DNA of 59,926 bases from Dethiosulfovibrio faecalis. Its GTDB lineage: Bacteria; Synergistota; Synergistia; Synergistales; Dethiosulfovibrionaceae. Both the position numbers and the translations under genes were made by a program. The notes under the pieces are model-generated. The model was not told the DNA's origin. It made no database searches and saw only the letters and a program-made list of their open reading frames with translations. Below are positions 1 through 59,926 of this stretch, in pieces; the stretch's first letter is position 1, and each line of letters opens with the position of its first letter. The stretch covers positions 1 through 59,926 of the forward strand of contig NZ_JAKGUE010000018.1 in the NCBI RefSeq assembly GCF_021568795.1, read 5' to 3'.

Positions 1-92
1 CCGCAGGAGATCTACTTCGGAAAGGAAGACCTATAGCAGTCTGACCTAAACTAATCTAGGCTAAAAAATGGTCTTGACAATGGGGTCCACCA
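1..92 (+). mobile_element. Probable right end of an IS3-family insertion sequence (truncated by the window edge)
   Basis: Frame 1 is open from the first base and ends at a TAG at 34-36, reading PQEIYFGKEDL. That resembles the C-terminus of IS3-family OrfB transposases, which commonly end in a (T)P-x-E-(V/I)-Y-F-G stretch. The following 56 bases run into TGGGGTCCACCA, whose complement begins TGGTGGACCCC and would suit a terminal inverted repeat. Only eleven residues and one end are visible, so the call rests on resemblance and no target duplication can be checked. Confidence 0.4.
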
Positions 93-640
93 TACTTTAT
101 GAGAACTACTTTCGCTCTTTGATGCAGAAAAGGGAAAAGCATTCAGGGAGGAGGCTAACATCATCACCACAAAAAAACTAAAATAAAAAAACAATCTTTT
201 TTTTCTCAAGACGGCCATCCTTTCAGACCCCATGTATCTTACATCTAAGTTAGGCCCCATATCAAACACTTGTTTATAATAACATCAATAACGGATAAAA
301 TATAACGTCTAAAATTTTATCGGGTATTCTCCGGTATATGGCGGAGCCTATCAGGCAAGATGTCGTAAAAAGATAGGGAGCGTTCACTACCTCGGGAACC
401 TGTCCATTTTTAAGTACCCCATACATGATCGGCCTTCTGACCCTCACTCCGGAGATCAAGAAACTCAAAAACGACTACTTCTCCGGCTCCATGAGGTGGA
501 GAGAGGGGAAGTTCTCCTAGCCCAAGATCCCACTTGACATGGGGTAAAAGCTTGTCTATATTTAAATTTGGATTCATATCGACCTGTTATCTCGTCACAT
601 CCAGGTCCTTAAAGGATCTAAAAATCGAATAAGCTCAGTT
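93..640. other. Gene-free, relatively AT-rich stretch
   Basis: No credible gene is seen. The only open frames are two short minus-strand ones (51-269 and 274-468) with no good ribosome site and no recognisable product. The base composition is more AT-rich than the rest of the window. The promoter for the downstream riboswitch should lie near the right end, but no convincing -35/-10 pair could be fixed. Confidence 0.5.
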
Positions 641-745
641 TTCTAGGGTTCCGCGGCCTTTGGTCGGCAGGTCCGAGAGAAAACGCACGACTCGTCGTGT
701 ACACGGAAGGATAAAAGCCTGGGAGATTCGGTTCCCGGGCTTTTT
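641..745 (+). ncRNA. Guanidine-I (ykkC-type) riboswitch with intrinsic terminator
   Basis: The segment carries the hallmark ykkC blocks in order: CTAGGGTTCCG at 643-653, GGTCCGAGAGAAAAC at 670-684, ACACGG at 701-706 and GGATAAAAGCCTGGGAGA at 709-726. Stem P2 is 654-658 with 662-666, and a P3-like stem is 685-690 with 695-700. The 3' aptamer strand AAGCCTGGGA (715-724) is also the left arm of a terminator whose right arm TCCCGGGCTT (733-742) runs into a T tract. Aptamer and terminator are therefore mutually exclusive, which predicts an ON switch. Guanidine as ligand is inferred from the conserved blocks; ykkC subtype 2 RNAs bind ppGpp or PRPP and cannot be fully excluded. Confidence 0.88.
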
Positions 746-772
746 TATATCCCGAAAAGGAGGTAGGTCCGC

Positions 773-1483
773 ATGAAAAGGTTCATCGTCGAGGACGACT
801 TCCGGCAGGTGTTCCCCGATTCGCTCATAGGGATCGTGGTCTGCCGCGGCCTAGACAACTCGATCAGGAACGAAGAGGAATACCGGGAGATGCTCAAGGA
901 AGCGGAGACGGAGGCACTCAAACACCTGACCGAAAGCGAGTTCTCCGAAAACGGCCCCGTGAAGGTATGGAGAGAGGCCTTCAGAAAGTTCAAGACCAAG
1001 AAGGGAGCCAGATCGTCCATAGAGGCACTGCTGAAAAGGGTCCAGAAGGGACAGGAACTGAGGACCATAAACCCTCTGGTGGACATCTACAACGCCATCT
1101 CTCTGAGATACGGTCTACCCTGCGGCGGCGAGGACATAGACACCTTCGTGGGAGACATAAAACTGACCAAGGCGATCGGCGACGAGGATTTCATCGTTCT
1201 CGGAGAGGACAAGTCCTCCCCTCCCTACGAGGGAGAGATAGTCTATAAAGACGATCTGGGCGCCATCTGCCGCTGCTGGAACTGGAGGGAGTCGGTCCGC
1301 ACCATGTTGACCGACGAGACGAAGAACGCCTTTTTATGTATCGAGCTGGTGGACGACTCCAGAAGAAGCGACCTCGAAAAAGCTCTGAAAGAGCTGTCCG
1401 ATATGGTCAAAGAGAAGCTGGGCGGCACCTGCGAGATCTCGATTTTAGACAGTGAAAACGGGGAAGCCGCGATAGAGCCTTAA
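773..1483 (+). CDS. Solo B3/B4 (tRNA-binding-like) domain protein
   Basis: A 236-aa soluble protein resembling the stand-alone B3/B4 domain of the phenylalanyl-tRNA synthetase beta subunit (COG3382-like). It has the N-terminal part with a KVWREAFRKFKTKKGARSS stretch, a central P-L-V-D-x-Y-N region (INPLVDIYNAISLRYGLPCGG), and a C-terminal part with W-N-W-R-E-S. It lacks any catalytic aminoacylation domain, and the biochemical role of such proteins is poorly defined; amino-acid or tRNA editing is only a possibility. AGGAGG at 758-764 sets the ATG. It sits directly behind the guanidine-I riboswitch terminator, so its expression should rise with guanidine. It is monocistronic; the hairpin repeat follows its stop codon. 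Confidence 0.8.
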   Translation: MKRFIVEDDFRQVFPDSLIGIVVCRGLDNSIRNEEEYREMLKEAETEALKHLTESEFSENGPVKVWREAFRKFKTKKGARSSIEALLKRVQKGQELRTINPLVDIYNAISLRYGLPCGGEDIDTFVGDIKLTKAIGDEDFIVLGEDKSSPPYEGEIVYKDDLGAICRCWNWRESVRTMLTDETKNAFLCIELVDDSRRSDLEKALKELSDMVKEKLGGTCEISILDSENGEAAIEP

Positions 1484-1736
1484 GGGCATCTCTAAAAACG
1501 TCACTCCTCGGAGAGGCCGTTTCGGCGGAGCCCATTCGAGCCCGTATTTCCGACCTGCCGTCGTGTAGTACGGATGGGGCGACAGGACGTCGCCCCAAGC
1601 CGAGGGGGCACAGGACGTGCCCTCCGAGGCGGTCCGTACGAAACAGGCAGGTCGGGAATACGTTCGGGCGAGACAGGGCGGAGCCGAAACGACCTCTCCG
1701 AGGAAACTCGGACCTGAGATTTTAGAGGTACCCTTA
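1481..1736. repeat. 256-bp imperfect inverted-repeat element with two inner AGGAC-loop hairpins
   Basis: The outer arms start TAAGGGCATCTCTAAAAACG at 1481 and end with TTTTAGAGGTACCCTTA at 1736. They pair, with interruptions, over about 75 bases on each side (GGAGAGGCCGTTTCGGC against GCCGAAACGACCTCTCC). Between the arms lie two clean hairpins: GGGGCGAC-AGGAC-GTCGCCCC (1576-1596) and GGGCAC-AGGAC-GTGCCC (1606-1622). The TAA stop of the preceding gene is inside the left end. A 54-bp derivative occurs at 33541-33594 and shares 28 consecutive bases, so this is a dispersed family. It has no coding capacity and is MITE-like or a structured RNA. Confidence 0.85.
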
Positions 1737-1792
1737 AGATAGAAGCGCCATCGGACCGTCTCTAGAGAGGACGATCTTTCAGGCTCTCCCAA

Positions 1793-1822
1793 TTGACAAG
1801 CCTCCAATATCGTGATATTTAT
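1793..1822 (+). promoter_or_regulatory. Sigma-70-type promoter for the radical SAM operon
   Basis: TTGACA at 1793-1798, a 17-base spacer, then TATTTA (1816-1821) as a -10. Predicted transcription start is about 1829, giving a leader of roughly 124 nt that holds the three-hairpin attenuator. Confidence 0.6.
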
Positions 1823-1847
1823 GTTTGCAAATAAAAGAGAAGCCATT

Positions 1848-1927
1848 CCCCTGCCGCCGGGTAGGGGAGCCAGGCGCCGGCCTCCCCATCGTTAGGCCTT
1901 CGAAGATGGGGAGAACCGGCGCCTTTT
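1848..1927 (+). promoter_or_regulatory. Three-hairpin transcription attenuator (leader RNA of unknown ligand)
   Basis: Three mutually exclusive helices can be drawn. Hairpin A pairs CCCCTGCC (1848-1855) with GGTAGGGG (1860-1867). Hairpin B pairs GGGGAG (1864-1869) with CTCCCC (1882-1887). Hairpin C, a terminator, pairs GGCGCCGG (1873-1880) with CCGGCGCC (1916-1923) and CTCCCCATC (1882-1890) with GATGGGGAG (1905-1913), followed by TTTT. B would act as antiterminator, and A would free C to form. This is the logic of a riboswitch or protein-controlled attenuator. I could not match it to a known aptamer class; there is no leader peptide with repeated codons. Confidence 0.65.
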
Positions 1928-1952
1928 CTATTTGATCATAGGAGGAGAGGCC

Positions 1953-2645
1953 ATGAAAGGGTTCAGTTACAAGGAGATCTACGAGGAGAACGGCAGAAGA
2001 GTGCTGGAGGTTAACGTGCTTCCCGAAAAGCACTGCAACTTCGACTGCGTGTTCTGTCCCATAGGGAGGTCGAAGGACAAGGTGGACACCCAGAGACCCT
2101 TCGACGGCCTGGAGGAATCCCTGGCGGAGCTGAAAAGAAGGATAAAGGCGGAGAAGCCCGATCTGGTCTTCATAAACTCGATGGGAGAAGCCTTCGTCCA
2201 CCAGGGGATCGGAGAGATAGTCGACTTGATCCGATCCACCGGAACGGCGGTCCGCCTCCTCTCCAACGGCTACCTTCTGGGAAGGGACGGCTACATGGAG
2301 ATAGCGAATCGATGCGACGAGGTCGTCGGGGAGCTGAAGACCATATCGGAGAAACGGTTTCAGAAATTCCAGCGTCCCATGGAAGGCTACTCCCTGTCGG
2401 AGTATCTCCGCAATATGGAGGCCTTCCGCAGACAGTACGAAGGAAAGTTCATTCTGGAGGTCACGGCCATAAAAGGTTGTAACGACGACGATGTCTCGGT
2501 TTTGAGGACGAAGGCGGCGGTCCGGAGGATATCCCCGGACGTACTGGAGGTGGTGAGGATCGAGGAAGAACGGTTTCAAAAGGCCCTGGGAGTTACCCCG
2601 GAAAGGCTGGAGGAGATAGAGAGAGAGCTGAGGGACGCCCTCTAG
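1953..2645 (+). CDS. Radical SAM protein (COG0731-like)
   Basis: A 230-aa single-domain radical SAM enzyme. The [4Fe-4S]/SAM motif is C28-x3-C32-x2-C35 (CNFDCVFC), followed by SMGEAF, a GGE-like segment, and the later LLSNGYLL strand typical of the partial TIM barrel. There is no C-terminal SPASM or B12 domain. The ATG at 1953 is chosen because GGAGGAG lies 6-7 bases upstream; the in-frame ATG at 1932 precedes that site. It is the first gene of an operon with a MATE exporter (11-bp gap) and a PLP lyase, all behind an attenuator. The substrate is unknown. Confidence 0.8.
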   Translation: MKGFSYKEIYEENGRRVLEVNVLPEKHCNFDCVFCPIGRSKDKVDTQRPFDGLEESLAELKRRIKAEKPDLVFINSMGEAFVHQGIGEIVDLIRSTGTAVRLLSNGYLLGRDGYMEIANRCDEVVGELKTISEKRFQKFQRPMEGYSLSEYLRNMEAFRRQYEGKFILEVTAIKGCNDDDVSVLRTKAAVRRISPDVLEVVRIEEERFQKALGVTPERLEEIERELRDAL

Positions 2646-2656
2646 AGGCCCGGATT

Positions 2657-3961
2657 TTGAACGAACTCGGAAGTCGCAGGCTGTTTTTCAAATACGCCGT
2701 GCCTCAGATGGTGGGACTGCTGTTCAACTCCATCTATCTAATAGTGGACGGCGTCTTCATAGGCAACCGCCTGGGCAGGATCGGCATGGCCGCCGCGGCC
2801 ATCTCCGTTCCCGTGATAGAGATACTGATAGCCATCTCCATGGCCCTGGCCTCCGGAGCGGGAATCATGATCTCCGATCGGCTGGGCCGTGAAAGGCTCG
2901 GCGAGGCCCTCAGGATATTCAAGGCGTCCATACTTCTCTCTGCCCTTGTAGGATCGGCGGTCGTCCTGTTGGGAAATCACTTCTGCCACGGGATCGCCAG
3001 GCTTCTGGGAGCGACGCCGGGGATCCACGACCAGGCTGTGGGCTACCTGAGATACATCGTGCTGTTTTCGCCCTTTCTCCTCTTCAGCTTTCTCCTGGGA
3101 GGACTGGCCAGAAACGACGGCCGTCCCGGCCTCGCCATGACGGCCCTGACCCTGGGCTCTCTGTCCAACGTCGTTTTGGACTACCTGTTCCTCTACCCCA
3201 TGGACATGGGCATAGAGGGTGCGGCTCTGGCTACGGCTATAGGCCCGGTCGTGAGCGTTATCGTACTGCTGCCCCACTTCCTGCTGAAAAAGGGCAGGCT
3301 GTACCTCGAAAAGGCAACGATCCGATGGAAAGACTGGCACGACATATTGAGGCTGGGATCTCCGTCCTTCGTGATGGAGTTCAGCATAGGGATAATTACC
3401 TTTATCTACAACGTTGCCATCGTTAAAAACGGATACGGAGAGACCGGCCTGGCGGCTTATCTGGTCATAGGGTACATGATGCTCATATTCCTGACCCTCT
3501 TTCTAGGCATGGCCGAGGGCCTTCAGCCGGTGTTCAGCTACCTCCAGAGCGTGGGGAACCACGGGAAAAACGACGAACTCCTGTCCTTCGCCAGGTGCTT
3601 TTTTCTGGCGATCGGTATATCCTGCCATGTGGGGATAGTCCTGTTCGGACGGGATTTCATATCCATCTTCTCGCCGGAGGAGATAGCCATGATAGATCTG
3701 GCGGAAAAAGCGAGCCCGGTCTACTTCGCCGGATTTTTTCTGGCCGGGTTCAACATCCTGGAGATATCCTTCCGGCAATCCACCGGAGTAACGAGGAGTG
3801 CCATGACGATCTCCCTGCTCAGGAGCGTGGTGGCACCTCCTGTCCTGATAGGTCTGCTGCCCCTCGCCCTGGGGAGAGAGTCCATATGGGCCTGCCATTC
3901 TCTTGCCGAGGCTGGGACGGCCTGCTATATATTCAAGACGACGAGGAGGAACGAAAGATGA
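2657..3961 (+). CDS. MATE-family multidrug/sodium antiporter
   Basis: A 434-aa polytopic membrane protein with about 12 predicted helices and the duplicated MATE architecture. The N-terminus (FFKYAVPQMVGLLFNSIYLI, then VDGVFIGNRLG) is characteristic. MATE proteins export organic cations or metabolites in exchange for Na+ or H+. The start is TTG at 2657, 11 bases after the previous stop, with a weak AGAGG site; the next Met is inside the first helix. The next gene overlaps its stop codon, so translation is likely coupled. It may export the product or a toxic by-product of the flanking enzymes; that is inference. Confidence 0.9.
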   Translation: MNELGSRRLFFKYAVPQMVGLLFNSIYLIVDGVFIGNRLGRIGMAAAAISVPVIEILIAISMALASGAGIMISDRLGRERLGEALRIFKASILLSALVGSAVVLLGNHFCHGIARLLGATPGIHDQAVGYLRYIVLFSPFLLFSFLLGGLARNDGRPGLAMTALTLGSLSNVVLDYLFLYPMDMGIEGAALATAIGPVVSVIVLLPHFLLKKGRLYLEKATIRWKDWHDILRLGSPSFVMEFSIGIITFIYNVAIVKNGYGETGLAAYLVIGYMMLIFLTLFLGMAEGLQPVFSYLQSVGNHGKNDELLSFARCFFLAIGISCHVGIVLFGRDFISIFSPEEIAMIDLAEKASPVYFAGFFLAGFNILEISFRQSTGVTRSAMTISLLRSVVAPPVLIGLLPLALGRESIWACHSLAEAGTACYIFKTTRRNER

Positions 3962-5136
3962 GAGGAAAGATGGGAAAACAGACTACCGCGGTACACGGCG
4001 GAGGGAGAAAGGACGACGCGTTCGGGGCCGTCAACGAGCCGATCTACATGACCTCCAACTACCGCATCCCCACCGACGGCACCCCGGTGGACTGGAGCGG
4101 AACGGAGAGCAACATCTACGCCAGAAACCGAAACGTCAACCAGATGGTGCCACAGGACAAGCTCTGCGCCCTGACCGGAGCGGAGGACTGCGCCGTCTTC
4201 GGAAGCGGAGTGGCGGCCCTTGCCGGGGTGTTCACCACCTTCCTCGACTCGGGGGACCACGTCGTTGTATCCGAGGTCTGCTACAGCGCCACCAACCTGC
4301 TGTTTCGGGACTACCTGCCTAAAAAATACGGCATAGACGTGACCTTCGTGGACACCACCGACACCGAGGCGGTGAGGGAAGCCATAGGCCCCAAGACCCG
4401 ACTGGTCCACGTGGAGACCCCCGGCAATCCCACGACGGAGATCAGCGACGTGGAGGCCATAGCCGCATCCGCCCACGAGAGCGGGGCCCTGGTATCGGTG
4501 GACGCCACCTTCGCCGGCCCCATCTGCATCTACCCCCTGAAGCTGGGGGCGGACCTGGAGATCCACAGCATGACCAAGTACATAAACGGCCACGGCGACT
4601 CCCTGGGAGGATGCGTGCTCGGCAGAAAAGAACTGCTTGCGGAACTGAAGGAACTGGCCATGGTCAACTACGGCGGCATACTGAGCCCCTTCAACGCATG
4701 GCTGATATCCAGAGGACTGGTGACCCTCCCGATCAGGATGGCCCAACACGGCGATACCGCCATGGCGGTGGCACGGTTCCTGGAGAAGAGTCCGGCGGTC
4801 CGCTTCGTCTGGTATCCCGGGCTGGAGAGCCATCCCCAGCGAGAGAGGGCCGAGAAGCTGATGAAGGGCCGGTATTCCGGCATGATTGCCTTCGACATAG
4901 AGGGCGACGACATGACCCACCAGAGGTTCCTGGACGAGCTTAAGCTGGTGACCCACGCCGTCTCCCTGGGAGACACGGAGAGCCTCATAGTCTACTACGA
5001 TAAAAACAGCGATAAACTGCCCCACTATCCGGAAATCTTCCGAAAGGGTTTCTTCCGCTTCAGCATCGGCCTGGAGGATGGAGAGGACATCATCGAGGAC
5101 ATGGAGCAGGCGTTCCAAGCCTGTGGCCTGATCTGA
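3958..5136 (+). CDS. PLP-dependent Cys/Met metabolism enzyme (gamma-lyase/synthase family)
   Basis: A 392-aa fold-type I PLP enzyme. D182 (VDATFAGP) should bind the pyridine nitrogen, and K207 in HSMTKYINGHGD forms the Schiff base. Length and order match methionine gamma-lyase, cystathionine gamma-lyase and gamma-synthase. The active-site Tyr-Gly-Cys/Gly loop of those enzymes is here C-Y-S-A-T (VCYSATNL), so the cysteine diagnostic of methionine gamma-lyase is not in its usual place and the exact reaction is open. The start ATG (3958) overlaps the MATE stop as ATGA, with GAGGAGG eight bases upstream. It is the last gene of the operon. Confidence 0.85.
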   Translation: MRGKMGKQTTAVHGGGRKDDAFGAVNEPIYMTSNYRIPTDGTPVDWSGTESNIYARNRNVNQMVPQDKLCALTGAEDCAVFGSGVAALAGVFTTFLDSGDHVVVSEVCYSATNLLFRDYLPKKYGIDVTFVDTTDTEAVREAIGPKTRLVHVETPGNPTTEISDVEAIAASAHESGALVSVDATFAGPICIYPLKLGADLEIHSMTKYINGHGDSLGGCVLGRKELLAELKELAMVNYGGILSPFNAWLISRGLVTLPIRMAQHGDTAMAVARFLEKSPAVRFVWYPGLESHPQRERAEKLMKGRYSGMIAFDIEGDDMTHQRFLDELKLVTHAVSLGDTESLIVYYDKNSDKLPHYPEIFRKGFFRFSIGLEDGEDIIEDMEQAFQACGLI

Positions 5137-5156
5137 TCCAGCCCTTTCCGTCTCGT

Positions 5157-6371
5157 CTATCGATTCGCCAGCCTCACGGCGCACTCTAAGAGCACGTCGA
5201 CCCCGTCGGCTATCTGATCGAAGTCGCTGTCCTCCTGAGGACAGTGGCTCTTGCCTCCGATGGAAGGCACGAAGATCATCGCGGTGGGAACTATGTGGGA
5301 CATGATCTGGGCATCGTGTCCCGCTCCGCTCCACAGGTGGGTGGACGAAAGCCCTCTTTCGTCCGCCACCGACTGGATCATAGAGACCAGATCTTCGTCG
5401 AAAGAGACGGGGGCGACGTCGGCCTCCCGGGAATATCGGACCTCGAGGCCGAAACGTTCTGCCAGATCGTCCATGGTCCTCTCCGCCTCCTCCTTCATAG
5501 AGGCGAGTTTCTCCCCGTCGGGATGGCGAAGGTCCAGGGTGAAGCCGGTCTCCCCTGGTATCACGTTTATTATGTAGGGATCGACGGAGATCTTGCCTAT
5601 GGTGGCGCATCCGCCCATGCTCTCGGCAAGCTCGGTCATCTTCACGTGAAGGTGGGATACCGCCAGCAGAGAGTCGTTCCTCATTCCCATAGGGGTCGTC
5701 CCTGCGTGATTGGCCTGGCCGACGTAGCGCCCCTGCCACCAAACGATCCCCTGGACTCCGTCGACCACGCCGAAGGGAACTCCCTTCATGTCCAGATAGG
5801 GCCCCTGCTCCACGTGGATCTCGAGATAAGCCGAAGGCCTTACCAGGTCGGAGCCTCTGTAGCCTATCCTCTCGAGTTCCTCTCCCACCGAGACGCCGTC
5901 GTCGTCCACGCGGGAATACATATCCTCGACCGAGACCTCCTCGGCCAATACGAGACTGCCCATCATGTCCGGGGCGAACCTGGCCCCCTCCTCGTTGGTG
6001 AAGGCCGCCACAGCCAGGGATCGACGATGGGAGATCCCCCTCTCCGCCACGGTCCTAAGCACCTCCAGACCTCCGAGAACGCCGACGCAGCCGTCGAACC
6101 TTCCGGCATGTCGGACCGTGTCTATGTGGGAACCCAACATGACCGGATCCCCCTGTTCCTCTCCGGGAAGGATGCCGAAGATATTTCCAATGGCATCGAC
6201 CTTGACCTCCAACCCCGAGGCCTCAAGCCAGGAGACCAGCAGGTCCCGGCCCGCCTTATCCCCGTCGTCCAGGGCCAGCCTGGTCCTGAACCCAGAATCG
6301 TCCAGGCCGACTCGACCTAGAGTCTCTATGGAATCCCTCAACCTCACCCTGTTCACGGCACGATCTTTCAT
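5157..6371 (-). CDS. M20-family Zn-dependent amidohydrolase (N-carbamoyl-amino-acid / allantoate amidohydrolase type)
   Basis: A 404-aa metalloenzyme of the hydantoinase/carbamoylase branch of M20. Metal-site motifs are visible: GSHIDTVRHAGRFDG (H and bridging D), FTNEEGARF (catalytic Glu pair), EIHVEQGPYLD (H), and WSGAGHDAQ (substrate and metal His). Family members hydrolyse N-carbamoyl-L-amino acids, allantoate or beta-ureidopropionate, releasing ammonia and CO2. The start at 6371 is set by GGAGG eight bases upstream; the longer open frame to 6404 lacks a site. It lies 52 bp downstream of a sodium symporter gene on the same strand, suggesting uptake and hydrolysis of one substrate. Confidence 0.85.
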   Translation of the reverse strand: MKDRAVNRVRLRDSIETLGRVGLDDSGFRTRLALDDGDKAGRDLLVSWLEASGLEVKVDAIGNIFGILPGEEQGDPVMLGSHIDTVRHAGRFDGCVGVLGGLEVLRTVAERGISHRRSLAVAAFTNEEGARFAPDMMGSLVLAEEVSVEDMYSRVDDDGVSVGEELERIGYRGSDLVRPSAYLEIHVEQGPYLDMKGVPFGVVDGVQGIVWWQGRYVGQANHAGTTPMGMRNDSLLAVSHLHVKMTELAESMGGCATIGKISVDPYIINVIPGETGFTLDLRHPDGEKLASMKEEAERTMDDLAERFGLEVRYSREADVAPVSFDEDLVSMIQSVADERGLSSTHLWSGAGHDAQIMSHIVPTAMIFVPSIGGKSHCPQEDSDFDQIADGVDVLLECAVRLANR

Positions 6372-6423
6372 CTCGTTACCTCCTATACAGGAAGATATAC
6401 ACACCTTCAGGGGACATTGTACT

Positions 6424-7866
6424 TTAAAAATGTCCCTCCATCTCGCCTTTCATACCGTCGAAAAACCGAGAACAGTTCTCCGGCGGGGAGGTGAGAAGAC
6501 TGACCACCACGAAGGTCACGGAAGAAGCCGCCAATCCCCACAGGGCCGGCCACTGCCCCATGGGTTTCAAACCAGCCAGACTGAGTCCGGCCACCACGGT
6601 CCCTCCGATCACCAGGCTCGAAAGAGCGCCCCATGCGGTACCCCTGCGCCAGAAAAAGGCCCCCAACACGGCTGGAAGCTGCATCAGCAGACCTCCCGAG
6701 GCCATGGCGGAGAGCACCACTATGAGGTCGAAACGGAACTGGGCGAAGAGGAAACAGGCCACAGCCACGACCGGTATCATCAGCCTTCCGATATGGAGCT
6801 CTCCCTCCTCCGACATTCCGGGGCTCAGAGGGCGAACCACGTCCCGTCCGAACATGGAGCTCAGGGTGAGCACCACCGAGTTCAGGGTGGACACCGCCGC
6901 CGCCATTATGCTGACGGTGACGACCAGTCCCAGAGCCACCGGAACCTGGGACAACAGCACCGGCATGGCCCTGTCCGCGTTCTCCAGCCCCGGATTTATT
7001 ATGGCGACGGAGAAACCCAAAAGTCCGCATATGAGGGTGTATATCAGTCCGAAACCGGAAAATCCGAGGATCATGTTCCTGAGGCTTCGGGGATTCTCCG
7101 GCGTGTAGAGCCTCTGGACGACCTGGGGATTGGTCACAGCGAAGAAGGCCCAGGGCAGGGTAAGCCCCAGATACAGAGGCAGGGACCAGTTGACCTTGAG
7201 CAGATCCGGATTCTCCGACACGGTCAGGATAAAGCCGTCCGGAAAGAAGTGTGTGACGACGAAAGCAGTCAGAAGGAGGCTGGCCACGAGCATAACCAAC
7301 GCCTGAAGGCTGTCGGTCCAGGCTACCGACCTCATCCCGGCCAGGCAGAAGGTCACGGCTATCAAGGCCGCCGCCCCGGAACCGGCCACGAAGGGAATGG
7401 CGCCGCCGGAGAGGGTCTCCAGCAGATACCCCACCCCCATGAGCTGAACCGAGGCATAGGGTATAAGCATGACCAGACAGAGACAGGCCGCGGCGAAACC
7501 GACCTTCCTGCTACCGTAACGAAACGACAGAAGCTCGGTAGGGCTTACCAGATCGAAGGCCCGTCCCGCCGCCCAGTATCTGGGGGCGAAGAGGACCAGC
7601 AGCAGCACGGTGAAGATCAGATAGGTGAACTCGAAACCCAGAGCGGCCACGCCGGTCCTGTAGGTGAGCCCCACTAGGCCGACCATCATGAAGGCGCTGT
7701 AGGTCGTGGCGCTGTAGGTCAGGGCCGAGACGAAACCACCTACCGCTCGATTCGCCAGAAAATAATCGGAAAGACCGCTTCCTCTCCTTCGACGGGCCTG
7801 CCAGGAGATCAGAGAACCCAGAAGAAACCACAGGGCTATCCCGGAGGACAGCATTACTCCCGACAT
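6424..7866 (-). CDS. Sodium:solute symporter (SSS family)
   Basis: A 480-aa protein with about 13 predicted helices. SSS hallmarks include the early ALTYSATTYSAFMMVG region, the GMRSVAWTDSLQALVML segment and the repeated LeuT-like layout. It resembles PanF/proline-type symporters that import small organic solutes with Na+. GAGGAGG upstream supports the ATG at 7866, two bases beyond the stop of a small membrane protein with which it is surely cotranslated. The substrate is not evident; the neighbouring amidohydrolase hints at a ureido or amide compound, and the neighbouring NiaR-like regulator at a pyridine compound. Confidence 0.88.
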   Translation of the reverse strand: MSGVMLSSGIALWFLLGSLISWQARRRRGSGLSDYFLANRAVGGFVSALTYSATTYSAFMMVGLVGLTYRTGVAALGFEFTYLIFTVLLLVLFAPRYWAAGRAFDLVSPTELLSFRYGSRKVGFAAACLCLVMLIPYASVQLMGVGYLLETLSGGAIPFVAGSGAAALIAVTFCLAGMRSVAWTDSLQALVMLVASLLLTAFVVTHFFPDGFILTVSENPDLLKVNWSLPLYLGLTLPWAFFAVTNPQVVQRLYTPENPRSLRNMILGFSGFGLIYTLICGLLGFSVAIINPGLENADRAMPVLLSQVPVALGLVVTVSIMAAAVSTLNSVVLTLSSMFGRDVVRPLSPGMSEEGELHIGRLMIPVVAVACFLFAQFRFDLIVVLSAMASGGLLMQLPAVLGAFFWRRGTAWGALSSLVIGGTVVAGLSLAGLKPMGQWPALWGLAASSVTFVVVSLLTSPPENCSRFFDGMKGEMEGHF

Positions 7867-7868
7867 GG

Positions 7869-8063
7869 CTAGGGCCTCCTCTCGGTTCCCCAGGAACCGG
7901 TGTAGATCGCTCCGGAGAGGACTACCGCCAGGGTCAACAAGAGCCAGACGGCGAAAGCCCCTCTAAAAGACCCGCTTTCCCTCAAGACGCCGAAGGGAAG
8001 GGCCACGTCCAGCAGGGTAACGATAGCCATCCATATCAACCAAAGCCTTTCCTTTTTTCTCAT
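7869..8063 (-). CDS. Small two-helix membrane protein, likely symporter partner
   Basis: A 64-aa protein with two hydrophobic segments (about residues 8-27 and 36-55) separated by a short polar turn. Small proteins of this type (YhdT/DUF997-like) often precede SSS symporter genes and are thought to be accessory subunits. Here the reading frames are two bases apart. Similarity to YhdT is positional and architectural, not motif-based. The ATG at 8063 has only a weak GGAAG site. Confidence 0.65.
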   Translation of the reverse strand: MRKKERLWLIWMAIVTLLDVALPFGVLRESGSFRGAFAVWLLLTLAVVLSGAIYTGSWGTERRP

Positions 8064-8105
8064 ATTACCAACACTTCCTTCTGGGTAATCGAACCGTTCG
8101 AAAAG

Positions 8106-8621
8106 TTAGAAGCTCACGAGGAACCCGGCGTTCCTCAGGCCCTCCTCGATATCCCGTAGTACCCCCTCGCTCGGGGCCTCCACGGTGTGAAGGTGGAACC
8201 CGTCGGAAAGAGAGAGCAGAGGATGGCGACCGGTTGTCTCCATCAAGGTCAGAAATCGGTCCACTTCCTCCTGAGATCCCACGTCCACGTTCCCCCGCAG
8301 CTCGCCGTATATGGGGTGGTCTATGAAGACGTCCAGAACCCTTCCTCCCATGGAGACGACCAGTGAAAGCTCACGGTATATCTGATCTGCCTGATGACAG
8401 ACGGCGAAGCTCCTTCTGAAAGAGGGAGGACGGCGCTCCTCCCTATAACCCCGGGACGTTGCCACTATGGGAAGGCCCTCCTCCCGAAGGGTAGCTATGT
8501 CCTGAACTATGGCCTGACGGCTGACCCCCAAACGCTCCGCCAGTTCCACGCCGCTGATCGGATCCTCCGAACCTCTGAGTATACCGGCCAAGGCGTCGAG
8601 ACGACCTCTCCTGTCTCCCAT
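8106..8621 (-). CDS. niaR: NiaR-like transcriptional regulator (HTH_11 + 3H domain)
   Basis: A 171-aa regulator. The N-terminus is a winged helix of the HTH_11 type (PISGVELAERLGVSRQAIVQDIATLR, given here as residues about 22-47), followed by a 3H domain with the family histidines in CHQADQ, DHPIYGELRGN and GFHLHTVEA, which bind a metal and nicotinate in characterised NiaR proteins. NiaR represses niacin uptake and salvage genes. AGGAGGTG precedes the ATG. The gene leads the minus-strand cluster with the symporter and M20 hydrolase (42-bp gap), an unusual partnership for a niacin regulator. The ligand here is inferred. Confidence 0.8.
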   Translation of the reverse strand: MGDRRGRLDALAGILRGSEDPISGVELAERLGVSRQAIVQDIATLREEGLPIVATSRGYREERRPPSFRRSFAVCHQADQIYRELSLVVSMGGRVLDVFIDHPIYGELRGNVDVGSQEEVDRFLTLMETTGRHPLLSLSDGFHLHTVEAPSEGVLRDIEEGLRNAGFLVSF

Positions 8622-8641
8622 GGGAACACCTCCTTGAGCAG

Positions 8642-8669
8642 ATTATAGCAGCTAGTAGCAGACAAACAA
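8642..8669 (-). promoter_or_regulatory. Promoter of the niaR-symporter cluster with palindrome in the spacer
   Basis: On the minus strand: TTGTTT (8669-8664), a 16-base spacer, TATAAT (8647-8642). The spacer holds the perfect palindrome GCTACTAGC, a plausible autoregulatory operator for the NiaR-like protein. The leader to the ATG is only about 14 nt. Confidence 0.55.
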
Positions 8670-8828
8670 GGCCAGATAAGCAGGCAGAATAAAAAAACAA
8701 TTCCCTATCTATAGACTTATTCCCATGCGTATATTTCAAATCCGAAATAAGCTATATCTTATAGGAGGGATTTTTTTACGGCTTTCTCAAGACCGTCGAC
8801 ATGGCAGAAAACTAAGGGGGGATTTTCG

Positions 8829-10775
8829 TTGTCAAACGAAAAAAACGAAGGGAAATCCGAACACATGGCTCAGGTAATAGGGATAGACATCGACAAATGC
8901 AACAACTGCCATGCGTGCATAGCGGCCTGTCCGGTAAAATTCTGCAACGACGGCAGTGGAGACCACGTATCCATAAATCACCATACGTGCATCGCCTGCG
9001 GGAAGTGTATTCAGGCATGTCCCCAAGGGGCCAGATACGGGATGGACGATTTCGATAAGTTCATGGAAGCCTGCCGTCAGAAGGAGAAGGTCGTAGCGAT
9101 AGTAGCTCCGGCGGTATCCGCCGTTTTCGGGACCGACGCCGATAGCATCAACGGATGGCTTAGATCGATAGGCGTGGATGGAATTTTCGACGTCAGCTTC
9201 GGAGCGGAACTTACCGTTAAAAGCTACGTGGAACACATCAGGAGAGATCACCCGAAAACGATCATCTCTCAGCCATGTCCCGCCATAGTATCCTTCGTGG
9301 AGATCTATCATCCCGAGCTGATTCCCTACCTGGCCCCGGCGGACAGCCCCATGCTCCACACCATAAAGATGATAAGACACTTCTACCCCCGGTATAGAGG
9401 ACATAAAATAGCGGCAATCTCCCCCTGTCTGGCAAAAAAAAGGGAGTTCGAGGAGACTGGGATGGGAGACTATAACGTGACCTTCGACAGCATAAAAAGA
9501 TACCTATACGTGAACGAGACCGACCTGGGTTCCTTTCCGAAGATCCCTTACGACACCCCACCGGCGGAGAGAGCTGTGCTGTTCCCCGTTCCGGGAGGGC
9601 TTATGAAGACGGCGGAGGGAGAGGTTCCCGGAATAGGGGATAGGACGAGAAAGATAGAGGGACCGGAGGCGGTGTACCCCTATCTGGCACGACTAAAATC
9701 CGCCATAGATCGAGGGGAGGCTCCCCTGATGGTGGACTGCCTCAGCTGCGCCCTGGGATGCAACGGAGGCCCCGGCACGCCTAAAACGGACCTCACTATC
9801 GACGAGGTGGAGAACAGGGTTCACAGACGAAAAGAGAAGGCCGAAAAGCTTCACGGAAGCGGATTTTCAGGCTTTAAAAAACTGAAATTGAAAAAATCCA
9901 TAAACCAGCGCTGGAAAGCAGGCCTTTACGAAAGAAACTACCTAGACAGGTCGGCGCTATCTAAAATTCGCACACCGTCGGAAGACGAGCTCAAAGAGGT
10001 CTACCTATCGATGGGCAAGAGTTCCCCTGAGGATATCTACGACTGCGGCGCCTGCGGCTACGGCTCCTGTGAAAAGATGGCCATAGCCATATTCAACGGA
10101 TTGAACAAACCGGGAAACTGTCTCCACTACATGGTCGCCGACCTGAACGCGACGAAAAAGCTGGTAGAGACGGAAAAAGCCAACTCCGACGCCAAGGCGG
10201 ACGAGAAAAGCAGAGAGGCCAACGAGGCTAAAAAAGAGATAGAGAACAAAATGGAGAAAAACCTTGCCATGGCCGAAGAGGTGGCTAGACACACCGCCGC
10301 GTTGGAGAAGAACATGGACAGGGTCAACGAGATGATGACCTCGTTGACAGATCTGCTGAAAAAGAACGAAATCGCCTGTGCCGAACTGGACGAGAGGACG
10401 ACCCAGGCGAACGACATTCTGACTACTTTCGCCCCTATAGCCAAGGCGATCAACGCCACCTCGATACAGACCAACATGCTGGCCCTGAACGCCACGATAG
10501 AGGCCGTTCATGCCGGAGCATCGGGACAGGGCTTCGCCGTTGTGGCCGGCGAGGTAGGGAAGCTCGCCGAAAAGGTCCACGGAGAAGCGGGAAAAATCGC
10601 ACCGGCTACGCAGAATATAGAGAGGATCTTCGTCGACATCAAAAACCAGGCGATAACGGTAGCGGAAGGCGTGTCGAACTCCAACGGACTTACCCGTCAG
10701 ACCGAGGAGGCCGTTCGCGACATGAGGGAATCGGCGAAGAAGATAAACTCGGAAATAGAGGAACTGTGCCGATAA
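8829..10775 (+). CDS. Sensory [FeFe] hydrogenase fused to a methyl-accepting signalling domain
   Basis: A 648-aa soluble protein. Order: two [4Fe-4S] ferredoxin motifs (C24-NNCHACIAACP and C54-IACGKCIQACP), an H-cluster domain with C150 (QPCPA), C200 (SPCLAKK), C307 and C311 (CALGC), an extra Fe-S domain from C406 (CGACGYGSC), a coiled coil, and a chemoreceptor-like tip at about 535-590 (NMLALNATIEAVHAG, then QGFAVVAGEVGKLAE). All four H-cluster ligands remain, but the adjacent proton-transfer Cys of catalytic enzymes (TSCCP) is Pro. This matches the chemotactic sensory group of [FeFe] hydrogenases. TTG at 8829 is preferred because GGGGGG lies 7 bases upstream; ATG 8865 is the alternative. 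The end carries GCCGATAA three times in tandem (10768-10790). Confidence 0.85.
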   Translation: MSNEKNEGKSEHMAQVIGIDIDKCNNCHACIAACPVKFCNDGSGDHVSINHHTCIACGKCIQACPQGARYGMDDFDKFMEACRQKEKVVAIVAPAVSAVFGTDADSINGWLRSIGVDGIFDVSFGAELTVKSYVEHIRRDHPKTIISQPCPAIVSFVEIYHPELIPYLAPADSPMLHTIKMIRHFYPRYRGHKIAAISPCLAKKREFEETGMGDYNVTFDSIKRYLYVNETDLGSFPKIPYDTPPAERAVLFPVPGGLMKTAEGEVPGIGDRTRKIEGPEAVYPYLARLKSAIDRGEAPLMVDCLSCALGCNGGPGTPKTDLTIDEVENRVHRRKEKAEKLHGSGFSGFKKLKLKKSINQRWKAGLYERNYLDRSALSKIRTPSEDELKEVYLSMGKSSPEDIYDCGACGYGSCEKMAIAIFNGLNKPGNCLHYMVADLNATKKLVETEKANSDAKADEKSREANEAKKEIENKMEKNLAMAEEVARHTAALEKNMDRVNEMMTSLTDLLKKNEIACAELDERTTQANDILTTFAPIAKAINATSIQTNMLALNATIEAVHAGASGQGFAVVAGEVGKLAEKVHGEAGKIAPATQNIERIFVDIKNQAITVAEGVSNSNGLTRQTEEAVRDMRESAKKINSEIEELCR

Positions 10776-10815
10776 GCCGATAAGCCGATACCGATCGAGC
10801 CGGTCGCCTTTGGAG

Positions 10816-11418
10816 CTAGGACATCTCGAACCTCAAAAGGTAGCTCCTTCCGAAATCGAACAAGTCCAGCGCTCTGAAACCACAGGGGGACAGGAGTCTT
10901 TCGGCCTCGTCCGGAGAGATTCTTACACCTGTCGGAGGTCCGAAAAGTTCCCCCTCTCCGTAGACCTCTATAACAGCGAGGAGTCCGCCGGGTCGGAGGA
11001 CCCGGCGGATTTCCGCCCCCAGCTCCGAAACTCGATCGACGACCTCCGGAATGTGCAGCACGGTGGAGAGAAGGGAGAGGTCTACACAGTCGTCCTCCAG
11101 AGGAATAGCCCTCGTTATATCCCCTGTCCGCGTCGTTACGTTAAACAGACCCTTTCGACCTATCCGTACATTCAGATCATCGATAGCGGCCTCGTCTCTG
11201 TCAAGGGCGAGAACCCTTCCCGAACTTCCGACAATAGAGGAAGCCCGGATCGAGTAATCCCCGAAGCCACATCCGAGATCCAAAAAGAAATCGCCCTCTT
11301 TCAACCCCAACACGCGGAAGATTTCCTCGCTATCGTGAATGAAGAAACTGCTGACTCCCTGACGATGATCGCCCATACCGCAACGGTGGCAACCGCAATT
11401 ACAGCTATTAGCTTCCAT
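10816..11418 (-). CDS. Class I SAM-dependent methyltransferase with Cys-rich N-terminus
   Basis: A 200-aa methyltransferase. The SAM site is DLGCGFGDYS (motif I), LALDRDE (motif II acidic), DITRAIPLEDDCVDL (motif III) and LRPGGLLAVIE. The first 15 residues contain CNCGCHRCG, a possible metal- or metalloid-binding cluster not usual for small-molecule methyltransferases. The layout recalls UbiE/arsenite-methyltransferase relatives, but the conserved ArsM cysteines cannot be assigned, so the substrate is unknown. A 25-bp palindrome lies about 50 bp upstream. It converges on the hydrogenase sensor gene. Confidence 0.75.
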   Translation of the reverse strand: MEANSCNCGCHRCGMGDHRQGVSSFFIHDSEEIFRVLGLKEGDFFLDLGCGFGDYSIRASSIVGSSGRVLALDRDEAAIDDLNVRIGRKGLFNVTTRTGDITRAIPLEDDCVDLSLLSTVLHIPEVVDRVSELGAEIRRVLRPGGLLAVIEVYGEGELFGPPTGVRISPDEAERLLSPCGFRALDLFDFGRSYLLRFEMS

Positions 11419-11466
11419 GAAAAAACCGATCCCCTTTCTCGAGAAATCTGACTCCCGAAACCACCA

Positions 11467-11491
11467 ATATAGTTTACCTGCTTAACTATAT
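11467..11491. promoter_or_regulatory. 25-bp palindromic operator candidate
   Basis: ATATAGTT-N9-AACTATAT, perfect 8-bp arms, centred about 60 bp upstream of the methyltransferase start and downstream of the ECF gene end. It looks like a dimeric repressor site. No cognate regulator is adjacent; the nearest is the MarR gene at 14337. Confidence 0.55.
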
Positions 11492-11532
11492 GGCGAAGAT
11501 TACAGCCTTCTCGAAGGGGTGTCAAGGCGATC

Positions 11533-13590
11533 CTACCTATCGACGAAATTCCGGGAGGTCAAGGCCCCGTCTTTCAAGGTCCAAACGGTGGAAAAGAAAC
11601 GGGAGACAAAGTCGGGATCGTGGCTGACCGCCAGCACGGCTCCCCTCTGACGCTCCAGCCAGTTCTCGAAAATCCTCATCCATCGACCGTCGAAGTCCCT
11701 GGTGGGCTCGTCCAGCAGCAGCATATCGAGGTCCTTGACGGCCAGGGACGCCACGGCCACCATCCGTCGCTCCGCCGAGTTCAGGTCCAGAGGGTGCCTC
11801 TTCTCCATACCGGAGAGACCGGTGTCGACCAGAGCCCTCTCGAGGCGAGCCTCTTTTTCCGATCTGGACAGATTCTCCTTCCTCAGAGAAAACAGGACCT
11901 CTTCCGCCACGGTAGAGTGAAAGATCTGCCTCTCCGCGTCCTGGAAAAGAAAACCGACCCGGGAGGCCCTGAGCTCGGGGTCCATGGATCCCACGTCCAG
12001 ACCATCCAGCTCGATAGACCCCGAATCGGGGGAGATCAATCCGGAGCAGAGTCTCATCAAAGTCGACTTCCCCGCCCCGTTGGGCCCTACCAAGGCGATC
12101 CTCTCCCCTTCTCGTACCATCCCGTCTATAGAATCGAAAACGGAGGGTTCTTCGGGGCGCCAGGAAAAGCCGAGATCCCGGAACTCAAGCAGAGATCTTC
12201 CTCCGGAGACGCCTCCCTGAACCGCCCCGTCGAGACGAGGACGGGGGGGACTCTCTGCGTCTAAAACCAGAGATCCGCCCTCCAGAAAGCCTTTCTGATC
12301 GCAAAACCCCTTGAAGGGCTCTCCGTCCCGTTCCAGAAGCACCACGGAACAGCCGCTTTTCCCGGACCATTCCTTGAGTCCTGCGGCTATCACAGGTACG
12401 TCGGCGGAGGCTATCCTGGAAAATGCCTCGTCCAGTATCAACAGCCTGGAAGACATGGCCACAGAGGAGGCCAAGGCCGTTTTCTGGGCCTCTCCGCCGG
12501 ACAGCTCGATCGGATTTCTATCCCTAAGATGGGATATGCCGAGCAAATCCATAGCTCTCTCCACCCTGGGCTCGATCTTTTCGGGGGAAATCGACAGATT
12601 CCCCGGTCCGAAAGAGATCTCGTCCCAGACGGAGTAGCAACATCCCGACATTGAAAGCCCCGGTATCTGTTGCACCCATTGGACCTTGTCGGACAGATGG
12701 AGACATCCTAAAGGACGGATATCCTTACCCGTAACGGAGACAGTTCCCTCCACATAACCTCCTCTATGTTCCGGAACCGCCCCGGAGAGGACGGCGGCCA
12801 GACTGGACTTGCCGCTTCCGTTACCCCCCTCCACCAAGAGCCATTCTCCCGGAAACAGAGTAAGCCCAGGGACCTCCACTACGGGGTCTCCTTCTCTGGA
12901 GGAACGCAGGACCAGTCGGTCCACGGACAAAACGGGGGTTTCTTCCGTCAAACTATCCTCCGATGATTTCAAGAATTCTTCTTCGCTTTTTTTCTTGGAA
13001 CTTCCGGAAAAAAGACCGAATCCCTTCATGTCCAACGCGGCGCTTCTTGCCGGAAGATCGTTCAACAAACCCAACACCAGGGGAAACACCAGAGCGGACA
13101 GAGACGAGAACCGTTCCCTCATTGACCCCTTTACCCTGACGCCTCTTGCGAGCTGGGCCTCTCGAATCTCCCCTATCCTGACCTTGATCTGTTCGGCCAG
13201 CAGCAGAGGACTCGCCATCAGATAGGCGATCCCATCGGGAGCAGGCCCGTTCAAAAGGGCCTTCACAATCCTTCTAGGAGGAAAATACTCCAGAAGAAAC
13301 TGTGATACGGACACCACCGACAGGATACGAAGCCACAGCCCCATCGCCCATAGAGGCCTGGCTCCGACGGCTTCCGACCCGACGAGTCTGGCGAAAAACC
13401 CGCCGTGTATAAGCCAGAAGCCAAGGGCTAGAGGTACCATAAGGTAGACCAGTGATATCAGACGGTGCCTGGCCCTGGGCCATAAGAGCAAGGAACAGGA
13501 CGATAGACAGGCCATGACAGCCACAAAGGGAAAGGCCGGAAGCGCCATGGAGCTTCCGACCCACAAAGACCAAAATAGAAATAACGCCAA
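11533..13590 (-). CDS. ECF transporter energising module: EcfT fused to two EcfA ATPase domains
   Basis: A 685-aa fusion. Residues 1-190 are an EcfT-like membrane part with helices and a coupling Ala-Arg-Gly motif (REAQLARGVRV). Then come two ABC ATPases: domain 1 with Walker A GGNGSGKSS, signature LSGGEAQ and Walker B LLILDEA; domain 2 with Walker A GPNGAGKST, degenerate signature LNSAERRM and Walker B MLLLDEP. ECF modules power vitamin or metal uptake through a separate S protein. T, A and A' are usually separate genes, or A-A' fused; a T-A-A' chain is unusual. TTG at 13590 starts 6 bases after the S gene stop; no strong ribosome site is seen, suggesting coupling. Confidence 0.85.
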   Translation of the reverse strand: MALFLFWSLWVGSSMALPAFPFVAVMACLSSCSLLLWPRARHRLISLVYLMVPLALGFWLIHGGFFARLVGSEAVGARPLWAMGLWLRILSVVSVSQFLLEYFPPRRIVKALLNGPAPDGIAYLMASPLLLAEQIKVRIGEIREAQLARGVRVKGSMRERFSSLSALVFPLVLGLLNDLPARSAALDMKGFGLFSGSSKKKSEEEFLKSSEDSLTEETPVLSVDRLVLRSSREGDPVVEVPGLTLFPGEWLLVEGGNGSGKSSLAAVLSGAVPEHRGGYVEGTVSVTGKDIRPLGCLHLSDKVQWVQQIPGLSMSGCCYSVWDEISFGPGNLSISPEKIEPRVERAMDLLGISHLRDRNPIELSGGEAQKTALASSVAMSSRLLILDEAFSRIASADVPVIAAGLKEWSGKSGCSVVLLERDGEPFKGFCDQKGFLEGGSLVLDAESPPRPRLDGAVQGGVSGGRSLLEFRDLGFSWRPEEPSVFDSIDGMVREGERIALVGPNGAGKSTLMRLCSGLISPDSGSIELDGLDVGSMDPELRASRVGFLFQDAERQIFHSTVAEEVLFSLRKENLSRSEKEARLERALVDTGLSGMEKRHPLDLNSAERRMVAVASLAVKDLDMLLLDEPTRDFDGRWMRIFENWLERQRGAVLAVSHDPDFVSRFFSTVWTLKDGALTSRNFVDR

Positions 13591-13596
13591 GGGAGA

Positions 13597-14160
13597 TCAG
13601 ACCGCCTCGTCCGCAAGCGGGAAGAGGGAACGTATCCGCTCGGGAAGGCGTTTCACCAACATCCAACCGATGAGACAGCTGACCACCTTGTCCACCAGGT
13701 TGCTCCCTATAACGGTGATCGCGACGGACTTCAACAGATTCTGTCCGACGGCGTTCATATAGGCCACGAAGAAATCCGCTCCGGAACCGGTAACCCCTCC
13801 GAACAGATAGGTCCTTATGGGGGTTGCCACGATCGTGACGAAGATCGTCATCACGACGCCGGAGACTACGACCATGGGCAGGGATCTGAACATCCCCCTG
13901 CGAGCCGTGAATCCGGCCACCAGGCCTATCACCATGGCTACGGGAGCGAAGGCCGCCGCTATGGGGCCGGTGAGAAGCCCCCATATTAGGTTGGTGAAAA
14001 GACCGGTAGCCATACCTACCCAGGGCCCCATGAGAAGGGCCGCCAATATGGTCCCTATGGAGTCCAGAAAGATGGGAAGCTTCAGGCTGGATGCGATCTG
14101 CCCCAACCCCATGTTTATCGCTATGCAGAGAGCCATGAGAACCAGAGTCTTGTTTTTCAT
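13597..14160 (-). CDS. ECF transporter substrate-binding (S) component
   Basis: A 187-aa membrane protein with five to six predicted helices, an N-terminal MKNKTLVLMALCIAINMGLG segment and the small-residue-rich helix pattern of S components. It binds the substrate and pairs with the T-A-A' protein encoded immediately downstream. The ATG at 14160 is favoured by GGGGTAG just upstream; earlier Mets at 14178 and 14196 are possible. The substrate cannot be read from the sequence and no riboswitch is present in its short leader; the divergent MarR gene may sense the solute. Confidence 0.82.
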   Translation of the reverse strand: MKNKTLVLMALCIAINMGLGQIASSLKLPIFLDSIGTILAALLMGPWVGMATGLFTNLIWGLLTGPIAAAFAPVAMVIGLVAGFTARRGMFRSLPMVVVSGVVMTIFVTIVATPIRTYLFGGVTGSGADFFVAYMNAVGQNLLKSVAITVIGSNLVDKVVSCLIGWMLVKRLPERIRSLFPLADEAV

Positions 14161-14301
14161 ACCACTACCCCTTTTCATAAAGTCGATAACCTCCAACGGA
14201 GGAGGCCCGACCGAAATTATAGGGAAACCCCAACAAAAAGAAAAGCATTCTATTCTTCTTCGTTATTTTTATGCTGAGAACAACGGGACGACGCAGCTAT
14301 C

Positions 14302-14330
14302 TTGACAGCCCAGTTCATCATATCTATCAT
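14302..14330 (+). promoter_or_regulatory. Promoter of the MarR-family gene (probable leaderless transcript)
   Basis: TTGACA at 14302-14307, a 17-base spacer, TATCAT at 14325-14330. The predicted start of transcription is at or within two bases of the ATG at 14337, and no Shine-Dalgarno sequence precedes that ATG. Confidence 0.6.
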
Positions 14331-14336
14331 CTATTC

Positions 14337-14837
14337 ATGACGGATAAAGATAGGAAATTACACGAGATAGTAACCAGAGTTCAGAGGATAGTCGGCAGGC
14401 ATCTCCAGATAGACAAGGTCCCTCTGGAGGTGGACGGAGCGACTCTGTCTCCCGCAGAGGTACACGCCCTACAGGCTATAGGGGGAAATCAAGGCTGCAA
14501 CATGACCGCTCTCGGGGAGATCCTAGGGGTGACGAAAAGCGCAGCCTCCCAGATGGTGACAAAACTGGAGAGAAAGAAAGTCGTCAGGAGGATACCGTCG
14601 CCGGACAGCGGGAAGGAGATTCTCCTGTTCCTGACGAAGGCCGGACAGGACATCTTCCTCGAGTACCACGCCTTCGACATGAGACATATGTCCAACCTTA
14701 TCGAAAGGCTTAACCGCTTCCCCGAATCGGCTTTGTCCGACGCGTCCGCAGTTTTGGCCGAGATAGAGCGAACCGCGGACGAACGAATGGAGGATCTCTT
14801 CAGAAAACAAGACGACAGGGAACGGCGCAAGGAATAA
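14337..14837 (+). CDS. MarR-family transcriptional regulator
   Basis: A 166-aa winged-helix regulator. The core reads LSPAEVHALQAIGG, then MTALGEILGVTKSAASQMVTKL (recognition helix) and the wing VRRIPSPDSGKEILLFLT, followed by a dimerisation helix (FLEYHAFDMRHMSNLIERL) and a charged tail. MarR proteins usually repress a divergent target; here that is the ECF S/T-A-A' operon. The ATG at 14337 falls at the predicted transcription start, so the mRNA is likely leaderless. In-frame codons further upstream (to 14271) are open but lie in the promoter region. Confidence 0.85.
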   Translation: MTDKDRKLHEIVTRVQRIVGRHLQIDKVPLEVDGATLSPAEVHALQAIGGNQGCNMTALGEILGVTKSAASQMVTKLERKKVVRRIPSPDSGKEILLFLTKAGQDIFLEYHAFDMRHMSNLIERLNRFPESALSDASAVLAEIERTADERMEDLFRKQDDRERRKE

Positions 14838-14898
14838 TCATCGAGGGACCGACGGCCCGACCGAGAACTGTTCCCGAACAGAGCCCAGGACGTCCTCC

Positions 14899-14967
14899 GC
14901 CAGAGGAAGCAGGAACCTGCCTCTGGCGTTCAAAACCAAGCACCCGTCCGATCGGACGGGCGCTTTT
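14899..14967. terminator. Hairpin plus intrinsic terminator between MarR and chemoreceptor genes
   Basis: A stem-loop GCCAGAGG...CCTCTGGC (14899-14927) is followed by CCCGTCC-GATC-GGACGGG (about 14943-14961) running into TTTT. It ends the MarR transcript; the second hairpin could also stop the converging chemoreceptor transcript, though its T tract is on the plus strand. Confidence 0.75.
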
Positions 14968-14978
14968 CGATACAGCGG

Positions 14979-17117
14979 CTATCGGGAGACTACGGCCTTT
15001 TCCTCCCTCACCTTGAAACGGGCGATCCTGGCGGTCAGGTCCTCTCCCTGGAGGTCCAACTCCTTCGCCATCTCGGCTACAGACTGGGCGGCCTCCCTGG
15101 CCTCCCCGGCCGACTCGGTCATCTCTCTGACGGACTCGGCTATCTTCGTGGTTCCCATGGTTATCTGGTCCATGGCGGAGGCCATCTCCTGACTGGAGGC
15201 CGCCTGTTCCTGTGATATGGCAGCCACGTTGTCTATGGCCTCCACGAACGTGGAGATCTTTTCCAGAGAGTCCTTAAGGTCGGCCCCGGCCTCATTGGCC
15301 CTCGTCGCTATATCGGTGATGACCTTGCCGGTCTCCTCCGTCACGGATATGGATTGTCTGGAGTTGGCCTCAAGGCCCTCCATAAGCTTGGCTACCTCTC
15401 CCGCGGCGGAATTGGACTCCTCCGCCAGCTTGCGGACCTCCTCAGCCACGACTGCGAAGCCCCTTCCAGCGTCTCCCGCCCGGGCCGCCTCTATGGCGGC
15501 GTTCAGGGCCAGGAGGTTCGTCTGATCGGCTATGCCCGTTATGGTCTCGACGAATCCGGCTATGTCCCTGACCGCCGCCCCAAGCTCTTCCATGGCCTTT
15601 ACGCTCTCGACCGATTTTCTCTCCACGTCCGAAAGGTCCTGGACCACCGCCTCCACCTTGTCCACCGAGGACCTGGCCGTCTCGCCAGCCCCCCGTCCCG
15701 CTGTAGCTCCGTCCGCCGCGGACTTCGCCATGGTCTGGGCTCCGCTGGCGACCTCTTCAATCCCGGCGGTGGTCTCCTCTATAGAGGCGCTGTTCGACTC
15801 GGAGAGCTCGGAGGTCTGATTCAGCCCGGTCTCAACCGTCTCCACCGACGAGTTGGTCCTGCCGGACAGTTCCAGAAGCTCCTTCGATATACGGGACACC
15901 GCCCTGGCCGCCATGTCGATCTGGGCCACCGATTCGGCCTGGGAGGCCACCATGGCGGACAGGCCGTCCACGACGGTTCCGATCTCGTCCTCCGAGTCGA
16001 CTCCGAAGTCCTCCCTGGTCATGGTGAGGTCGCCCTCCTGAGCTCTAGCGGCCATCTCCGAGATTTTTCTGAGGGGACGGACGATCCTTCCCGCCACCAG
16101 CCACACGGCCCCGACCACCAAGACGAGCCCCGCCGCCGCTATCGCCAACGTAAGATAGAGCATCCGATCGGAGGCCGCCATGACCTCGCCCTTCTCTATG
16201 ACGGCCCCGAAACTCCAGGGCGTTCCGGTATCTCCTACGACCACCGGGGCGAATGCCTTGTATACCGTATCGTTCAACGAGACGGACCATGCCTCGTCGA
16301 ACCAGCTATCACCGGAAGCAATTTTTTTCAGGAAGTATGCTCCCCTATCCCCTACTGTCTCGCCTATGGGCTTTCCTATCCTATTGTGATCCGGATGGGC
16401 CACTACGACCCCCTTGGTCGACATAAGCCGACCGAAGCCGGTGTCGTAAAGTTTGGCCTCGTCGTTGATCCCGTTCAGAGATTCTACCGAGATATCCACT
16501 CCTACCGCTCCTACCTTGGTCCCATCTATCTCCATAGGAACTACGAGGCTGGTCAAGGTCACGGTTCGGTCTCCCGTGTCGTACTGGAAGGGCTCCAGAA
16601 TGGTCTCCCTTCCTCTCTCCATCGGCACCAGGTAGAAATCCCCCTCTCCGGAGGTATCGTATCCCTCGAGAGGGACCAGCTTCGCCTCTCCTCCGTCCTT
16701 GAACCAGTAGGGAATAAAGCGGCCGGTCTCGTCGTGTCCCTCTATGTAGGCGTAGGCGTAATCCTGGCCGTCGAATGCGTCCGGCTCCCAGCAGGTCCAT
16801 AGCCCGAAGAAATCGGGGTTGGCCTTCAAGGTCTCGGAGAGGATGCTGTTAACCATCTCCCGGTTGCCCTCGTCGGTGCGAACCAGTCCCTCCAACACGT
16901 GCCCCAGGGTCCGTGCCACCTCCAGTCCCGAATCCAGTCTGAGCTTCATCTGATTTGCGAACTCGGTCGAACGGCTCATGGCCAGGTCCTTGGCCTGCAC
17001 CATGCTTTCCCTGCGATTCATGTAGGAGATGGTCCCGATCATTCCGGCGAACACCACGAGCACCACCGTCAGTACCATCGCCACTATCTTGAGCTGTAGA
17101 CTCCGCTTAAACCCCAC
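14979..17117 (-). CDS. Methyl-accepting chemotaxis protein (double-Cache sensor)
   Basis: A 712-aa chemoreceptor. TM1 is at about residues 8-31 (KIVAMVLTVVLVVFAGMIGT), then a large extracellular Cache-type sensor with W-Y/F-rich motifs (FWACW-like GLWTCWEPDAFDG, IPYWFKDGGEAKLVPLEGYD), TM2 (LYLTLAIAAAGLVLVVGAVW), HAMP, and a cytoplasmic signalling domain with the tip [17 protein letters not shown] and VAEEVRKLAEES. Related Cache sensors bind amino acids or organic acids. GTG at 17117 is chosen because GAGGTG lies 7 bases before it; the frame is open further upstream to 17402 without a comparable site. Confidence 0.88.
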   Translation of the reverse strand: MGFKRSLQLKIVAMVLTVVLVVFAGMIGTISYMNRRESMVQAKDLAMSRSTEFANQMKLRLDSGLEVARTLGHVLEGLVRTDEGNREMVNSILSETLKANPDFFGLWTCWEPDAFDGQDYAYAYIEGHDETGRFIPYWFKDGGEAKLVPLEGYDTSGEGDFYLVPMERGRETILEPFQYDTGDRTVTLTSLVVPMEIDGTKVGAVGVDISVESLNGINDEAKLYDTGFGRLMSTKGVVVAHPDHNRIGKPIGETVGDRGAYFLKKIASGDSWFDEAWSVSLNDTVYKAFAPVVVGDTGTPWSFGAVIEKGEVMAASDRMLYLTLAIAAAGLVLVVGAVWLVAGRIVRPLRKISEMAARAQEGDLTMTREDFGVDSEDEIGTVVDGLSAMVASQAESVAQIDMAARAVSRISKELLELSGRTNSSVETVETGLNQTSELSESNSASIEETTAGIEEVASGAQTMAKSAADGATAGRGAGETARSSVDKVEAVVQDLSDVERKSVESVKAMEELGAAVRDIAGFVETITGIADQTNLLALNAAIEAARAGDAGRGFAVVAEEVRKLAEESNSAAGEVAKLMEGLEANSRQSISVTEETGKVITDIATRANEAGADLKDSLEKISTFVEAIDNVAAISQEQAASSQEMASAMDQITMGTTKIAESVREMTESAGEAREAAQSVAEMAKELDLQGEDLTARIARFKVREEKAVVSR

Positions 17118-17328
17118 TCTCAACACCTCTTCCAATCCATTAAAACTTCCTAACAAGGATCGAACGTTCTCCATATGGTAACACATCGGGGTCTCCTCAG
17201 AACCTTGGAACGAAGATAAACCCTTTTTTCCATATAGTAGAACCACAAAAAGTAAAGGAATGTCAAGAGGATCGAGGGGAAAAACGTGTATAATACCCGG
17301 GATATCAAAATAAGAGGAGGGTTCTGCG

Positions 17329-18681
17329 ATGAAGGACAGGACCGAGTTTTTAGGGAAAGAGCCGGTCGGGAGACTCCTGGCCAAGCTGTCCATACCCGCC
17401 ATGACGGGAATGCTGGTGATGGCGTCTTACAACGTGGTGGACACCATATTCGTTGGAAGAGGGGTAGGCCCTTTAGGCCTGGGAGCCATAGCTTCGGCCT
17501 TTCCGATACAGTTCATAGTCCACGCCCTGGCCATGATGGTCGGGGTCGGAGCGGCGTCGTTGGTCTCCAGAGCCCTCGGAGCCGGCGACAACGAAAGAGC
17601 GGAGGTCGCCCTGGGGAACGCCTTCTTCATGGCACTGGTGGCGGGACTCTTCGTCTCCGCCGCAGGAAGGGTTTCTATGCCGACCCTGGTGGCCTTGACC
17701 GGCGCTCCGTCGGAGCTGGCTCCGTTGATTCGAGACTACCTGGGGACCATTTTTCTTGGGTCCTCCCTGCTGGTCTGCGGGATAACGATGAACTGCGTGA
17801 TAAGGTCCGAGGGCAGCGCCAAGGTCGCCATGATGTCACTGATACTCTCGGCGGTCACGAATATAGCGTTGGACCCGATCTTCATCTTCGTATTGAAGAT
17901 GGGGGTGACGGGAGCTGCCGTCGCCACGGTCATTGCCCAGGGGGTAACCTTCGTGTGGGCCATAGCCCACTATCTGGTTCCCGGCAGAAGCTCCGTCAGA
18001 CTGCACACCTCCAATCTGAGACCTCGATGGTCAATACTGAAGGAGATCATGACAGTCGGGGGCTCCGAGTTCGCCAGGCTATCGGCCCAGTCTGTGGCGG
18101 GGGTTCTCATCCTGAACCGCCTCAGCTTCTACGGAGGCACCGACGCCATGGCGGCTCAGGGCATCGTTCAGAAAATGCTGAGCCTGAGCATAATGCCCAT
18201 CTTCGGCATAGCCCAGGGCCTTCAGCCCATAGTGGGGTACGCCTACGGAGCGGGAGACAACATGAGGGCCAAGAAAGCCGTGGAACTGGCGCTGATATCG
18301 GCTTCGATAATATCCCTGGGCACCTCGGTTCTGCTTCTGACCGTACCGGGACCTCTGGTAAGGGTGTTCACAGACTCTCCCGCCCTGATAGACACCACTA
18401 AAAGCTTCATCAGAGTGGCTATATCGATGTACTTCGTCGTGGGCTTTCAGATAATAGGGACAGCCACTTTTCAGTCGCTGGGCTTCTCCAGACCGTCCAT
18501 GGTGCTGTCCCTGAGTCGACAGGTTCTCCTCCTGATCCCCCTTGCCCTGATACTGCCTCCCTATCTGGGGCTGTTGGGCGTATTCCTGGTTTACCCTACC
18601 GCCGACGTAGCCTCCGCGGTGTTGACCATGTGGCTTTTGACCAGGTACAGAAAAAGACTGATCCCCTCGCAAGCGAATTGA
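17329..18681 (+). CDS. MATE-family efflux transporter
   Basis: A 450-aa protein with about 12 helices and standard MATE motifs: KLSIPAMTGMLVMASYNVVD near the N-terminus followed by TIFVGRGVG, and the duplicated GMAQGLQP-like FGIAQGLQPIVGYAYGAG at the start of the second half. AGGAGGG precedes the ATG. A TATAAT at 17289-17294 is the likely -10, without a clear -35. It is monocistronic between a divergent chemoreceptor and the hydrogenase operon. Substrates cannot be deduced. It is one of three MATE genes in the window and is not closely similar to the other two. Confidence 0.9.
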   Translation: MKDRTEFLGKEPVGRLLAKLSIPAMTGMLVMASYNVVDTIFVGRGVGPLGLGAIASAFPIQFIVHALAMMVGVGAASLVSRALGAGDNERAEVALGNAFFMALVAGLFVSAAGRVSMPTLVALTGAPSELAPLIRDYLGTIFLGSSLLVCGITMNCVIRSEGSAKVAMMSLILSAVTNIALDPIFIFVLKMGVTGAAVATVIAQGVTFVWAIAHYLVPGRSSVRLHTSNLRPRWSILKEIMTVGGSEFARLSAQSVAGVLILNRLSFYGGTDAMAAQGIVQKMLSLSIMPIFGIAQGLQPIVGYAYGAGDNMRAKKAVELALISASIISLGTSVLLLTVPGPLVRVFTDSPALIDTTKSFIRVAISMYFVVGFQIIGTATFQSLGFSRPSMVLSLSRQVLLLIPLALILPPYLGLLGVFLVYPTADVASAVLTMWLLTRYRKRLIPSQAN

Positions 18682-18701
18682 CGCGTATTTTATATACACG
18701 T

Positions 18702-18753
18702 TTGTTCGTTCACTATTCGGGTGCTATGATATCTTACGCACGTAGCACCTTTT
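18702..18753 (+). promoter_or_regulatory. Promoter of the hydrogenase operon with overlapping palindrome/terminator
   Basis: TTGTTC (18702-18707), 17-base spacer, TATGAT (18725-18730); predicted start near 18737. The -10 lies inside an inverted repeat GGTGCTA-N16-TAGCACC (18720-18749) followed by TTTT. That hairpin could terminate the upstream MATE transcript, act as an operator over the hyd promoter, or both. Confidence 0.6.
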
Positions 18754-18796
18754 CGCATCACCAGTTTTCCGCAAACACGGAAGGGGAGAAAAGTTC

Positions 18797-19279
18797 ATGG
18801 ACAAATGCACTTGCACCACACACAAGGGGTTCGACGAGCTTGGGGCGTTCGTAGAATCCCTGCCGAACAAGAAAGGCGAGCTGATAACGGTCCTTCACAA
18901 GGCTCAATCCATTTTCGGCTACCTGCCTAAGGAGGTCCAGGAATTCGTGGCTGACAGGCTGGACCTGCCTCTCGCCAAAGTCTACGGAGTGGTCAAATTC
19001 TACTCTTTCTTTTCGATGACCCCTAAGGGCAGATATCCCATATCGGTCTGTATGGGAACAGCCTGCTACGTCAGAGGAGCCGAGGAGGTCCTAACCGAAC
19101 TTACCAGACAGCTGGGCATATCCGTCGGAGGGGTATCGGAGGACGGCAAGTTTTCTCTGGACACTCTCAGGTGTGTAGGCGCCTGCGGGCTGGCCCCTGT
19201 TGTAATCGTAGGTGAAAAAGTCTACGGCAGAGTGGAGCCCGGCAAGATAGCCGGCATACTGGCGGAATACGCCGAGTAG
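18797..19279 (+). CDS. hydC: [FeFe] hydrogenase subunit HydC (NuoE-like, [2Fe-2S])
   Basis: A 160-aa thioredoxin-fold [2Fe-2S] protein of the NuoE/24-kDa family. Ligands are in CMGTACYVRG and, 36 residues or so later, CVGACG. The N-terminal helical part (LPNKKGELITVLHKAQSIFGYLP) is typical. In trimeric HydABC it passes electrons between the flavin subunit HydB and HydA. AAGGGGAG sets the ATG. It is the first gene of the hyd operon, followed after 16 bp by hydD. An extra short Cys cluster (DKCTCTTHKG) at the extreme N-terminus is not part of the usual fold. Confidence 0.92.
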   Translation: MDKCTCTTHKGFDELGAFVESLPNKKGELITVLHKAQSIFGYLPKEVQEFVADRLDLPLAKVYGVVKFYSFFSMTPKGRYPISVCMGTACYVRGAEEVLTELTRQLGISVGGVSEDGKFSLDTLRCVGACGLAPVVIVGEKVYGRVEPGKIAGILAEYAE

Positions 19280-19295
19280 GACGGAGGGGAACCGA

Positions 19296-19694
19296 ATGAG
19301 CACCATAAAATCTCTGGACGAGCTCAAAAAAATCAGAGCACAGATGAAATCAGCCACGGAACTTCGAGAAAAGGGACAGGATATAGAGAAACTCGTCCAG
19401 GTTAAGGTCAGCATGGGAACCTGCGGCATCGTCGCTGGAGCGAGAGAGACCCTCGACGGCCTCATGGAAGAGGTGAAGTCCAGAGGAATAGATAACGTGG
19501 TATTCACCCAGACCGGATGCATGGGGTACTGCCACAGCGAACCCACAGTGGAGATAACCCTCCCCGGACAGGATCCGGTGGTCTTCGGCGATGTCTCGGG
19601 GAACAGGATCTCCGAGATAGTCGAGCGCTACATAGTCGAGGGCGAACTGGTGGACGGGGTCATCCCCGTAGCCTATAAGACGATTCACGAATAG
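19296..19694 (+). CDS. hydD: Thioredoxin-like [2Fe-2S] ferredoxin (HydD/HndB-type)
   Basis: A 132-aa [2Fe-2S] protein. Cluster ligands are in SMGTCGIVAGAR and TGCMGYCHSEP, the pattern of HndB-like subunits found between NuoE-like and NuoF-like genes in NADP-reducing and bifurcating hydrogenase operons. An N-terminal helical segment (SLDELKKIRAQMKSATELRE) may dock it to the complex. Its place in the complex is not settled in most organisms. GGAGGGGA precedes the ATG; the gene lies between hydC and hydB with 16- and 27-bp gaps. Confidence 0.85.
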   Translation: MSTIKSLDELKKIRAQMKSATELREKGQDIEKLVQVKVSMGTCGIVAGARETLDGLMEEVKSRGIDNVVFTQTGCMGYCHSEPTVEITLPGQDPVVFGDVSGNRISEIVERYIVEGELVDGVIPVAYKTIHE

Positions 19695-19721
19695 CCGTTC
19701 CGGCGAGAGGGGGAGCATTTC

Positions 19722-21518
19722 ATGACCGATGTCAAGATGCATGTCCTGGTCTGCGGAGGAACGGGCTGCATGTCGTCCAAGAGCCAGGAGATCATAGATA
19801 ACTTTCGACGATGCCTCGAGGAACGCCGTATGGACCAGGAGGTCAAGGTAATCGTCTCCGGATGTTTCGGTTTCTGCGAAAAGGGACCTATCGTAAAGAT
19901 AGCTCCGGACAACACGTTCTACGTGCAGGTGACGCCAGAAGACGTGGAGGAGATAGTGGAGGAACACATCGTCAAGGGACGCAAGGTTCCCAGGCTTCTA
20001 TACGTAGATCCCAAAACGTCGGAGCACATCTCCGACTCTAAACACATGGACTTCTACAAAAAACAGATGAGGGTAGCCCTCAGAAACTGCGGTTTTATAG
20101 ATCCGGAGAACATAGACGAATACATAGCCAGAGACGGATATATGGCACTCGGCACGATACTGGAGACGATGACTCCCGCCGAGGTCATAGACAAGGTAAA
20201 AAGCTCGGGACTTCGGGGAAGAGGCGGCGGCGGGTTCCCGACGGGGCTCAAGTGGGAGTTCGCATCCCGATATTCTTCCGAACAGGGAAAGTACGTCATC
20301 TGCAACGCCGACGAGGGCGACCCGGGGGCCTTCATGGACCGATCCATACTGGAGGGAGACCCCCACTCGATAGTGGAGGCCATGTCCATATGCGGCTACG
20401 CCATAGGCGCCGACAAGGGACTTGTCTACATCAGAGCGGAGTACCCTCTGGCGGTAAAGAGACTTCGCGGGGCAATCGAGTCCGCCAGATCGACCGGACT
20501 GTTGGGCAAGGACATATTGGGCAGCGAGTTTTCCTTCGACATCGACATTCGCTACGGAGCAGGCGCTTTCGTCTGCGGCGAGGAGACCGCCCTTATCCAT
20601 TCCATGGAGGGAGAAAGAGGCGAACCGACCAGCAAGCCGCCGTTCCCCGCGGAAAAGGGCTTCTGGGGCAAGCCTTCCAACGTGAACAACGTCGAGACCT
20701 TCGCCAACGTTCCGGCGATCTTCCTCAAGGGCCCCGATTGGTTCTCCTCCATAGGCACCGAGAAAAGCCCCGGGACCAAGGTCTTCGCGTTGGCCGGCAA
20801 GGTCAACAACGTCGGTCTCGTGGAGGTTCCCATGGGAACGACTCTGAGAGAGGTCATCTTCGACATAGGAGGAGGCATCAGAGGAGGCAAGAGATTCAAG
20901 GCCGTACAGACCGGAGGCCCCTCTGGCGGCTGCCTTACGGAGAAGGACCTGGACACGCCTATAGATTTCGACAACCTACTGGCGGCGGGGTCCATGATGG
21001 GCTCCGGCGGAATGATCGTCATGGACGAGACCGACTGCATGCCGGCTGTGGCCAAGTTCTATCTGGAATTCACAGTCGAGGAATCCTGCGGGAAGTGCAC
21101 CCCTTGCAGGGTGGGCAACAAAAGGCTTCTCGAGATACTGGAGAAAATAACGGAGGGCAAGGGAACAATGGAGGACCTCAAGATTCTGAAGGACCTCTCG
21201 GGAGTCATAAAGGACACGTCCCTTTGCGGCCTCGGCCAGACCGCCCCCAACCCCATTCTGTCCACGCTGGACAAGTTCTGGGACGAATACGTGGCTCACG
21301 TAGAGGAACATCGCTGCCCGTCGGGGAAATGCCGCAAGCTGATCTCCTATCGGATAGACCCAGACCTCTGCAGGGGATGCACCATGTGCGCCAGAAAATG
21401 CCCCGCCGACGCCATCTCCGGGTCGGTCAAGGAAATTCACGTTATAGACCAGGACAAATGCGTGAAATGCGGAGCCTGTATGGACACCTGCAAGTTCGGT
21501 GCCATCTCCAAGATATAA
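19722..21518 (+). CDS. hydB: [FeFe] hydrogenase subunit HydB (NuoF-like flavoprotein, NAD(P)H-binding)
   Basis: A 598-aa subunit. Domains: N-terminal thioredoxin-like [2Fe-2S] (CGGTGCMSS, CFGFC; residues 1-100), the FMN site with RGRGGGGFPTGLKWEF (about 165-180) and CNADEGDPGAFMDR, an SLBB domain, the NuoF [4Fe-4S] motif ESCGKCTPCRVG (about 453), and a C-terminal two-[4Fe-4S] ferredoxin (CRGCTMCARKCP and CVKCGACMDTCK). In characterised HydABC complexes this subunit holds the FMN where NADH and ferredoxin electrons are confurcated. GAGGGGG precedes the ATG. The stop is 19 bases before hydA. Confidence 0.94.
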   Translation: MTDVKMHVLVCGGTGCMSSKSQEIIDNFRRCLEERRMDQEVKVIVSGCFGFCEKGPIVKIAPDNTFYVQVTPEDVEEIVEEHIVKGRKVPRLLYVDPKTSEHISDSKHMDFYKKQMRVALRNCGFIDPENIDEYIARDGYMALGTILETMTPAEVIDKVKSSGLRGRGGGGFPTGLKWEFASRYSSEQGKYVICNADEGDPGAFMDRSILEGDPHSIVEAMSICGYAIGADKGLVYIRAEYPLAVKRLRGAIESARSTGLLGKDILGSEFSFDIDIRYGAGAFVCGEETALIHSMEGERGEPTSKPPFPAEKGFWGKPSNVNNVETFANVPAIFLKGPDWFSSIGTEKSPGTKVFALAGKVNNVGLVEVPMGTTLREVIFDIGGGIRGGKRFKAVQTGGPSGGCLTEKDLDTPIDFDNLLAAGSMMGSGGMIVMDETDCMPAVAKFYLEFTVEESCGKCTPCRVGNKRLLEILEKITEGKGTMEDLKILKDLSGVIKDTSLCGLGQTAPNPILSTLDKFWDEYVAHVEEHRCPSGKCRKLISYRIDPDLCRGCTMCARKCPADAISGSVKEIHVIDQDKCVKCGACMDTCKFGAISKI

Positions 21519-21537
21519 CCGGGGGGAAGTGGACGAT

Positions 21538-23304
21538 ATGACCAAGATGATAGATCTCACCGTGGACGGACGCTCCGTTTCGGTCCCCGAGGGGAGCACC
21601 ATACTGGACGCCGCCAAGAAGCTGGACATAGACATACCCACGCTCTGCCACCTCGATCTCGAGGGAACTCCGATGGTCAATAAGGGAGCGTCGTGCAGAA
21701 TATGCGTGGTGGAGGTGGAGGGAAGACGCAACCTGGCCCCCTCATGCGCGACGCCGGCCACCGACGGCATGGTGGTCCGCACCAACACCATCAGGGTCCT
21801 CCACGCCAGAAAGACCGTCCTGGAGCTTCTTCTTTCCGATCACCCCAAGGACTGCCTGGTCTGTGCAAAAAGCGGAAACTGCGAGCTTCAGGAACTGGCA
21901 GAGCGGTTCGGACTCAGGGAGAACCGTTTCGATGGAGGCTCCCAGAGCACCTACCGTAAGGACGTATCTCCCGCCATAGAGAGGGACATGAACAAGTGTA
22001 TAATGTGCCGCCGCTGCGAGACCATGTGCAACGAGGTACAGACGGTCGGAGCCCTCTCGGGAATAAACAGGGGATTCGACGCCGTTGTGGCTCCGGCCTT
22101 CGAGATGCCTCTGGAAGAGTCGGTCTGCACCTTCTGCGGACAGTGCGTGGCCGTATGTCCCACAGGAGCCCTCGTGGAGAGAGACTATACCTGGAGGGTT
22201 ATCGAAGCTCTGGCCGACCCGGAAAAAGTCGTGGTCGTCCAGACCGCTCCGGCGGTACGCGCCGCCCTCGGCGAGGAATTCGGATACGAACCGGGCACTC
22301 TGGTAACAGGCAAGATGGCCGCATCGCTTCGAAGGCTGGGATTCGACCACGTATTCGACACCGACTTCGCCGCGGATCTCACCATCATGGAGGAGGCCAG
22401 CGAGTTCCTGGACAGGCTCACGAGACATCTTGAAGGCGACACATCCGTCCGGCTTCCCATACTGACATCCTGCTGCCCCGCATGGGTCAAGTTCTTCGAG
22501 CACCAGTACCCCGATCTTCTGGACGTTCCCTCGACGGCTAAATCGCCCCAGCAGATGTTCGGCGCCATAGCCAAGAGCTTCTACGCAGAAAAGCTGGACA
22601 TCCCCAGGGAAAAGATGGTCGTTGTGTCCATAATGCCCTGTCTCGCGAAAAAATACGAATGCGCCCGCGAGGAGTTCTCCGTAAACGGCAATCCCGACGT
22701 GGATATATCGATCACAACGAGGGAACTGGCACATCTCATAAAGAGGGCCAACATAGACTTCCGCAACCTGCCGGACGAGAACTTCGACGATCCGCTGGGA
22801 GCGTCCACGGGAGCCGCCGTAATCTTCGGCACCACCGGAGGCGTCATAGAGGCTGCGGTACGATCCGCCGCCGAATGGGCCACCGGGCATAGTCTGGACA
22901 GGGTCGAGTTCGAGGTCCTCAGAGGACTGGAAGGGTGCAGAGAGGCAAAGATCCCCGTGGGAGATCTGACCCTTCACATCGGTATAGCCCACGGACTCGG
23001 CAACGCGAGACGACTTCTGGACGCGGTGAAAAACAACGAGGTCGAACCGTTCCACGCCATAGAGATAATGGCATGCCCCGGAGGCTGCGTAGGCGGCGGA
23101 GGACAGCCCTACCATCACGGAAACATGGATATAATAGCTAAGAGGGCCGAGGCGCTCTACAGGGAGGACCAGGGCAAGCCGATACGCAAATCCCACGAAA
23201 ATCCCTCCATCAAGGCGCTTTACGAGGAATATCTCGGCAAACCGCTGGGTGAGAAATCACATCACCTTCTCCACACGCACTACTTCAAACGTCATAAGAT
23301 CTGA
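21538..23304 (+). CDS. hydA: [FeFe] hydrogenase catalytic subunit HydA
   Basis: A 588-aa catalytic subunit, modular as in HydABC/HndD. It has an N-terminal [2Fe-2S] domain (ASCRICVVEVEG, LAPSC), a His-Cys3 [4Fe-4S] segment (HPKDCLVCAKSGNC), two [4Fe-4S] motifs (CIMCRRCETMC, CTFCGQCVAVCP), and the H-cluster domain with C312/C313 (TSCCPAW), C368 (MPCLAKK), and C513 and C517 (ACPGGCVGGGG), then the small-subunit-like C-terminus. All catalytic residues, including proton-transfer Cys312, are present, in contrast to the sensory paralogue at 8829. ATG 21538 follows GGGGGGAAG; an upstream in-frame ATG at 21499 lies within hydB and is less likely. Confidence 0.96.
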   Translation: MTKMIDLTVDGRSVSVPEGSTILDAAKKLDIDIPTLCHLDLEGTPMVNKGASCRICVVEVEGRRNLAPSCATPATDGMVVRTNTIRVLHARKTVLELLLSDHPKDCLVCAKSGNCELQELAERFGLRENRFDGGSQSTYRKDVSPAIERDMNKCIMCRRCETMCNEVQTVGALSGINRGFDAVVAPAFEMPLEESVCTFCGQCVAVCPTGALVERDYTWRVIEALADPEKVVVVQTAPAVRAALGEEFGYEPGTLVTGKMAASLRRLGFDHVFDTDFAADLTIMEEASEFLDRLTRHLEGDTSVRLPILTSCCPAWVKFFEHQYPDLLDVPSTAKSPQQMFGAIAKSFYAEKLDIPREKMVVVSIMPCLAKKYECAREEFSVNGNPDVDISITTRELAHLIKRANIDFRNLPDENFDDPLGASTGAAVIFGTTGGVIEAAVRSAAEWATGHSLDRVEFEVLRGLEGCREAKIPVGDLTLHIGIAHGLGNARRLLDAVKNNEVEPFHAIEIMACPGGCVGGGGQPYHHGNMDIIAKRAEALYREDQGKPIRKSHENPSIKALYEEYLGKPLGEKSHHLLHTHYFKRHKI

Positions 23305-23314
23305 CGAAACACAC

Positions 23315-23338
23315 TCCGGCGGCCCGAAGGCCGCCGGA
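23315..23338 (+). terminator. Intercistronic hairpin between hydA and the nitroreductases
   Basis: TCCGGCGGCC-CGAA-GGCCGCCGGA, a perfect 10-bp stem with a tetraloop, 10 bases after the hydA stop. There is no T tract, so it more likely attenuates or protects the 3' end of hydA mRNA than fully terminates. Confidence 0.6.
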
Positions 23339-23376
23339 TACCTTATTCTCCTGCTCAACGAAAAGGAGGGAGAAAG

Positions 23377-24168
23377 ATGAACGCCACGGAAAAAACGCTG
23401 CAAACCAGGACATCGCTGCGCCGTTATGCGGATCGTCCGATTTCCGAGGAGGAACGTCTCTCCATATTATCGGCGGCGATGGCGGCTCCCACGGCGGGAA
23501 ACATGATGCTCTACTCCATAATCGAGATAACCGATCAAGCGGTAAAGGAAAGTCTGGTCGAGACCTGCGACGGTCAGCCCTTCATAGCCAAGGCCCCTCT
23601 GGTGCTGCTTTTTCTGGCCGATCAGCAGAGATGGCACGATTTCTTCGTCCACGGAGGGGTGCCGAAAATGTGCGACGAACACGGACTGACCTGGCGGGAA
23701 CCGGAGGAATCGGACCTGATGCTCGGCTGCTGCGACGCCCTGATAGCCGCACAGAACTCGGTAATAGCGGCCGAAAGCCTGGGAATAGGATCGTGCTATA
23801 TAGGCGATATCATGGAAAACTACGAGAGACACAGGGAAATCTTCGACCTTCCCAGGTGGACCTTTCCGATAGCTCTGGTATGTTACGGTCACTACCCCGA
23901 CGGAGAACGGCCTCCACGAAGAGGGAGACTTCCGATGGAGATCGTCGTCCACAGAGACGTCTACCGTAAGACGGACGAAAAAGTCTTCGATATCATGGAA
24001 GAGCACAGACGACTGTGGTCCATAACGAAGATCGGGGCCCCTGCGGAAAACGGAGCGCAGAAAATGTACCTTCGAAAAAACGGCGCACCCTTTTCATTCG
24101 AGATGTCGAGATCGGTAAAGGCGGCCATCTCCCGGTGGCTCGGAGAGGAACCGAAGGACCATGCTTGA
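23377..24168 (+). CDS. Nitroreductase-family flavoprotein with C-terminal extension
   Basis: A 263-aa FMN-dependent nitroreductase-like protein. The N-terminal RTSLRRYADRPI is the family R-x-S-x-R-x-(F/Y) FMN-phosphate motif, AAPTAGNMM follows, and the central helix ALIAAQNSVIAAESLGIGSCYIG matches the family. About 60 residues extend past the usual end. Members use NAD(P)H to reduce nitro compounds, flavins or unknown substrates. AAAGGAGGGAG sets the ATG. It is cotranscribed between hydA and hydF, so a role in redox disposal or in supporting hydrogenase maturation is possible but unproven. Confidence 0.85.
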   Translation: MNATEKTLQTRTSLRRYADRPISEEERLSILSAAMAAPTAGNMMLYSIIEITDQAVKESLVETCDGQPFIAKAPLVLLFLADQQRWHDFFVHGGVPKMCDEHGLTWREPEESDLMLGCCDALIAAQNSVIAAESLGIGSCYIGDIMENYERHREIFDLPRWTFPIALVCYGHYPDGERPPRRGRLPMEIVVHRDVYRKTDEKVFDIMEEHRRLWSITKIGAPAENGAQKMYLRKNGAPFSFEMSRSVKAAISRWLGEEPKDHA

Positions 24169-24700
24169 CCGTCTTATTATTGAAAGGCGAAGCGTCAGAA
24201 AATACAGCCCCGAACCAGTTCCCGAGGAAATCCTCGAGGCCTGTCTGGACGCGGCCCGAATGGCCCCCAGCGCCTGCAACTCCCAGCCCTGGTTTTTTCA
24301 CGTATGTCGATCGGAGAAGGCTAAAAACGCGGTTGCGGACGCCATGAACTCGGGAATATACGGCAGGGGTTTGAACCGTTTCGTCCAGGAGGCCCCGGTC
24401 ATAGTGGCGGTGGAGACCCTGAAACGGGAGAAGGCCGCCCCGTGGCTCGCCGGGATGGTCCGAAACGTGAGGTACGAGACCATGGACGTAGCCATAGCGG
24501 TGGACCACCTGACCCTCAAGGCGACGGAGCTGGGACTCGGCACCTGCTGGATAGGCTGGTTCAACGAAAAGGCGGTCAAATCGGCCCTCGGACTTCCGAA
24601 AACCTCGCGGCTCGACGTCATGTTGACGGTCGGATGGCCCGACGACAGGCCGAGGCCGAAGAAGAGGAAGGACCGGGAAGATATCCGCCGCTATCTGTGA
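24161..24700 (+). CDS. Nitroreductase-family flavoprotein
   Basis: A 179-aa protein with the FMN motif RRSVRKYSPEPV near the N-terminus, ARMAPSACNSQPW, and the helix DVAIAVDHLTLKATELGLGTCWIGWF. Its size is that of compact, ferredoxin-like nitroreductase relatives. It overlaps the preceding nitroreductase by 8 bases and is followed 13 bases later by hydF, so the pair is translated within the hyd operon. The two nitroreductases differ in sequence and are not a recent duplication. Confidence 0.85.
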   Translation: MLDRLIIERRSVRKYSPEPVPEEILEACLDAARMAPSACNSQPWFFHVCRSEKAKNAVADAMNSGIYGRGLNRFVQEAPVIVAVETLKREKAAPWLAGMVRNVRYETMDVAIAVDHLTLKATELGLGTCWIGWFNEKAVKSALGLPKTSRLDVMLTVGWPDDRPRPKKRKDREDIRRYL

Positions 24701-24713
24701 GAGGAGGGCTCCC

Positions 24714-25937
24714 ATGCTGACCACCCCCAAGGCGGAGAGGCTGACCCTGGTGATCTACGGACTTAGAAACAGCGGCAAGTCGTCTCTGACCAACAACCTG
24801 CTTCGCACCTCGGCGTCCATAGTGTCGGACCGGCCGGGCACCACCACCGATCCTGTGGTCCACGCCATGGAGATGGGGCCTCTGGGCCCGGTTTCGGTGG
24901 TCGACACCGCCGGATTCGACGACCTCGACGACGAGCTCGGATCCATGAGGGTCGAGAGAAGCGAACGCAAACTGGAGACGGCGGACATAGTCCTGTTCGT
25001 CACCAGAGGAGACGTCCCCCCGACGGCGCAAGAAGAGGCCCTCGCAGAGAGGCTTAGACGGCGAAACCTGCCATGTCTGACGGTGCTGACCTTCGCAGAT
25101 TCGGGCATATGCGACGAAAAAAGCGTGTTTGCCCCGGGATTCAGGAAAATACTGGTGGACAACCGTTCCGGTCACGGAATAGAGGATCTGGACATGGCTC
25201 TGCAACGTTTCTCCGACAAAATTGAGAGAGAAATAACTCCGTTGGAGGGACTAGTCCAGGCGGGAGAGATGATTCTGCTGGTCACGCCTATAGATGCTTC
25301 GGCCCCGAAGGCCAGGATGATACTGCCTCAGGTTGAGACTATAAGGGACATCCTGGACAAGGATTGCGTGATGACGGTAACGACGGAGAAGAGGCTTTCC
25401 CATTGCTACGACGCCCTCAAGGAAAGACCTTCACTGGTTATAACGGACAGCCAAGCCTTCTCAGAGGTTGGGGCTGCATTACCGGAAGACCAGTTGCTCA
25501 CTTCGTTCTCCATCGTCTTCGCCAGAAAGAAAGGGGACCTGGGCTTTTTTGTAGAGAGCTTGGGAAAACTAAAGGAAGTACCGCCGGGCGGAAGAATCCT
25601 GGTCCTGGAGGCCTGCAAACATCACAGGATGAACGACGACATAGGGACCGTGAAGATACCGAACCTGTTCAGAAAGAAGGTCCGCCCCGACGTATCTTTC
25701 GAGCTAAAACAGGAGATCCCCTCTTCCAATGAATTGCGCAACTACGATTTCGTCATCAACTGCGCCGGCTGCATGGTAACCAGAAGAGAAATGATGAAGA
25801 GAGTTTCGCTTCTGAAGGAAAACAAAATCCCCGGAACAAACTACGGCCTGTTTCTCGCCTGGGGGAAAGGGCTTCTACCTAGAGCCCTCGAGCCCTTCCC
25901 GGTGGAGCACGCACTTTACAGGAGCGTATCGTTTTGA
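24714..25937 (+). CDS. hydF: [FeFe] hydrogenase maturation GTPase HydF
   Basis: A 407-aa scaffold protein for H-cluster assembly. The N-terminal G domain has Walker A GLRNSGKSSL, DTAGFDD (G3) and a TVLTFAD-type G4 region. The C-terminal part holds the [4Fe-4S] ligands CKHH (301-304) and C350-AG-C353, the CxHx(n)CxxC pattern of HydF. HydF carries the diiron precursor and delivers it to apo-HydA. GAGGAGG lies just upstream of the ATG. Its TGA stop overlaps the TTG start of hydE. Confidence 0.95.
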   Translation: MLTTPKAERLTLVIYGLRNSGKSSLTNNLLRTSASIVSDRPGTTTDPVVHAMEMGPLGPVSVVDTAGFDDLDDELGSMRVERSERKLETADIVLFVTRGDVPPTAQEEALAERLRRRNLPCLTVLTFADSGICDEKSVFAPGFRKILVDNRSGHGIEDLDMALQRFSDKIEREITPLEGLVQAGEMILLVTPIDASAPKARMILPQVETIRDILDKDCVMTVTTEKRLSHCYDALKERPSLVITDSQAFSEVGAALPEDQLLTSFSIVFARKKGDLGFFVESLGKLKEVPPGGRILVLEACKHHRMNDDIGTVKIPNLFRKKVRPDVSFELKQEIPSSNELRNYDFVINCAGCMVTRREMMKRVSLLKENKIPGTNYGLFLAWGKGLLPRALEPFPVEHALYRSVSF

Positions 25938-26920
25938 ACGAACAGAACGAAATAACGCTGATCCGTCAGGCCGACGCTCTCAGGAGGAGCCGCTACGGCG
26001 ACGGAGTGTGGATTCGCGGTCTACTTGAATTCACAAACCGATGCCGCCAGAACTGCCTCTACTGCGGCCTTCGAAGGGACAACAGCCGGGTCCGTCGATA
26101 CAGTTTGGACGAAGAGGAGATATTCACCTCGGTGAACCAGGGATACCGGGCCGGGATAAGGACCTTCGTCCTTCAGGGAGGAGAGGACCCGGCATGGCCC
26201 GCCTCGAGGCTCTGCCGTACCGTGGAGGACATAAAAAGGCGGGCTCCGGAGGCGGCTGTAACGCTGAGCTGCGGCATCATGGAGAGAGAGGACTATCGAG
26301 CCCTCGCCTCCGCCGGAACGGACCGCTATCTTCTGCGGTTCGAGACCTGCGACGGCGAGCTCCACAGACTGCTCAGAGACGGGGTTTCCCTCTCGGAACG
26401 CCTAAAGGCCCTGGTCGACCTGAGGGAGGCCGGTATCGAGTTGGGCTCTGGCTTCATGGTGGGACTGCCCGGCGAGACCGAGGAGACAAGCCGGGGAAAT
26501 CTGGCCCTGTGCAGGGACCTCGACCTGGACATGGTGGGGATAGGGCCCTTCATAGCCAATCCCGAGACCCCCTTGGCCCACTGTCCGTCCGGGTCCATGG
26601 AGGAGACGGTCAGGCTGACCGCCATGCTCAGGCTGATGCTGCCCGACGCCAACATACCGGCCACCACCGCCGCCGGTTCCCTGTCTCCCGGAGGACGAGA
26701 GGCCATGCTTGCCGCCGGGGCTAACGTCCTCATGCCCAACATAACTCCGCCTCGCTATCGAGATCATTACAGGCTCTATCCGGGCAAGACTGGGTTGGAA
26801 CTGGACCATCTTCCGGAGCTTGACTCCATATCCGAGGCGTTAATAGCGGCGGGAAGACGGATGGACATGGGCAAAGGAAACTCGATATCCTGGAGAAAGA
26901 GGAGGGTAAAGCCGGTCTAG
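25934..26920 (+). CDS. hydE: [FeFe] hydrogenase maturation radical SAM protein HydE
   Basis: A 328-aa radical SAM enzyme of the HydE/BioB-like group. The cluster motif is C37-x3-C41-x2-C44 (NRCRQNCLYCGLR), followed by LQGGEDP (SAM-binding GGE) and GFMVGLPGETEE. HydE acts in synthesis of the H-cluster diiron unit from the HydG-derived Fe-CO-CN-Cys synthon. The TTG start overlaps the hydF stop as TTGA. The third maturase gene, hydG, is absent from the window. Confidence 0.93.
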   Translation: MNEQNEITLIRQADALRRSRYGDGVWIRGLLEFTNRCRQNCLYCGLRRDNSRVRRYSLDEEEIFTSVNQGYRAGIRTFVLQGGEDPAWPASRLCRTVEDIKRRAPEAAVTLSCGIMEREDYRALASAGTDRYLLRFETCDGELHRLLRDGVSLSERLKALVDLREAGIELGSGFMVGLPGETEETSRGNLALCRDLDLDMVGIGPFIANPETPLAHCPSGSMEETVRLTAMLRLMLPDANIPATTAAGSLSPGGREAMLAAGANVLMPNITPPRYRDHYRLYPGKTGLELDHLPELDSISEALIAAGRRMDMGKGNSISWRKRRVKPV

Positions 26921-26947
26921 TCCGACTCCACCCTTCTCTTCAGCGGC

Positions 26948-27751
26948 TTACTTCTTGCCCGGTCCGAAGGCGGGAACGACCCCTCCTCCGTAGTTTTCGA
27001 GTATGAAATCCCGTACCCTGTCGCTCTGGAGAGCCTCCACCAGAGCCTTCACGTCCTCCCTGTCGGCATCGCCGGCCCTTACCGCCACTATATTGGCGTA
27101 GGGAGAATCGGCTCCCTCCAGCAACAGGGCGTCCTCGGTGGGTTTCAGGCCAGCCTCCATGGCGTAGTTTCCGTTTATGACCGCTCCGTCCACGTCGGGA
27201 AGGACCCGGGGAAGCTGAGCCGATTCGATGGGACGAAAACGGAGATCCTTGGGATTGTCCTCAACGTCGAACTCGGTAGCCTCCAGCCCGGACGAATCGG
27301 AGAGGGAGATCAACCCCTCGGCCTGGAGCAGCAGCAGAGCGCGGCCTCCGTTGACGCTGTCGCTGGGGATCGCTATGACCGCCCCGTCGGGGAGGTCGTT
27401 TAGAGAGTCGTGCTTTCCCGAGTAGAGACCCAGGGGCTCCACGTGTATAGATCCGGCGGAGACGAGATCCAGGCGGTGATCCCTGGCGAAACCCTCCAGA
27501 TAGGGCAGATGCTGGAAGAAATTGGCGTCCAACGACCCTTCGTCCAGGGCCATGTTGGGCCTGACGTAATCGGTGAACTCAACTATTTTCAGATCGACGC
27601 CCTTTTCTGCGAGATCTCCCCTTACAAGTTCCAGAAGCTCCGAGTGCGGTAACGGAGTAGCCCCTACTACCAAGGTCCCGGCAACTGCCGGACCGGACAG
27701 GATCAGCCCGGCTATCAGGACCGAAGCCGCCAAAAACGCGATTCTCTTCAT
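26948..27751 (-). CDS. metQ: Methionine-type ABC transporter substrate-binding protein (MetQ/NlpA family)
   Basis: A 267-aa exported solute-binding protein. It has a signal peptide (residues 1-24, ending GPAVAG, no lipobox Cys, so probably released or anchored otherwise), then the NlpA/MetQ fold with VGATPLPHSELLE, DYVRPNMALDEG, NFFQHLPYLE and IAIPSDSVNGGRALLLLQ. Homologues bind D/L-methionine for the MetNI importer; metN and metI are not in this window. GAGGAGG precedes the ATG. The leader contains a SAM-I-type riboswitch, which supports methionine as ligand. Confidence 0.88.
   Translation of the reverse strand: MKRIAFLAASVLIAGLILSGPAVAGTLVVGATPLPHSELLELVRGDLAEKGVDLKIVEFTDYVRPNMALDEGSLDANFFQHLPYLEGFARDHRLDLVSAGSIHVEPLGLYSGKHDSLNDLPDGAVIAIPSDSVNGGRALLLLQAEGLISLSDSSGLEATEFDVEDNPKDLRFRPIESAQLPRVLPDVDGAVINGNYAMEAGLKPTEDALLLEGADSPYANIVAVRAGDADREDVKALVEALQSDRVRDFILENYGGGVVPAFGPGKK
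27584..27596. other. No feature (reading landmark within metQ)
   Basis: Nothing separate is annotated here; the region is interior to the MetQ-like gene. Confidence 0.1.
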
Positions 27752-27780
27752 GGTGAAAACGCCTCCTCAAGGATATTTTA

Positions 27781-27925
27781 CGGTCCTTTAAAAGGCCTTC
27801 CCGATGGGAAGGCCTTTTAAAGGACCGTCGCTCCTCATCGATGTCAGCAGGACCACCTTGCCGTAAAGCAGGTTGGTGCGGGATCTGCGAGCTGACTCTC
27901 TCCCCCGACTCTGGATAAACAGCTT
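27781..27925 (-). ncRNA. SAM-I-type riboswitch lacking P4, with terminator
   Basis: Read on the minus strand. P1 is TTTATC with GATGAG. P2a is CGGG/CCCG and P2b GAG/CTC, separated by a kink-turn (GGA opposite GCAGAT). The P2 loop GTCAGC pairs with GCTGAC after P3, a 6-bp pseudoknot. P3 is ACC-AA-CCT opposite AGG-T-GGT, reproducing the AA/U internal loop and the CAACC/GGUG elements of the SAM site. The P4 hairpin of classical SAM-I is absent. Downstream is a 22-bp perfect hairpin (27781-27827) containing AAGGCCTTCCC-ATC-GGGAAGGCCTTTT, a terminator. An OFF switch for methionine uptake is predicted. Confidence 0.85.
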
Positions 27926-28013
27926 ATTTCGTTGTTGGATGAGACGATACCACGGTTAGCATTATACGACAAGGGGAAAATAAAAGACCCAAAATTCGAA
28001 ATATTCATCACCC

Positions 28014-29990
28014 CTAGAGGCGATGACGGTCTATAAGGGCCTCCTGTCGCCCCGCCAGGTCGACGAGGATTCGGTTCTCCCGGCCGAGCCCCGCTACTCC
28101 GTCCAGGAGGGACGTCACCGAATCCTCCAGCTCTGCCGCCCTCAGAGCCGCCTTGGCGGCCATCTCGGAGAGACTGGACAGCATGGCGGAGACCTCGCCG
28201 TTGTGTCTCGTCTGGTTCTCCGACCGTTCCAGCACTCCGGCGGCCTTCTCGCTTACGTCCACCGCCTCCGCCTCTATGGCCTCCAACGCCAGATAGAGGT
28301 TCTCCGACCTGCTCTGGTTCGCCTTAACCGCCTCGTCGCCCTCGGAGGCTATCCCTCCCAACTCCGTGACGTCGGAGACGACCGAGTCGGAAAGAGCCCT
28401 TATCCTGGCCACAGCGGCTCGACTCTCCTCGGAGAGATCTCTGACCTCGCGGGCGACCACGGCGAAACCTCTGCCGGACTCTCCGGCCCGGGCCGCCTCT
28501 ATGGCCGCGTTCAGGGCCAGCAGGTTGATCTGCTCCGCTATGTTCCCTATGGTGGTGACGAAGGACTCTATGCCGGAGGCTCCCTCTCTCAGCCTCTCCG
28601 CCACGGACGACACGGAGGTGAAATCCTCGGCCAGGGAGGCCATGCCTCCGCCGTTTTGGCGGGCCAGCTCCGTGGCCTTTCGAACCTCTCCCAGAGTCCT
28701 GTCCGAACTTCTCTTTGCCTCCTCCACCAAAGACGCCACGTGGTGGGCTCCCTCGGTCACGGAGGCAGCCCCCTCCTCGGCGGCCTTGACCGCCTCGATG
28801 CTCTCGTTCATGGCCTCGGTCAATATCGAGCTGGCCTCCTGCAACCCGGCGGAGACGTTCTCTATTCTGCCCGCCACCTGCCCTAGTCCGGAAGAGCTGG
28901 ACAGGATGCTGCCGTTTCCGTCCCTCAGTGTCTGGAGTACCGTCCTCTGAAAGTCCACCAGGCCGTCCATGGCCATTCCGACCCGGGCCAGCTCGTCCCA
29001 TCCCGCCATGGCGCAGCGGACGGTGAGATCCCCTCCTATGGCCGCCTCGGCCACGGAAGTGAGCCTGGCGATGCGGTTCATAAAACTCCGGCAGAACAGC
29101 CACATGACCAGAGACACCAGGACGAACGCTATGGCCACCAGAGCCGTCTGACCTCTCTCGATTCTCCTGAGAGGGGCCAGCAGAGACGCCTCGTCCGAGG
29201 CCAGGGAGAGAAAGAGTCCCTTGGGAAGAAGGAAGGAGAGCACTCTGTAGCGGCTGTCTGCGATGTCCACGGTCCTGACCGGGACCTCGTCCAAACTTCC
29301 CTCCTCGATCGCGTCGAATACCGCCGCCATAGACTCCCTTTCGCCGTCGTCAAGGTTGTCCGCCAAGACCCCTCCGTCCGGCGCCGTCAGTATAACCGCC
29401 CCATCGGAGGAGAGAGAATCTATCTCCGAGACGAAGGAGGACACGGGAATATCCGCTCCCATCACCCCCAGCAGCCGCCCCTCCTGGTACAGGGAGTAGA
29501 CCGGCAGAGAGAGCGTCATGACAGGCTCCTCCGATCTGGGGGAGATCCAGGGGGACGAGAGCACCATGGCTCCCTCTTCCTCGGCTCTCCTATACCACCC
29601 CTCCGCCCTGGGATCGTAATCGTCCTCCTCGGGAAACCACATGTTTCCGTCCATAAAACGACCGTTGGGAAGAGCCAGGTAGATGTCGGAAAGCCCCATG
29701 GAAAGAGAGGTCTCAGTCAGGTTTCTCATGTAGTTCCCGGCGGTTCCCGGAAGAAGCCCCAGGTCCTCTATCATGAAGGACAGGTTTCTGCTCCCGGTGG
29801 TCAGGACGTTCTCCATGGACCTCAGCCAGTTGGCCACCGCCGCGGCGGAGCTCCTGCTCTCCCTGTTCTGCCCTCCGTCCAGAAGGTCCGATACGGTCGC
29901 CCTGGCTCCTCTTGAGGAGAGCAGAGACAGACCGGCCATGGCGACGCATATGGCTATCACCAGAAAGACCAGCTTTTTTCTCAGGGACAT
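28014..29990 (-). CDS. Methyl-accepting chemotaxis protein (Cache sensor)
   Basis: A 658-aa chemoreceptor with a first TM helix at about 7-27 ([19 protein letters not shown]), an extracellular Cache domain (sensor motif [37 protein letters not shown]), a second TM (about 280-300), HAMP, and a signalling domain with [15 protein letters not shown] and [12 protein letters not shown]. Cache receptors with the DPR-x-WY-x2-A motif usually sense amino acids or related small molecules. It begins 10 bases after the EAL-CBS-GGDEF gene stop, so chemotaxis and c-di-GMP functions are cotranscribed. Confidence 0.9.
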
Positions 29991-30000
29991 ATCGGAAAAC

Positions 30001-31812
30001 CTACCCTTCGGAGGTGCTATAGGATCGCCTCTCCTGAACCCAGGCGCTCCTGCCCAGCTCGGAGGTGCGTCGTTTGGCCATATGCTTCAGAGATGCGGCT
30101 ATCTCGGCGATCCTCGCCGGATGGAGGGAGTCACCCAGTCTGCCGCTGTCCAACACAGCCAGACTGAGGGTTACCAGAGAAACTCGACAGACCTCCCCCT
30201 TTCTGTCGGTGGATCTGTATCCTCCGGCTCGAACGTCCTCGTCCTTGAAGTGAACGAGTTTGCGGCGGTCGAACTCCCTGCATATGGCGTCGAGATAGTC
30301 CTCCGGCAAGGGGCCGGAGATAACCGCGACGAAATCGTCGCCTCCCACGTGGCCCACCATGGCCCGGCATCCCAGCTCCATGAGCCCCTCCTGAAGGACC
30401 GACGCCGTGAGCTTTATCAGCTCGTCCCCCTCGACGAATCCGTAGGTATCGTTGTACTCCTTGAAGCGGTCCAGGTCGGCGTATATCAGAGAGAAGGCCC
30501 CTCCTCCCTGCTGGGCGCAGGATATCCAGCGCTGTATGTCCTGGTTTCCGGGGAGGCCGCTCAGGGGATTGCAGGTCAGGGCCTGACGGATCTCTATCTC
30601 GGCGGAACGGGCTATCACCTGCTTCATGGTGACCGTCCCTAGATAGCCGCCTCTGGCGTCCACCACTGCCACGGGATCGTAGATATCCTCGGGACACCTC
30701 TCCATGGCCAGCCGGGACAGAAGACGGACCGAACAACTGTGGCTCACCGACAGAAAGTTCCTCTTCGCCGCCTCCTCTATAGGTCGGTTCTGGAAGAGAT
30801 GGAAACCGTAGGCCCCGCCCATCTTGGCGGCGAAGTCGTTTCTAGTTATCAGTCCCACCGGCTTCGCCCCGTCAAGAACCACCACGTGGTCGAACTCGGC
30901 GGTGTTCTTCATCAGATACCAAAGTTCCTTGCAGGAACACTCGTTTTTCTGCATCGCCTTGGCCCTGGTGGTGAGAGAGAGCAAGCCGTCCAGGTTCTCG
31001 CCCTCCCTCTGCTGTAGGTCCTTCCATATGGACTGCACCCTCTCCCTGAAGTCGTCGGCCAGCTCCGCCGGCCCCTCGGAGGGCACGGCGAACAGGAATC
31101 CCTGGACGAACCTTATGCCCAGCCTCATGAGGGTCTCCAATTCCTCCCAGGTCTCGACCCCCTCGGCGACTATTCTAGACTCCACCTGGGACGCCAGGCC
31201 TATGAGAGAGCGGACTATATGCTGTTTTCTAGGCTCCTCGTGGATATCCCGGACCAGCCCCATGTCCAGCTTTATGTAGTCCGGTATGCAGGAGGCCAAC
31301 ATGAGAAGCCCCGAGTGCCCCGATCCCATGTCGTCTATGGCTATCCGGAATCCTTGCTCCTTCATCTCCTCCACCCGACGGGAGAGCTTGCCGTAATCCG
31401 AGACCTCCGCCCTCTCGGTCAGCTCGATCACCACCCTGGACGCCCTTATACCGCAACGCTCCACCACGAAGCCGTTGAAGCTCTCTGGAAAACGGTCGTC
31501 CAGAAACACGGTAGGGGTCACGTTGATGAAAAATCTCTTGTCCTCCGAGTCTATTACGGAGGACATACGGTCCATCGCCCTGTCACGACACATCTGCTCC
31601 AGCTCCCAGAGCTTCCCGAACCGGTCGGCGGCGTCGAAAAGCTCCGTCGGTGAATCCATCGGGGGAACTCCCCTGGAAAGGGCCTCGTAGCCCCATATCT
31701 TGGCACCGAAAAGATCCACCACAGGCTGAAACACCGTCTTCACCCCGTTTCGACAGAGAACTTCCTCCAAAGCGCGGGACGGAAATATCTCCAATATAGT
31801 CGCTCCCGACAC
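30001..31812 (-). CDS. EAL-CBS-GGDEF protein (c-di-GMP phosphodiesterase / cyclase hybrid)
   Basis: A 603-aa cytoplasmic protein. The EAL domain (about 1-240) retains YEALSRG, NVTP, ELTERAE, IDDMGSG, IKLDMGL, EGVET and QGFLF, so phosphodiesterase activity is expected. A CBS pair follows (about 260-400, including [16 protein letters not shown] and [12 protein letters not shown]), then a GGDEF domain whose signature is GGDDF, one conservative change from GGDEF. The domain order resembles YkuI-like and GGDEF/EAL regulators with CBS nucleotide sensors. GTG at 31812 is preferred: GGAGGTGG lies 5 bases upstream, whereas ATG 31827 contains that site. It precedes the chemoreceptor by 10 bases. Confidence 0.87.
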
Positions 31813-31881
31813 CGATACCACCTCCATTCAGAGGGTACAGGACCAGGATGTCGGGGATGTAACGACAAGATGACGATAAAG

Positions 31882-31913
31882 TAAAAGGGAGACGGCTTTT
31901 CAGCCGTCTCCCT
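31882..31913 (-). terminator. Intrinsic terminator of the DHH phosphoesterase transcript
   Basis: On the minus strand, AGGGAGACGGCT-GAAA-AGCCGTCTCCCT (31913-31886), a perfect 12-bp stem, runs directly into TTTTA. It separates the DHH gene from the EAL gene. Confidence 0.88.
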
Positions 31914-31936
31914 AAACGAAATATTTACGAATCTTT

Positions 31937-32866
31937 TTAAGTGGAACTGCCGTCGTTGATCTCCTCGAGAATCTCCTCCAGTACCCTGTGGCGATCCTCG
32001 TAGGGAATCTGACAGGTGCCCACCCTGAAGTGACCTCCCCCTCCGAAACGGAGCATGAGCTTTCCCACGTCCACCGAGGAGGTCCTGTTCAAGATGGAGT
32101 GTCCCACCGATATCACGCAGAACTCGGCGTTCTTGCCGTCGAAGAGCCAGACGGAGATGTTCTGATCGGGGTAAAGGGCGTACTCTATATGACGATTGCC
32201 GACGTAGGCCTCGTCGTTGCCGACGAAATCTATGACTATGGCGTCTCCCTCGGCTCTGCTCTTTTTGGTGAGCATCTCCCTGAAAAGGGATTGATGTCTC
32301 CTGTAGCGGACGACCCTCTCTTCGACGTCCTCCAGGGCCAGTATCTCGTCTATGTCGTGGTTTCTCAGATATTCGACCAGGTCGTCCATGAGCTGGTAGT
32401 TCGATATTCTGTAGTCTCTGAAACGGCCCAGGCCGGTCCTGGGATCCATGACGAAGGACAGAAGGACCCACCCTTCCGGATTCAGTATCTCCTCCCTGGA
32501 GAAGTCCGCAGAATCCGCCTTGTCCGCCACGTCCACCAGATAGCTAAGTCTTGCGAGCGGCCCCTCCGCTCCACCGTAATAGTCGAAGATGACCCTGGCG
32601 CAGCTCTTGGCACCCGGATCGCAGGCCCCCTCCCAGTGGTGGCGGAACATCTCCTCCCTCTCCACCTCGGAAGCGTGATGGTCGAACCACAGACCGCATC
32701 CCGGAAGATAGGGGACGTTGGCCAGAACGTCGTTCTCGTCGGCCTCCACCAGTCCGTCCTGTATGTCCTTGGGATGGACGAACTTCCTCTCGTCCATAAC
32801 CCCCATCTCCTTCAAAAGCACGGCACACATCAGGCCGTCGAAGTCGCTTCTGGTCAGAAGTCTCAT
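31937..32866 (-). CDS. DHH-family phosphoesterase (exopolyphosphatase-like)
   Basis: A 309-aa protein. Near the N-terminus RSDFDGLMCAVLL is the DHH-family D-x-D-G motif and LWFDHHASE is the DHH signature; the tail LRFGGGGHFRVGT is the DHHA1-type GGGH motif. These enzymes use two Mn2+ to split phosphodiesters such as pApA, c-di-AMP products, short RNA, or polyphosphate; which applies is unclear. ATG 32866 is chosen with AAAGGAG upstream. It overlaps by sharing the same strand end-to-end with the HdeD-like gene (stop at 32868, start at 32866 minus), so they are coupled. Confidence 0.82.
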   Translation of the reverse strand: MRLLTRSDFDGLMCAVLLKEMGVMDERKFVHPKDIQDGLVEADENDVLANVPYLPGCGLWFDHHASEVEREEMFRHHWEGACDPGAKSCARVIFDYYGGAEGPLARLSYLVDVADKADSADFSREEILNPEGWVLLSFVMDPRTGLGRFRDYRISNYQLMDDLVEYLRNHDIDEILALEDVEERVVRYRRHQSLFREMLTKKSRAEGDAIVIDFVGNDEAYVGNRHIEYALYPDQNISVWLFDGKNAEFCVISVGHSILNRTSSVDVGKLMLRFGGGGHFRVGTCQIPYEDRHRVLEEILEEINDGSST

Positions 32867-32867
32867 T

Positions 32868-33422
32868 CTACGATGGCTCCTTTCCAAGTCTCACCCCGAG
32901 GGCGAACAAAGTCGCCCCGGTGAAGAGCAGGTTTATGCCCACCAGAAGCCCGACTCCCCAGGCAGCGGCGAAAAGGTTATGCCAGATCAACCCCGCCAGT
33001 AAGAGCGAAAGGATACCGCTGACCAAGAGCCAGCCCCATCCTACGAGCCCTCTGAGCTTAAGGGCGGTGAAGACCTTGAAGACTCCCTCGAGGACAAAGT
33101 AGACGCTCAGGATCATGGTCAGGGTAACCACGCCGCTCAGGGGCTTGGCCAAAAGTATTATCCCCGTCATAGCGGCCAACAGAGCCCACAGGAAAGCCCC
33201 TGCTCCGCTACGGCCCTGCCGTCTCTCCCTGTATCCGCTGACGGCCTGGACGACACCGGCGGAGACCATGAGCCATCCCACCAACGTCTCCACCGCCAGC
33301 GAAGCCATGAAGGGCATGGACACAGCCAGAGCCCCCAACAAAAAGAGACAGACTCCCACGAGCATAACCCTGCCCTTTCGGGCCTTTATACTCTCGCTAT
33401 CCATACCGGCCAAAGTAATCAT
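32868..33422 (-). CDS. HdeD-family (DUF308) membrane protein
   Basis: A 184-aa protein with six predicted helices in three repeated pairs, the DUF308/HdeD layout (MLVGVCLFLLGALAVSMPF, VSAGVVQAVSGYRERRQG, then ALLAAMTGIILLAKPLSG). HdeD has been linked to acid resistance in enterobacteria; function elsewhere is unknown. GGAGG seven bases upstream supports ATG 33422 over the TTG at 33428. It is the promoter-proximal gene of the pair with the DHH phosphoesterase. Confidence 0.8.
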   Translation of the reverse strand: MITLAGMDSESIKARKGRVMLVGVCLFLLGALAVSMPFMASLAVETLVGWLMVSAGVVQAVSGYRERRQGRSGAGAFLWALLAAMTGIILLAKPLSGVVTLTMILSVYFVLEGVFKVFTALKLRGLVGWGWLLVSGILSLLLAGLIWHNLFAAAWGVGLLVGINLLFTGATLFALGVRLGKEPS

Positions 33423-33540
33423 GTTCAATCCTCCATATCAAAAATCAAAAGCTCACGAAAGCCGTTTTAGAAAACCTCGTTTATCCTTAACGAAAGTATA
33501 TCATCGAGAGGGTAAGATAGAAAATCACAATCGTTCCTAA

Positions 33541-33594
33541 TAGGGCATCTCTAAAAACGTCACTCCTCGGACGTGAGTTTTTACAGATGCCCTA
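33541..33594. repeat. 54-bp hairpin repeat, short copy of the 1481-1736 element
   Basis: TAGGGCATCTCTAAAAAC...GTTTTTACAGATGCCCTA, arms of about 24 bases around CCTCGG. The left 28 bases (GGGCATCTC through CCTCGG) are identical to those of the long element. It appears to be an internally deleted family member. Confidence 0.85.
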
Positions 33595-33613
33595 CATTTT
33601 TTCCGTTAGCCAC

Positions 33614-33642
33614 TTGACAGCCCCGAAGACCGGAGATAGAAT
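33614..33642 (+). promoter_or_regulatory. Strong promoter of the 31-aa peptide gene
   Basis: TTGACA (33614-33619), exactly 17 bases, TAGAAT (33637-33642). Predicted start near 33649, giving a 37-nt leader with AGGAGG. Confidence 0.7.
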
Positions 33643-33685
33643 AACTTAAACTTTTCAGACAACGATCGGATAGGAGGAACCCGAG

Positions 33686-33781
33686 ATGGCAGGAAGAAGC
33701 TTTAACATATCCATAATCGTCATGATAGTCGTCCTAATTATCGGCTGCGGGTCTCCTCCCGGTGCCGTTGTCGCCATGTGA
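33686..33781 (+). CDS. 31-aa hydrophobic peptide
   Basis: A tiny frame with everything a gene needs: a consensus promoter, AGGAGG seven bases before the ATG, and a terminator 15 bases after the stop. The peptide has a short basic start (MAGRS), one hydrophobic segment (FNISIIVMIVVLIIG) and a Cys-Gly-Ser-Pro-Pro-Gly tail. The LIIGC stretch resembles a lipobox, but the mature part would be only about a dozen residues. It could be a small membrane peptide, a toxin of a type I system, or a subunit of a complex. I recognise no family. Confidence 0.65.
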   Translation: MAGRSFNISIIVMIVVLIIGCGSPPGAVVAM

Positions 33782-33796
33782 CGACGATCTGCCGAG

Positions 33797-33829
33797 AGCG
33801 GGGCCCTCTTAGAGGACCCCGCTTTTTTT
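33797..33829 (+). terminator. Intrinsic terminator after the 31-aa gene
   Basis: AGCGGGG...CCCCGCT (33797-33803 with 33817-33823), an inner CCTC/GAGG stem, then a run of seven T. Confidence 0.9.
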
Positions 33830-33898
33830 ATACCCGACTCACAACAGAGAAGAAAAACAAGAGACAGGAAAATCAAGCCTAGAAAAGGAGTGTCGATC

Positions 33899-34069
33899 AT
33901 GACCACAACCACGATGAGAAGCAACGCAACCTTTTACGTCGCCGAGGAATTCAAGGGCCCCTTCGTAGGCTACACCCTCTGCGACCCCATACCCCAGGAG
34001 CGACGGTTCGCGGCGAAATTCGAGGTCAACTCGGTTCGCTATCGCGGTCCTTTCGAGGGCATCCGCTAA
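33899..34069 (+). CDS. Small 56-aa protein of unknown function
   Basis: ATG at 33899 with GGAG eight bases upstream; stop at 34067-34069; terminator 29 bases later. The protein is soluble, with a Thr-rich start (MTTTTMRSN) and a repeated idea: FYVAEEFKGPFVGY and later VRYRGPFEGIR, i.e. two (K/R)GPF-x-G motifs flanking a C-D-P-I-P turn. I recognise no family. It lies between two terminators, so it should have its own promoter in 33830-33885 or depend on read-through. Confidence 0.6.
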   Translation: MTTTTMRSNATFYVAEEFKGPFVGYTLCDPIPQERRFAAKFEVNSVRYRGPFEGIR

Positions 34070-34097
34070 AAACGGACTTTCCTCACCCCACTCGCAT

Positions 34098-34128
34098 GGC
34101 CTTCGATTGGCAGATCGAAGGCCTTTTT
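34098..34128 (+). terminator. Intrinsic terminator after the 56-aa gene
   Basis: GGCCTTCGAT-TGGCAG-ATCGAAGGCC, perfect 10-bp stem, then TTTTT. Confidence 0.9.
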
Positions 34129-34251
34129 CATATCCAAAGGGATCGGTTCTGTTATACTTGGATGGACAAAACACTGCTAGAGGCTCATGCCCTAGGGACT
34201 TTAGGCTCACGGGGCTGGGACTTAAGACACCAAGAAAAGGAATGACGGTCC

Positions 34252-34530
34252 ATGGAGAATATCGCCGACGTACTATCCAACAAAATAGAGAGGCTTTTCC
34301 AGGAAAAGGGGCTCAGACCGTGTCTGACCCCGGACGGGAAGATCGTCGTCCTGGACGAAGATTTCACCACCCGCTACAAGCTGGACATCGCCTTCAACAA
34401 CAGCGACTTCAGCTGTATCGTGCTCGGGAGAAGGGATAACTCGCTCAGGGACGCAAAAAATTTCAACGTGCCCTGGACGAGCGGGGAGGATATCAGGGAA
34501 TTCCTGAGATACCTGGCGTCGATGGACTGA
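34252..34530 (+). CDS. Hypothetical 92-aa protein
   Basis: A small soluble alpha/beta-looking protein. The N-terminal helix (IADVLSNKIERLFQEKGL) is followed by a strand pair (KIVVLDEDFTTRYKLDIAF) and a C-terminal helix (SGEDIREFLRYLASMD). There are no cysteine pairs, signal peptide or catalytic motif. AAGGAATGACGG offers a modest ribosome site. It lies 10 bases before the Sel1-repeat gene, so the two are likely cotranscribed. I recognise no family. Confidence 0.65.
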   Translation: MENIADVLSNKIERLFQEKGLRPCLTPDGKIVVLDEDFTTRYKLDIAFNNSDFSCIVLGRRDNSLRDAKNFNVPWTSGEDIREFLRYLASMD

Positions 34531-34540
34531 GGAACGAAAG

Positions 34541-37105
34541 ATGAGACTTTCCTCTAAGACGATAAAACGAGCTACGCTCCTCTCCTTCGCTCTATCCATG
34601 CTCCTCTCCGCGGGTCCGGCGAAAGCCGACATGAGACAGGCAGTAAAGGCCTACTCGGAGAAAAGATACAAGGACGCCTATACCCACCTCCTCCCGGAGG
34701 CGGAAAAAGGGGACCCTCTGGCGCAGTGTACCCTGGGATACCTCTACGATCAGGGGAACGGAGTCTCCCAGGACAAGGGCAAGGCAATGAAGTGGTACAA
34801 AGAGGCGGCGAAGGGCGGATCCGCCGACGGACAGTACAACCTCGGCCTGATGTTCCGAGACGGAGAGGGAACGCCCAAGGACAACTATAAGGCGACCTAC
34901 TGGCTCGAGAAGGCGGCCTCCCAGGGACACCAGACGGCCCAGATAGCACTGGGTATGATGGCGATGAGCCCCGACGAGGGAGCCCCCCGCTACGAAGACG
35001 GAGCCAGGTGGTTCGCCATGGCGGCCGAAGGGGGCAGCATATCGGGATGCTACAACCTAGGCAGGCTTCTCTCCCTCGGCAGAGGAATCGAGAAAGACGA
35101 GGGCAAGGCCGTCGAGCTTCTGAGAAAGGCGGCAGAGGGAGGCCATATCTACGCTCAGCACGATCTGGGGATCCTCCTGGGAAAAAGCGACGATCCCAAA
35201 CTGGTCGAGGAAGCGGATAAATGGCTCGAAAAAGCGGCCAGAGAGGGATACGACGATTCTCAACTATCCTACGGAGCGTTCCTCCTCCGAAACGGAAGGG
35301 AAGAGGAGGCCAAGGACTGGCTCAAGATGGCTTCCGACAGGGGCAACCCGGAGGCACAGTACCTCCTGGGTCAGCTATGCCGCCAACAGGGAGGCTCCTT
35401 CAAGGAAGCCGCGAACTGGTTCGGACTGGCGGCGAGACAGGGGCACGGACCGGCTCAGTACGCCCTCGCCACCCTTTACGAAAGGGGCACAGGGGTCGAG
35501 AAGGACCCAACCCTGTCGGCTCTCTGGTACAGGAGGGCGGCGGAACAGGGTATACCGGAGGCCCAGTACAACCTGTCTGTTATCTACAGAAAAGGCTCCT
35601 CCCTGCCCAAGGACCTGGAAAAATCGCTCCTATGGCTGGAAAAAGCGGCCGAACTGGGGCTCCCGGAAGCCCAATACTCCCTCGGAACGCTGTACAGAGA
35701 GGGCGATGAGATTCCCAGAGACCTCTCGAAGGCGGCGGAACTGTTCCGAAAGGCATCAAACCGGGGAAACGCCGAATCCCAATGCGCACTGGGACTGATG
35801 TACCTTCGAGGAGCCGGAGTTCCTAGAGACGAGAAGGAGGCCATCGAGCATTTAATAGCCTCAGGCAAGTCAGGCTATCCATCGGCCCAGTACAACCTGG
35901 GACTGCTCTACTCTCGGGGAGAGGCGGTCCCCAGGGACACAGCCGAGGCGGCCAGATGGTTCAGAAAGGCGGCTCTCCAGGGTCATCCTGGAGCTCAGTG
36001 TAATCTGGGAGTCCAATACGAACGGGGAGACGGAGTGGCTCTCGTGCCCTCCGCCGCGGCGGCCTGGCTGGGCAAGGCCGCAAAACAGGGAGATCCCTAC
36101 GCCCTTTACAACCTGGCTCTGCTCTATCAAAAGGGCAGAGGGGTCGAAAAAGACAGACAAAGGGCGATAGAGCTGCTTGAAAAGGCTATCGAGGCCGAAA
36201 GCTGGGACGCCCCCTATTCTCTGGGGTGTCTCTTCGCCGGAGACGACGGAGGTCCTGTGAGAGAGATCTCGGCCCTTAACAGACTCTATCAAGCCGCATC
36301 CGCAGGAGACAGGCGGGCCATGTTGAGACTGGGCCTGGCTTACGACGAAGGTAAACTGGTGTCTCCCGACAAGATGGAAGCGGTGAAGTGGATAAGAAAA
36401 GCCGCAGAGCAGGGGTCGGACAAGGCCCAGTTCACATTGGGAGCCATGTACCTGAAGGGAGACGGTCTGGTAAAGAACCATAGCGCCGCCATGAGCTGGT
36501 TCTCCGAATCGGCGGAACAGGGAAACCTCCAGGCCCAGTACAACCTGGGACTGTGCCTCTGTGACTCGGGAGACGAAGAGCTTCGATCGTCGGCGATCAT
36601 GTGGATGGAGAGAGCGGCCCAGGCGGGATACGCCCCGGCCCAGTGCGAACTGGGCATCCGCTACATAACGGGAGAGGGGCTTCCTCAGTCCGACCCGGCG
36701 GCTCTGAGATGGTTCTCCCTGTCGGCGGAACAGGGCTACGTACCTGCCCAGTACAACCTGGCGGTCCTGTATCTCTACGGAGGCCCCTATCTATCTCCCG
36801 ATGAGAGCTCGGCCTTCCATTGGTTCTCCAGAGCGGCCGAGGAGGGGTACAGGGACGCACAGTTCTATCTGGGATGCCTCTACGAGAGGGGAAACGCCGT
36901 CTCCAGGGACGTGAAAGCCGCCAAGACATGGCTTACCATGGCTATGGAAGGCGGGAGCGCCGAGGCCAAGGAGGTACTGGACGAAATGGAACGGGACGAG
37001 GACTTCGCCATAGGCAAGGAAGATATGCCCCGTCTCCCCTTCGGAAGCGACCTGCCTCCCCTTCCCTCGGTCGAAAACGATGTGGACGAAAAAAAGGAGG
37101 CCTGA
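34541..37105 (+). CDS. Exported Sel1-like repeat protein (about 21 repeats)
   Basis: An 854-aa protein. A signal peptide ends at about residue 30 (SAGPAKA|DM). About 21 Sel1-like repeats of 32-37 residues follow, each with the A-x-x-x-L-G-x-x-Y-x-x-G core (for example AQYNLGLLYSRG, AQCELGIRYITG); repeats 3, 6, 15 and 16 are degenerate. SLR arrays form superhelical alpha-solenoids that bind other proteins, commonly at the cell envelope. The C-terminus is acidic and Pro-rich. No enzyme domain is present, so an adaptor or scaffold role is inferred. The last codons and the stop form part of the terminator. Confidence 0.92.
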   Translation: MRLSSKTIKRATLLSFALSMLLSAGPAKADMRQAVKAYSEKRYKDAYTHLLPEAEKGDPLAQCTLGYLYDQGNGVSQDKGKAMKWYKEAAKGGSADGQYNLGLMFRDGEGTPKDNYKATYWLEKAASQGHQTAQIALGMMAMSPDEGAPRYEDGARWFAMAAEGGSISGCYNLGRLLSLGRGIEKDEGKAVELLRKAAEGGHIYAQHDLGILLGKSDDPKLVEEADKWLEKAAREGYDDSQLSYGAFLLRNGREEEAKDWLKMASDRGNPEAQYLLGQLCRQQGGSFKEAANWFGLAARQGHGPAQYALATLYERGTGVEKDPTLSALWYRRAAEQGIPEAQYNLSVIYRKGSSLPKDLEKSLLWLEKAAELGLPEAQYSLGTLYREGDEIPRDLSKAAELFRKASNRGNAESQCALGLMYLRGAGVPRDEKEAIEHLIASGKSGYPSAQYNLGLLYSRGEAVPRDTAEAARWFRKAALQGHPGAQCNLGVQYERGDGVALVPSAAAAWLGKAAKQGDPYALYNLALLYQKGRGVEKDRQRAIELLEKAIEAESWDAPYSLGCLFAGDDGGPVREISALNRLYQAASAGDRRAMLRLGLAYDEGKLVSPDKMEAVKWIRKAAEQGSDKAQFTLGAMYLKGDGLVKNHSAAMSWFSESAEQGNLQAQYNLGLCLCDSGDEELRSSAIMWMERAAQAGYAPAQCELGIRYITGEGLPQSDPAALRWFSLSAEQGYVPAQYNLAVLYLYGGPYLSPDESSAFHWFSRAAEEGYRDAQFYLGCLYERGNAVSRDVKAAKTWLTMAMEGGSAEAKEVLDEMERDEDFAIGKEDMPRLPFGSDLPPLPSVENDVDEKKEA

Positions 37106-37117
37106 GGCCTCCTTTTC
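37094..37117 (+). terminator. Terminator overlapping the Sel1 gene stop codon
   Basis: AAGGAGGCC-TGA-GGCCTCCTT followed by TTC. The three-base loop is the TGA stop codon itself. The A-rich left flank would also serve as a T tract for the converging superoxide reductase transcript. Confidence 0.85.
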
Positions 37118-37136
37118 TCATGGACAAAGGTTTGCT

Positions 37137-37529
37137 TTACTCCGCTACGATATCCTGAGAGGACTCCCAGAAACCGTGGATGTTGCAGTAGGAAGTGGCT
37201 ATGAGGGTTCCAGAGGTCTTCAGGTTCAACCTCACCACACCGTAGGGATCGGTGAAGACCGGCCCCTCGTTGGCTCCCTTCACGGAGGCCCCGTGACCGT
37301 CGAAATCGACCTTGGCCACCTCGTAACCGAACTTATCCCCTTCGGGCTTGAAGGAAAGCTTTATCCAGCAGATGTGATGTTCCGTCGTGTTGGGATGGGC
37401 TATCTCCTTGCCGACGCTCAAGGTTACGTCGAAAGACTCTCCCGCCTTCACCTTCTCGGGAGCCTCGATCACCGGTACGTGTTTCTCGCCCTTCCAATCC
37501 CCGCTCTGAAGCAGTTCTCCGAACTTCAT
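37137..37529 (-). CDS. Superoxide reductase (class II desulfoferrodoxin / neelaredoxin)
   Basis: A 130-aa single-domain SOR. The Fe(His)4Cys centre is complete: H17 (GEKHVP), H45 (IAHPNT), H51 (EHHICW), C115 and H118 (SYCNIHG); E15-K16 are the conserved residues that cap the site. There is no N-terminal rubredoxin-like domain. It reduces superoxide to peroxide without releasing oxygen, typical of anaerobes. A strong promoter (TTGACT-17-CATAAT) and GGAGG precede it. It is monocistronic. Confidence 0.95.
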   Translation of the reverse strand: MKFGELLQSGDWKGEKHVPVIEAPEKVKAGESFDVTLSVGKEIAHPNTTEHHICWIKLSFKPEGDKFGYEVAKVDFDGHGASVKGANEGPVFTDPYGVVRLNLKTSGTLIATSYCNIHGFWESSQDIVAE

Positions 37530-37558
37530 ATCTAGAACCTCCTTCGTCTCAATGCTGT

Positions 37559-37609
37559 AGGTCTATCGACCTCCTATGAAATTATGCCCTCTGGAGAGAA
37601 CAAAGTCAA
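37559..37609 (-). promoter_or_regulatory. Promoter of the superoxide reductase gene with palindrome at the start site
   Basis: Minus strand: TTGACT (37609-37604), 17-base spacer, CATAAT (37586-37581); start near 37574. The palindrome AGGTC-GATA-GACCT (37572-37559) covers the first transcribed bases and could be an operator or a small 5' hairpin. Confidence 0.65.
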
Positions 37610-37629
37610 GTGTTTTTGTAGGATATCCT

Positions 37630-39801
37630 CTATCTATTCCAGGGCGTTACCTTCACTACCGCCCTGTCGCTCCTGCCCCTTTCGTCCACCGCCGATATCC
37701 TGTGCCGCCCCTCCGAGATGGACCAGAAGAGCCTTCTTCCCTCCGGGACCGTCCCCAGGTGAAGTCCGTCGACGAACCAGGAGACCTTTCCCGACGCCCC
37801 CTCGCAGGAAAGGGGGATCCTCGGAGGCTCTCCCAGAGGGGGCATGAGATACTCCGCCCCGTCCAGAGGAGAGACTATGGTCAAGCAGGACTCCCTAGCC
37901 TTCCCCCAGGCCGCCAGCTCCGGAGGGAGTACCGTGACCGACCTTCCGCCGGTCCATCGGTGCAGGTCGCAGGGGCCCTCCGGCGACACCCCCGGTATAT
38001 ACCAGGCATCCTCCCCGGAGGGACAGGCGGAGTTGAGAGGCAGACCGGAGAGGGAACAGACCGTTCGTCTGGACACCCCCGCGGGAGGGAGGGGCATGGT
38101 CCCTCCCAGCCTGGACATCACCTCTACTACGACCGGGACAGAGGCGGAAAGGCCTACCAGCTCGGGATGAGGTGTACCCTCGGGATCTCCGAACCACACT
38201 GCAAGGGTCCAGCTCTCGTTCCAGGCAACAGCCCAGGCATCCCTGAATCCGTAGGAGGTCCCGGTCTTGAAGGCCATCTCCGCCTTGCCGGACAGGAGAG
38301 ATCTCAGATAAGGGGAGAGCCTGTCCGAATCCCTGAGTATCTCCCCCACTAGGAAGGAGCTCTCTTCGGAAAAAGGAGAATCCTGCCATCGGTCCCCTCC
38401 CGTCCCCTCCAGAAAGGACAGAGGACGGCTTCGCCAGGTCGCCAGGGTCGAGAAAGCCCTCAGAAGCTCCAGCAGGGTGACCTCGCATCCTCCGAGGATC
38501 AGGGAATCGCCGTAGTGATCGCCGTCCTCCCTCAAAAGGGAGAATCCCAACGTCCTGAGACGGTGGAGGAAACGCTCCGATCCGACGGATCTAAGGACCC
38601 TCACGGCCGGTACGTTCAACGAGTCCGCCAAGGCGTCCGAGGCGGAGACCGGGCCGCGATAGCGAAGATCGAAATTTCTAGGTGCCCTGCCGGACAAGGA
38701 CAGAGGGGTATCCGCCATCAAGGACGACGGGGACAGCAGTCCCACCTCGAAGGCCATGGCGTAGACGAAGGGCTTCAAGGTGGACCCGGGCGAACGAGGA
38801 GAATCGCAACAGTCCACCCAGCTCCAGGATCTGTCCTGGTCGAACCGACCGTTCCCCACGTAGCCTCTGACGGAACCGTCTCGGTTGTCTACAAGGGCCG
38901 CCGCCCCGGTCACCTTCCTGGGCATCCCCCGCAAAGCCGAGGAGACGGCCTTCTCCAGGAGAATCTGGACCTGTCGATCCAGGGTGGACCGGCCCCCTTC
39001 GGGGGAGTCCTCCAACACCTTCGACACGAACAGAAAATTTCGATCAGGAATGGAGATACCGCCGGGCAGGGGCTCCTCCATGGCAAGGATAACCGCCTCT
39101 TCCGAGACGCCCCCTCTCTTGCCCAGATCCCTCAGTATCCGGTCTCTCCTGGCCCGAAGCCTCTCGGGATGGAGGTCGGGACGGTATCTGGTGGGGCCCT
39201 TCAACATGGCCACCAAGACGGCGGCCTCCGCCAGGGAGAGGTCCTTCGGAGATTTTCCCCACCACCCGAGGGAGGCGGCCCCGGCTCCTTGAAGAACTCC
39301 GCCGAAAGGAGCCCGATTCAGGTACATCTCCAGTATCCCGTCCTTGGATAGCCTACGCTCCAGGTCGATGGCCTGGAGGAACTCCCTGGCCTTGGCGGAG
39401 AAGGTCCTTTCCCTGGGCCTTGCCATCCTTATCAGCTGGCTGGTTATCGTGGACCCTCCCGAGACGATGCCGCCGCTTCGAACGTTCTGGACCGCGGCCC
39501 GAACCAGACCGAGCCAGTCCACTCCGTGGTGATCCCGAAAACGTCGGTCCTCCACCTCTATCAAGACCAACGGCAGCCATCTCCCCATCTCGTCCAGGGA
39601 AAGGGGCAGACAGAGTTTGTCCTCCGAGGTGAGTCCCACCCACAAGACGTCTCCGTCCCGATCGGTGACCCGGGGAGACCGATCCAGAGAGGCCACCTCC
39701 CGAACGGTAACCGGGCTTACGGCGAAAGAGGCGATCCAAACGGCCAGGGCCGCCGCTAAGGGCAGCCCCGGAATCGCGCACAACAGAAATTTTCTTTTCA
39801 T
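37630..39801 (-). CDS. pbpC: Penicillin-binding protein 1C (bifunctional transglycosylase/transpeptidase)
   Basis: A 723-aa class A PBP. An N-terminal TM anchor (about 5-28), a GT51 glycosyltransferase domain (VEDRRFRDHHGVDW, GGSTITSQLIR), a transpeptidase domain with S340-TLK, SLN and K512-TG motifs, and a C-terminal BiPBP_C domain (about 635-715) define PBP1C. The enzyme polymerises and crosslinks peptidoglycan in the periplasm. It lies 6 bases downstream of an alpha-2-macroglobulin gene, the same partnership seen in proteobacteria. Confidence 0.93.
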   Translation of the reverse strand: MKRKFLLCAIPGLPLAAALAVWIASFAVSPVTVREVASLDRSPRVTDRDGDVLWVGLTSEDKLCLPLSLDEMGRWLPLVLIEVEDRRFRDHHGVDWLGLVRAAVQNVRSGGIVSGGSTITSQLIRMARPRERTFSAKAREFLQAIDLERRLSKDGILEMYLNRAPFGGVLQGAGAASLGWWGKSPKDLSLAEAAVLVAMLKGPTRYRPDLHPERLRARRDRILRDLGKRGGVSEEAVILAMEEPLPGGISIPDRNFLFVSKVLEDSPEGGRSTLDRQVQILLEKAVSSALRGMPRKVTGAAALVDNRDGSVRGYVGNGRFDQDRSWSWVDCCDSPRSPGSTLKPFVYAMAFEVGLLSPSSLMADTPLSLSGRAPRNFDLRYRGPVSASDALADSLNVPAVRVLRSVGSERFLHRLRTLGFSLLREDGDHYGDSLILGGCEVTLLELLRAFSTLATWRSRPLSFLEGTGGDRWQDSPFSEESSFLVGEILRDSDRLSPYLRSLLSGKAEMAFKTGTSYGFRDAWAVAWNESWTLAVWFGDPEGTPHPELVGLSASVPVVVEVMSRLGGTMPLPPAGVSRRTVCSLSGLPLNSACPSGEDAWYIPGVSPEGPCDLHRWTGGRSVTVLPPELAAWGKARESCLTIVSPLDGAEYLMPPLGEPPRIPLSCEGASGKVSWFVDGLHLGTVPEGRRLFWSISEGRHRISAVDERGRSDRAVVKVTPWNR

Positions 39802-39807
39802 GACGGC

Positions 39808-42800
39808 CTATCGGACCGAGAGACGGCCTCCGCCGCTCACGCTCCTGATGGATGAATCGTACATTCCCTCCGCGTAGACCGGAGGCCACAGGAAATCCCC
39901 TCTGGCCGTGACGCGGCAACGATATTCCAGTTTCAAGGTCTTCTCCACCGACGAGGGGAAGAACAGCACCCGATCGAAACGCACGTCTCGCCTCACGGAG
40001 GAGCCTCCTGAGACGAATCCCGAGGGTGTCTTCCACACCTCCAGACATCCGGGAAGCATGTCCACGACTACCAGATCCTTCACCTTTCCCGTGGGGGTAG
40101 CCTCTATGGAAAGGACCACCTCGTCTCCCAACGAGAGGGGCTCGTCCCCGTCGATCGGCTCTCCGTCGGCGTTCCTCAAGGTACGGCGTACCGAGATCCC
40201 CTTGTCGAATGGCTCCACCGGATCGAGAGGAACGCCGGAAAGGCTCCAACCGCAGAACAGACGTCCCGGTCCGGCGTTATCCACCCTCCAGGACACGAAG
40301 GAATCGGAGGAAAGGGCCAGCTCGTCTCCGGCGGCCATCTTGAAGACATCGTCACCACCGGTCACCTCGGCGAAGAATGGCTTGACGTCGCTCCTCCGGG
40401 AAAAACGGCCCAAGGTGAGGACCGCCAGACCGGCCTCGTGGGTCGAGAGGTCGCCGGCCTCTATCGCCTTGGAGAGCTGGGCGGCCAAAAACGCCTCGTC
40501 GGACGAACCGGGTGCCAGCTCCTCCATGGCCAGAAGCCGAAGGGCCATATCCCTGACGGCGGAACCGTAACGATCGGAACCGGACAGGTCCGCCCCTCCC
40601 AGCAGCTTGAGCCCCAGATCCCTCTTTCCCGCCAGGCCGTAGGCTCCTGCCAGAAGGTACCTACCGGCAGAATCCATCTCTCCTATACGCTCCGAGAGCC
40701 AGGCCATCCACCCCAGAGGGGGCTGATCGGAAAGGGACATGACATAGGCGGCATAGGCCTTTCGGGAAAGGTCGAAAGCCGACTCGGAGCTCTCGGAGAG
40801 AACCGACCGTAGATATCCCTCGGTCCTGTGCATCATCGACAGGGGCACCTCTTCCTCGGCCATCGAGGCCAGCAGATGGGCTGCGTAGAGGCTTCCCCAC
40901 CGGTCCACCTCTCCCTCCGGCCAGTAGGAGAAACTGCCGTCGTAGAGCTGCATGGTCTGCAGTCGAGCGATTCTGTCCGGCACGGAGATAGACAGTCCAA
41001 TCCTGTCGGCCATATCCCCGAGGGTCACCGACGGCCACAGGGCCGACACGGTCTGCTCCAGGCATCCGTAGGGATAGCGGTCCAAAAACTGGACGACAGG
41101 CATCAGATCGGCGTTGGGCGCACCGGAGAGATACAGAGAGGCCCTCAGGGTTCCGGGGAACCATCTGCCCTTCTCCGGCATCTCGAAAACGCCCTTATCG
41201 AGAGCCTCGCTTCCGGAAACGGTTATCCTGGGCATGGGAGGTCGAACCACCGTGTCCCTGCGGACGGAGAAGTCCATTCCGTCTCCGAGAAGCCGTACCG
41301 ACAGAGAACCGGTTCCGGCCCGATCGGAACCGCGAACCTTCAGGTAGACCACCGAGCTCTCCCCGGCGGAAAGGACCAGGTCGTCGGAGACCGCTCCCTC
41401 CAGAGACAGAGATCCCTCCGCTTTCATATCCATGTGAAGCTTCAGGTCCTCCTTCGCCGTCGATATGAGCTGCACCGGCACCAGTACCATGTCTCCCGGA
41501 GCCAGAGCGTCCGGAACGGTCGGATCGACGGTGATCGGGCGGGATATGGACAGGTCCGTATGGGCCGACCCCACAGAGGAACCCGAGAAGACCGCCATGA
41601 CCCTGGCCCCGCCGGAGAACTCCGGAAGGTCGAAGGAAAGATCGACCTTCCCTCCCTCGGAGGCCACCGTCTTCACCATAGAGAGGACCCTGAATCCCCT
41701 GGCCCTGACGGGAGACAGATTTACCCCGAAGGCGGCCCTGGCCTCGGCGCCGTCACCTCCGGCGGGATGAAGCAGAGGGGTCTCCCTGGACTCTATGGGC
41801 ATCAGCTCGTCGTAAAGGTCCGAGGCCCTGGACGCCAGTGCCCTTCTGGCGGTGAAGGCCTCCCATGGATCGGGGGTCTCGTGACCGGTCAGCCCCAATA
41901 TGCCCTTGTCCACCAGGGCTACCCAGAGATCTCCCGAGATGGCTTTTCCATCTTCGTCTCTTGTCTCGACCGACAGATTCAGAATCCCGCCCGGTTCCGC
42001 CTTTTCCGGCACGTCCAGGGACACGGAGGCCCTGTAGCCGGGGTTCATCTTTACCGGCACGACCCCGAGAGCCCTGTGGGAGCCCCATTCGTCCTTATCG
42101 GAGACGGGACGCACTATCTGGAAGGTACACCAGCCGTTCGGCCATGCCTCGGATGACGGGACGAACTCGATCCGTCCCTCCGGCTCGGACACGTCTACGA
42201 TCTTCCGCTCTATAATTCCATCGGCCTCGAAGGTGAACAGCCCCGTTCCGGTAAAGGGAGCGCTGTAGCTGAGGACGGCTCTGTCTCCGAAGCTATAGCT
42301 CTCCTTGTCCAAGGTCAGCTCGACCTTCCCGGGAAGCACCGCCTTTCTGGACGTTCCTCCCCAGGGGGTCCAGGCGTCGAATCTGATCGATCCGGTGGAA
42401 CCTCCCTTCCCGGAGAAAGTCAGCAGATAGCGTCCATCCCCTTCCGGCACCACGGTGAGATCGGCCAGGCCGTCCTTTAACTCGGCCTTCCCGGAGGCCA
42501 CCTCCGACCTCTCCTCCTCCCATCTCATCCTGGTCCTGCCGTCGTCCCGCACGAGGACAGGGCGATCCACCAGGGAGAAGAGGGTCCAGGATATCTCGCC
42601 GGAACGTATCGGCTCGTCCTTAGGGTTCACGGCCGCTATTTTCAGCTGAACCGGCTCGTCAGGCAGGACGTCGCCCTCGGGAAATCTAACCCCTATCTGC
42701 ACCGGATTCAAGGCGCATGGGACGATTTCCGTCCGGGTAACCCAGCGGCCGCCTGCCTCCATGACGTTTAGGCTCACGGCCAGATCTATCATGGGAGGGG

Positions 42801-45009
42801 TTCTCCAGTCGTCCGGAACGGTCCAGGAAAGGCGCCCCTCTCCGGAGCCGTCCAGATCGCCGCCTCCGAGGTAGATCTCTCCGCCCTCGTAGGAGACCTC
42901 GCCGTCGCCGAAGGAGAAGTCGGGGAACCTCTCGGAACGGTAGACCGATTCCCTGGAGAAGGCCTTGGCCTCCCAGGAAAGACCGCCCGCTGGCGCTCCG
43001 AAAAGATAGTCGGCCCGGAAGGACAGGTCCATGGTTCCGCCGGAGGCAAGAGGTCCCTCCGGGACGTTCAACCCCAGCTCTATCTTGGGAGGAGTGAAGT
43101 CCTCCACCAGGAAGGAAGCGTCGGCGAGGGGAGAGCCTTCGTCGCCCGGCACGAACAGCTCGAAGCGGTACTTTCCCGAGGGAGCTGCGTCTGGCAGATC
43201 GAAGGACCCCGTGGCGGTTCCGGAGGATGACAGCTCGGTCCTGCCACGGAACATCTCGTATCCCAGGGAATCGACCAATCGCCACATCAGGGGGAAACGT
43301 CCCGGCAGGGACATCCTGGGGCCTCTCACCACCGAGGTAACCTGGACCGACTCGCCCGGGCGGAAGATCCCCCGGGGCAGCAGACATTGTCCCTCGTAGG
43401 TCTCGTTCCAGGGGGCGCCTGACACGTCCAGACCGTTGTCTGCGAACAGGTTGCCCGACAGGGAGAGAAAGGTCAGGTCTTCGTCGAGCCGGGCCACCAC
43501 CACCGACGGGAGAAGCTGAGGATCCCAGTCGCCGTCGCGGACGACGGACCAGATTCCGTCTCCATCCGTGACTCCCTCCGCCAAAAGCTGGTTACTGGAG
43601 GAGTACACCGATATCTCCGCCCCCTCGACCGGTTTGCCCGTGGACAGCCCGTCGAGCCATACCATCAGGCCGTCGTCGTAGACCCTGGCGGAAAGACCTA
43701 GGTCCGTCAGCGTAACCAGCTGTCTGGCCCTGGTCCATCCGGAGTCCTCGTCGGAGGCCTCCAGCATGAAGACCCCCCTGGACTGGCCGAGATAGGCCTC
43801 CAGATCCACCGCGCCTCGTATCGTCTCGTTAACCCTGTTATCGATCGGGAGCTCCCAGTCCTCCAGGCGTCTCGTCAGGGATGTGGAAAGCTCCGACCCT
43901 CCGTCCAGGACTCCCATCGCGACCGGCACGTTGTTGGGGTAGAGCTTCCATCCCCGAAGTCTCAGCCTGTCGACGTTCACCGTCTCCACAGCTACCCTGG
44001 GATCGTCGAACGGAGTCAGGAACGTCCCGGCGACGGGAAAACGGACCGACCGAGACACGTCGGGCATGATGAAGGTCCGCCTCTCGTCGGCCACGAGTCC
44101 GTCTCCGCCGCCTAGTCCCTTTTTAAGGGACAGGACTATTCTCTCCCTCGGGGGGAACTCACCTACCAAGGCGAAGCCGCCGTAGGTCGACTCCACCCGG
44201 AAGGACCTCTCGGGAGAGACGGAGACATATCCCTTTACGTCTCCGGGATCCACCGGCCTGGAGGTATAGATCACTATCTTGCCTCTGTCGACCGTCTCCG
44301 CCTCGGTATAGGTTCCCGTTATCTTTACGGACGACGAGGGTTTCAAGGTGACCTTTTCGGTCTTCTCAAGTCCGAGAGGACCCTCGTCGGAGGTAAGCCC
44401 CTTCTCGACCACCACGGTAAGGCTGTCGCCGGGTATCCTTTCGGACGCTACGGTTATCCTATCCGAGGGAACCTCTCCCTGGGGACGTAGCCTCACCGAG
44501 TTGCCATCGGACCTCCCGGAGAGGAAGCCGAGGAGCCTCTTGGGAGGCACCGGCATGGAAAACCGAAGCTCCACCGACATCTCCCCGTAAGGGGTTATGG
44601 ACACCTGCCTCGCCGACAGAAGTCTGAGAGGAGGGGTGTTGAAGGAAAAGCTCTGGGTTCCGGCCAGCAACCGACCGGACAGGTCCCTGACCGGATCGAC
44701 CGTGGCCCTGTAGGAGGTCGCTCGGGATAGGGGTTCGTCCGGGGTAAACAGCAAGGTCTGGGGATCGTCCCACACGGCCCTGCCGGACAGGGACGGAGAG
44801 AAATCCAGGAAAGTCTGGTCCGCCGGCAGTATCTTCCCAAGCAACGTATCGGGAACCACGGGAGAGGAAAAGACCACCTTGATCTCCGGTCTTCCCGAGA
44901 CCTCCCCTCGAGGCGTAAAACTACGGACCGTGAAATCATCCGCTCCGAAAGCTACGGACGACGAAAAAACCAACAGGGACAGATAAAGAACCATCAGAGC
45001 CCTTCTCAT
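39808..45009 (-). CDS. Bacterial alpha-2-macroglobulin with thioester
   Basis: A 1733-aa exported protein. Signal peptide 1-22 (SSSVAFG|AD), a series of MG-type beta domains, the bait region, and a thioester CLEQ at C1316-Q1319 (YPYGCLEQT) inside the alpha-helical thioester domain, then a receptor-binding-like C-terminal domain. No lipobox Cys follows the signal peptide. Bacterial A2M is thought to trap foreign proteases in the periplasm while PBP1C repairs the wall, and the two genes are linked here. GGAGGTG precedes the ATG. The length is near the family norm of about 1500-1900. Confidence 0.93.
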   Translation of the reverse strand: MRRALMVLYLSLLVFSSSVAFGADDFTVRSFTPRGEVSGRPEIKVVFSSPVVPDTLLGKILPADQTFLDFSPSLSGRAVWDDPQTLLFTPDEPLSRATSYRATVDPVRDLSGRLLAGTQSFSFNTPPLRLLSARQVSITPYGEMSVELRFSMPVPPKRLLGFLSGRSDGNSVRLRPQGEVPSDRITVASERIPGDSLTVVVEKGLTSDEGPLGLEKTEKVTLKPSSSVKITGTYTEAETVDRGKIVIYTSRPVDPGDVKGYVSVSPERSFRVESTYGGFALVGEFPPRERIVLSLKKGLGGGDGLVADERRTFIMPDVSRSVRFPVAGTFLTPFDDPRVAVETVNVDRLRLRGWKLYPNNVPVAMGVLDGGSELSTSLTRRLEDWELPIDNRVNETIRGAVDLEAYLGQSRGVFMLEASDEDSGWTRARQLVTLTDLGLSARVYDDGLMVWLDGLSTGKPVEGAEISVYSSSNQLLAEGVTDGDGIWSVVRDGDWDPQLLPSVVVARLDEDLTFLSLSGNLFADNGLDVSGAPWNETYEGQCLLPRGIFRPGESVQVTSVVRGPRMSLPGRFPLMWRLVDSLGYEMFRGRTELSSSGTATGSFDLPDAAPSGKYRFELFVPGDEGSPLADASFLVEDFTPPKIELGLNVPEGPLASGGTMDLSFRADYLFGAPAGGLSWEAKAFSRESVYRSERFPDFSFGDGEVSYEGGEIYLGGGDLDGSGEGRLSWTVPDDWRTPPMIDLAVSLNVMEAGGRWVTRTEIVPCALNPVQIGVRFPEGDVLPDEPVQLKIAAVNPKDEPIRSGEISWTLFSLVDRPVLVRDDGRTRMRWEEERSEVASGKAELKDGLADLTVVPEGDGRYLLTFSGKGGSTGSIRFDAWTPWGGTSRKAVLPGKVELTLDKESYSFGDRAVLSYSAPFTGTGLFTFEADGIIERKIVDVSEPEGRIEFVPSSEAWPNGWCTFQIVRPVSDKDEWGSHRALGVVPVKMNPGYRASVSLDVPEKAEPGGILNLSVETRDEDGKAISGDLWVALVDKGILGLTGHETPDPWEAFTARRALASRASDLYDELMPIESRETPLLHPAGGDGAEARAAFGVNLSPVRARGFRVLSMVKTVASEGGKVDLSFDLPEFSGGARVMAVFSGSSVGSAHTDLSISRPITVDPTVPDALAPGDMVLVPVQLISTAKEDLKLHMDMKAEGSLSLEGAVSDDLVLSAGESSVVYLKVRGSDRAGTGSLSVRLLGDGMDFSVRRDTVVRPPMPRITVSGSEALDKGVFEMPEKGRWFPGTLRASLYLSGAPNADLMPVVQFLDRYPYGCLEQTVSALWPSVTLGDMADRIGLSISVPDRIARLQTMQLYDGSFSYWPEGEVDRWGSLYAAHLLASMAEEEVPLSMMHRTEGYLRSVLSESSESAFDLSRKAYAAYVMSLSDQPPLGWMAWLSERIGEMDSAGRYLLAGAYGLAGKRDLGLKLLGGADLSGSDRYGSAVRDMALRLLAMEELAPGSSDEAFLAAQLSKAIEAGDLSTHEAGLAVLTLGRFSRRSDVKPFFAEVTGGDDVFKMAAGDELALSSDSFVSWRVDNAGPGRLFCGWSLSGVPLDPVEPFDKGISVRRTLRNADGEPIDGDEPLSLGDEVVLSIEATPTGKVKDLVVVDMLPGCLEVWKTPSGFVSGGSSVRRDVRFDRVLFFPSSVEKTLKLEYRCRVTARGDFLWPPVYAEGMYDSSIRSVSGGGRLSVR

Positions 45010-45125
45010 TGCGGATCGTCACCTCCGAGATATATTTTCGTGCCGAGAGGAGTTGTCCTCTTTCGGCATCCTAGGTTATTATTGTGCTGCAAGACCCATC
45101 CCATCAGAGGAGCCAGATAGAGTCG

Positions 45126-45692
45126 ATGAAGAAAGCCAGATTGAACGAATTGCTCACAGCCTTCGTTACCCTACTATACCTCAGAGCGGTCAATTTCCAT
45201 ACCGTCTCCAAGGGGGTTCTTTACCGATCGGCCCAACTCAACCTCGATCGGCTGTCCCGCTATGTCGAGGCCCACAGCATCAAGAGCATAGTGAACCTGA
45301 GAGGACCTCAGGCGGGAAGACGATGGTACCGCAGGGAAAAGGAATTCTCCCGATCCAGAGGAATAGTCCACGCCGACTTCGACCTTTCCGCGATAAGGAA
45401 GATCCCGGTCCAGGAGCTGGACCGCATACTGGAGTTCATGAGAAACGCCCCAAAACCGATACTCATACACTGTTACGCCGGAGCGGACCGCACGGGGTTG
45501 ATAGCCGCTCTATGGCGTCTGGCCGAGGACAGGGACGCCCCCCTTCATGCACTTAACCGTCAGCTATGCTGGATGAAGGGTCACTTTTCCACACTTCACA
45601 TAGGAACCAACGCCATGGTCCGATCGTTCTGGGATTACGTGAAATATATCCAAGGGGACGGCCCTCTGAGAGGTCGCCCTCTGACGGATTGA
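45126..45692 (+). CDS. Dual-specificity / tyrosine phosphatase-like protein
   Basis: A 188-aa phosphatase of the PTP superfamily. The P-loop is H-C116-YAGADR122-TG, and the upstream general-acid region is likely in VHADFDLSA. An early FHTVSKGVLYRSAQL segment is typical of DSP proteins that act on phosphotyrosine, inositol phosphates or nucleotides. The N-terminal 25 residues are hydrophobic enough to be a membrane anchor (LLTAFVTLLYLRAV). ATG 45126 is preferred; a GTG at 45084 would add 14 residues without a better site. The stop overlaps the TTG start of the MATE gene. Confidence 0.8.
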   Translation: MKKARLNELLTAFVTLLYLRAVNFHTVSKGVLYRSAQLNLDRLSRYVEAHSIKSIVNLRGPQAGRRWYRREKEFSRSRGIVHADFDLSAIRKIPVQELDRILEFMRNAPKPILIHCYAGADRTGLIAALWRLAEDRDAPLHALNRQLCWMKGHFSTLHIGTNAMVRSFWDYVKYIQGDGPLRGRPLTD

Positions 45693-47056
45693 CCTTGCAG
45701 GGAAAAAGGGATCTTCTCGGAAACGCCCCTATAGGACGGGCGTTGCTGTCTTTATCGTTGCCGTCGATAGCCGGGCTGGTGCTACAGACCGCCTACAACC
45801 TGGCGGACACCTTCTTCCTCTCTCTCTGGGTAGGGCATCACGCAGTCGCGGCTCTGGCGGTGGTCTTCCCCATGCAGCTCGTCATAATAGCCCTGGCCCA
45901 GGGAATCGGAATAGGCGGATCGTCTCTGATCGCCACGGAACTGGGTGCGGGGAACGAAAAAGGAGCCGAGGAGATCCTCGGCACCATGACGATGCTGATA
46001 TCCCTCGGCTCCGCTTTTATCGTCGCACTGTCCCTCGCCTTCATCTCCCCCACACTTTCATTCCTGGGAGCCAGCGAACAGACCCTTCCACTGGCAAAGG
46101 ACTACGGCGTCATAGTCCTCCTGGGCAGTCCCATGCTTGCCTTCTCCATAATGGCCAACGGCATAGCCAGAGCGGAGGGAGAGGCGGTCATGGCCATGAA
46201 GACCCTGGCCATATCGGCCGCCACCAACCTGGTGCTCGACCCCATCCTGATAAGATATCTCGACCTCGGAGTCGCAGGCGCCGCCTGGGCCACCGTGATC
46301 GCTCAGGCGGGATCGGCGTCCTGGATGGCCCTGTACCTCGGGGGTAAAAGCTCTATCAAGATCAGGCCGAGAGAACTGAAGCTGAGAAGACCGGTGGCGA
46401 CCTCCATAGTATCGGTTGGATCGTCGGCCTTCGTCAGACAGGGATCGGCCAGCATCACGGCGGCGGTACTAAACAGGGTTCTGCTGTCCATGGGGGGAGA
46501 TCCGGCAGTAGCCGCCATGGGCATACTGAACAGGATATCCACCTTCGTCACCATGCCTCTGTACGGACTGGTACAGGGCATGATGCCCCTGATAAGTCAC
46601 AACACCGGCTCGGGCGACCAGTGTCGGGTTCTGCGGACCATGGACCTCTCGGCCCTCTGGGCCACAGCCGTATGTCTGGCGGGAGCCCTGCCCCTATGGG
46701 CCTTTCCGCTCGCTGCCCTGTCGCCTTTTTGTTCCGGCGAGACCCTTGAAATAGCCGTCGCGGCGGCCCCCTACGTGGCCTTGGGGATGCCCCCGGGGGG
46801 ATTACAGGTCGTCCTTTCCGGATCCTACCAGGCGCTTTCCAGAGGCAGAGACGCCTTCCTCCTGGACCTGCTCAGGAGGATCGTTCTGGTGGTCCCGGCG
46901 ATATATATACTCTCCCGCATAGCCGGACTAAAGGGGGTATTCATGGCGATACCGATCTCCGAGGTGATATCCGGAGGGCTCTCCATTCTGCTGTTCCGAG
47001 AGGTCCGTAGGTGCTCGGAGAAAAGATGCCTCCTGTCCTCTCAGGACAGTATATAG
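45689..47056 (+). CDS. MATE-family efflux transporter
   Basis: A 455-aa MATE protein with 12 predicted helices; PIGRALLSLSLPSIAGLVLQ and TAYNLADTFFLSLWVG open the first half and GLVQGMMPLISHNTGSGDQ the second. The frame is open upstream through the phosphatase gene, so the start must be internal: TTG at 45689 overlaps the phosphatase TGA (TTGA), and a second TTG at 45695 is possible. Neither has a strong site, which suggests translational coupling. Its last 16 bases overlap the convergent gene's end. Confidence 0.88.
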   Translation: MTLQGKRDLLGNAPIGRALLSLSLPSIAGLVLQTAYNLADTFFLSLWVGHHAVAALAVVFPMQLVIIALAQGIGIGGSSLIATELGAGNEKGAEEILGTMTMLISLGSAFIVALSLAFISPTLSFLGASEQTLPLAKDYGVIVLLGSPMLAFSIMANGIARAEGEAVMAMKTLAISAATNLVLDPILIRYLDLGVAGAAWATVIAQAGSASWMALYLGGKSSIKIRPRELKLRRPVATSIVSVGSSAFVRQGSASITAAVLNRVLLSMGGDPAVAAMGILNRISTFVTMPLYGLVQGMMPLISHNTGSGDQCRVLRTMDLSALWATAVCLAGALPLWAFPLAALSPFCSGETLEIAVAAAPYVALGMPPGGLQVVLSGSYQALSRGRDAFLLDLLRRIVLVVPAIYILSRIAGLKGVFMAIPISEVISGGLSILLFREVRRCSEKRCLLSSQDSI

Positions 47057-47946
47057 GCGATCAAACCCAGCAGGGCGGCGCAGCACCCTCCAACGAGAGC
47101 GATGAAAGCGGGAGATCCGACGGCGAAGAGCGGCTTCTCCTCCTCGATCCTCACCGCCTTGATACGAAGGCTCTTCTGGGTCATGGCGACGGCCATCACG
47201 CCGTCTCCCAGCTCGAACTCCAGCAACAGCCTGTCCGAGTCGGATTCCTCCACCGACGACAGAGGAACGCTCAGAGAACCGTCAAAGGAATCGTTCTGGC
47301 TCTTCATCGTTCCGAAAAGAGGGCTGTCCTCCGGAATGGTTATGGTCACCAGATCTCCCCGGCAAACCTCTGACGCCGCCACGCCGTTCACCGGATCCAG
47401 ACGGGTGAAGCAGGTGAAGATCAGCTTGGGCAGCTTTCTCTGTATAGGAATATCTCCCAGGGAAGCAGCCGCCTCGGGGGCGTCGTCCCCTCGCTCATCA
47501 TCCTCTTCCTCTTCGGGGAAACGAGACAGCAGCTCGTCGGCCTCGTTGGTGGTCATGCCCTCGACCTTGACGAAAGCGGCGCACTCCTCCCCACGAATCT
47601 GGGCAGCCCAGGTTCCGAACATCTTCTCGATGTATCGAAGCTTTGCCAGATTGTCCTCCTTGACGTCGTCGACTCCGGAATCCTGAAAAAGCGCGCCGAT
47701 CCCGGAGGACAGAGATGGATCGGGACATCCGCCATCCACGAAAGAGGAAAAATCCTTCCACCCGGCCTTTATACCGCCCTTCGGCGGCTCATCTCCGTCG
47801 TTACTCACCTCTTTGGCATGACATATCTTGACTTTCCCCTTGCCGTAGAGGGCGTAAAAAAAGACTCGTCCTCCCTCGCCTCCGTGCCCGACATCTATTC
47901 TACCCTTCAACATACGATATACGCCGTAGCCCCTCGACTCAGTCAC
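47041..47946 (-). CDS. Tail-anchored protein of unknown family, paralogue B
   Basis: A 301-aa protein paralogous to its upstream neighbour. Shared blocks: DVGHGGEGGRVFFYAL near the N-terminus, KAGWKDFSSFVD, VKEDNLAKLRYIEKMF, an acidic low-complexity linker, LPKLIFTCFTRLDPVNGVAAS, IPEDSPLF, and one C-terminal TM helix (about 280-299) with almost nothing after it. There is no signal peptide, so most of it should be cytoplasmic. GTG start with GGAGGTG nine bases upstream. I recognise no domain. The pair lies on the same strand with a 50-bp gap. Confidence 0.75.
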   Translation of the reverse strand: MTESRGYGVYRMLKGRIDVGHGGEGGRVFFYALYGKGKVKICHAKEVSNDGDEPPKGGIKAGWKDFSSFVDGGCPDPSLSSGIGALFQDSGVDDVKEDNLAKLRYIEKMFGTWAAQIRGEECAAFVKVEGMTTNEADELLSRFPEEEEDDERGDDAPEAAASLGDIPIQRKLPKLIFTCFTRLDPVNGVAASEVCRGDLVTITIPEDSPLFGTMKSQNDSFDGSLSVPLSSVEESDSDRLLLEFELGDGVMAVAMTQKSLRIKAVRIEEEKPLFAVGSPAFIALVGGCCAALLGLIAYILS

Positions 47947-47995
47947 CAGGGGTCACCTCCCGTAAAAACTAATCGTCGCTCGGGTAAATTATACA

Positions 47996-48988
47996 TCATC
48001 GCAGAAACAACAATAACGACAGGACGACCATAAAAAAGGCCACTCCCGCCAATGCCAGTCCCTGCTCCTTGGTAAGCTCGGGGAAGGAAAAATTTCTTTC
48101 TCTGTCCTTATCCGCAGCCCTCTTGGCCTTGAGGCTTTGCTGTACGATCGACACAGCCCTGAGCTCGTCGGAGAGCTTGAAGAGTATCATCAGACGCTCC
48201 GTATCGCTTTGTTCAACCGAGAGGACCTCCCCGACTATATGCCCCTGAAAGGACGGCCCCTGCTGAAACTTGGCGATGGAGTAGAGTAAGCTGTCTCCGG
48301 GGATATCGAGCCAAACGCCCTGACCCGGCTTCAACTCCGAGGCGGCCACCCCAGCCACGGGGTCCAGCATTACCGAGCAGGAAAAGACCGCCTTGGGAAG
48401 CTCCTTGCCGCCTCCGCCGGAAGAGCCACCGGAAGATTCGGACCGCCATGGCTCGTCCTCGATCCTCTCCTCGGGAAAGGCGGACATAAGCTCCTCTCCT
48501 TCGAGATGGGAGAGACTCTCTATCTTTAGAAAGACGAAGCGATCCCCGGTGTGGATCAGCCCCGCCACTTTGTGGAATATCTTCTCGACGTATCGTATCT
48601 TGGTAAGATTGTCCTCGGTTAGGTCGTAGACCCCAGCCTCGTCCAACGACTTACGAAGCTCCTTGATCATGACGGAGAATTCCAGCTCCTCCGGCACTAT
48701 CTCATGGACTTCCGAGTCGTCCGTACCATCCTCGCTATTCTCGTCCTCTTCGGCCTCGACCTCACCCGGCCAGGCCTCATCCACGAAGGAGCAGAACTCC
48801 CTCCACTTTGACTTTATTCCGTGAGGCAGATCCTCCCCGTCCGGTTCCGTCATACGGCCGTGACAGAGACGTATCCCCTTATTGTCGAAGAGAACGTAGG
48901 CCAGAACACGACCCTCCGCCCCTCCGTGCCCCATGTCTATCTTGACCTTGAGGAGCTTGTACATCACATACGGTCTGCTTGCGGTCAT
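47996..48988 (-). CDS. Tail-anchored protein of unknown family, paralogue A
   Basis: A 330-aa protein with the same layout as paralogue B: DMGHGGAEGRVLAYVLF, KSKWREFCSFVDEAW, LTEDNLTKIRYVEKIF, a Ser/Gly-rich linker, LPKAVFSCSVMLDPVAGVAAS, IPGDSLLY, SVEQSDTERLMILFKL, and a C-terminal TM helix (about 308-328). It has an extra acidic insert near residue 70-95. ATG 48988 is supported by GGAGG seven bases upstream; the frame is open to 49063 without a site. The conserved pieces before the anchor look like a beta-rich domain of PilZ-like size, but no PilZ motif is present. Confidence 0.75.
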   Translation of the reverse strand: MTASRPYVMYKLLKVKIDMGHGGAEGRVLAYVLFDNKGIRLCHGRMTEPDGEDLPHGIKSKWREFCSFVDEAWPGEVEAEEDENSEDGTDDSEVHEIVPEELEFSVMIKELRKSLDEAGVYDLTEDNLTKIRYVEKIFHKVAGLIHTGDRFVFLKIESLSHLEGEELMSAFPEERIEDEPWRSESSGGSSGGGGKELPKAVFSCSVMLDPVAGVAASELKPGQGVWLDIPGDSLLYSIAKFQQGPSFQGHIVGEVLSVEQSDTERLMILFKLSDELRAVSIVQQSLKAKRAADKDRERNFSFPELTKEQGLALAGVAFFMVVLSLLLFLR

Positions 48989-49065
48989 AAGGAGTCCCTC
49001 CATTCCGGACGATATCCGTCGTTTTCTTCCACCATTGTAAGCTATAAGGCTTCTTAAGAACACGT

Positions 49066-49092
49066 AAAAAGGGCCCTCTCGAAGAGGGCCCT
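49066..49092 (-). terminator. Terminator of the tRNA operon
   Basis: Minus strand: AGGGCCCTC-TTCGA-GAGGGCCCT, 9-bp perfect stem, followed by TTTTT; lies 12 bases beyond the tRNA-fMet 3' end. Confidence 0.92.
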
Positions 49093-49103
49093 AAGGATGA
49101 TCT

Positions 49104-49179
<76 letters not shown>

Positions 49180-49190
49180 ATGCGGTCTTA

Positions 49191-49265
49191 TGGAGCGGAA
49201 GACGGGATTTGAACCCGCGACCCCAACCTTGGCAAGGTTGTGCTCTACCCCTGAGCTACTTCCGC
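49191..49265 (-). tRNA. tRNA-Gly (GCC)
   Basis: 75 nt with encoded CCA. Acceptor GCGGAAG/CTTCCGC, anticodon loop TTGCCAA, T arm GCGGG-TTCAAAT-CCCGT. It lies 11 bases upstream of tRNA-fMet in the same transcript. Confidence 0.96.
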
Positions 49266-49281
49266 GTCCGTACAACGTATA

Positions 49282-49358
49282 TGGCGGGGCCGACGAGACT
49301 TGAACTCGCGACCTCCGGCGTGACAGGCCGGCACTCTAACCAGCTGAGCTACGACCCC
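49282..49358 (-). tRNA. tRNA-Asp (GTC)
   Basis: 77 nt with encoded CCA. Acceptor GGGGTCG/CGGCCCC, discriminator G, anticodon loop CTGTCAC, T arm GCGAG-TTCAAGT-CTCGT. It is the first tRNA of the three-gene operon. Confidence 0.95.
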
Positions 49359-49378
49359 GCTCTATCGTTGCGTCGGAA

Positions 49379-49407
49379 AGTATATCAAAGCCTCCGACGG
49401 TTGTAAA
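49379..49407 (-). promoter_or_regulatory. Promoter of the tRNA-Asp-Gly-fMet operon
   Basis: Minus strand: TTTACA (49407-49402), 17-base spacer, TATACT (49384-49379). Predicted start near 49372, 14 bases before tRNA-Asp. Confidence 0.75.
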
Positions 49408-49438
49408 GGGGCAAGAGTAAAAATTCGTCCAGGGCAGG

Positions 49439-52057
49439 TCAGTCTATCAGGCCCAAAGCGGCCCACCCCGCCGCCATCCTGGCCACCGGGACCCTGAAGG
49501 GAGAGCAGCTGACGTAGTTCAATCCGAGACCGTGACAGAAGGCCACGCTCTTCGGGTTCCCTCCGTGTTCGCCGCAGATTCCTATGGACATATCCGGCCT
49601 GGCCTCCCTGCCTCTCTCGAAGGCGATAGCCATGAGCTCCCCCACTCCATCCCTGTCCAGAACGTGGAAGGGACTTGCGGGGAAGATTCCCTTGTCCACA
49701 TATTCCTTCATGAACTTGGACTCCACGTCGTCCCTGGAGAAACCCAGACAGGTCTGGGTCAGGTCGTTGGTCCCGAAGCTGAAGAACTCGGCGTCCTCCG
49801 CCAGCTCGGCGGCCCGTAGAGCCGCCCTGGGAAGCTCGATCATGGTGCCTACCAGATACCTTAGAGAGCCCTGAGGATACTCGGACGCTACGGACTCGAC
49901 CATCTCCCTCAACAGCGTCATCTCTCCCTTGGTCTGTACCAGAGGCATCATTATCTCCACCTTCAGGTCCACGTCCGAAAGGGAGGACATGGCGTCGAAT
50001 ATCGCCCGGATCTGCATTCCGTAGATCTCGGGATAGACTATGCCCAACCGGCATCCACGGAAACCCAGCATGGGATTCACCTCTCGAAGAGACTCAGCCC
50101 GGGCCTTCATCTTTCGGAGTTTCGACGGGTCATCCCCTGCGGAGTCGGCCTCGGCTATCCGTTTATCCAGCTCCGGTATCTTGGGCAGAAATTCGTGAAG
50201 AGGCGGATCGAGCAACCTGACTATGACCGGAAGACCGTCCATCTCTCGGAATATGCCTACGAAATCCTCCACCTGCATGGCCCGAAGCTCGTCCAACGCC
50301 TCCTGCCTCTCCTCTAGAGACTCGGCCACGACCATCCTCTGCATCACGGGGAAACGATCCTCCGCCATGAACATATGCTCGGTTCGACAGAGACCTATTC
50401 CCTTGGCCCCGAAGGATCGAGCCCTCTTGGCGTCCTCCGGGGTATCCCCGTTGGCCCATACCTGAAGGTCCGCCGCCTCGTCGGCCCAGTCGAGCACCGT
50501 ATTCAGCTCGTCGGATATGGACGGCAGGGAGAGAGGAACCTCTCCCGCTATGACCCTTCCGGTGGAACCGTCGACCGTGATGAAGTCGCCCTTCAAGAAC
50601 TCTCTGCCCTCGGTCAGAAGGCGCCCTCCCTCCAGGTCGATCGAGATATCCTCCGCCCCGCTGACGCAGGGCTTACCCAGACCCCGAGCCACCACGGCGG
50701 CGTGACTGGTCATCCCCCCACGGGAGGTCAGTATGCCCTTGGCGGCGTAGAGGCCGTGTATATCGTCCGGCGTGGTCTCCGGGCGCACCAACACCACCGA
50801 CTCGCCCTTCTCGGCCATGGTCACCGCCTCGTCGGGATCGAAGACGATACGCCCTACCGCGGCCCCCGGAGAGGCGGGAAGCCCTCGGGATACGACCTCG
50901 GGAACGCAGTTCGGATCGATCTGACTGTGGAGAAGCCTCTCCACCTGTTCGGGAGAGATCCTGCCGAGTGCCTCGCGTCTGTCGATCAACCCCTCTTTCT
51001 CCATCTCGACGGCGACCCTGACCGCGGCCTCGGCGGACCTCTTTCCCGTCCTGGTCTGCAATATGTACAGCTTACCTCGTTCGACGGTGAACTCTATGTC
51101 CTGCATATCCTTGAAACGTCTCTCCAGACGGTCCGCCGTCGCCGTCAACTCCTCGAAGATCTCCGGCATCACCTTGGCCAGCTCCCCGATCGGCTGAGGG
51201 GTTCTTATCCCGGCGACCACGTCCTCTCCCTGGGCGTTGACCAGGAACTCCCCGTAGAGCTTCTTCTCTCCGTCGGCGGGGTTGCGACTGAAACAGACAC
51301 CGGTTCCGCTGTCGCCGCCCAGATTTCCATATACCATTGCCACGACGTTGACGGCGGTCCCCATGGAATCGTCTATGCAGTGAATTTTCCTGTAGGTCTT
51401 CGCCCTGGCGGTGTTCCAGCTGTCGAAGACCGCCTCTACCGCCTCCCTCAGCTGGATCCAGGGATCGGAGGGGAAGGTCTCTCCAGTAACCTCTTCGTAG
51501 AGGGACAGATAACGTTTAACCAACGAGGCCAGGGCCTCCGCGTCGAGCTGGTGATCGAAGGCCACTCCGTTGTCCCTTCGGACCTCCTCCAGGATCGACT
51601 CGAACCGCTCGGAGGGGGCCCCCTTGACCACGTTCCCGAACATCTGGATGAAACGCCTGTAGCTGTCCCAGGCGAAGCGGTCGTCTCCTACCATCTCGGC
51701 CAAGGCGGATCTGGTATCGTCGTTCAGCCCCAGATTCAAGATCGTGTCCATCATGCCAGGCATGGAGACCGGGGCTCCGGACCGAACGGACACGAGAAGC
51801 GGCTCGGAACCGGAGCCGAAGGTCCTGCCGGTCTGTCTCTCCAGCCTCTCCAGAGCGGTCTCTACGTCGATCCACAGTGACTGGACGAAGGCCGTCCCCT
51901 CCTCCAGATAACGAAGACAGGCCTCGGTGGTAACGGTGAAACCTGGGGGAACGGCCAGCCCCTCCCTGACCATCTGGGCCAGGTTGGCTCCTTTACCTCC
52001 GAGAAGAGCCTTCATGTCGGACGAACCTTCGGAAAAGTCGTAGACGTACTTGATCAT
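49439..52057 (-). CDS. ppdK: Pyruvate, phosphate dikinase
   Basis: An 872-aa enzyme that interconverts pyruvate + ATP + Pi and PEP + AMP + PPi. The N-terminal ATP-grasp domain shows KGANLAQM and PGMMDTILNLGLND; the phosphohistidine domain has GGMTSHAAVVARG with catalytic H452; the C-terminal TIM barrel has GLCRTEHMF, MLGFRGCRLG, FSFGTNDLTQ and YVSCSPFRVP with the acid-base Cys. Length matches the prokaryotic family (about 870-890). The gene is preceded by a GGAGGTGG site and diverges from a YitT-family gene. Confidence 0.97.
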   Translation of the reverse strand: MIKYVYDFSEGSSDMKALLGGKGANLAQMVREGLAVPPGFTVTTEACLRYLEEGTAFVQSLWIDVETALERLERQTGRTFGSGSEPLLVSVRSGAPVSMPGMMDTILNLGLNDDTRSALAEMVGDDRFAWDSYRRFIQMFGNVVKGAPSERFESILEEVRRDNGVAFDHQLDAEALASLVKRYLSLYEEVTGETFPSDPWIQLREAVEAVFDSWNTARAKTYRKIHCIDDSMGTAVNVVAMVYGNLGGDSGTGVCFSRNPADGEKKLYGEFLVNAQGEDVVAGIRTPQPIGELAKVMPEIFEELTATADRLERRFKDMQDIEFTVERGKLYILQTRTGKRSAEAAVRVAVEMEKEGLIDRREALGRISPEQVERLLHSQIDPNCVPEVVSRGLPASPGAAVGRIVFDPDEAVTMAEKGESVVLVRPETTPDDIHGLYAAKGILTSRGGMTSHAAVVARGLGKPCVSGAEDISIDLEGGRLLTEGREFLKGDFITVDGSTGRVIAGEVPLSLPSISDELNTVLDWADEAADLQVWANGDTPEDAKRARSFGAKGIGLCRTEHMFMAEDRFPVMQRMVVAESLEERQEALDELRAMQVEDFVGIFREMDGLPVIVRLLDPPLHEFLPKIPELDKRIAEADSAGDDPSKLRKMKARAESLREVNPMLGFRGCRLGIVYPEIYGMQIRAIFDAMSSLSDVDLKVEIMMPLVQTKGEMTLLREMVESVASEYPQGSLRYLVGTMIELPRAALRAAELAEDAEFFSFGTNDLTQTCLGFSRDDVESKFMKEYVDKGIFPASPFHVLDRDGVGELMAIAFERGREARPDMSIGICGEHGGNPKSVAFCHGLGLNYVSCSPFRVPVARMAAGWAALGLID

Positions 52058-52210
52058 GCTCCACCTCCTGGATGTAGATTCTCTGTTTTCAAAAATGAAA
52101 ATACACCTTCATAATAACATTTTACCGTTCCTTATAAAAATAGCTTGTCCCGACTATAGCTTGTGCTAAACTCGAGACGCGACGGTAAAATAGATAGAGG
52201 AGGAAGGTTT

Positions 52211-53110
52211 TTGAGACATAACAAAACCCTTAAGGGAATGCTTGCCGAGACGAGAAGATTCATAAGAGAAGAGGGCAGGTCCCTGGTGGTGATAACCCTG
52301 GGGGCCATGATCTACGCCGTGGCCATACAGCTTTTCGTGATTCCCGCCAAACTTCCCGGAACTGGGGTCAACGGCATAGCCTTGCTGCTCAACTATATGT
52401 GGGAAATTCCTCTGGCGATACCGATATGGGGGCTCAACGCACTTCTTTTCATATACGGGTGGAAGGTCCTCCCTCGAAGGTTCACCCTTTGGAGCATCTA
52501 CGGAACCGCGGTGTTCACCGTGTTCCTGAAGGTAGCGGAGATATCTCTTCCCGTGCCGGTGATAGACGACAGGTTCCTCCTGATAGTGGTCGCCGGACTT
52601 CTCCAGGGAGCTCCCTACGCCATGATATTCACCGCAGGTGGCTCCCTAGGGGGAACCGACATCATCTCCATGGCGGTCCGCAGAAAGACGGGCATGGAGG
52701 TAAGTCAGTTCACCATGATAGCCAACATGCTGGTGATAGCGCTGTTCCTGATGGCGGTCAGCTTCGAGAACGTCGTTTACGGAGTGGTGCTGTCCTACAT
52801 AACCACCACCGTGATGGGAGGCTCCATGAGGTCCTTCGGATTGAGGAAGGAAGCCCTGATCGTCTGCAGCGACCCGGACCGGGTGCGTCATTTCATAACC
52901 CAGGAGCTGGGAAGAGGGGTCACTGTGTTCATCGGCAGAGGAGGCTTTTCCGACTCGCCGAGAGACATACTCATGACCCTTCTGACCGCCAGACAGGCCA
53001 TGCTGCTCAAACAATACCTTCAGAAGACCGACCCGAAGGCGTTCTTGCGACTCGCCGACGCCACGGAGGTTCTGGGACGGGGTTTCGGCAGCTGGAAGAA
53101 GGACGTCTGA
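52211..53110 (+). CDS. YitT-family (DUF161 + DUF2179) membrane protein
   Basis: A 299-aa protein with five to six N-terminal helices (IYAVAIQLFVIPAKLPGTGV, GGSLGGTDIISMAVRRKTG) and a cytoplasmic C-terminal DUF2179 domain (ALIVCSDPDRVRHFITQELG, GRGVTVFIGRGGFSDSPR). Molecular function is unknown for the family. TTG at 52211 follows GAGGAGGAAGG with ideal spacing, so it is preferred over the ATG at 52163, which has none. A -35/-10 pair (TTGTCC-16-TAAACT) lies at about 52146-52173. Confidence 0.88.
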   Translation: MRHNKTLKGMLAETRRFIREEGRSLVVITLGAMIYAVAIQLFVIPAKLPGTGVNGIALLLNYMWEIPLAIPIWGLNALLFIYGWKVLPRRFTLWSIYGTAVFTVFLKVAEISLPVPVIDDRFLLIVVAGLLQGAPYAMIFTAGGSLGGTDIISMAVRRKTGMEVSQFTMIANMLVIALFLMAVSFENVVYGVVLSYITTTVMGGSMRSFGLRKEALIVCSDPDRVRHFITQELGRGVTVFIGRGGFSDSPRDILMTLLTARQAMLLKQYLQKTDPKAFLRLADATEVLGRGFGSWKKDV

Positions 53111-53125
53111 TCCACTCTGCTACGC

Positions 53126-53163
53126 AAAAAGGGAGGGACGACCCAGGTCGTCCCTCCCTTTTT
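53126..53163. terminator. Bidirectional intrinsic terminator
   Basis: AAAAA-GGGAGGGACGACC-CA-GGTCGTCCCTCCC-TTTTT: a 13-bp perfect stem flanked by A and T tracts on both sides, serving the YitT-family gene and the converging flavoprotein gene. Confidence 0.93.
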
Positions 53164-53191
53164 GCGTTCCGAGTCGTATCGTCCAGAAGAG

Positions 53192-53926
53192 CTAGTTCCC
53201 TTCCCCTGTCTTCACTTTAGCCAGGCACTCGTCCCAATAGGCGTTGGCACGGGAGACGAAGACCTCCACATCCACGATGTCCCTTCTGAGAGTCTCGTGG
53301 GTCCCCTCGGAGATCCTCCCATCCCGGACGAACTCCTTTCCGGCGTTCCTGAGAGCATCGTAGTACCACTCGATATGGGGGATCAATTCCGGAAGACGCA
53401 GCATTCCTCCGCAGGGGCGAAGGATCGTCTCCGAGGGGGCGTCTCCGTGTCCCCTGAAGAGACAGGCAAACTGGGATATCAGGCCGTCGAAGTGGTGCAT
53501 CTCCGGAAAACCGCAGTTCGAGAACAGGAGGGTTTTCGTCAGAAAATGCCTTTCGTCCCTCATGGGATGGCAGTAGGAATCCCCTTCCTTGACTATGTGA
53601 GGATCCACCGTGGGGAGAGTCCTCTCCAGAACCGTCTTCAACATGGCCGTCATTCCGTAATGATACAGGGGAGTCCCCCATATCACGGCGTCGGAGCCTT
53701 TTATGGCCTCCAGCACCATATCCATATCGTCCCTCTGGATACACCTGCCGGGAGTATCGGTCCAACAGGCGAAGCAGCCCCTACAAAAGCCTACGTTCAG
53801 ATCCCTGACGTATATGGTATCCGTATCGGCTCCCTCCGCATGGGCTCCCTCGAAAAAGAGGTCTATCATCCTTTGGGTATTGCTTTCCTCTCCCCTAGGA
53901 CTTCCGTTTATAGCCAGAATTCTCAT
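53192..53926 (-). CDS. Flavodoxin-fold NAD(P)H/FMN reductase with CxxC (iron-sulfur-flavoprotein type)
   Basis: A 244-aa flavoprotein. The N-terminal strand and FMN-phosphate loop are ILAINGSPRGEESNT; FCRGCFACW plus the downstream C (GRCIQ) form the compact cysteine motif of iron-sulfur flavoproteins, and IWGTPLYHYGMTAMLK is the second flavin loop. A C-terminal helical extension follows. Such enzymes move electrons from NAD(P)H or ferredoxin to small acceptors. ATG 53926 has GGGGGGG just upstream. It lies 34 bases downstream of a disulfide-reductase-like gene, probably its partner. Confidence 0.82.
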   Translation of the reverse strand: MRILAINGSPRGEESNTQRMIDLFFEGAHAEGADTDTIYVRDLNVGFCRGCFACWTDTPGRCIQRDDMDMVLEAIKGSDAVIWGTPLYHYGMTAMLKTVLERTLPTVDPHIVKEGDSYCHPMRDERHFLTKTLLFSNCGFPEMHHFDGLISQFACLFRGHGDAPSETILRPCGGMLRLPELIPHIEWYYDALRNAGKEFVRDGRISEGTHETLRRDIVDVEVFVSRANAYWDECLAKVKTGEGN

Positions 53927-53960
53927 CGACGTCCCCCCCCCACTCTGGATTTTCCGTCGA

Positions 53961-55592
53961 CTAAAGCCGATCGGTATCGCCGTCATCCCCATTGCCCGAA
54001 AGAACCTCCTCCGATCCGGTCCCTATGGGCTCGGGCCGAGGATCGTCGGTTGGACTTTGCCTCTTTGCCTCTTTGGCCGCCTTGAGCTCCTCCCTCTGGG
54101 CCCTGTCCTTGACCTTCGACAGCAGGACCATCCAGATCTGAAGTATCGACCGTTTCAGAGGGGTCATGGTCCTTCCGCGCCAGATATCCGCGGCCCTTCG
54201 GAAAACGGCAGCCTCGGTGGGATAGGGATGGGGAACCCAGGAGAGGTCGCCTAACTTGATCCCTTCGTGCATCGCCAGGGCCAGCTCCGATATCATGTCG
54301 CCCGCCCTGGGAGCGACGAGAGTGGCCCCCAGCACTCGGCCTCTGCGGTTTACCACTACCTTGAGGAACCCCTCGGTAGCGCCGTCGATCCTGGAGCGAT
54401 CCATGTCCTCCATGTTCACCTTTATCTCGCTGACCTTCTTGCCCTCCGCCAGAGCCTGATCGAGGGTTACCCCGACATAGGCGACCTCGGGGGTGGTGTA
54501 GACGCAATGGGTCATGCCCGACGGGTCGTAGGTCCTCTTCACCGGAAGGAAGGCGTTCTTCAGGGCGATCTTAGCCGACAGTATCGCCCCGTGGGTGGAG
54601 CAGGGAGTCAGACAGACATCTCCGGCGCAGAAAATCCTTTGATTCTCGGTCCTTAAATGTCTATCGACCTTTATGCCGTCTCGCCACTCGATTCCGGCAT
54701 CCTCCAGCCCCAACCCCTCCAGCCGAGGGGTCCTCCCGGTCGCCAGGAGGAGCCGCTCCCCTCGAACCTGAAACTCGCCGTCTCCGGAGGAACATCTAAG
54801 TACCGGATCTCCGCCCTCTTCCTCGACCGACAGGACGTCCACTCCAAGACGGAGATCCACTCCGTCCGCCTCCAGGGCGCGACGGACCATCCCGGACGCC
54901 TCCGGCTCTCCATAGGGAAGCAGACAGCGACGATCCTGGATCAGGGTCACCGAGGAACCCAGACGCCGAAAGGCCTGGGCCAGTTCGCATCCCATGGCTC
55001 CGCCTCCCAGGACGACCATGGACCTCGGGAGCTCCTCGAGATCGAAGACCGTCTCGTCCGTGAGGTACTCGACCTCATTCAGCCCCGGTATCGAGGGTAT
55101 CATCGGAACGGATCCCGTAGCGATTATGGCCCTGGTGAACTCGATCTTACGGCCTTCCACCGTCACGGAACGGGGAGAGTCGAAGACGGCCCTGCCGGGG
55201 AACACGTCGACCCCCTCGCTCAACAGTCGAAGAGCCGAGTCCTCGCCGCCCAGGAGGGCCCTCAGATCGGACATACGCTTCCTCACAGACTGAAAATCGA
55301 CCGACACCTCTCCCACCGACACCCCTAAGGCGGAAGATTTTTTAACGTCTTGGGCCCGACGGCCCGACGCCACGAACGTCTTGGAGGGAACGCATCCCGA
55401 ATGGAGCCTCTCCCCTCCCAGAAGGGAGCTCTCGATCAAAGCGACCCTGGCTCCCATCCGGGCCCCCTCGACGGCTGCGGTCAAACCGGCTGACCCCGCC
55501 CCCACGACCAACAGATCGTACCTATCTATCCCGTCGGAACGGCTGCCCTCCTTGGGTCTCAACCCATCGGGATAGACGATCCTTTCCCTCAT
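53961..55592 (-). CDS. Pyridine nucleotide-disulfide oxidoreductase-like protein lacking one redox Cys
   Basis: A 543-aa FAD protein of the mercuric reductase / dihydrolipoamide dehydrogenase fold: FAD site VVGAGSAGLTAA, NAD site VVLGGGAMGCELAQ, FAD ribityl motif IFCAGDVC, and C-terminal dimer domain with HPYPTEAAVF. The family active site GG-(E/D)-C-L-x-x-G-C-V-P-S-K is here GGERLHSGCVPSK: the first Cys is Arg (AGG). The redox disulfide cannot form, so a classical mechanism is excluded. A 50-residue charged C-terminal tail is added. ATG 55592 follows GGAGGTG; upstream in-frame codons to 55634 lack a site. Confidence 0.85.
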   Translation of the reverse strand: MRERIVYPDGLRPKEGSRSDGIDRYDLLVVGAGSAGLTAAVEGARMGARVALIESSLLGGERLHSGCVPSKTFVASGRRAQDVKKSSALGVSVGEVSVDFQSVRKRMSDLRALLGGEDSALRLLSEGVDVFPGRAVFDSPRSVTVEGRKIEFTRAIIATGSVPMIPSIPGLNEVEYLTDETVFDLEELPRSMVVLGGGAMGCELAQAFRRLGSSVTLIQDRRCLLPYGEPEASGMVRRALEADGVDLRLGVDVLSVEEEGGDPVLRCSSGDGEFQVRGERLLLATGRTPRLEGLGLEDAGIEWRDGIKVDRHLRTENQRIFCAGDVCLTPCSTHGAILSAKIALKNAFLPVKRTYDPSGMTHCVYTTPEVAYVGVTLDQALAEGKKVSEIKVNMEDMDRSRIDGATEGFLKVVVNRRGRVLGATLVAPRAGDMISELALAMHEGIKLGDLSWVPHPYPTEAAVFRRAADIWRGRTMTPLKRSILQIWMVLLSKVKDRAQREELKAAKEAKRQSPTDDPRPEPIGTGSEEVLSGNGDDGDTDRL

Positions 55593-55641
55593 GAAGACAC
55601 CTCCAGTCTTCTTACATAAATCCCGTTCCATCATAGCATCA

Positions 55642-55687
55642 GGAGGACGAAAGTGGAGGCGTTATCGAGCCTCCACTTTCGTCCTCC
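55642..55687. repeat. 19-bp perfect inverted repeat between two minus-strand genes
   Basis: GGAGGACGAAAGTGGAGGC-N8-GCCTCCACTTTCGTCCTCC. Neither side is followed by a T tract. It lies 20 bases after the diguanylate cyclase stop and about 50 bases before the start of the next gene, so it may stabilise mRNA ends or act as a weak or Rho-dependent stop. Confidence 0.8.
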
Positions 55688-55706
55688 CGGAAATCAAAGC
55701 TAAACT

Positions 55707-56909
55707 CTACGGCCGGAATCTCCTTCCACCGTCGATCTTGCTCTCCGCCTCGTTCAACAGCAACCTGGGCGAAGCCCCTCGGGTTATCCTGGCCGTTCCC
55801 ATCGACACCGAGATAGGCCATCCGTACCTGTGGCCGAGAGCGACGAGCGACTTTCGAAGCTCCTCCGCCCTGTCGGAGGCGTCGTGTTCGCTCATGGGAG
55901 ACACTAGAACGAGAAATTCGTCCCCTCCTCGGCGGGCGGCAAACTCCCCTTCCTTCAGGGAATCCTTGATGGTCTCCCCTATCCGGGCGAGGACCTCGTC
56001 CCCTCCTTGATGACCCAAGACGTCGTTTATCCTGCTGAAATCGTCCAGGTCGAGCAGAAACAGCCACCCTCCGGAATCGCACATCCTATCCAACGTGGCC
56101 ATACCGTGGGACCGATCGTAAAGACCGGTCAGGGAGTCCGTGACCGAAAGATCGGCGATACGTTCCATGGCCTCGTCCAACCTTCCGGTCTTGTCGATCA
56201 GACGGACCTCCAGGTCGGAACCCTTTTCCTCGAGCTCGGCGACCTTTTCGGCAAGCGCGTTGGAATACCTGCGATAGGCCAGCAGAAACGGCAGGGACAT
56301 CAGCACGAAGAAGGCCGATACGGCGAGGCTGGTGAGCCCTCTCCTGAAGATGGAATGCCACATGAAACCTACGTCCATGTCGGCGCAGGCTAGATATTTC
56401 CTGCCTTCCTCGGACCTCATGGGATAGGCTATCGATCGATAGGTCCCCCATCTGTCGGTATAGGTAACCCAGACCGGCTTCTCCGACTCGTAGGCCCTCT
56501 GGAACTCCACCGGGGCCTCCGGATAGGGATAGTAATACCATCGGGCCCTCTCGGCCGCCTCCTCCTCCGTCACGGTGGGAGCGGAGAAGAAAAACCGCCC
56601 TCCATCCTCTATCAGGGTATAGACCCAGGCGAAACCGGTCCTGGAGACGTAATCCCCGAATACCCTACGATTTCGCAGCTCCTCCTCCTTGGATATGGCA
56701 TAGGGGGTGGTGGCCCTGTCGTGAAAGTCGGGAGCCAGCATGGACGGAAGAGCCAGAGCTGCCAGCTCGAGCTGACGATCCGCCTCCCTCATGACCTCCA
56801 CCTTGGCGTCGTAAAGGGATACGGCCACATAGGCCAGGACGATCAAAGCCAGGAAGACCAGGCCCCTTTTCAAGGTGGTCCTTAAATTTAAAATTTCATC
56901 TCGCTTCAT
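55707..56909 (-). CDS. Membrane-bound diguanylate cyclase
   Basis: A 400-aa protein with two TM helices (about 15-33 and 214-235) flanking an extracellular sensor (residues 35-210; FAWVYTLIEDGGRFFFSAP and DADMDVGF-like segments, Cache-like), a coiled coil (ALAEKVAELEEKGSDLEVRL), and a C-terminal GGDEF domain with D-x-L-T-G-L-Y-D and intact RRGGDEF. It makes c-di-GMP in response to an external signal. No clear RxxD inhibitory site precedes GGDEF. ATG 56909 follows AGGAGGCG; the frame runs further upstream into the transporter gene without a start site. Confidence 0.87.
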   Translation of the reverse strand: MKRDEILNLRTTLKRGLVFLALIVLAYVAVSLYDAKVEVMREADRQLELAALALPSMLAPDFHDRATTPYAISKEEELRNRRVFGDYVSRTGFAWVYTLIEDGGRFFFSAPTVTEEEAAERARWYYYPYPEAPVEFQRAYESEKPVWVTYTDRWGTYRSIAYPMRSEEGRKYLACADMDVGFMWHSIFRRGLTSLAVSAFFVLMSLPFLLAYRRYSNALAEKVAELEEKGSDLEVRLIDKTGRLDEAMERIADLSVTDSLTGLYDRSHGMATLDRMCDSGGWLFLLDLDDFSRINDVLGHQGGDEVLARIGETIKDSLKEGEFAARRGGDEFLVLVSPMSEHDASDRAEELRKSLVALGHRYGWPISVSMGTARITRGASPRLLLNEAESKIDGGRRFRP

Positions 56910-57004
56910 CGGCGCCTCCTGTAAGACGATCGGCCGTCTCGGATATTTCCTCGAAGGATACCCCCCTATGATAAGAGGAAGCGTTTCAGAAAGCAAGAAA
57001 GAGA

Positions 57005-58282
57005 TTATAGATAGACGACCCAGAGATAAACGGAACACACCGCCATGGATATCAACATAACCGGGAACCCCACCTTCAAGAAACCTCCGAAAGTGATCGG
57101 ATGTTCCGTTCTGGAGACCATTCCCGCCACTATGACGTTGGCACTGGCTCCGACCAGGCTGCCGTTGCCACCCAGACAGGCTCCGAGGGCCAGAGCCCAC
57201 CAGAGCGGGGTCACGTTCATGGCGGTAAGGGTCCCGATACTCTTTATGAGAGGTATCATGGTCGCCACGAAGGGAATGTTGTCTATGAAAGCAGATGCGA
57301 AGGCCGACACCCATAGGACCATGAAGGTCGTCAACATGAGGTTTCCCGAGGTGAGTTTGACCACCTCACCTGCCAGGAACTCTATTACACCCAGTCCCTC
57401 CAGGGTCCCCACCAGGATGAAGAGCCCCACGAAGAAAAAGATGGTCCCCCACTCGACCTCCAGGAGCAACTCCTCCGGGTTGACGTCGGCTATCACCATC
57501 AATATAGCCGCTCCCGCCAGGGCCACCGTGGCGGACTCGTAGCCCAGCATCTGATGGAAGACGAACCCCGCCATGACCAGTCCCAGCACGGCCAGACATT
57601 TGACCAGAAGACGATGGTCCGAGATCTCCAGGTCCGGATTCATCGACATTATCTCCGCCTTGGCCTTCTCCTTGACCGTCAGATGGCGGCCGTAGACGAA
57701 ACGGCAGAAGACCAGCACCACCGCCAGAATTATCAAAGCCGGAGGGGCCAGGTTCTCCATGAAATCCAGAAACCCCAGGTCGGTGGCCCCGCCTATCATT
57801 ATGTTGGGCGGGTCTCCTATCAGGGTGGCGGTGCCTCCGACGTTGGAGGCCAGTATCTCCGGCATCAAGAAGTAGATCGGATTCAACTCCAGGACATCGC
57901 ATATGACCATGGTCACCGGGGCCACAAGCAGAACGGTGGTCACGTTGTCCAGAAAGGCGGACGAGACGGCGGTAAGCAGCACGAACAGAACCATTATCCT
58001 CCATGGGTCGCCCTTGGCTATCTGTGCCGCCTTTATGGCCACGTACTGAAATACGCCGGTCCTCTTAGTCACTGTAACTATCAGCATCATTCCCACCAAC
58101 AGGGTTATGGTGTTGAAATCCACCGAGGCTATGGCCTCCTCCTGCGAGATGGCCCTCATCAAGAGCATCGCCGACGCCCCCGCCAGGGCCACGGAGATGC
58201 GGTTCATCTTCTCCGCCACTATGAGACCGTAGGTGACCAGGAAGACCGTCACGGCGGCGGCGATATGGAAATCGAGGGTCAT
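57005..58282 (-). CDS. ArsB/NhaD-type ion transporter (IT superfamily)
   Basis: A 425-aa membrane protein with 11-12 helices in two inverted halves, each with a re-entrant motif: SSAFLDNVTTVLLVAPVT and later ASAFIDNIPFVATMIPLI; also VGGTATLIGDPPNIMIGG and ACLGGNGSLVGASANVI. These are the hallmarks of the ArsB/NhaD/P-protein group, which move arsenite, Na+/H+ or organic anions. The first residues are preceded by a site within the upstream gene's end, and the ATG lies one base after that gene's stop. The substrate is unknown. Confidence 0.88.
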   Translation of the reverse strand: MTLDFHIAAAVTVFLVTYGLIVAEKMNRISVALAGASAMLLMRAISQEEAIASVDFNTITLLVGMMLIVTVTKRTGVFQYVAIKAAQIAKGDPWRIMVLFVLLTAVSSAFLDNVTTVLLVAPVTMVICDVLELNPIYFLMPEILASNVGGTATLIGDPPNIMIGGATDLGFLDFMENLAPPALIILAVVLVFCRFVYGRHLTVKEKAKAEIMSMNPDLEISDHRLLVKCLAVLGLVMAGFVFHQMLGYESATVALAGAAILMVIADVNPEELLLEVEWGTIFFFVGLFILVGTLEGLGVIEFLAGEVVKLTSGNLMLTTFMVLWVSAFASAFIDNIPFVATMIPLIKSIGTLTAMNVTPLWWALALGACLGGNGSLVGASANVIVAGMVSRTEHPITFGGFLKVGFPVMLISMAVCSVYLWVVYL

Positions 58283-58283
58283 C

Positions 58284-58838
58284 TCAATCGTCCTCGCGAT
58301 CTGGAGGGACTTCCCCTTCCCGATCCAGACAGAAGGGCTCGGTGTCGAAGTAGACCCTATCGCTGTGACCTCTTATGGCGTCGAACACACCGTGAAGGTG
58401 CCCCAGAGAATCCCTTATGGTGGCGATGTCCTCCGGCTTTACGTCGTAGTAGAGACAGATCGAGTCCAGACGCCGGGCTAGAAAACGAAGATCCGAGTTC
58501 ATATCGATCAACTCTTTGAAGTGACTGGACCGAGCCAGCTGCTTTATCTGGGCTATGTCGTTCCTTATCGACTCGACCACGTCCTTCTCCGAGTCGAAGG
58601 TTCCGGCCGGCTGAGGATAGGGAGTGACCCTCTCCAGAAAAAACTGTCCCTTCCTGTTCAAATTGTAGACGTACTTAACCTTGACCCCTTCGACCTCGAA
58701 CCTTATGTAGCAGAGAAAGGAATTTATAACCTCTATCTTCGCCCCCATCTGCTTGAGCCTCATCTCCTGGGTGCTGAGCTCGGCCTTGAGATAGGGCCTA
58801 GGTCCCCTTTCCACTCTTCTCGAATGTCTTTCCGGCAT
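58284..58838 (-). CDS. Hypothetical 184-aa protein upstream of the transporter
   Basis: A soluble, helical-looking protein. Recognisable pieces are an N-terminal basic tail (MPERHSRRVERGPRPY), a beta segment SFLCYIRFEVEGVKVKYVYNLNRKGQFFLERVTPYP, a helical middle (EKDVVESIRNDIAQIKQL), and an acidic C-terminus. No catalytic motif is visible. ATG 58838 is chosen because GGAGGTAAG precedes it; open codons extend to 58895. It is translationally coupled to the transporter gene (one-base gap), so an accessory or regulatory role is likely. I recognise no family. Confidence 0.7.
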   Translation of the reverse strand: MPERHSRRVERGPRPYLKAELSTQEMRLKQMGAKIEVINSFLCYIRFEVEGVKVKYVYNLNRKGQFFLERVTPYPQPAGTFDSEKDVVESIRNDIAQIKQLARSSHFKELIDMNSDLRFLARRLDSICLYYDVKPEDIATIRDSLGHLHGVFDAIRGHSDRVYFDTEPFCLDREGEVPPDREDD

Positions 58839-59056
58839 TTTTCTTACCTCCCGATAAATGTGTTTTCTGCCGGAGGGCCTAAGAGGTCGCGGCATGGCAA
58901 AAATCGAAAATCTTGATCGTCGATTCGACCGACTTTAAACGATATTTCCCGGAACGGCAGGCAAGATACCACTGTACGATGCCGATGTCAATATGAATCC
59001 GCTTTGAATCCGGACCGCCATGGCTTACAATTGTCGGTAAGGAGGCGATCTAAGAG

Positions 59057-59881
59057 ATGAGACGCTATACAGTCGCGGCGGCCCAGATGGACAGCGGACC
59101 GGAAAAAGAGATCAACCTTATACATATGGAGGGGATGATCGAAGAGGCGGGGAAACGTGGCGCGTCCCTCATCGTCTTTCCTGAAACGTCCACCTTGCTG
59201 CCCTCGTCGGGCATCGAAAAGGAAGAGGGATCCGAGCCGGTCCCCGGGCCATCCACCGACAGACTCTCAGAGGCGGCACGGAAAGCCGGGATATGGGTCC
59301 ACAGCGGAAGCCTCCTGGAGAGGATAGAGGGGCACGAAAAATGCTACAACACGTCGGTTCTCATCTCCCCGGAAGGAGAGGTCACGGCTAAGTATCGAAA
59401 GATACACCTCTTCGACGTAAACGTCCATGACGGCCCCTCCGTCAGGGAGTCGGCGAGCTACGCCTCCGGAAAAGAGATAGTCATGGCCGAGACCCCCCTC
59501 GGCAACATCGGCATGTCCATATGCTACGACCTTAGATTCCCCGAACTGTACAGGATATTGGCCCTGAGGGGCGCACAGGTGCTGGTCGTCCCGGCCTGTT
59601 TCACCTCCGACACCGGCAAGGAGCACTGGGAGTCTCTTCTTCGAGCCAGAGCCATAGAAAACCTGTGCTACGTAGTGGCCCCCGGACAGGTCGGTTCGAA
59701 GCCCCGATACAGGGCCCACGGCAAATCGATGGTGGTGGATCCCTGGGGAACCGTCACGGCGTGCCGGGCCTCCGGAGAGGGACTGGCCCTGGCCGAGGTG
59801 GACCTGGACAGGCTAGAAGCCCTGAGACACTCGGTGCCATGCCTTCAGAACAGACGCCCCGACACCTACCTCTGGAGATAA
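59057..59881 (+). CDS. Carbon-nitrogen hydrolase (nitrilase superfamily amidase)
   Basis: A 274-aa protein with the complete Glu-Lys-Cys triad: E43 (FPETSTL), K115 (KYRKIHLFDV) and C156 (ICYDLRFPE). The length and the YDLRFPELYR context match omega-amidase/Nit2-like enzymes, which hydrolyse alpha-ketoglutaramate or related dicarboxylate amides, though deaminated glutathione amidases (Nit1) look alike. AAGGAGGCG precedes the ATG. No terminator follows within the window; an AAGGAGGCGG at 59901-59910 suggests another gene begins just beyond the edge. Confidence 0.88.
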   Translation: MRRYTVAAAQMDSGPEKEINLIHMEGMIEEAGKRGASLIVFPETSTLLPSSGIEKEEGSEPVPGPSTDRLSEAARKAGIWVHSGSLLERIEGHEKCYNTSVLISPEGEVTAKYRKIHLFDVNVHDGPSVRESASYASGKEIVMAETPLGNIGMSICYDLRFPELYRILALRGAQVLVVPACFTSDTGKEHWESLLRARAIENLCYVVAPGQVGSKPRYRAHGKSMVVDPWGTVTACRASGEGLALAEVDLDRLEALRHSVPCLQNRRPDTYLWR

Positions 59882-59926
59882 AGACGGCGAAAGAAAATTA
59901 AGGAGGCGGGGGCCGTAACTGCGGGC

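Follow-up and report, generated by a model that had tools for sequence, protein, structure and literature searches.

The leader of an orphan metQ gene in Dethiosulfovibrio faecalis contains an RNA that we read, from its sequence and from those of its relatives, as a P4-less subtype of the SAM-I-type riboswitch that would turn metQ off when SAM is plentiful; we put the probability of this reading at roughly 0.87. The RNA lies within the window, the whole 59,926-nt stretch of contig NZ_JAKGUE010000018.1 that was analysed, and is best described as belonging to a P4-less subtype of SAM-I that is widespread and whose pseudoknot resembles that of SAM-IV. P4 belongs to the textbook SAM-I fold, and its contribution can be judged naturally from a conserved subtype that has a longer pseudoknot in its stead. 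The open literature, as surveyed here, yielded no description of P4-less SAM-I RNAs; subscription journals and supplementary files lay outside that survey, and a prior description there is possible.

The aptamer in the metQ leader

The features of the leader, with the basis for each, are as follows.

26948..27751, minus strand: metQ, methionine ABC transporter substrate-binding lipoprotein (PF03180, NlpA lipoprotein, 311.6 bits)
27762..27768, minus strand: Shine-Dalgarno sequence GAGGAGG of metQ (read from the sequence)
27780..27828, minus strand: terminator-like hairpin with two perfect 23-nt arms (read from the sequence; sister-species comparison)
27799..27809, minus strand: putative antiterminator partner UUCCCAUCGGG, terminator 5′ arm and loop (duplex with the P1 3′ strand)
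27832..27921, minus strand: P4-less SAM-I-type aptamer, from P1 to P1 (RF00162 score, R1 score, covariation in relatives)
27834..27839, minus strand: P1 3′ strand GAUGAG, doubling as the putative antiterminator strand (alignment for P1; duplex test)
27840..27842, minus strand: 3-nt linker AUC at the position of the canonical P4
27843..27847, minus strand: pseudoknot 3′ strand CUGAC, in J3/4 (paired and covarying)
27852..27877, minus strand: P3 with the SAM pocket CAACC/GGUG (RF00162 alignment; little or no variation at pocket residues among the 66 sequences)
27878..27909, minus strand: P2a and P2b with the kink-turn (cmscan covariance-model alignment; conservation table)
27892..27896, minus strand: pseudoknot 5′ strand GUCAG, in L2 (paired and covarying)
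27914..27919, minus strand: P1 5′ strand UUUAUC, partner of 27839-27834 (pairing kept in 93.9% of the cells of the 66-sequence alignment)
27961..27966, minus strand: possible −10 element TATAAT (read from the sequence; weak)

In a search with an E-value threshold, the SAM-I model RF00162 scored 44.3 bits against the aptamer (27921..27832), for which the gathering score is 44.4, and an Rfam scan of the whole window at the gathering threshold called no SAM riboswitch at the metQ leader. The E-value was 4.5e-9 for the 361 bases searched and 8.0e-9 for the whole genome, and the latter argues that the RNA is real even though it falls 0.1 bit short of the Rfam cut-off. R1, a covariance model built from 13 Synergistota copies with the pseudoknot omitted, gave 104.2 bits, a score that is high by construction. 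The initial annotation had placed a riboswitch at 27781-27925; the aptamer itself is confirmed within this interval, and the remainder, down to 27781, is the terminator-like hairpin.

The metQ product also matches MetQ NCBIfam models, below their cut-offs, and the gene has no adjacent metN or metI, the next gene being on the plus strand. A promoter scan upstream of the aptamer found no sigma-70 pair, no good −35 element and no canonical promoter. Elsewhere in the window lie a Guanidine-I riboswitch (632-727, plus strand, 83.1 bits) and a TwoAYGGAY RNA (1543-1662, plus strand, 52.2 bits).

Architecture without P4

The RF00162 alignment bears out the kink-turn, the P3 AA/U loop and the CAACC/GGUG elements that had been read from the sequence alone. 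The kink-turn consists of P2b (GAG/CUC), a 3-nt bulge GCA (27888-27886) and tandem G.A pairs (27902/27884 and 27901/27885), and P3 is formed by ACCAACC/GGUGGU, with CAACC (27875-27871) opposite GGUG (27857-27854). From L2 (AGUCAG), GUCAG (27896-27892) forms five pairs with CUGAC (27847-27843). Four nucleotides separate P3 from this pseudoknot strand, and the P1 3′ strand begins after just three more, so that P4 is absent. The central proposal of the initial annotation, a SAM-I-type riboswitch with a lengthened pseudoknot and no P4, thus stands, although its "full six pairs" reduces to five plus one contested: the sixth, C27891-G27848, has complementary letters, but C27891 is the closing base of P2b as well, and the two pairings compete. 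The letters of the sixth pair are invariant in 66 relatives, and covariation therefore cannot judge it.

Elsewhere in this genome lie two canonical SAM-I copies (87.7 and 86.0 bits), one before metK and the other before a metQ-metN-metI operon, with a four-pair pseudoknot, CUGG/CCAG, followed by P4. Set against them, the window RNA has lost P4 and has five pseudoknot pairs rather than four. If SAM-I is taken strictly as a class with four helices, the lack of P4 places this RNA outside it.

Expression platform

The inner part of the hairpin downstream of the aptamer is GC-rich, and after it come a short U-tract, UUUU (27793-27790), and then AAAGG. Many of the relative loci have intrinsic terminators 3′ of the aptamer. 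Those of the sister species, in the corresponding position, carry UUUUUU, against UUUU in the window, where a scan requiring at least five T called no terminator; with so short a U-tract and no call, attenuation may be leaky in this strain. The hairpins of the sister species are imperfect and carry UUUUUUCAU where the window has UUUUAAA. The perfect 23-nt arms look like a quasi-palindrome that template switching has perfected while shortening the U-tract, and an assembly error is possible. Rfam matches of the 23-bp hairpin to miRNA, HIV and archaeal sRNA families were far below their cut-offs and were set aside as chance matches of a perfect hairpin.

The duplex between the P1 3′ strand and the terminator had a z-score of −2.49 in the window (p 0.02); over 66 loci the mean z-score was −1.89, with p ≤ 0.05 in 33. 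From this pairing above chance we infer SAM-OFF attenuation. SAM would sit between P1 and P3, as in SAM-I, with the P2 kink-turn bringing L2 back to J3/4. When SAM is bound, P1 would keep its 3′ strand and the terminator hairpin would form; without SAM, the P1 3′ strand would instead engage the terminator's 5′ arm and loop, letting transcription run on into metQ.

It is unlikely, but the most credible of the alternatives, that the aptamer is as described and control in this strain is exerted at translation, with the hairpin mattering for its closeness to the ribosome site. In favour of this are the weakness of the window terminator and the short distance, 11 nt, from the end of the hairpin to the Shine-Dalgarno sequence; however, sister species carry UUUUUU terminators at the same position, and no anti-Shine-Dalgarno strand was seen.

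Relatives and covariation

In the same bacterial family, RF00162 detects a low-scoring group (38-50 bits) of which every inspected member lacks P4, and close relatives with the same architecture fall on either side of the cut-off. R1 found further copies across the phylum and also matched Firmicutes loci that had been collected by DNA pattern, from Allobaculum, Ileibacterium, an Erysipelotrichaceae isolate, Alkaliphilus and UBA6806. One further pattern match, from a deltaproteobacterium (L103), had none of the flanking elements and was rejected as chance. A second model, R2 (25 sequences, pseudoknot again omitted), matched in 216 of 316 genomes from the order to which the Allobaculum genome belongs (Erysipelotrichales-type), where the P4-less form is thus common, and in 49 of 391 sampled within the class that includes the Alkaliphilus genome (Clostridia-type), tallies that hinge on the model and on strict filters, P4 absence having been inspected directly in 66 aligned sequences. 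Sampling the class that includes the UBA6806 genome gave nearly the same set as the Alkaliphilus-class draw.

In these 66 sequences the linker between the pseudoknot and P1 is 3 nt long in 64 and 2 nt long in two. The covariation in relatives on which the initial annotation had let its reading depend is present: 95.1% of cells are paired, and there are 248 two-sided changes against 67.4 in shuffles, which ignore relatedness; slid controls, which preserve it, never exceeded 42. As had been claimed for every stem, compensatory changes occur throughout, with two-sided changes at 4 of 6 pairs in P1, 5 of 6 in P2a, 1 of 3 in P2b, 6 of 11 in P3 and 4 of 5 in the pseudoknot. The pseudoknot is paired in 99.4% of cells, and because it was left out of both models, neither its pairing nor its covariation was built in. 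Two subtypes can be told apart: subtype A (56 of the 66 sequences), mostly with a GUYAG/CURAC pseudoknot, and subtype B (10 of 66), with CAAG/CUUG and, in nine, A in place of C8.

The warning that standard SAM-I models may miss such RNAs proved apt, and not just for the window copy with its 0.1-bit shortfall. When 40 P4-less loci were sampled, 25 passed RF00162 and 3 passed the SAM-I/IV model RF01725, whereas 12 (about 30%) passed neither.

These data also bear on whether the RNA could be a divergent member of SAM-I/IV or SAM-IV, in which P5 and PK-2 downstream of P1 would support the core, a reading that we consider improbable. P4 is missing from SAM-IV too (PMC6890682). RF01725 has no helix between P3 and P1, and it detects the window aptamer as well as placing those three relatives above its cut-off; its score for the window is, however, 34.6 bits, below the cut-off of 41.1, the SAM-IV model RF00634 had no match in the genome even at E 10, and the kink-turn is present. 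The PK-2 subdomain defines the SAM-I/IV family. L3 of the window, UUUACGG, is complementary to CCGUAAA, with which the hairpin ends, and the match could persist through G-U pairs in two sister species, but pairing between L3 and downstream sequence over the 66 loci had a mean z-score of −0.006 with none at p ≤ 0.05. This 7-nt match was rejected as PK-2, there being no excess over the 66 loci and its downstream strand lying within the hairpin. Since PK-2 finds no support and the SAM-IV and SAM-I/IV models reject the window, the P4-less SAM-I subtype is preferred, and the RNA probably works like SAM-I. Between the two placements offered by the initial annotation, SAM-I/IV membership is accordingly not supported and a minimal form fits better.

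SAM pocket and downstream genes

Residues near SAM were taken from published lists (PMC6890682; PMC3764141), and the former, which gives those within 5 Å of SAM in SAM-I (T. tengcongensis 6-8, 11-12, 44-47, 57-59 and 87), was mapped onto the window by hand. Twelve of these 13 residues are identical in the window, and C59 is swapped jointly with its partner G43, so that the G43-C59 pair, highly conserved in SAM-I, is C-G in the window, an inversion found in subtype A. A61 of J3/4 is replaced by C. The P1 contact pairs are retained, and A6-U88, U7-A87, G11, A12, C44, A45, C47, U57 and G58 show no variation among the 66 sequences, 65 of which also keep A46.

Genes 3′ of the P4-less RNA in relatives include metN, metQ, metF, metK, hom, luxS and one for O-acetylhomoserine sulfhydrylase, and subtype A lies mostly before methionine or SAM genes. 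A congener carries metN-metI-metQ downstream of its P4-less RNA, and the window genome has metQ alone there (window 26948-27751, L038:2572-5064 and L035:1209-3743 were compared). Three leaders are tandem, a P4-less SAM-I aptamer and terminator being followed by a canonical SAM-I aptamer:

L111:1089-1179 (P4-less), with 902-1014 (canonical)
L149:1501-1591 (P4-less), with 1669-1774 (canonical)
L151:1501-1590 (P4-less), with 1657-1765 (canonical)

Subtype B RNAs (L084, L051, L165-L172) precede single small proteins of about 100-125 amino acids, as with the aptamer L084:2034-2121 and the gene after it. These proteins had no Pfam or NCBIfam match; those of L084, L165, L168 and L170 are mutually related, and that of L166 weakly so. 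Several subtype A RNAs (L161, L163, L164, L152, L153, L158 and L162) likewise precede small uncharacterised proteins. One P4-less branch, subtype B, is tied to such proteins, which are not known to be connected with methionine, so that some members may not sense SAM.

For the window RNA itself we regard a switch of ligand as very unlikely. SAM-I variants that sense spermidine exist (PMC10853860), and the inverted G43-C59 of subtype A and the A at position 8 of subtype B would suit such a change; but the other contacts are intact and subtype A genes belong mostly to methionine or SAM metabolism, whereas the published variants have mutated contacts and polyamine genes. Still less likely is a decayed canonical SAM-I whose P4 and function were lost in this lineage: the score lies just below the cut-off and the U-tract is eroded relative to sister species, but the P4-less form is strictly conserved and covaries in two phyla, and the aptamer shows no decay.

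Comparison with known SAM riboswitches

The P4-less RNA shares with SAM-I (S box, RF00162) P1, the kink-turned P2, the P3 pocket, the L2-J3/4 pseudoknot and the contact residues, as well as its methionine genes and terminator platform. It differs in the absence of P4, the 5-bp rather than 4-bp pseudoknot, the inverted G43-C59 in subtype A and a C before the P1 3′ strand. The spermidine-sensing variants have a SAM-I-derived fold and OFF attenuation in common with it (PMC10853860); in those variants the SAM contacts are mutated and polyamine genes are controlled, whereas the window RNA keeps the contacts and has methionine genes downstream. SAM is its probable ligand.

With SAM-I/IV (RF01725) it shares the pocket and, in the Rfam model, the lack of a helix between P3 and P1. 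An internal loop is absent from P2 in SAM-I/IV (PMC2864571), whereas P2 of the window RNA has the kink-turn loop; the window RNA also lacks both PK-2 and the hairpin after P1, and scores below the cut-off. SAM-IV (RF00634) has no P4, and its 5-nt PK-1 strand runs into the P1 3′ strand; P5 and PK-2 are present in it, whereas the kink-turn of SAM-I is not (PMC6890682). The window RNA resembles it in the pocket, in having no P4 and in a five-base strand leading straight into P1, and differs in possessing the SAM-I kink-turn, in lacking P5 and PK-2 and in giving no RF00634 match. A 5-bp pseudoknot could hold the core in the absence of P4 much as PK-1 does in SAM-IV, the added pair probably compensating for the lost helix. 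The P4-less subtype is a plausible step between SAM-I and SAM-IV. More tentatively, and with less likelihood, these RNAs may form a separate SAM-clan architecture that bridges SAM-I and SAM-IV in at least two phyla, with subtype B having left methionine metabolism to control small proteins, possibly in response to another ligand.
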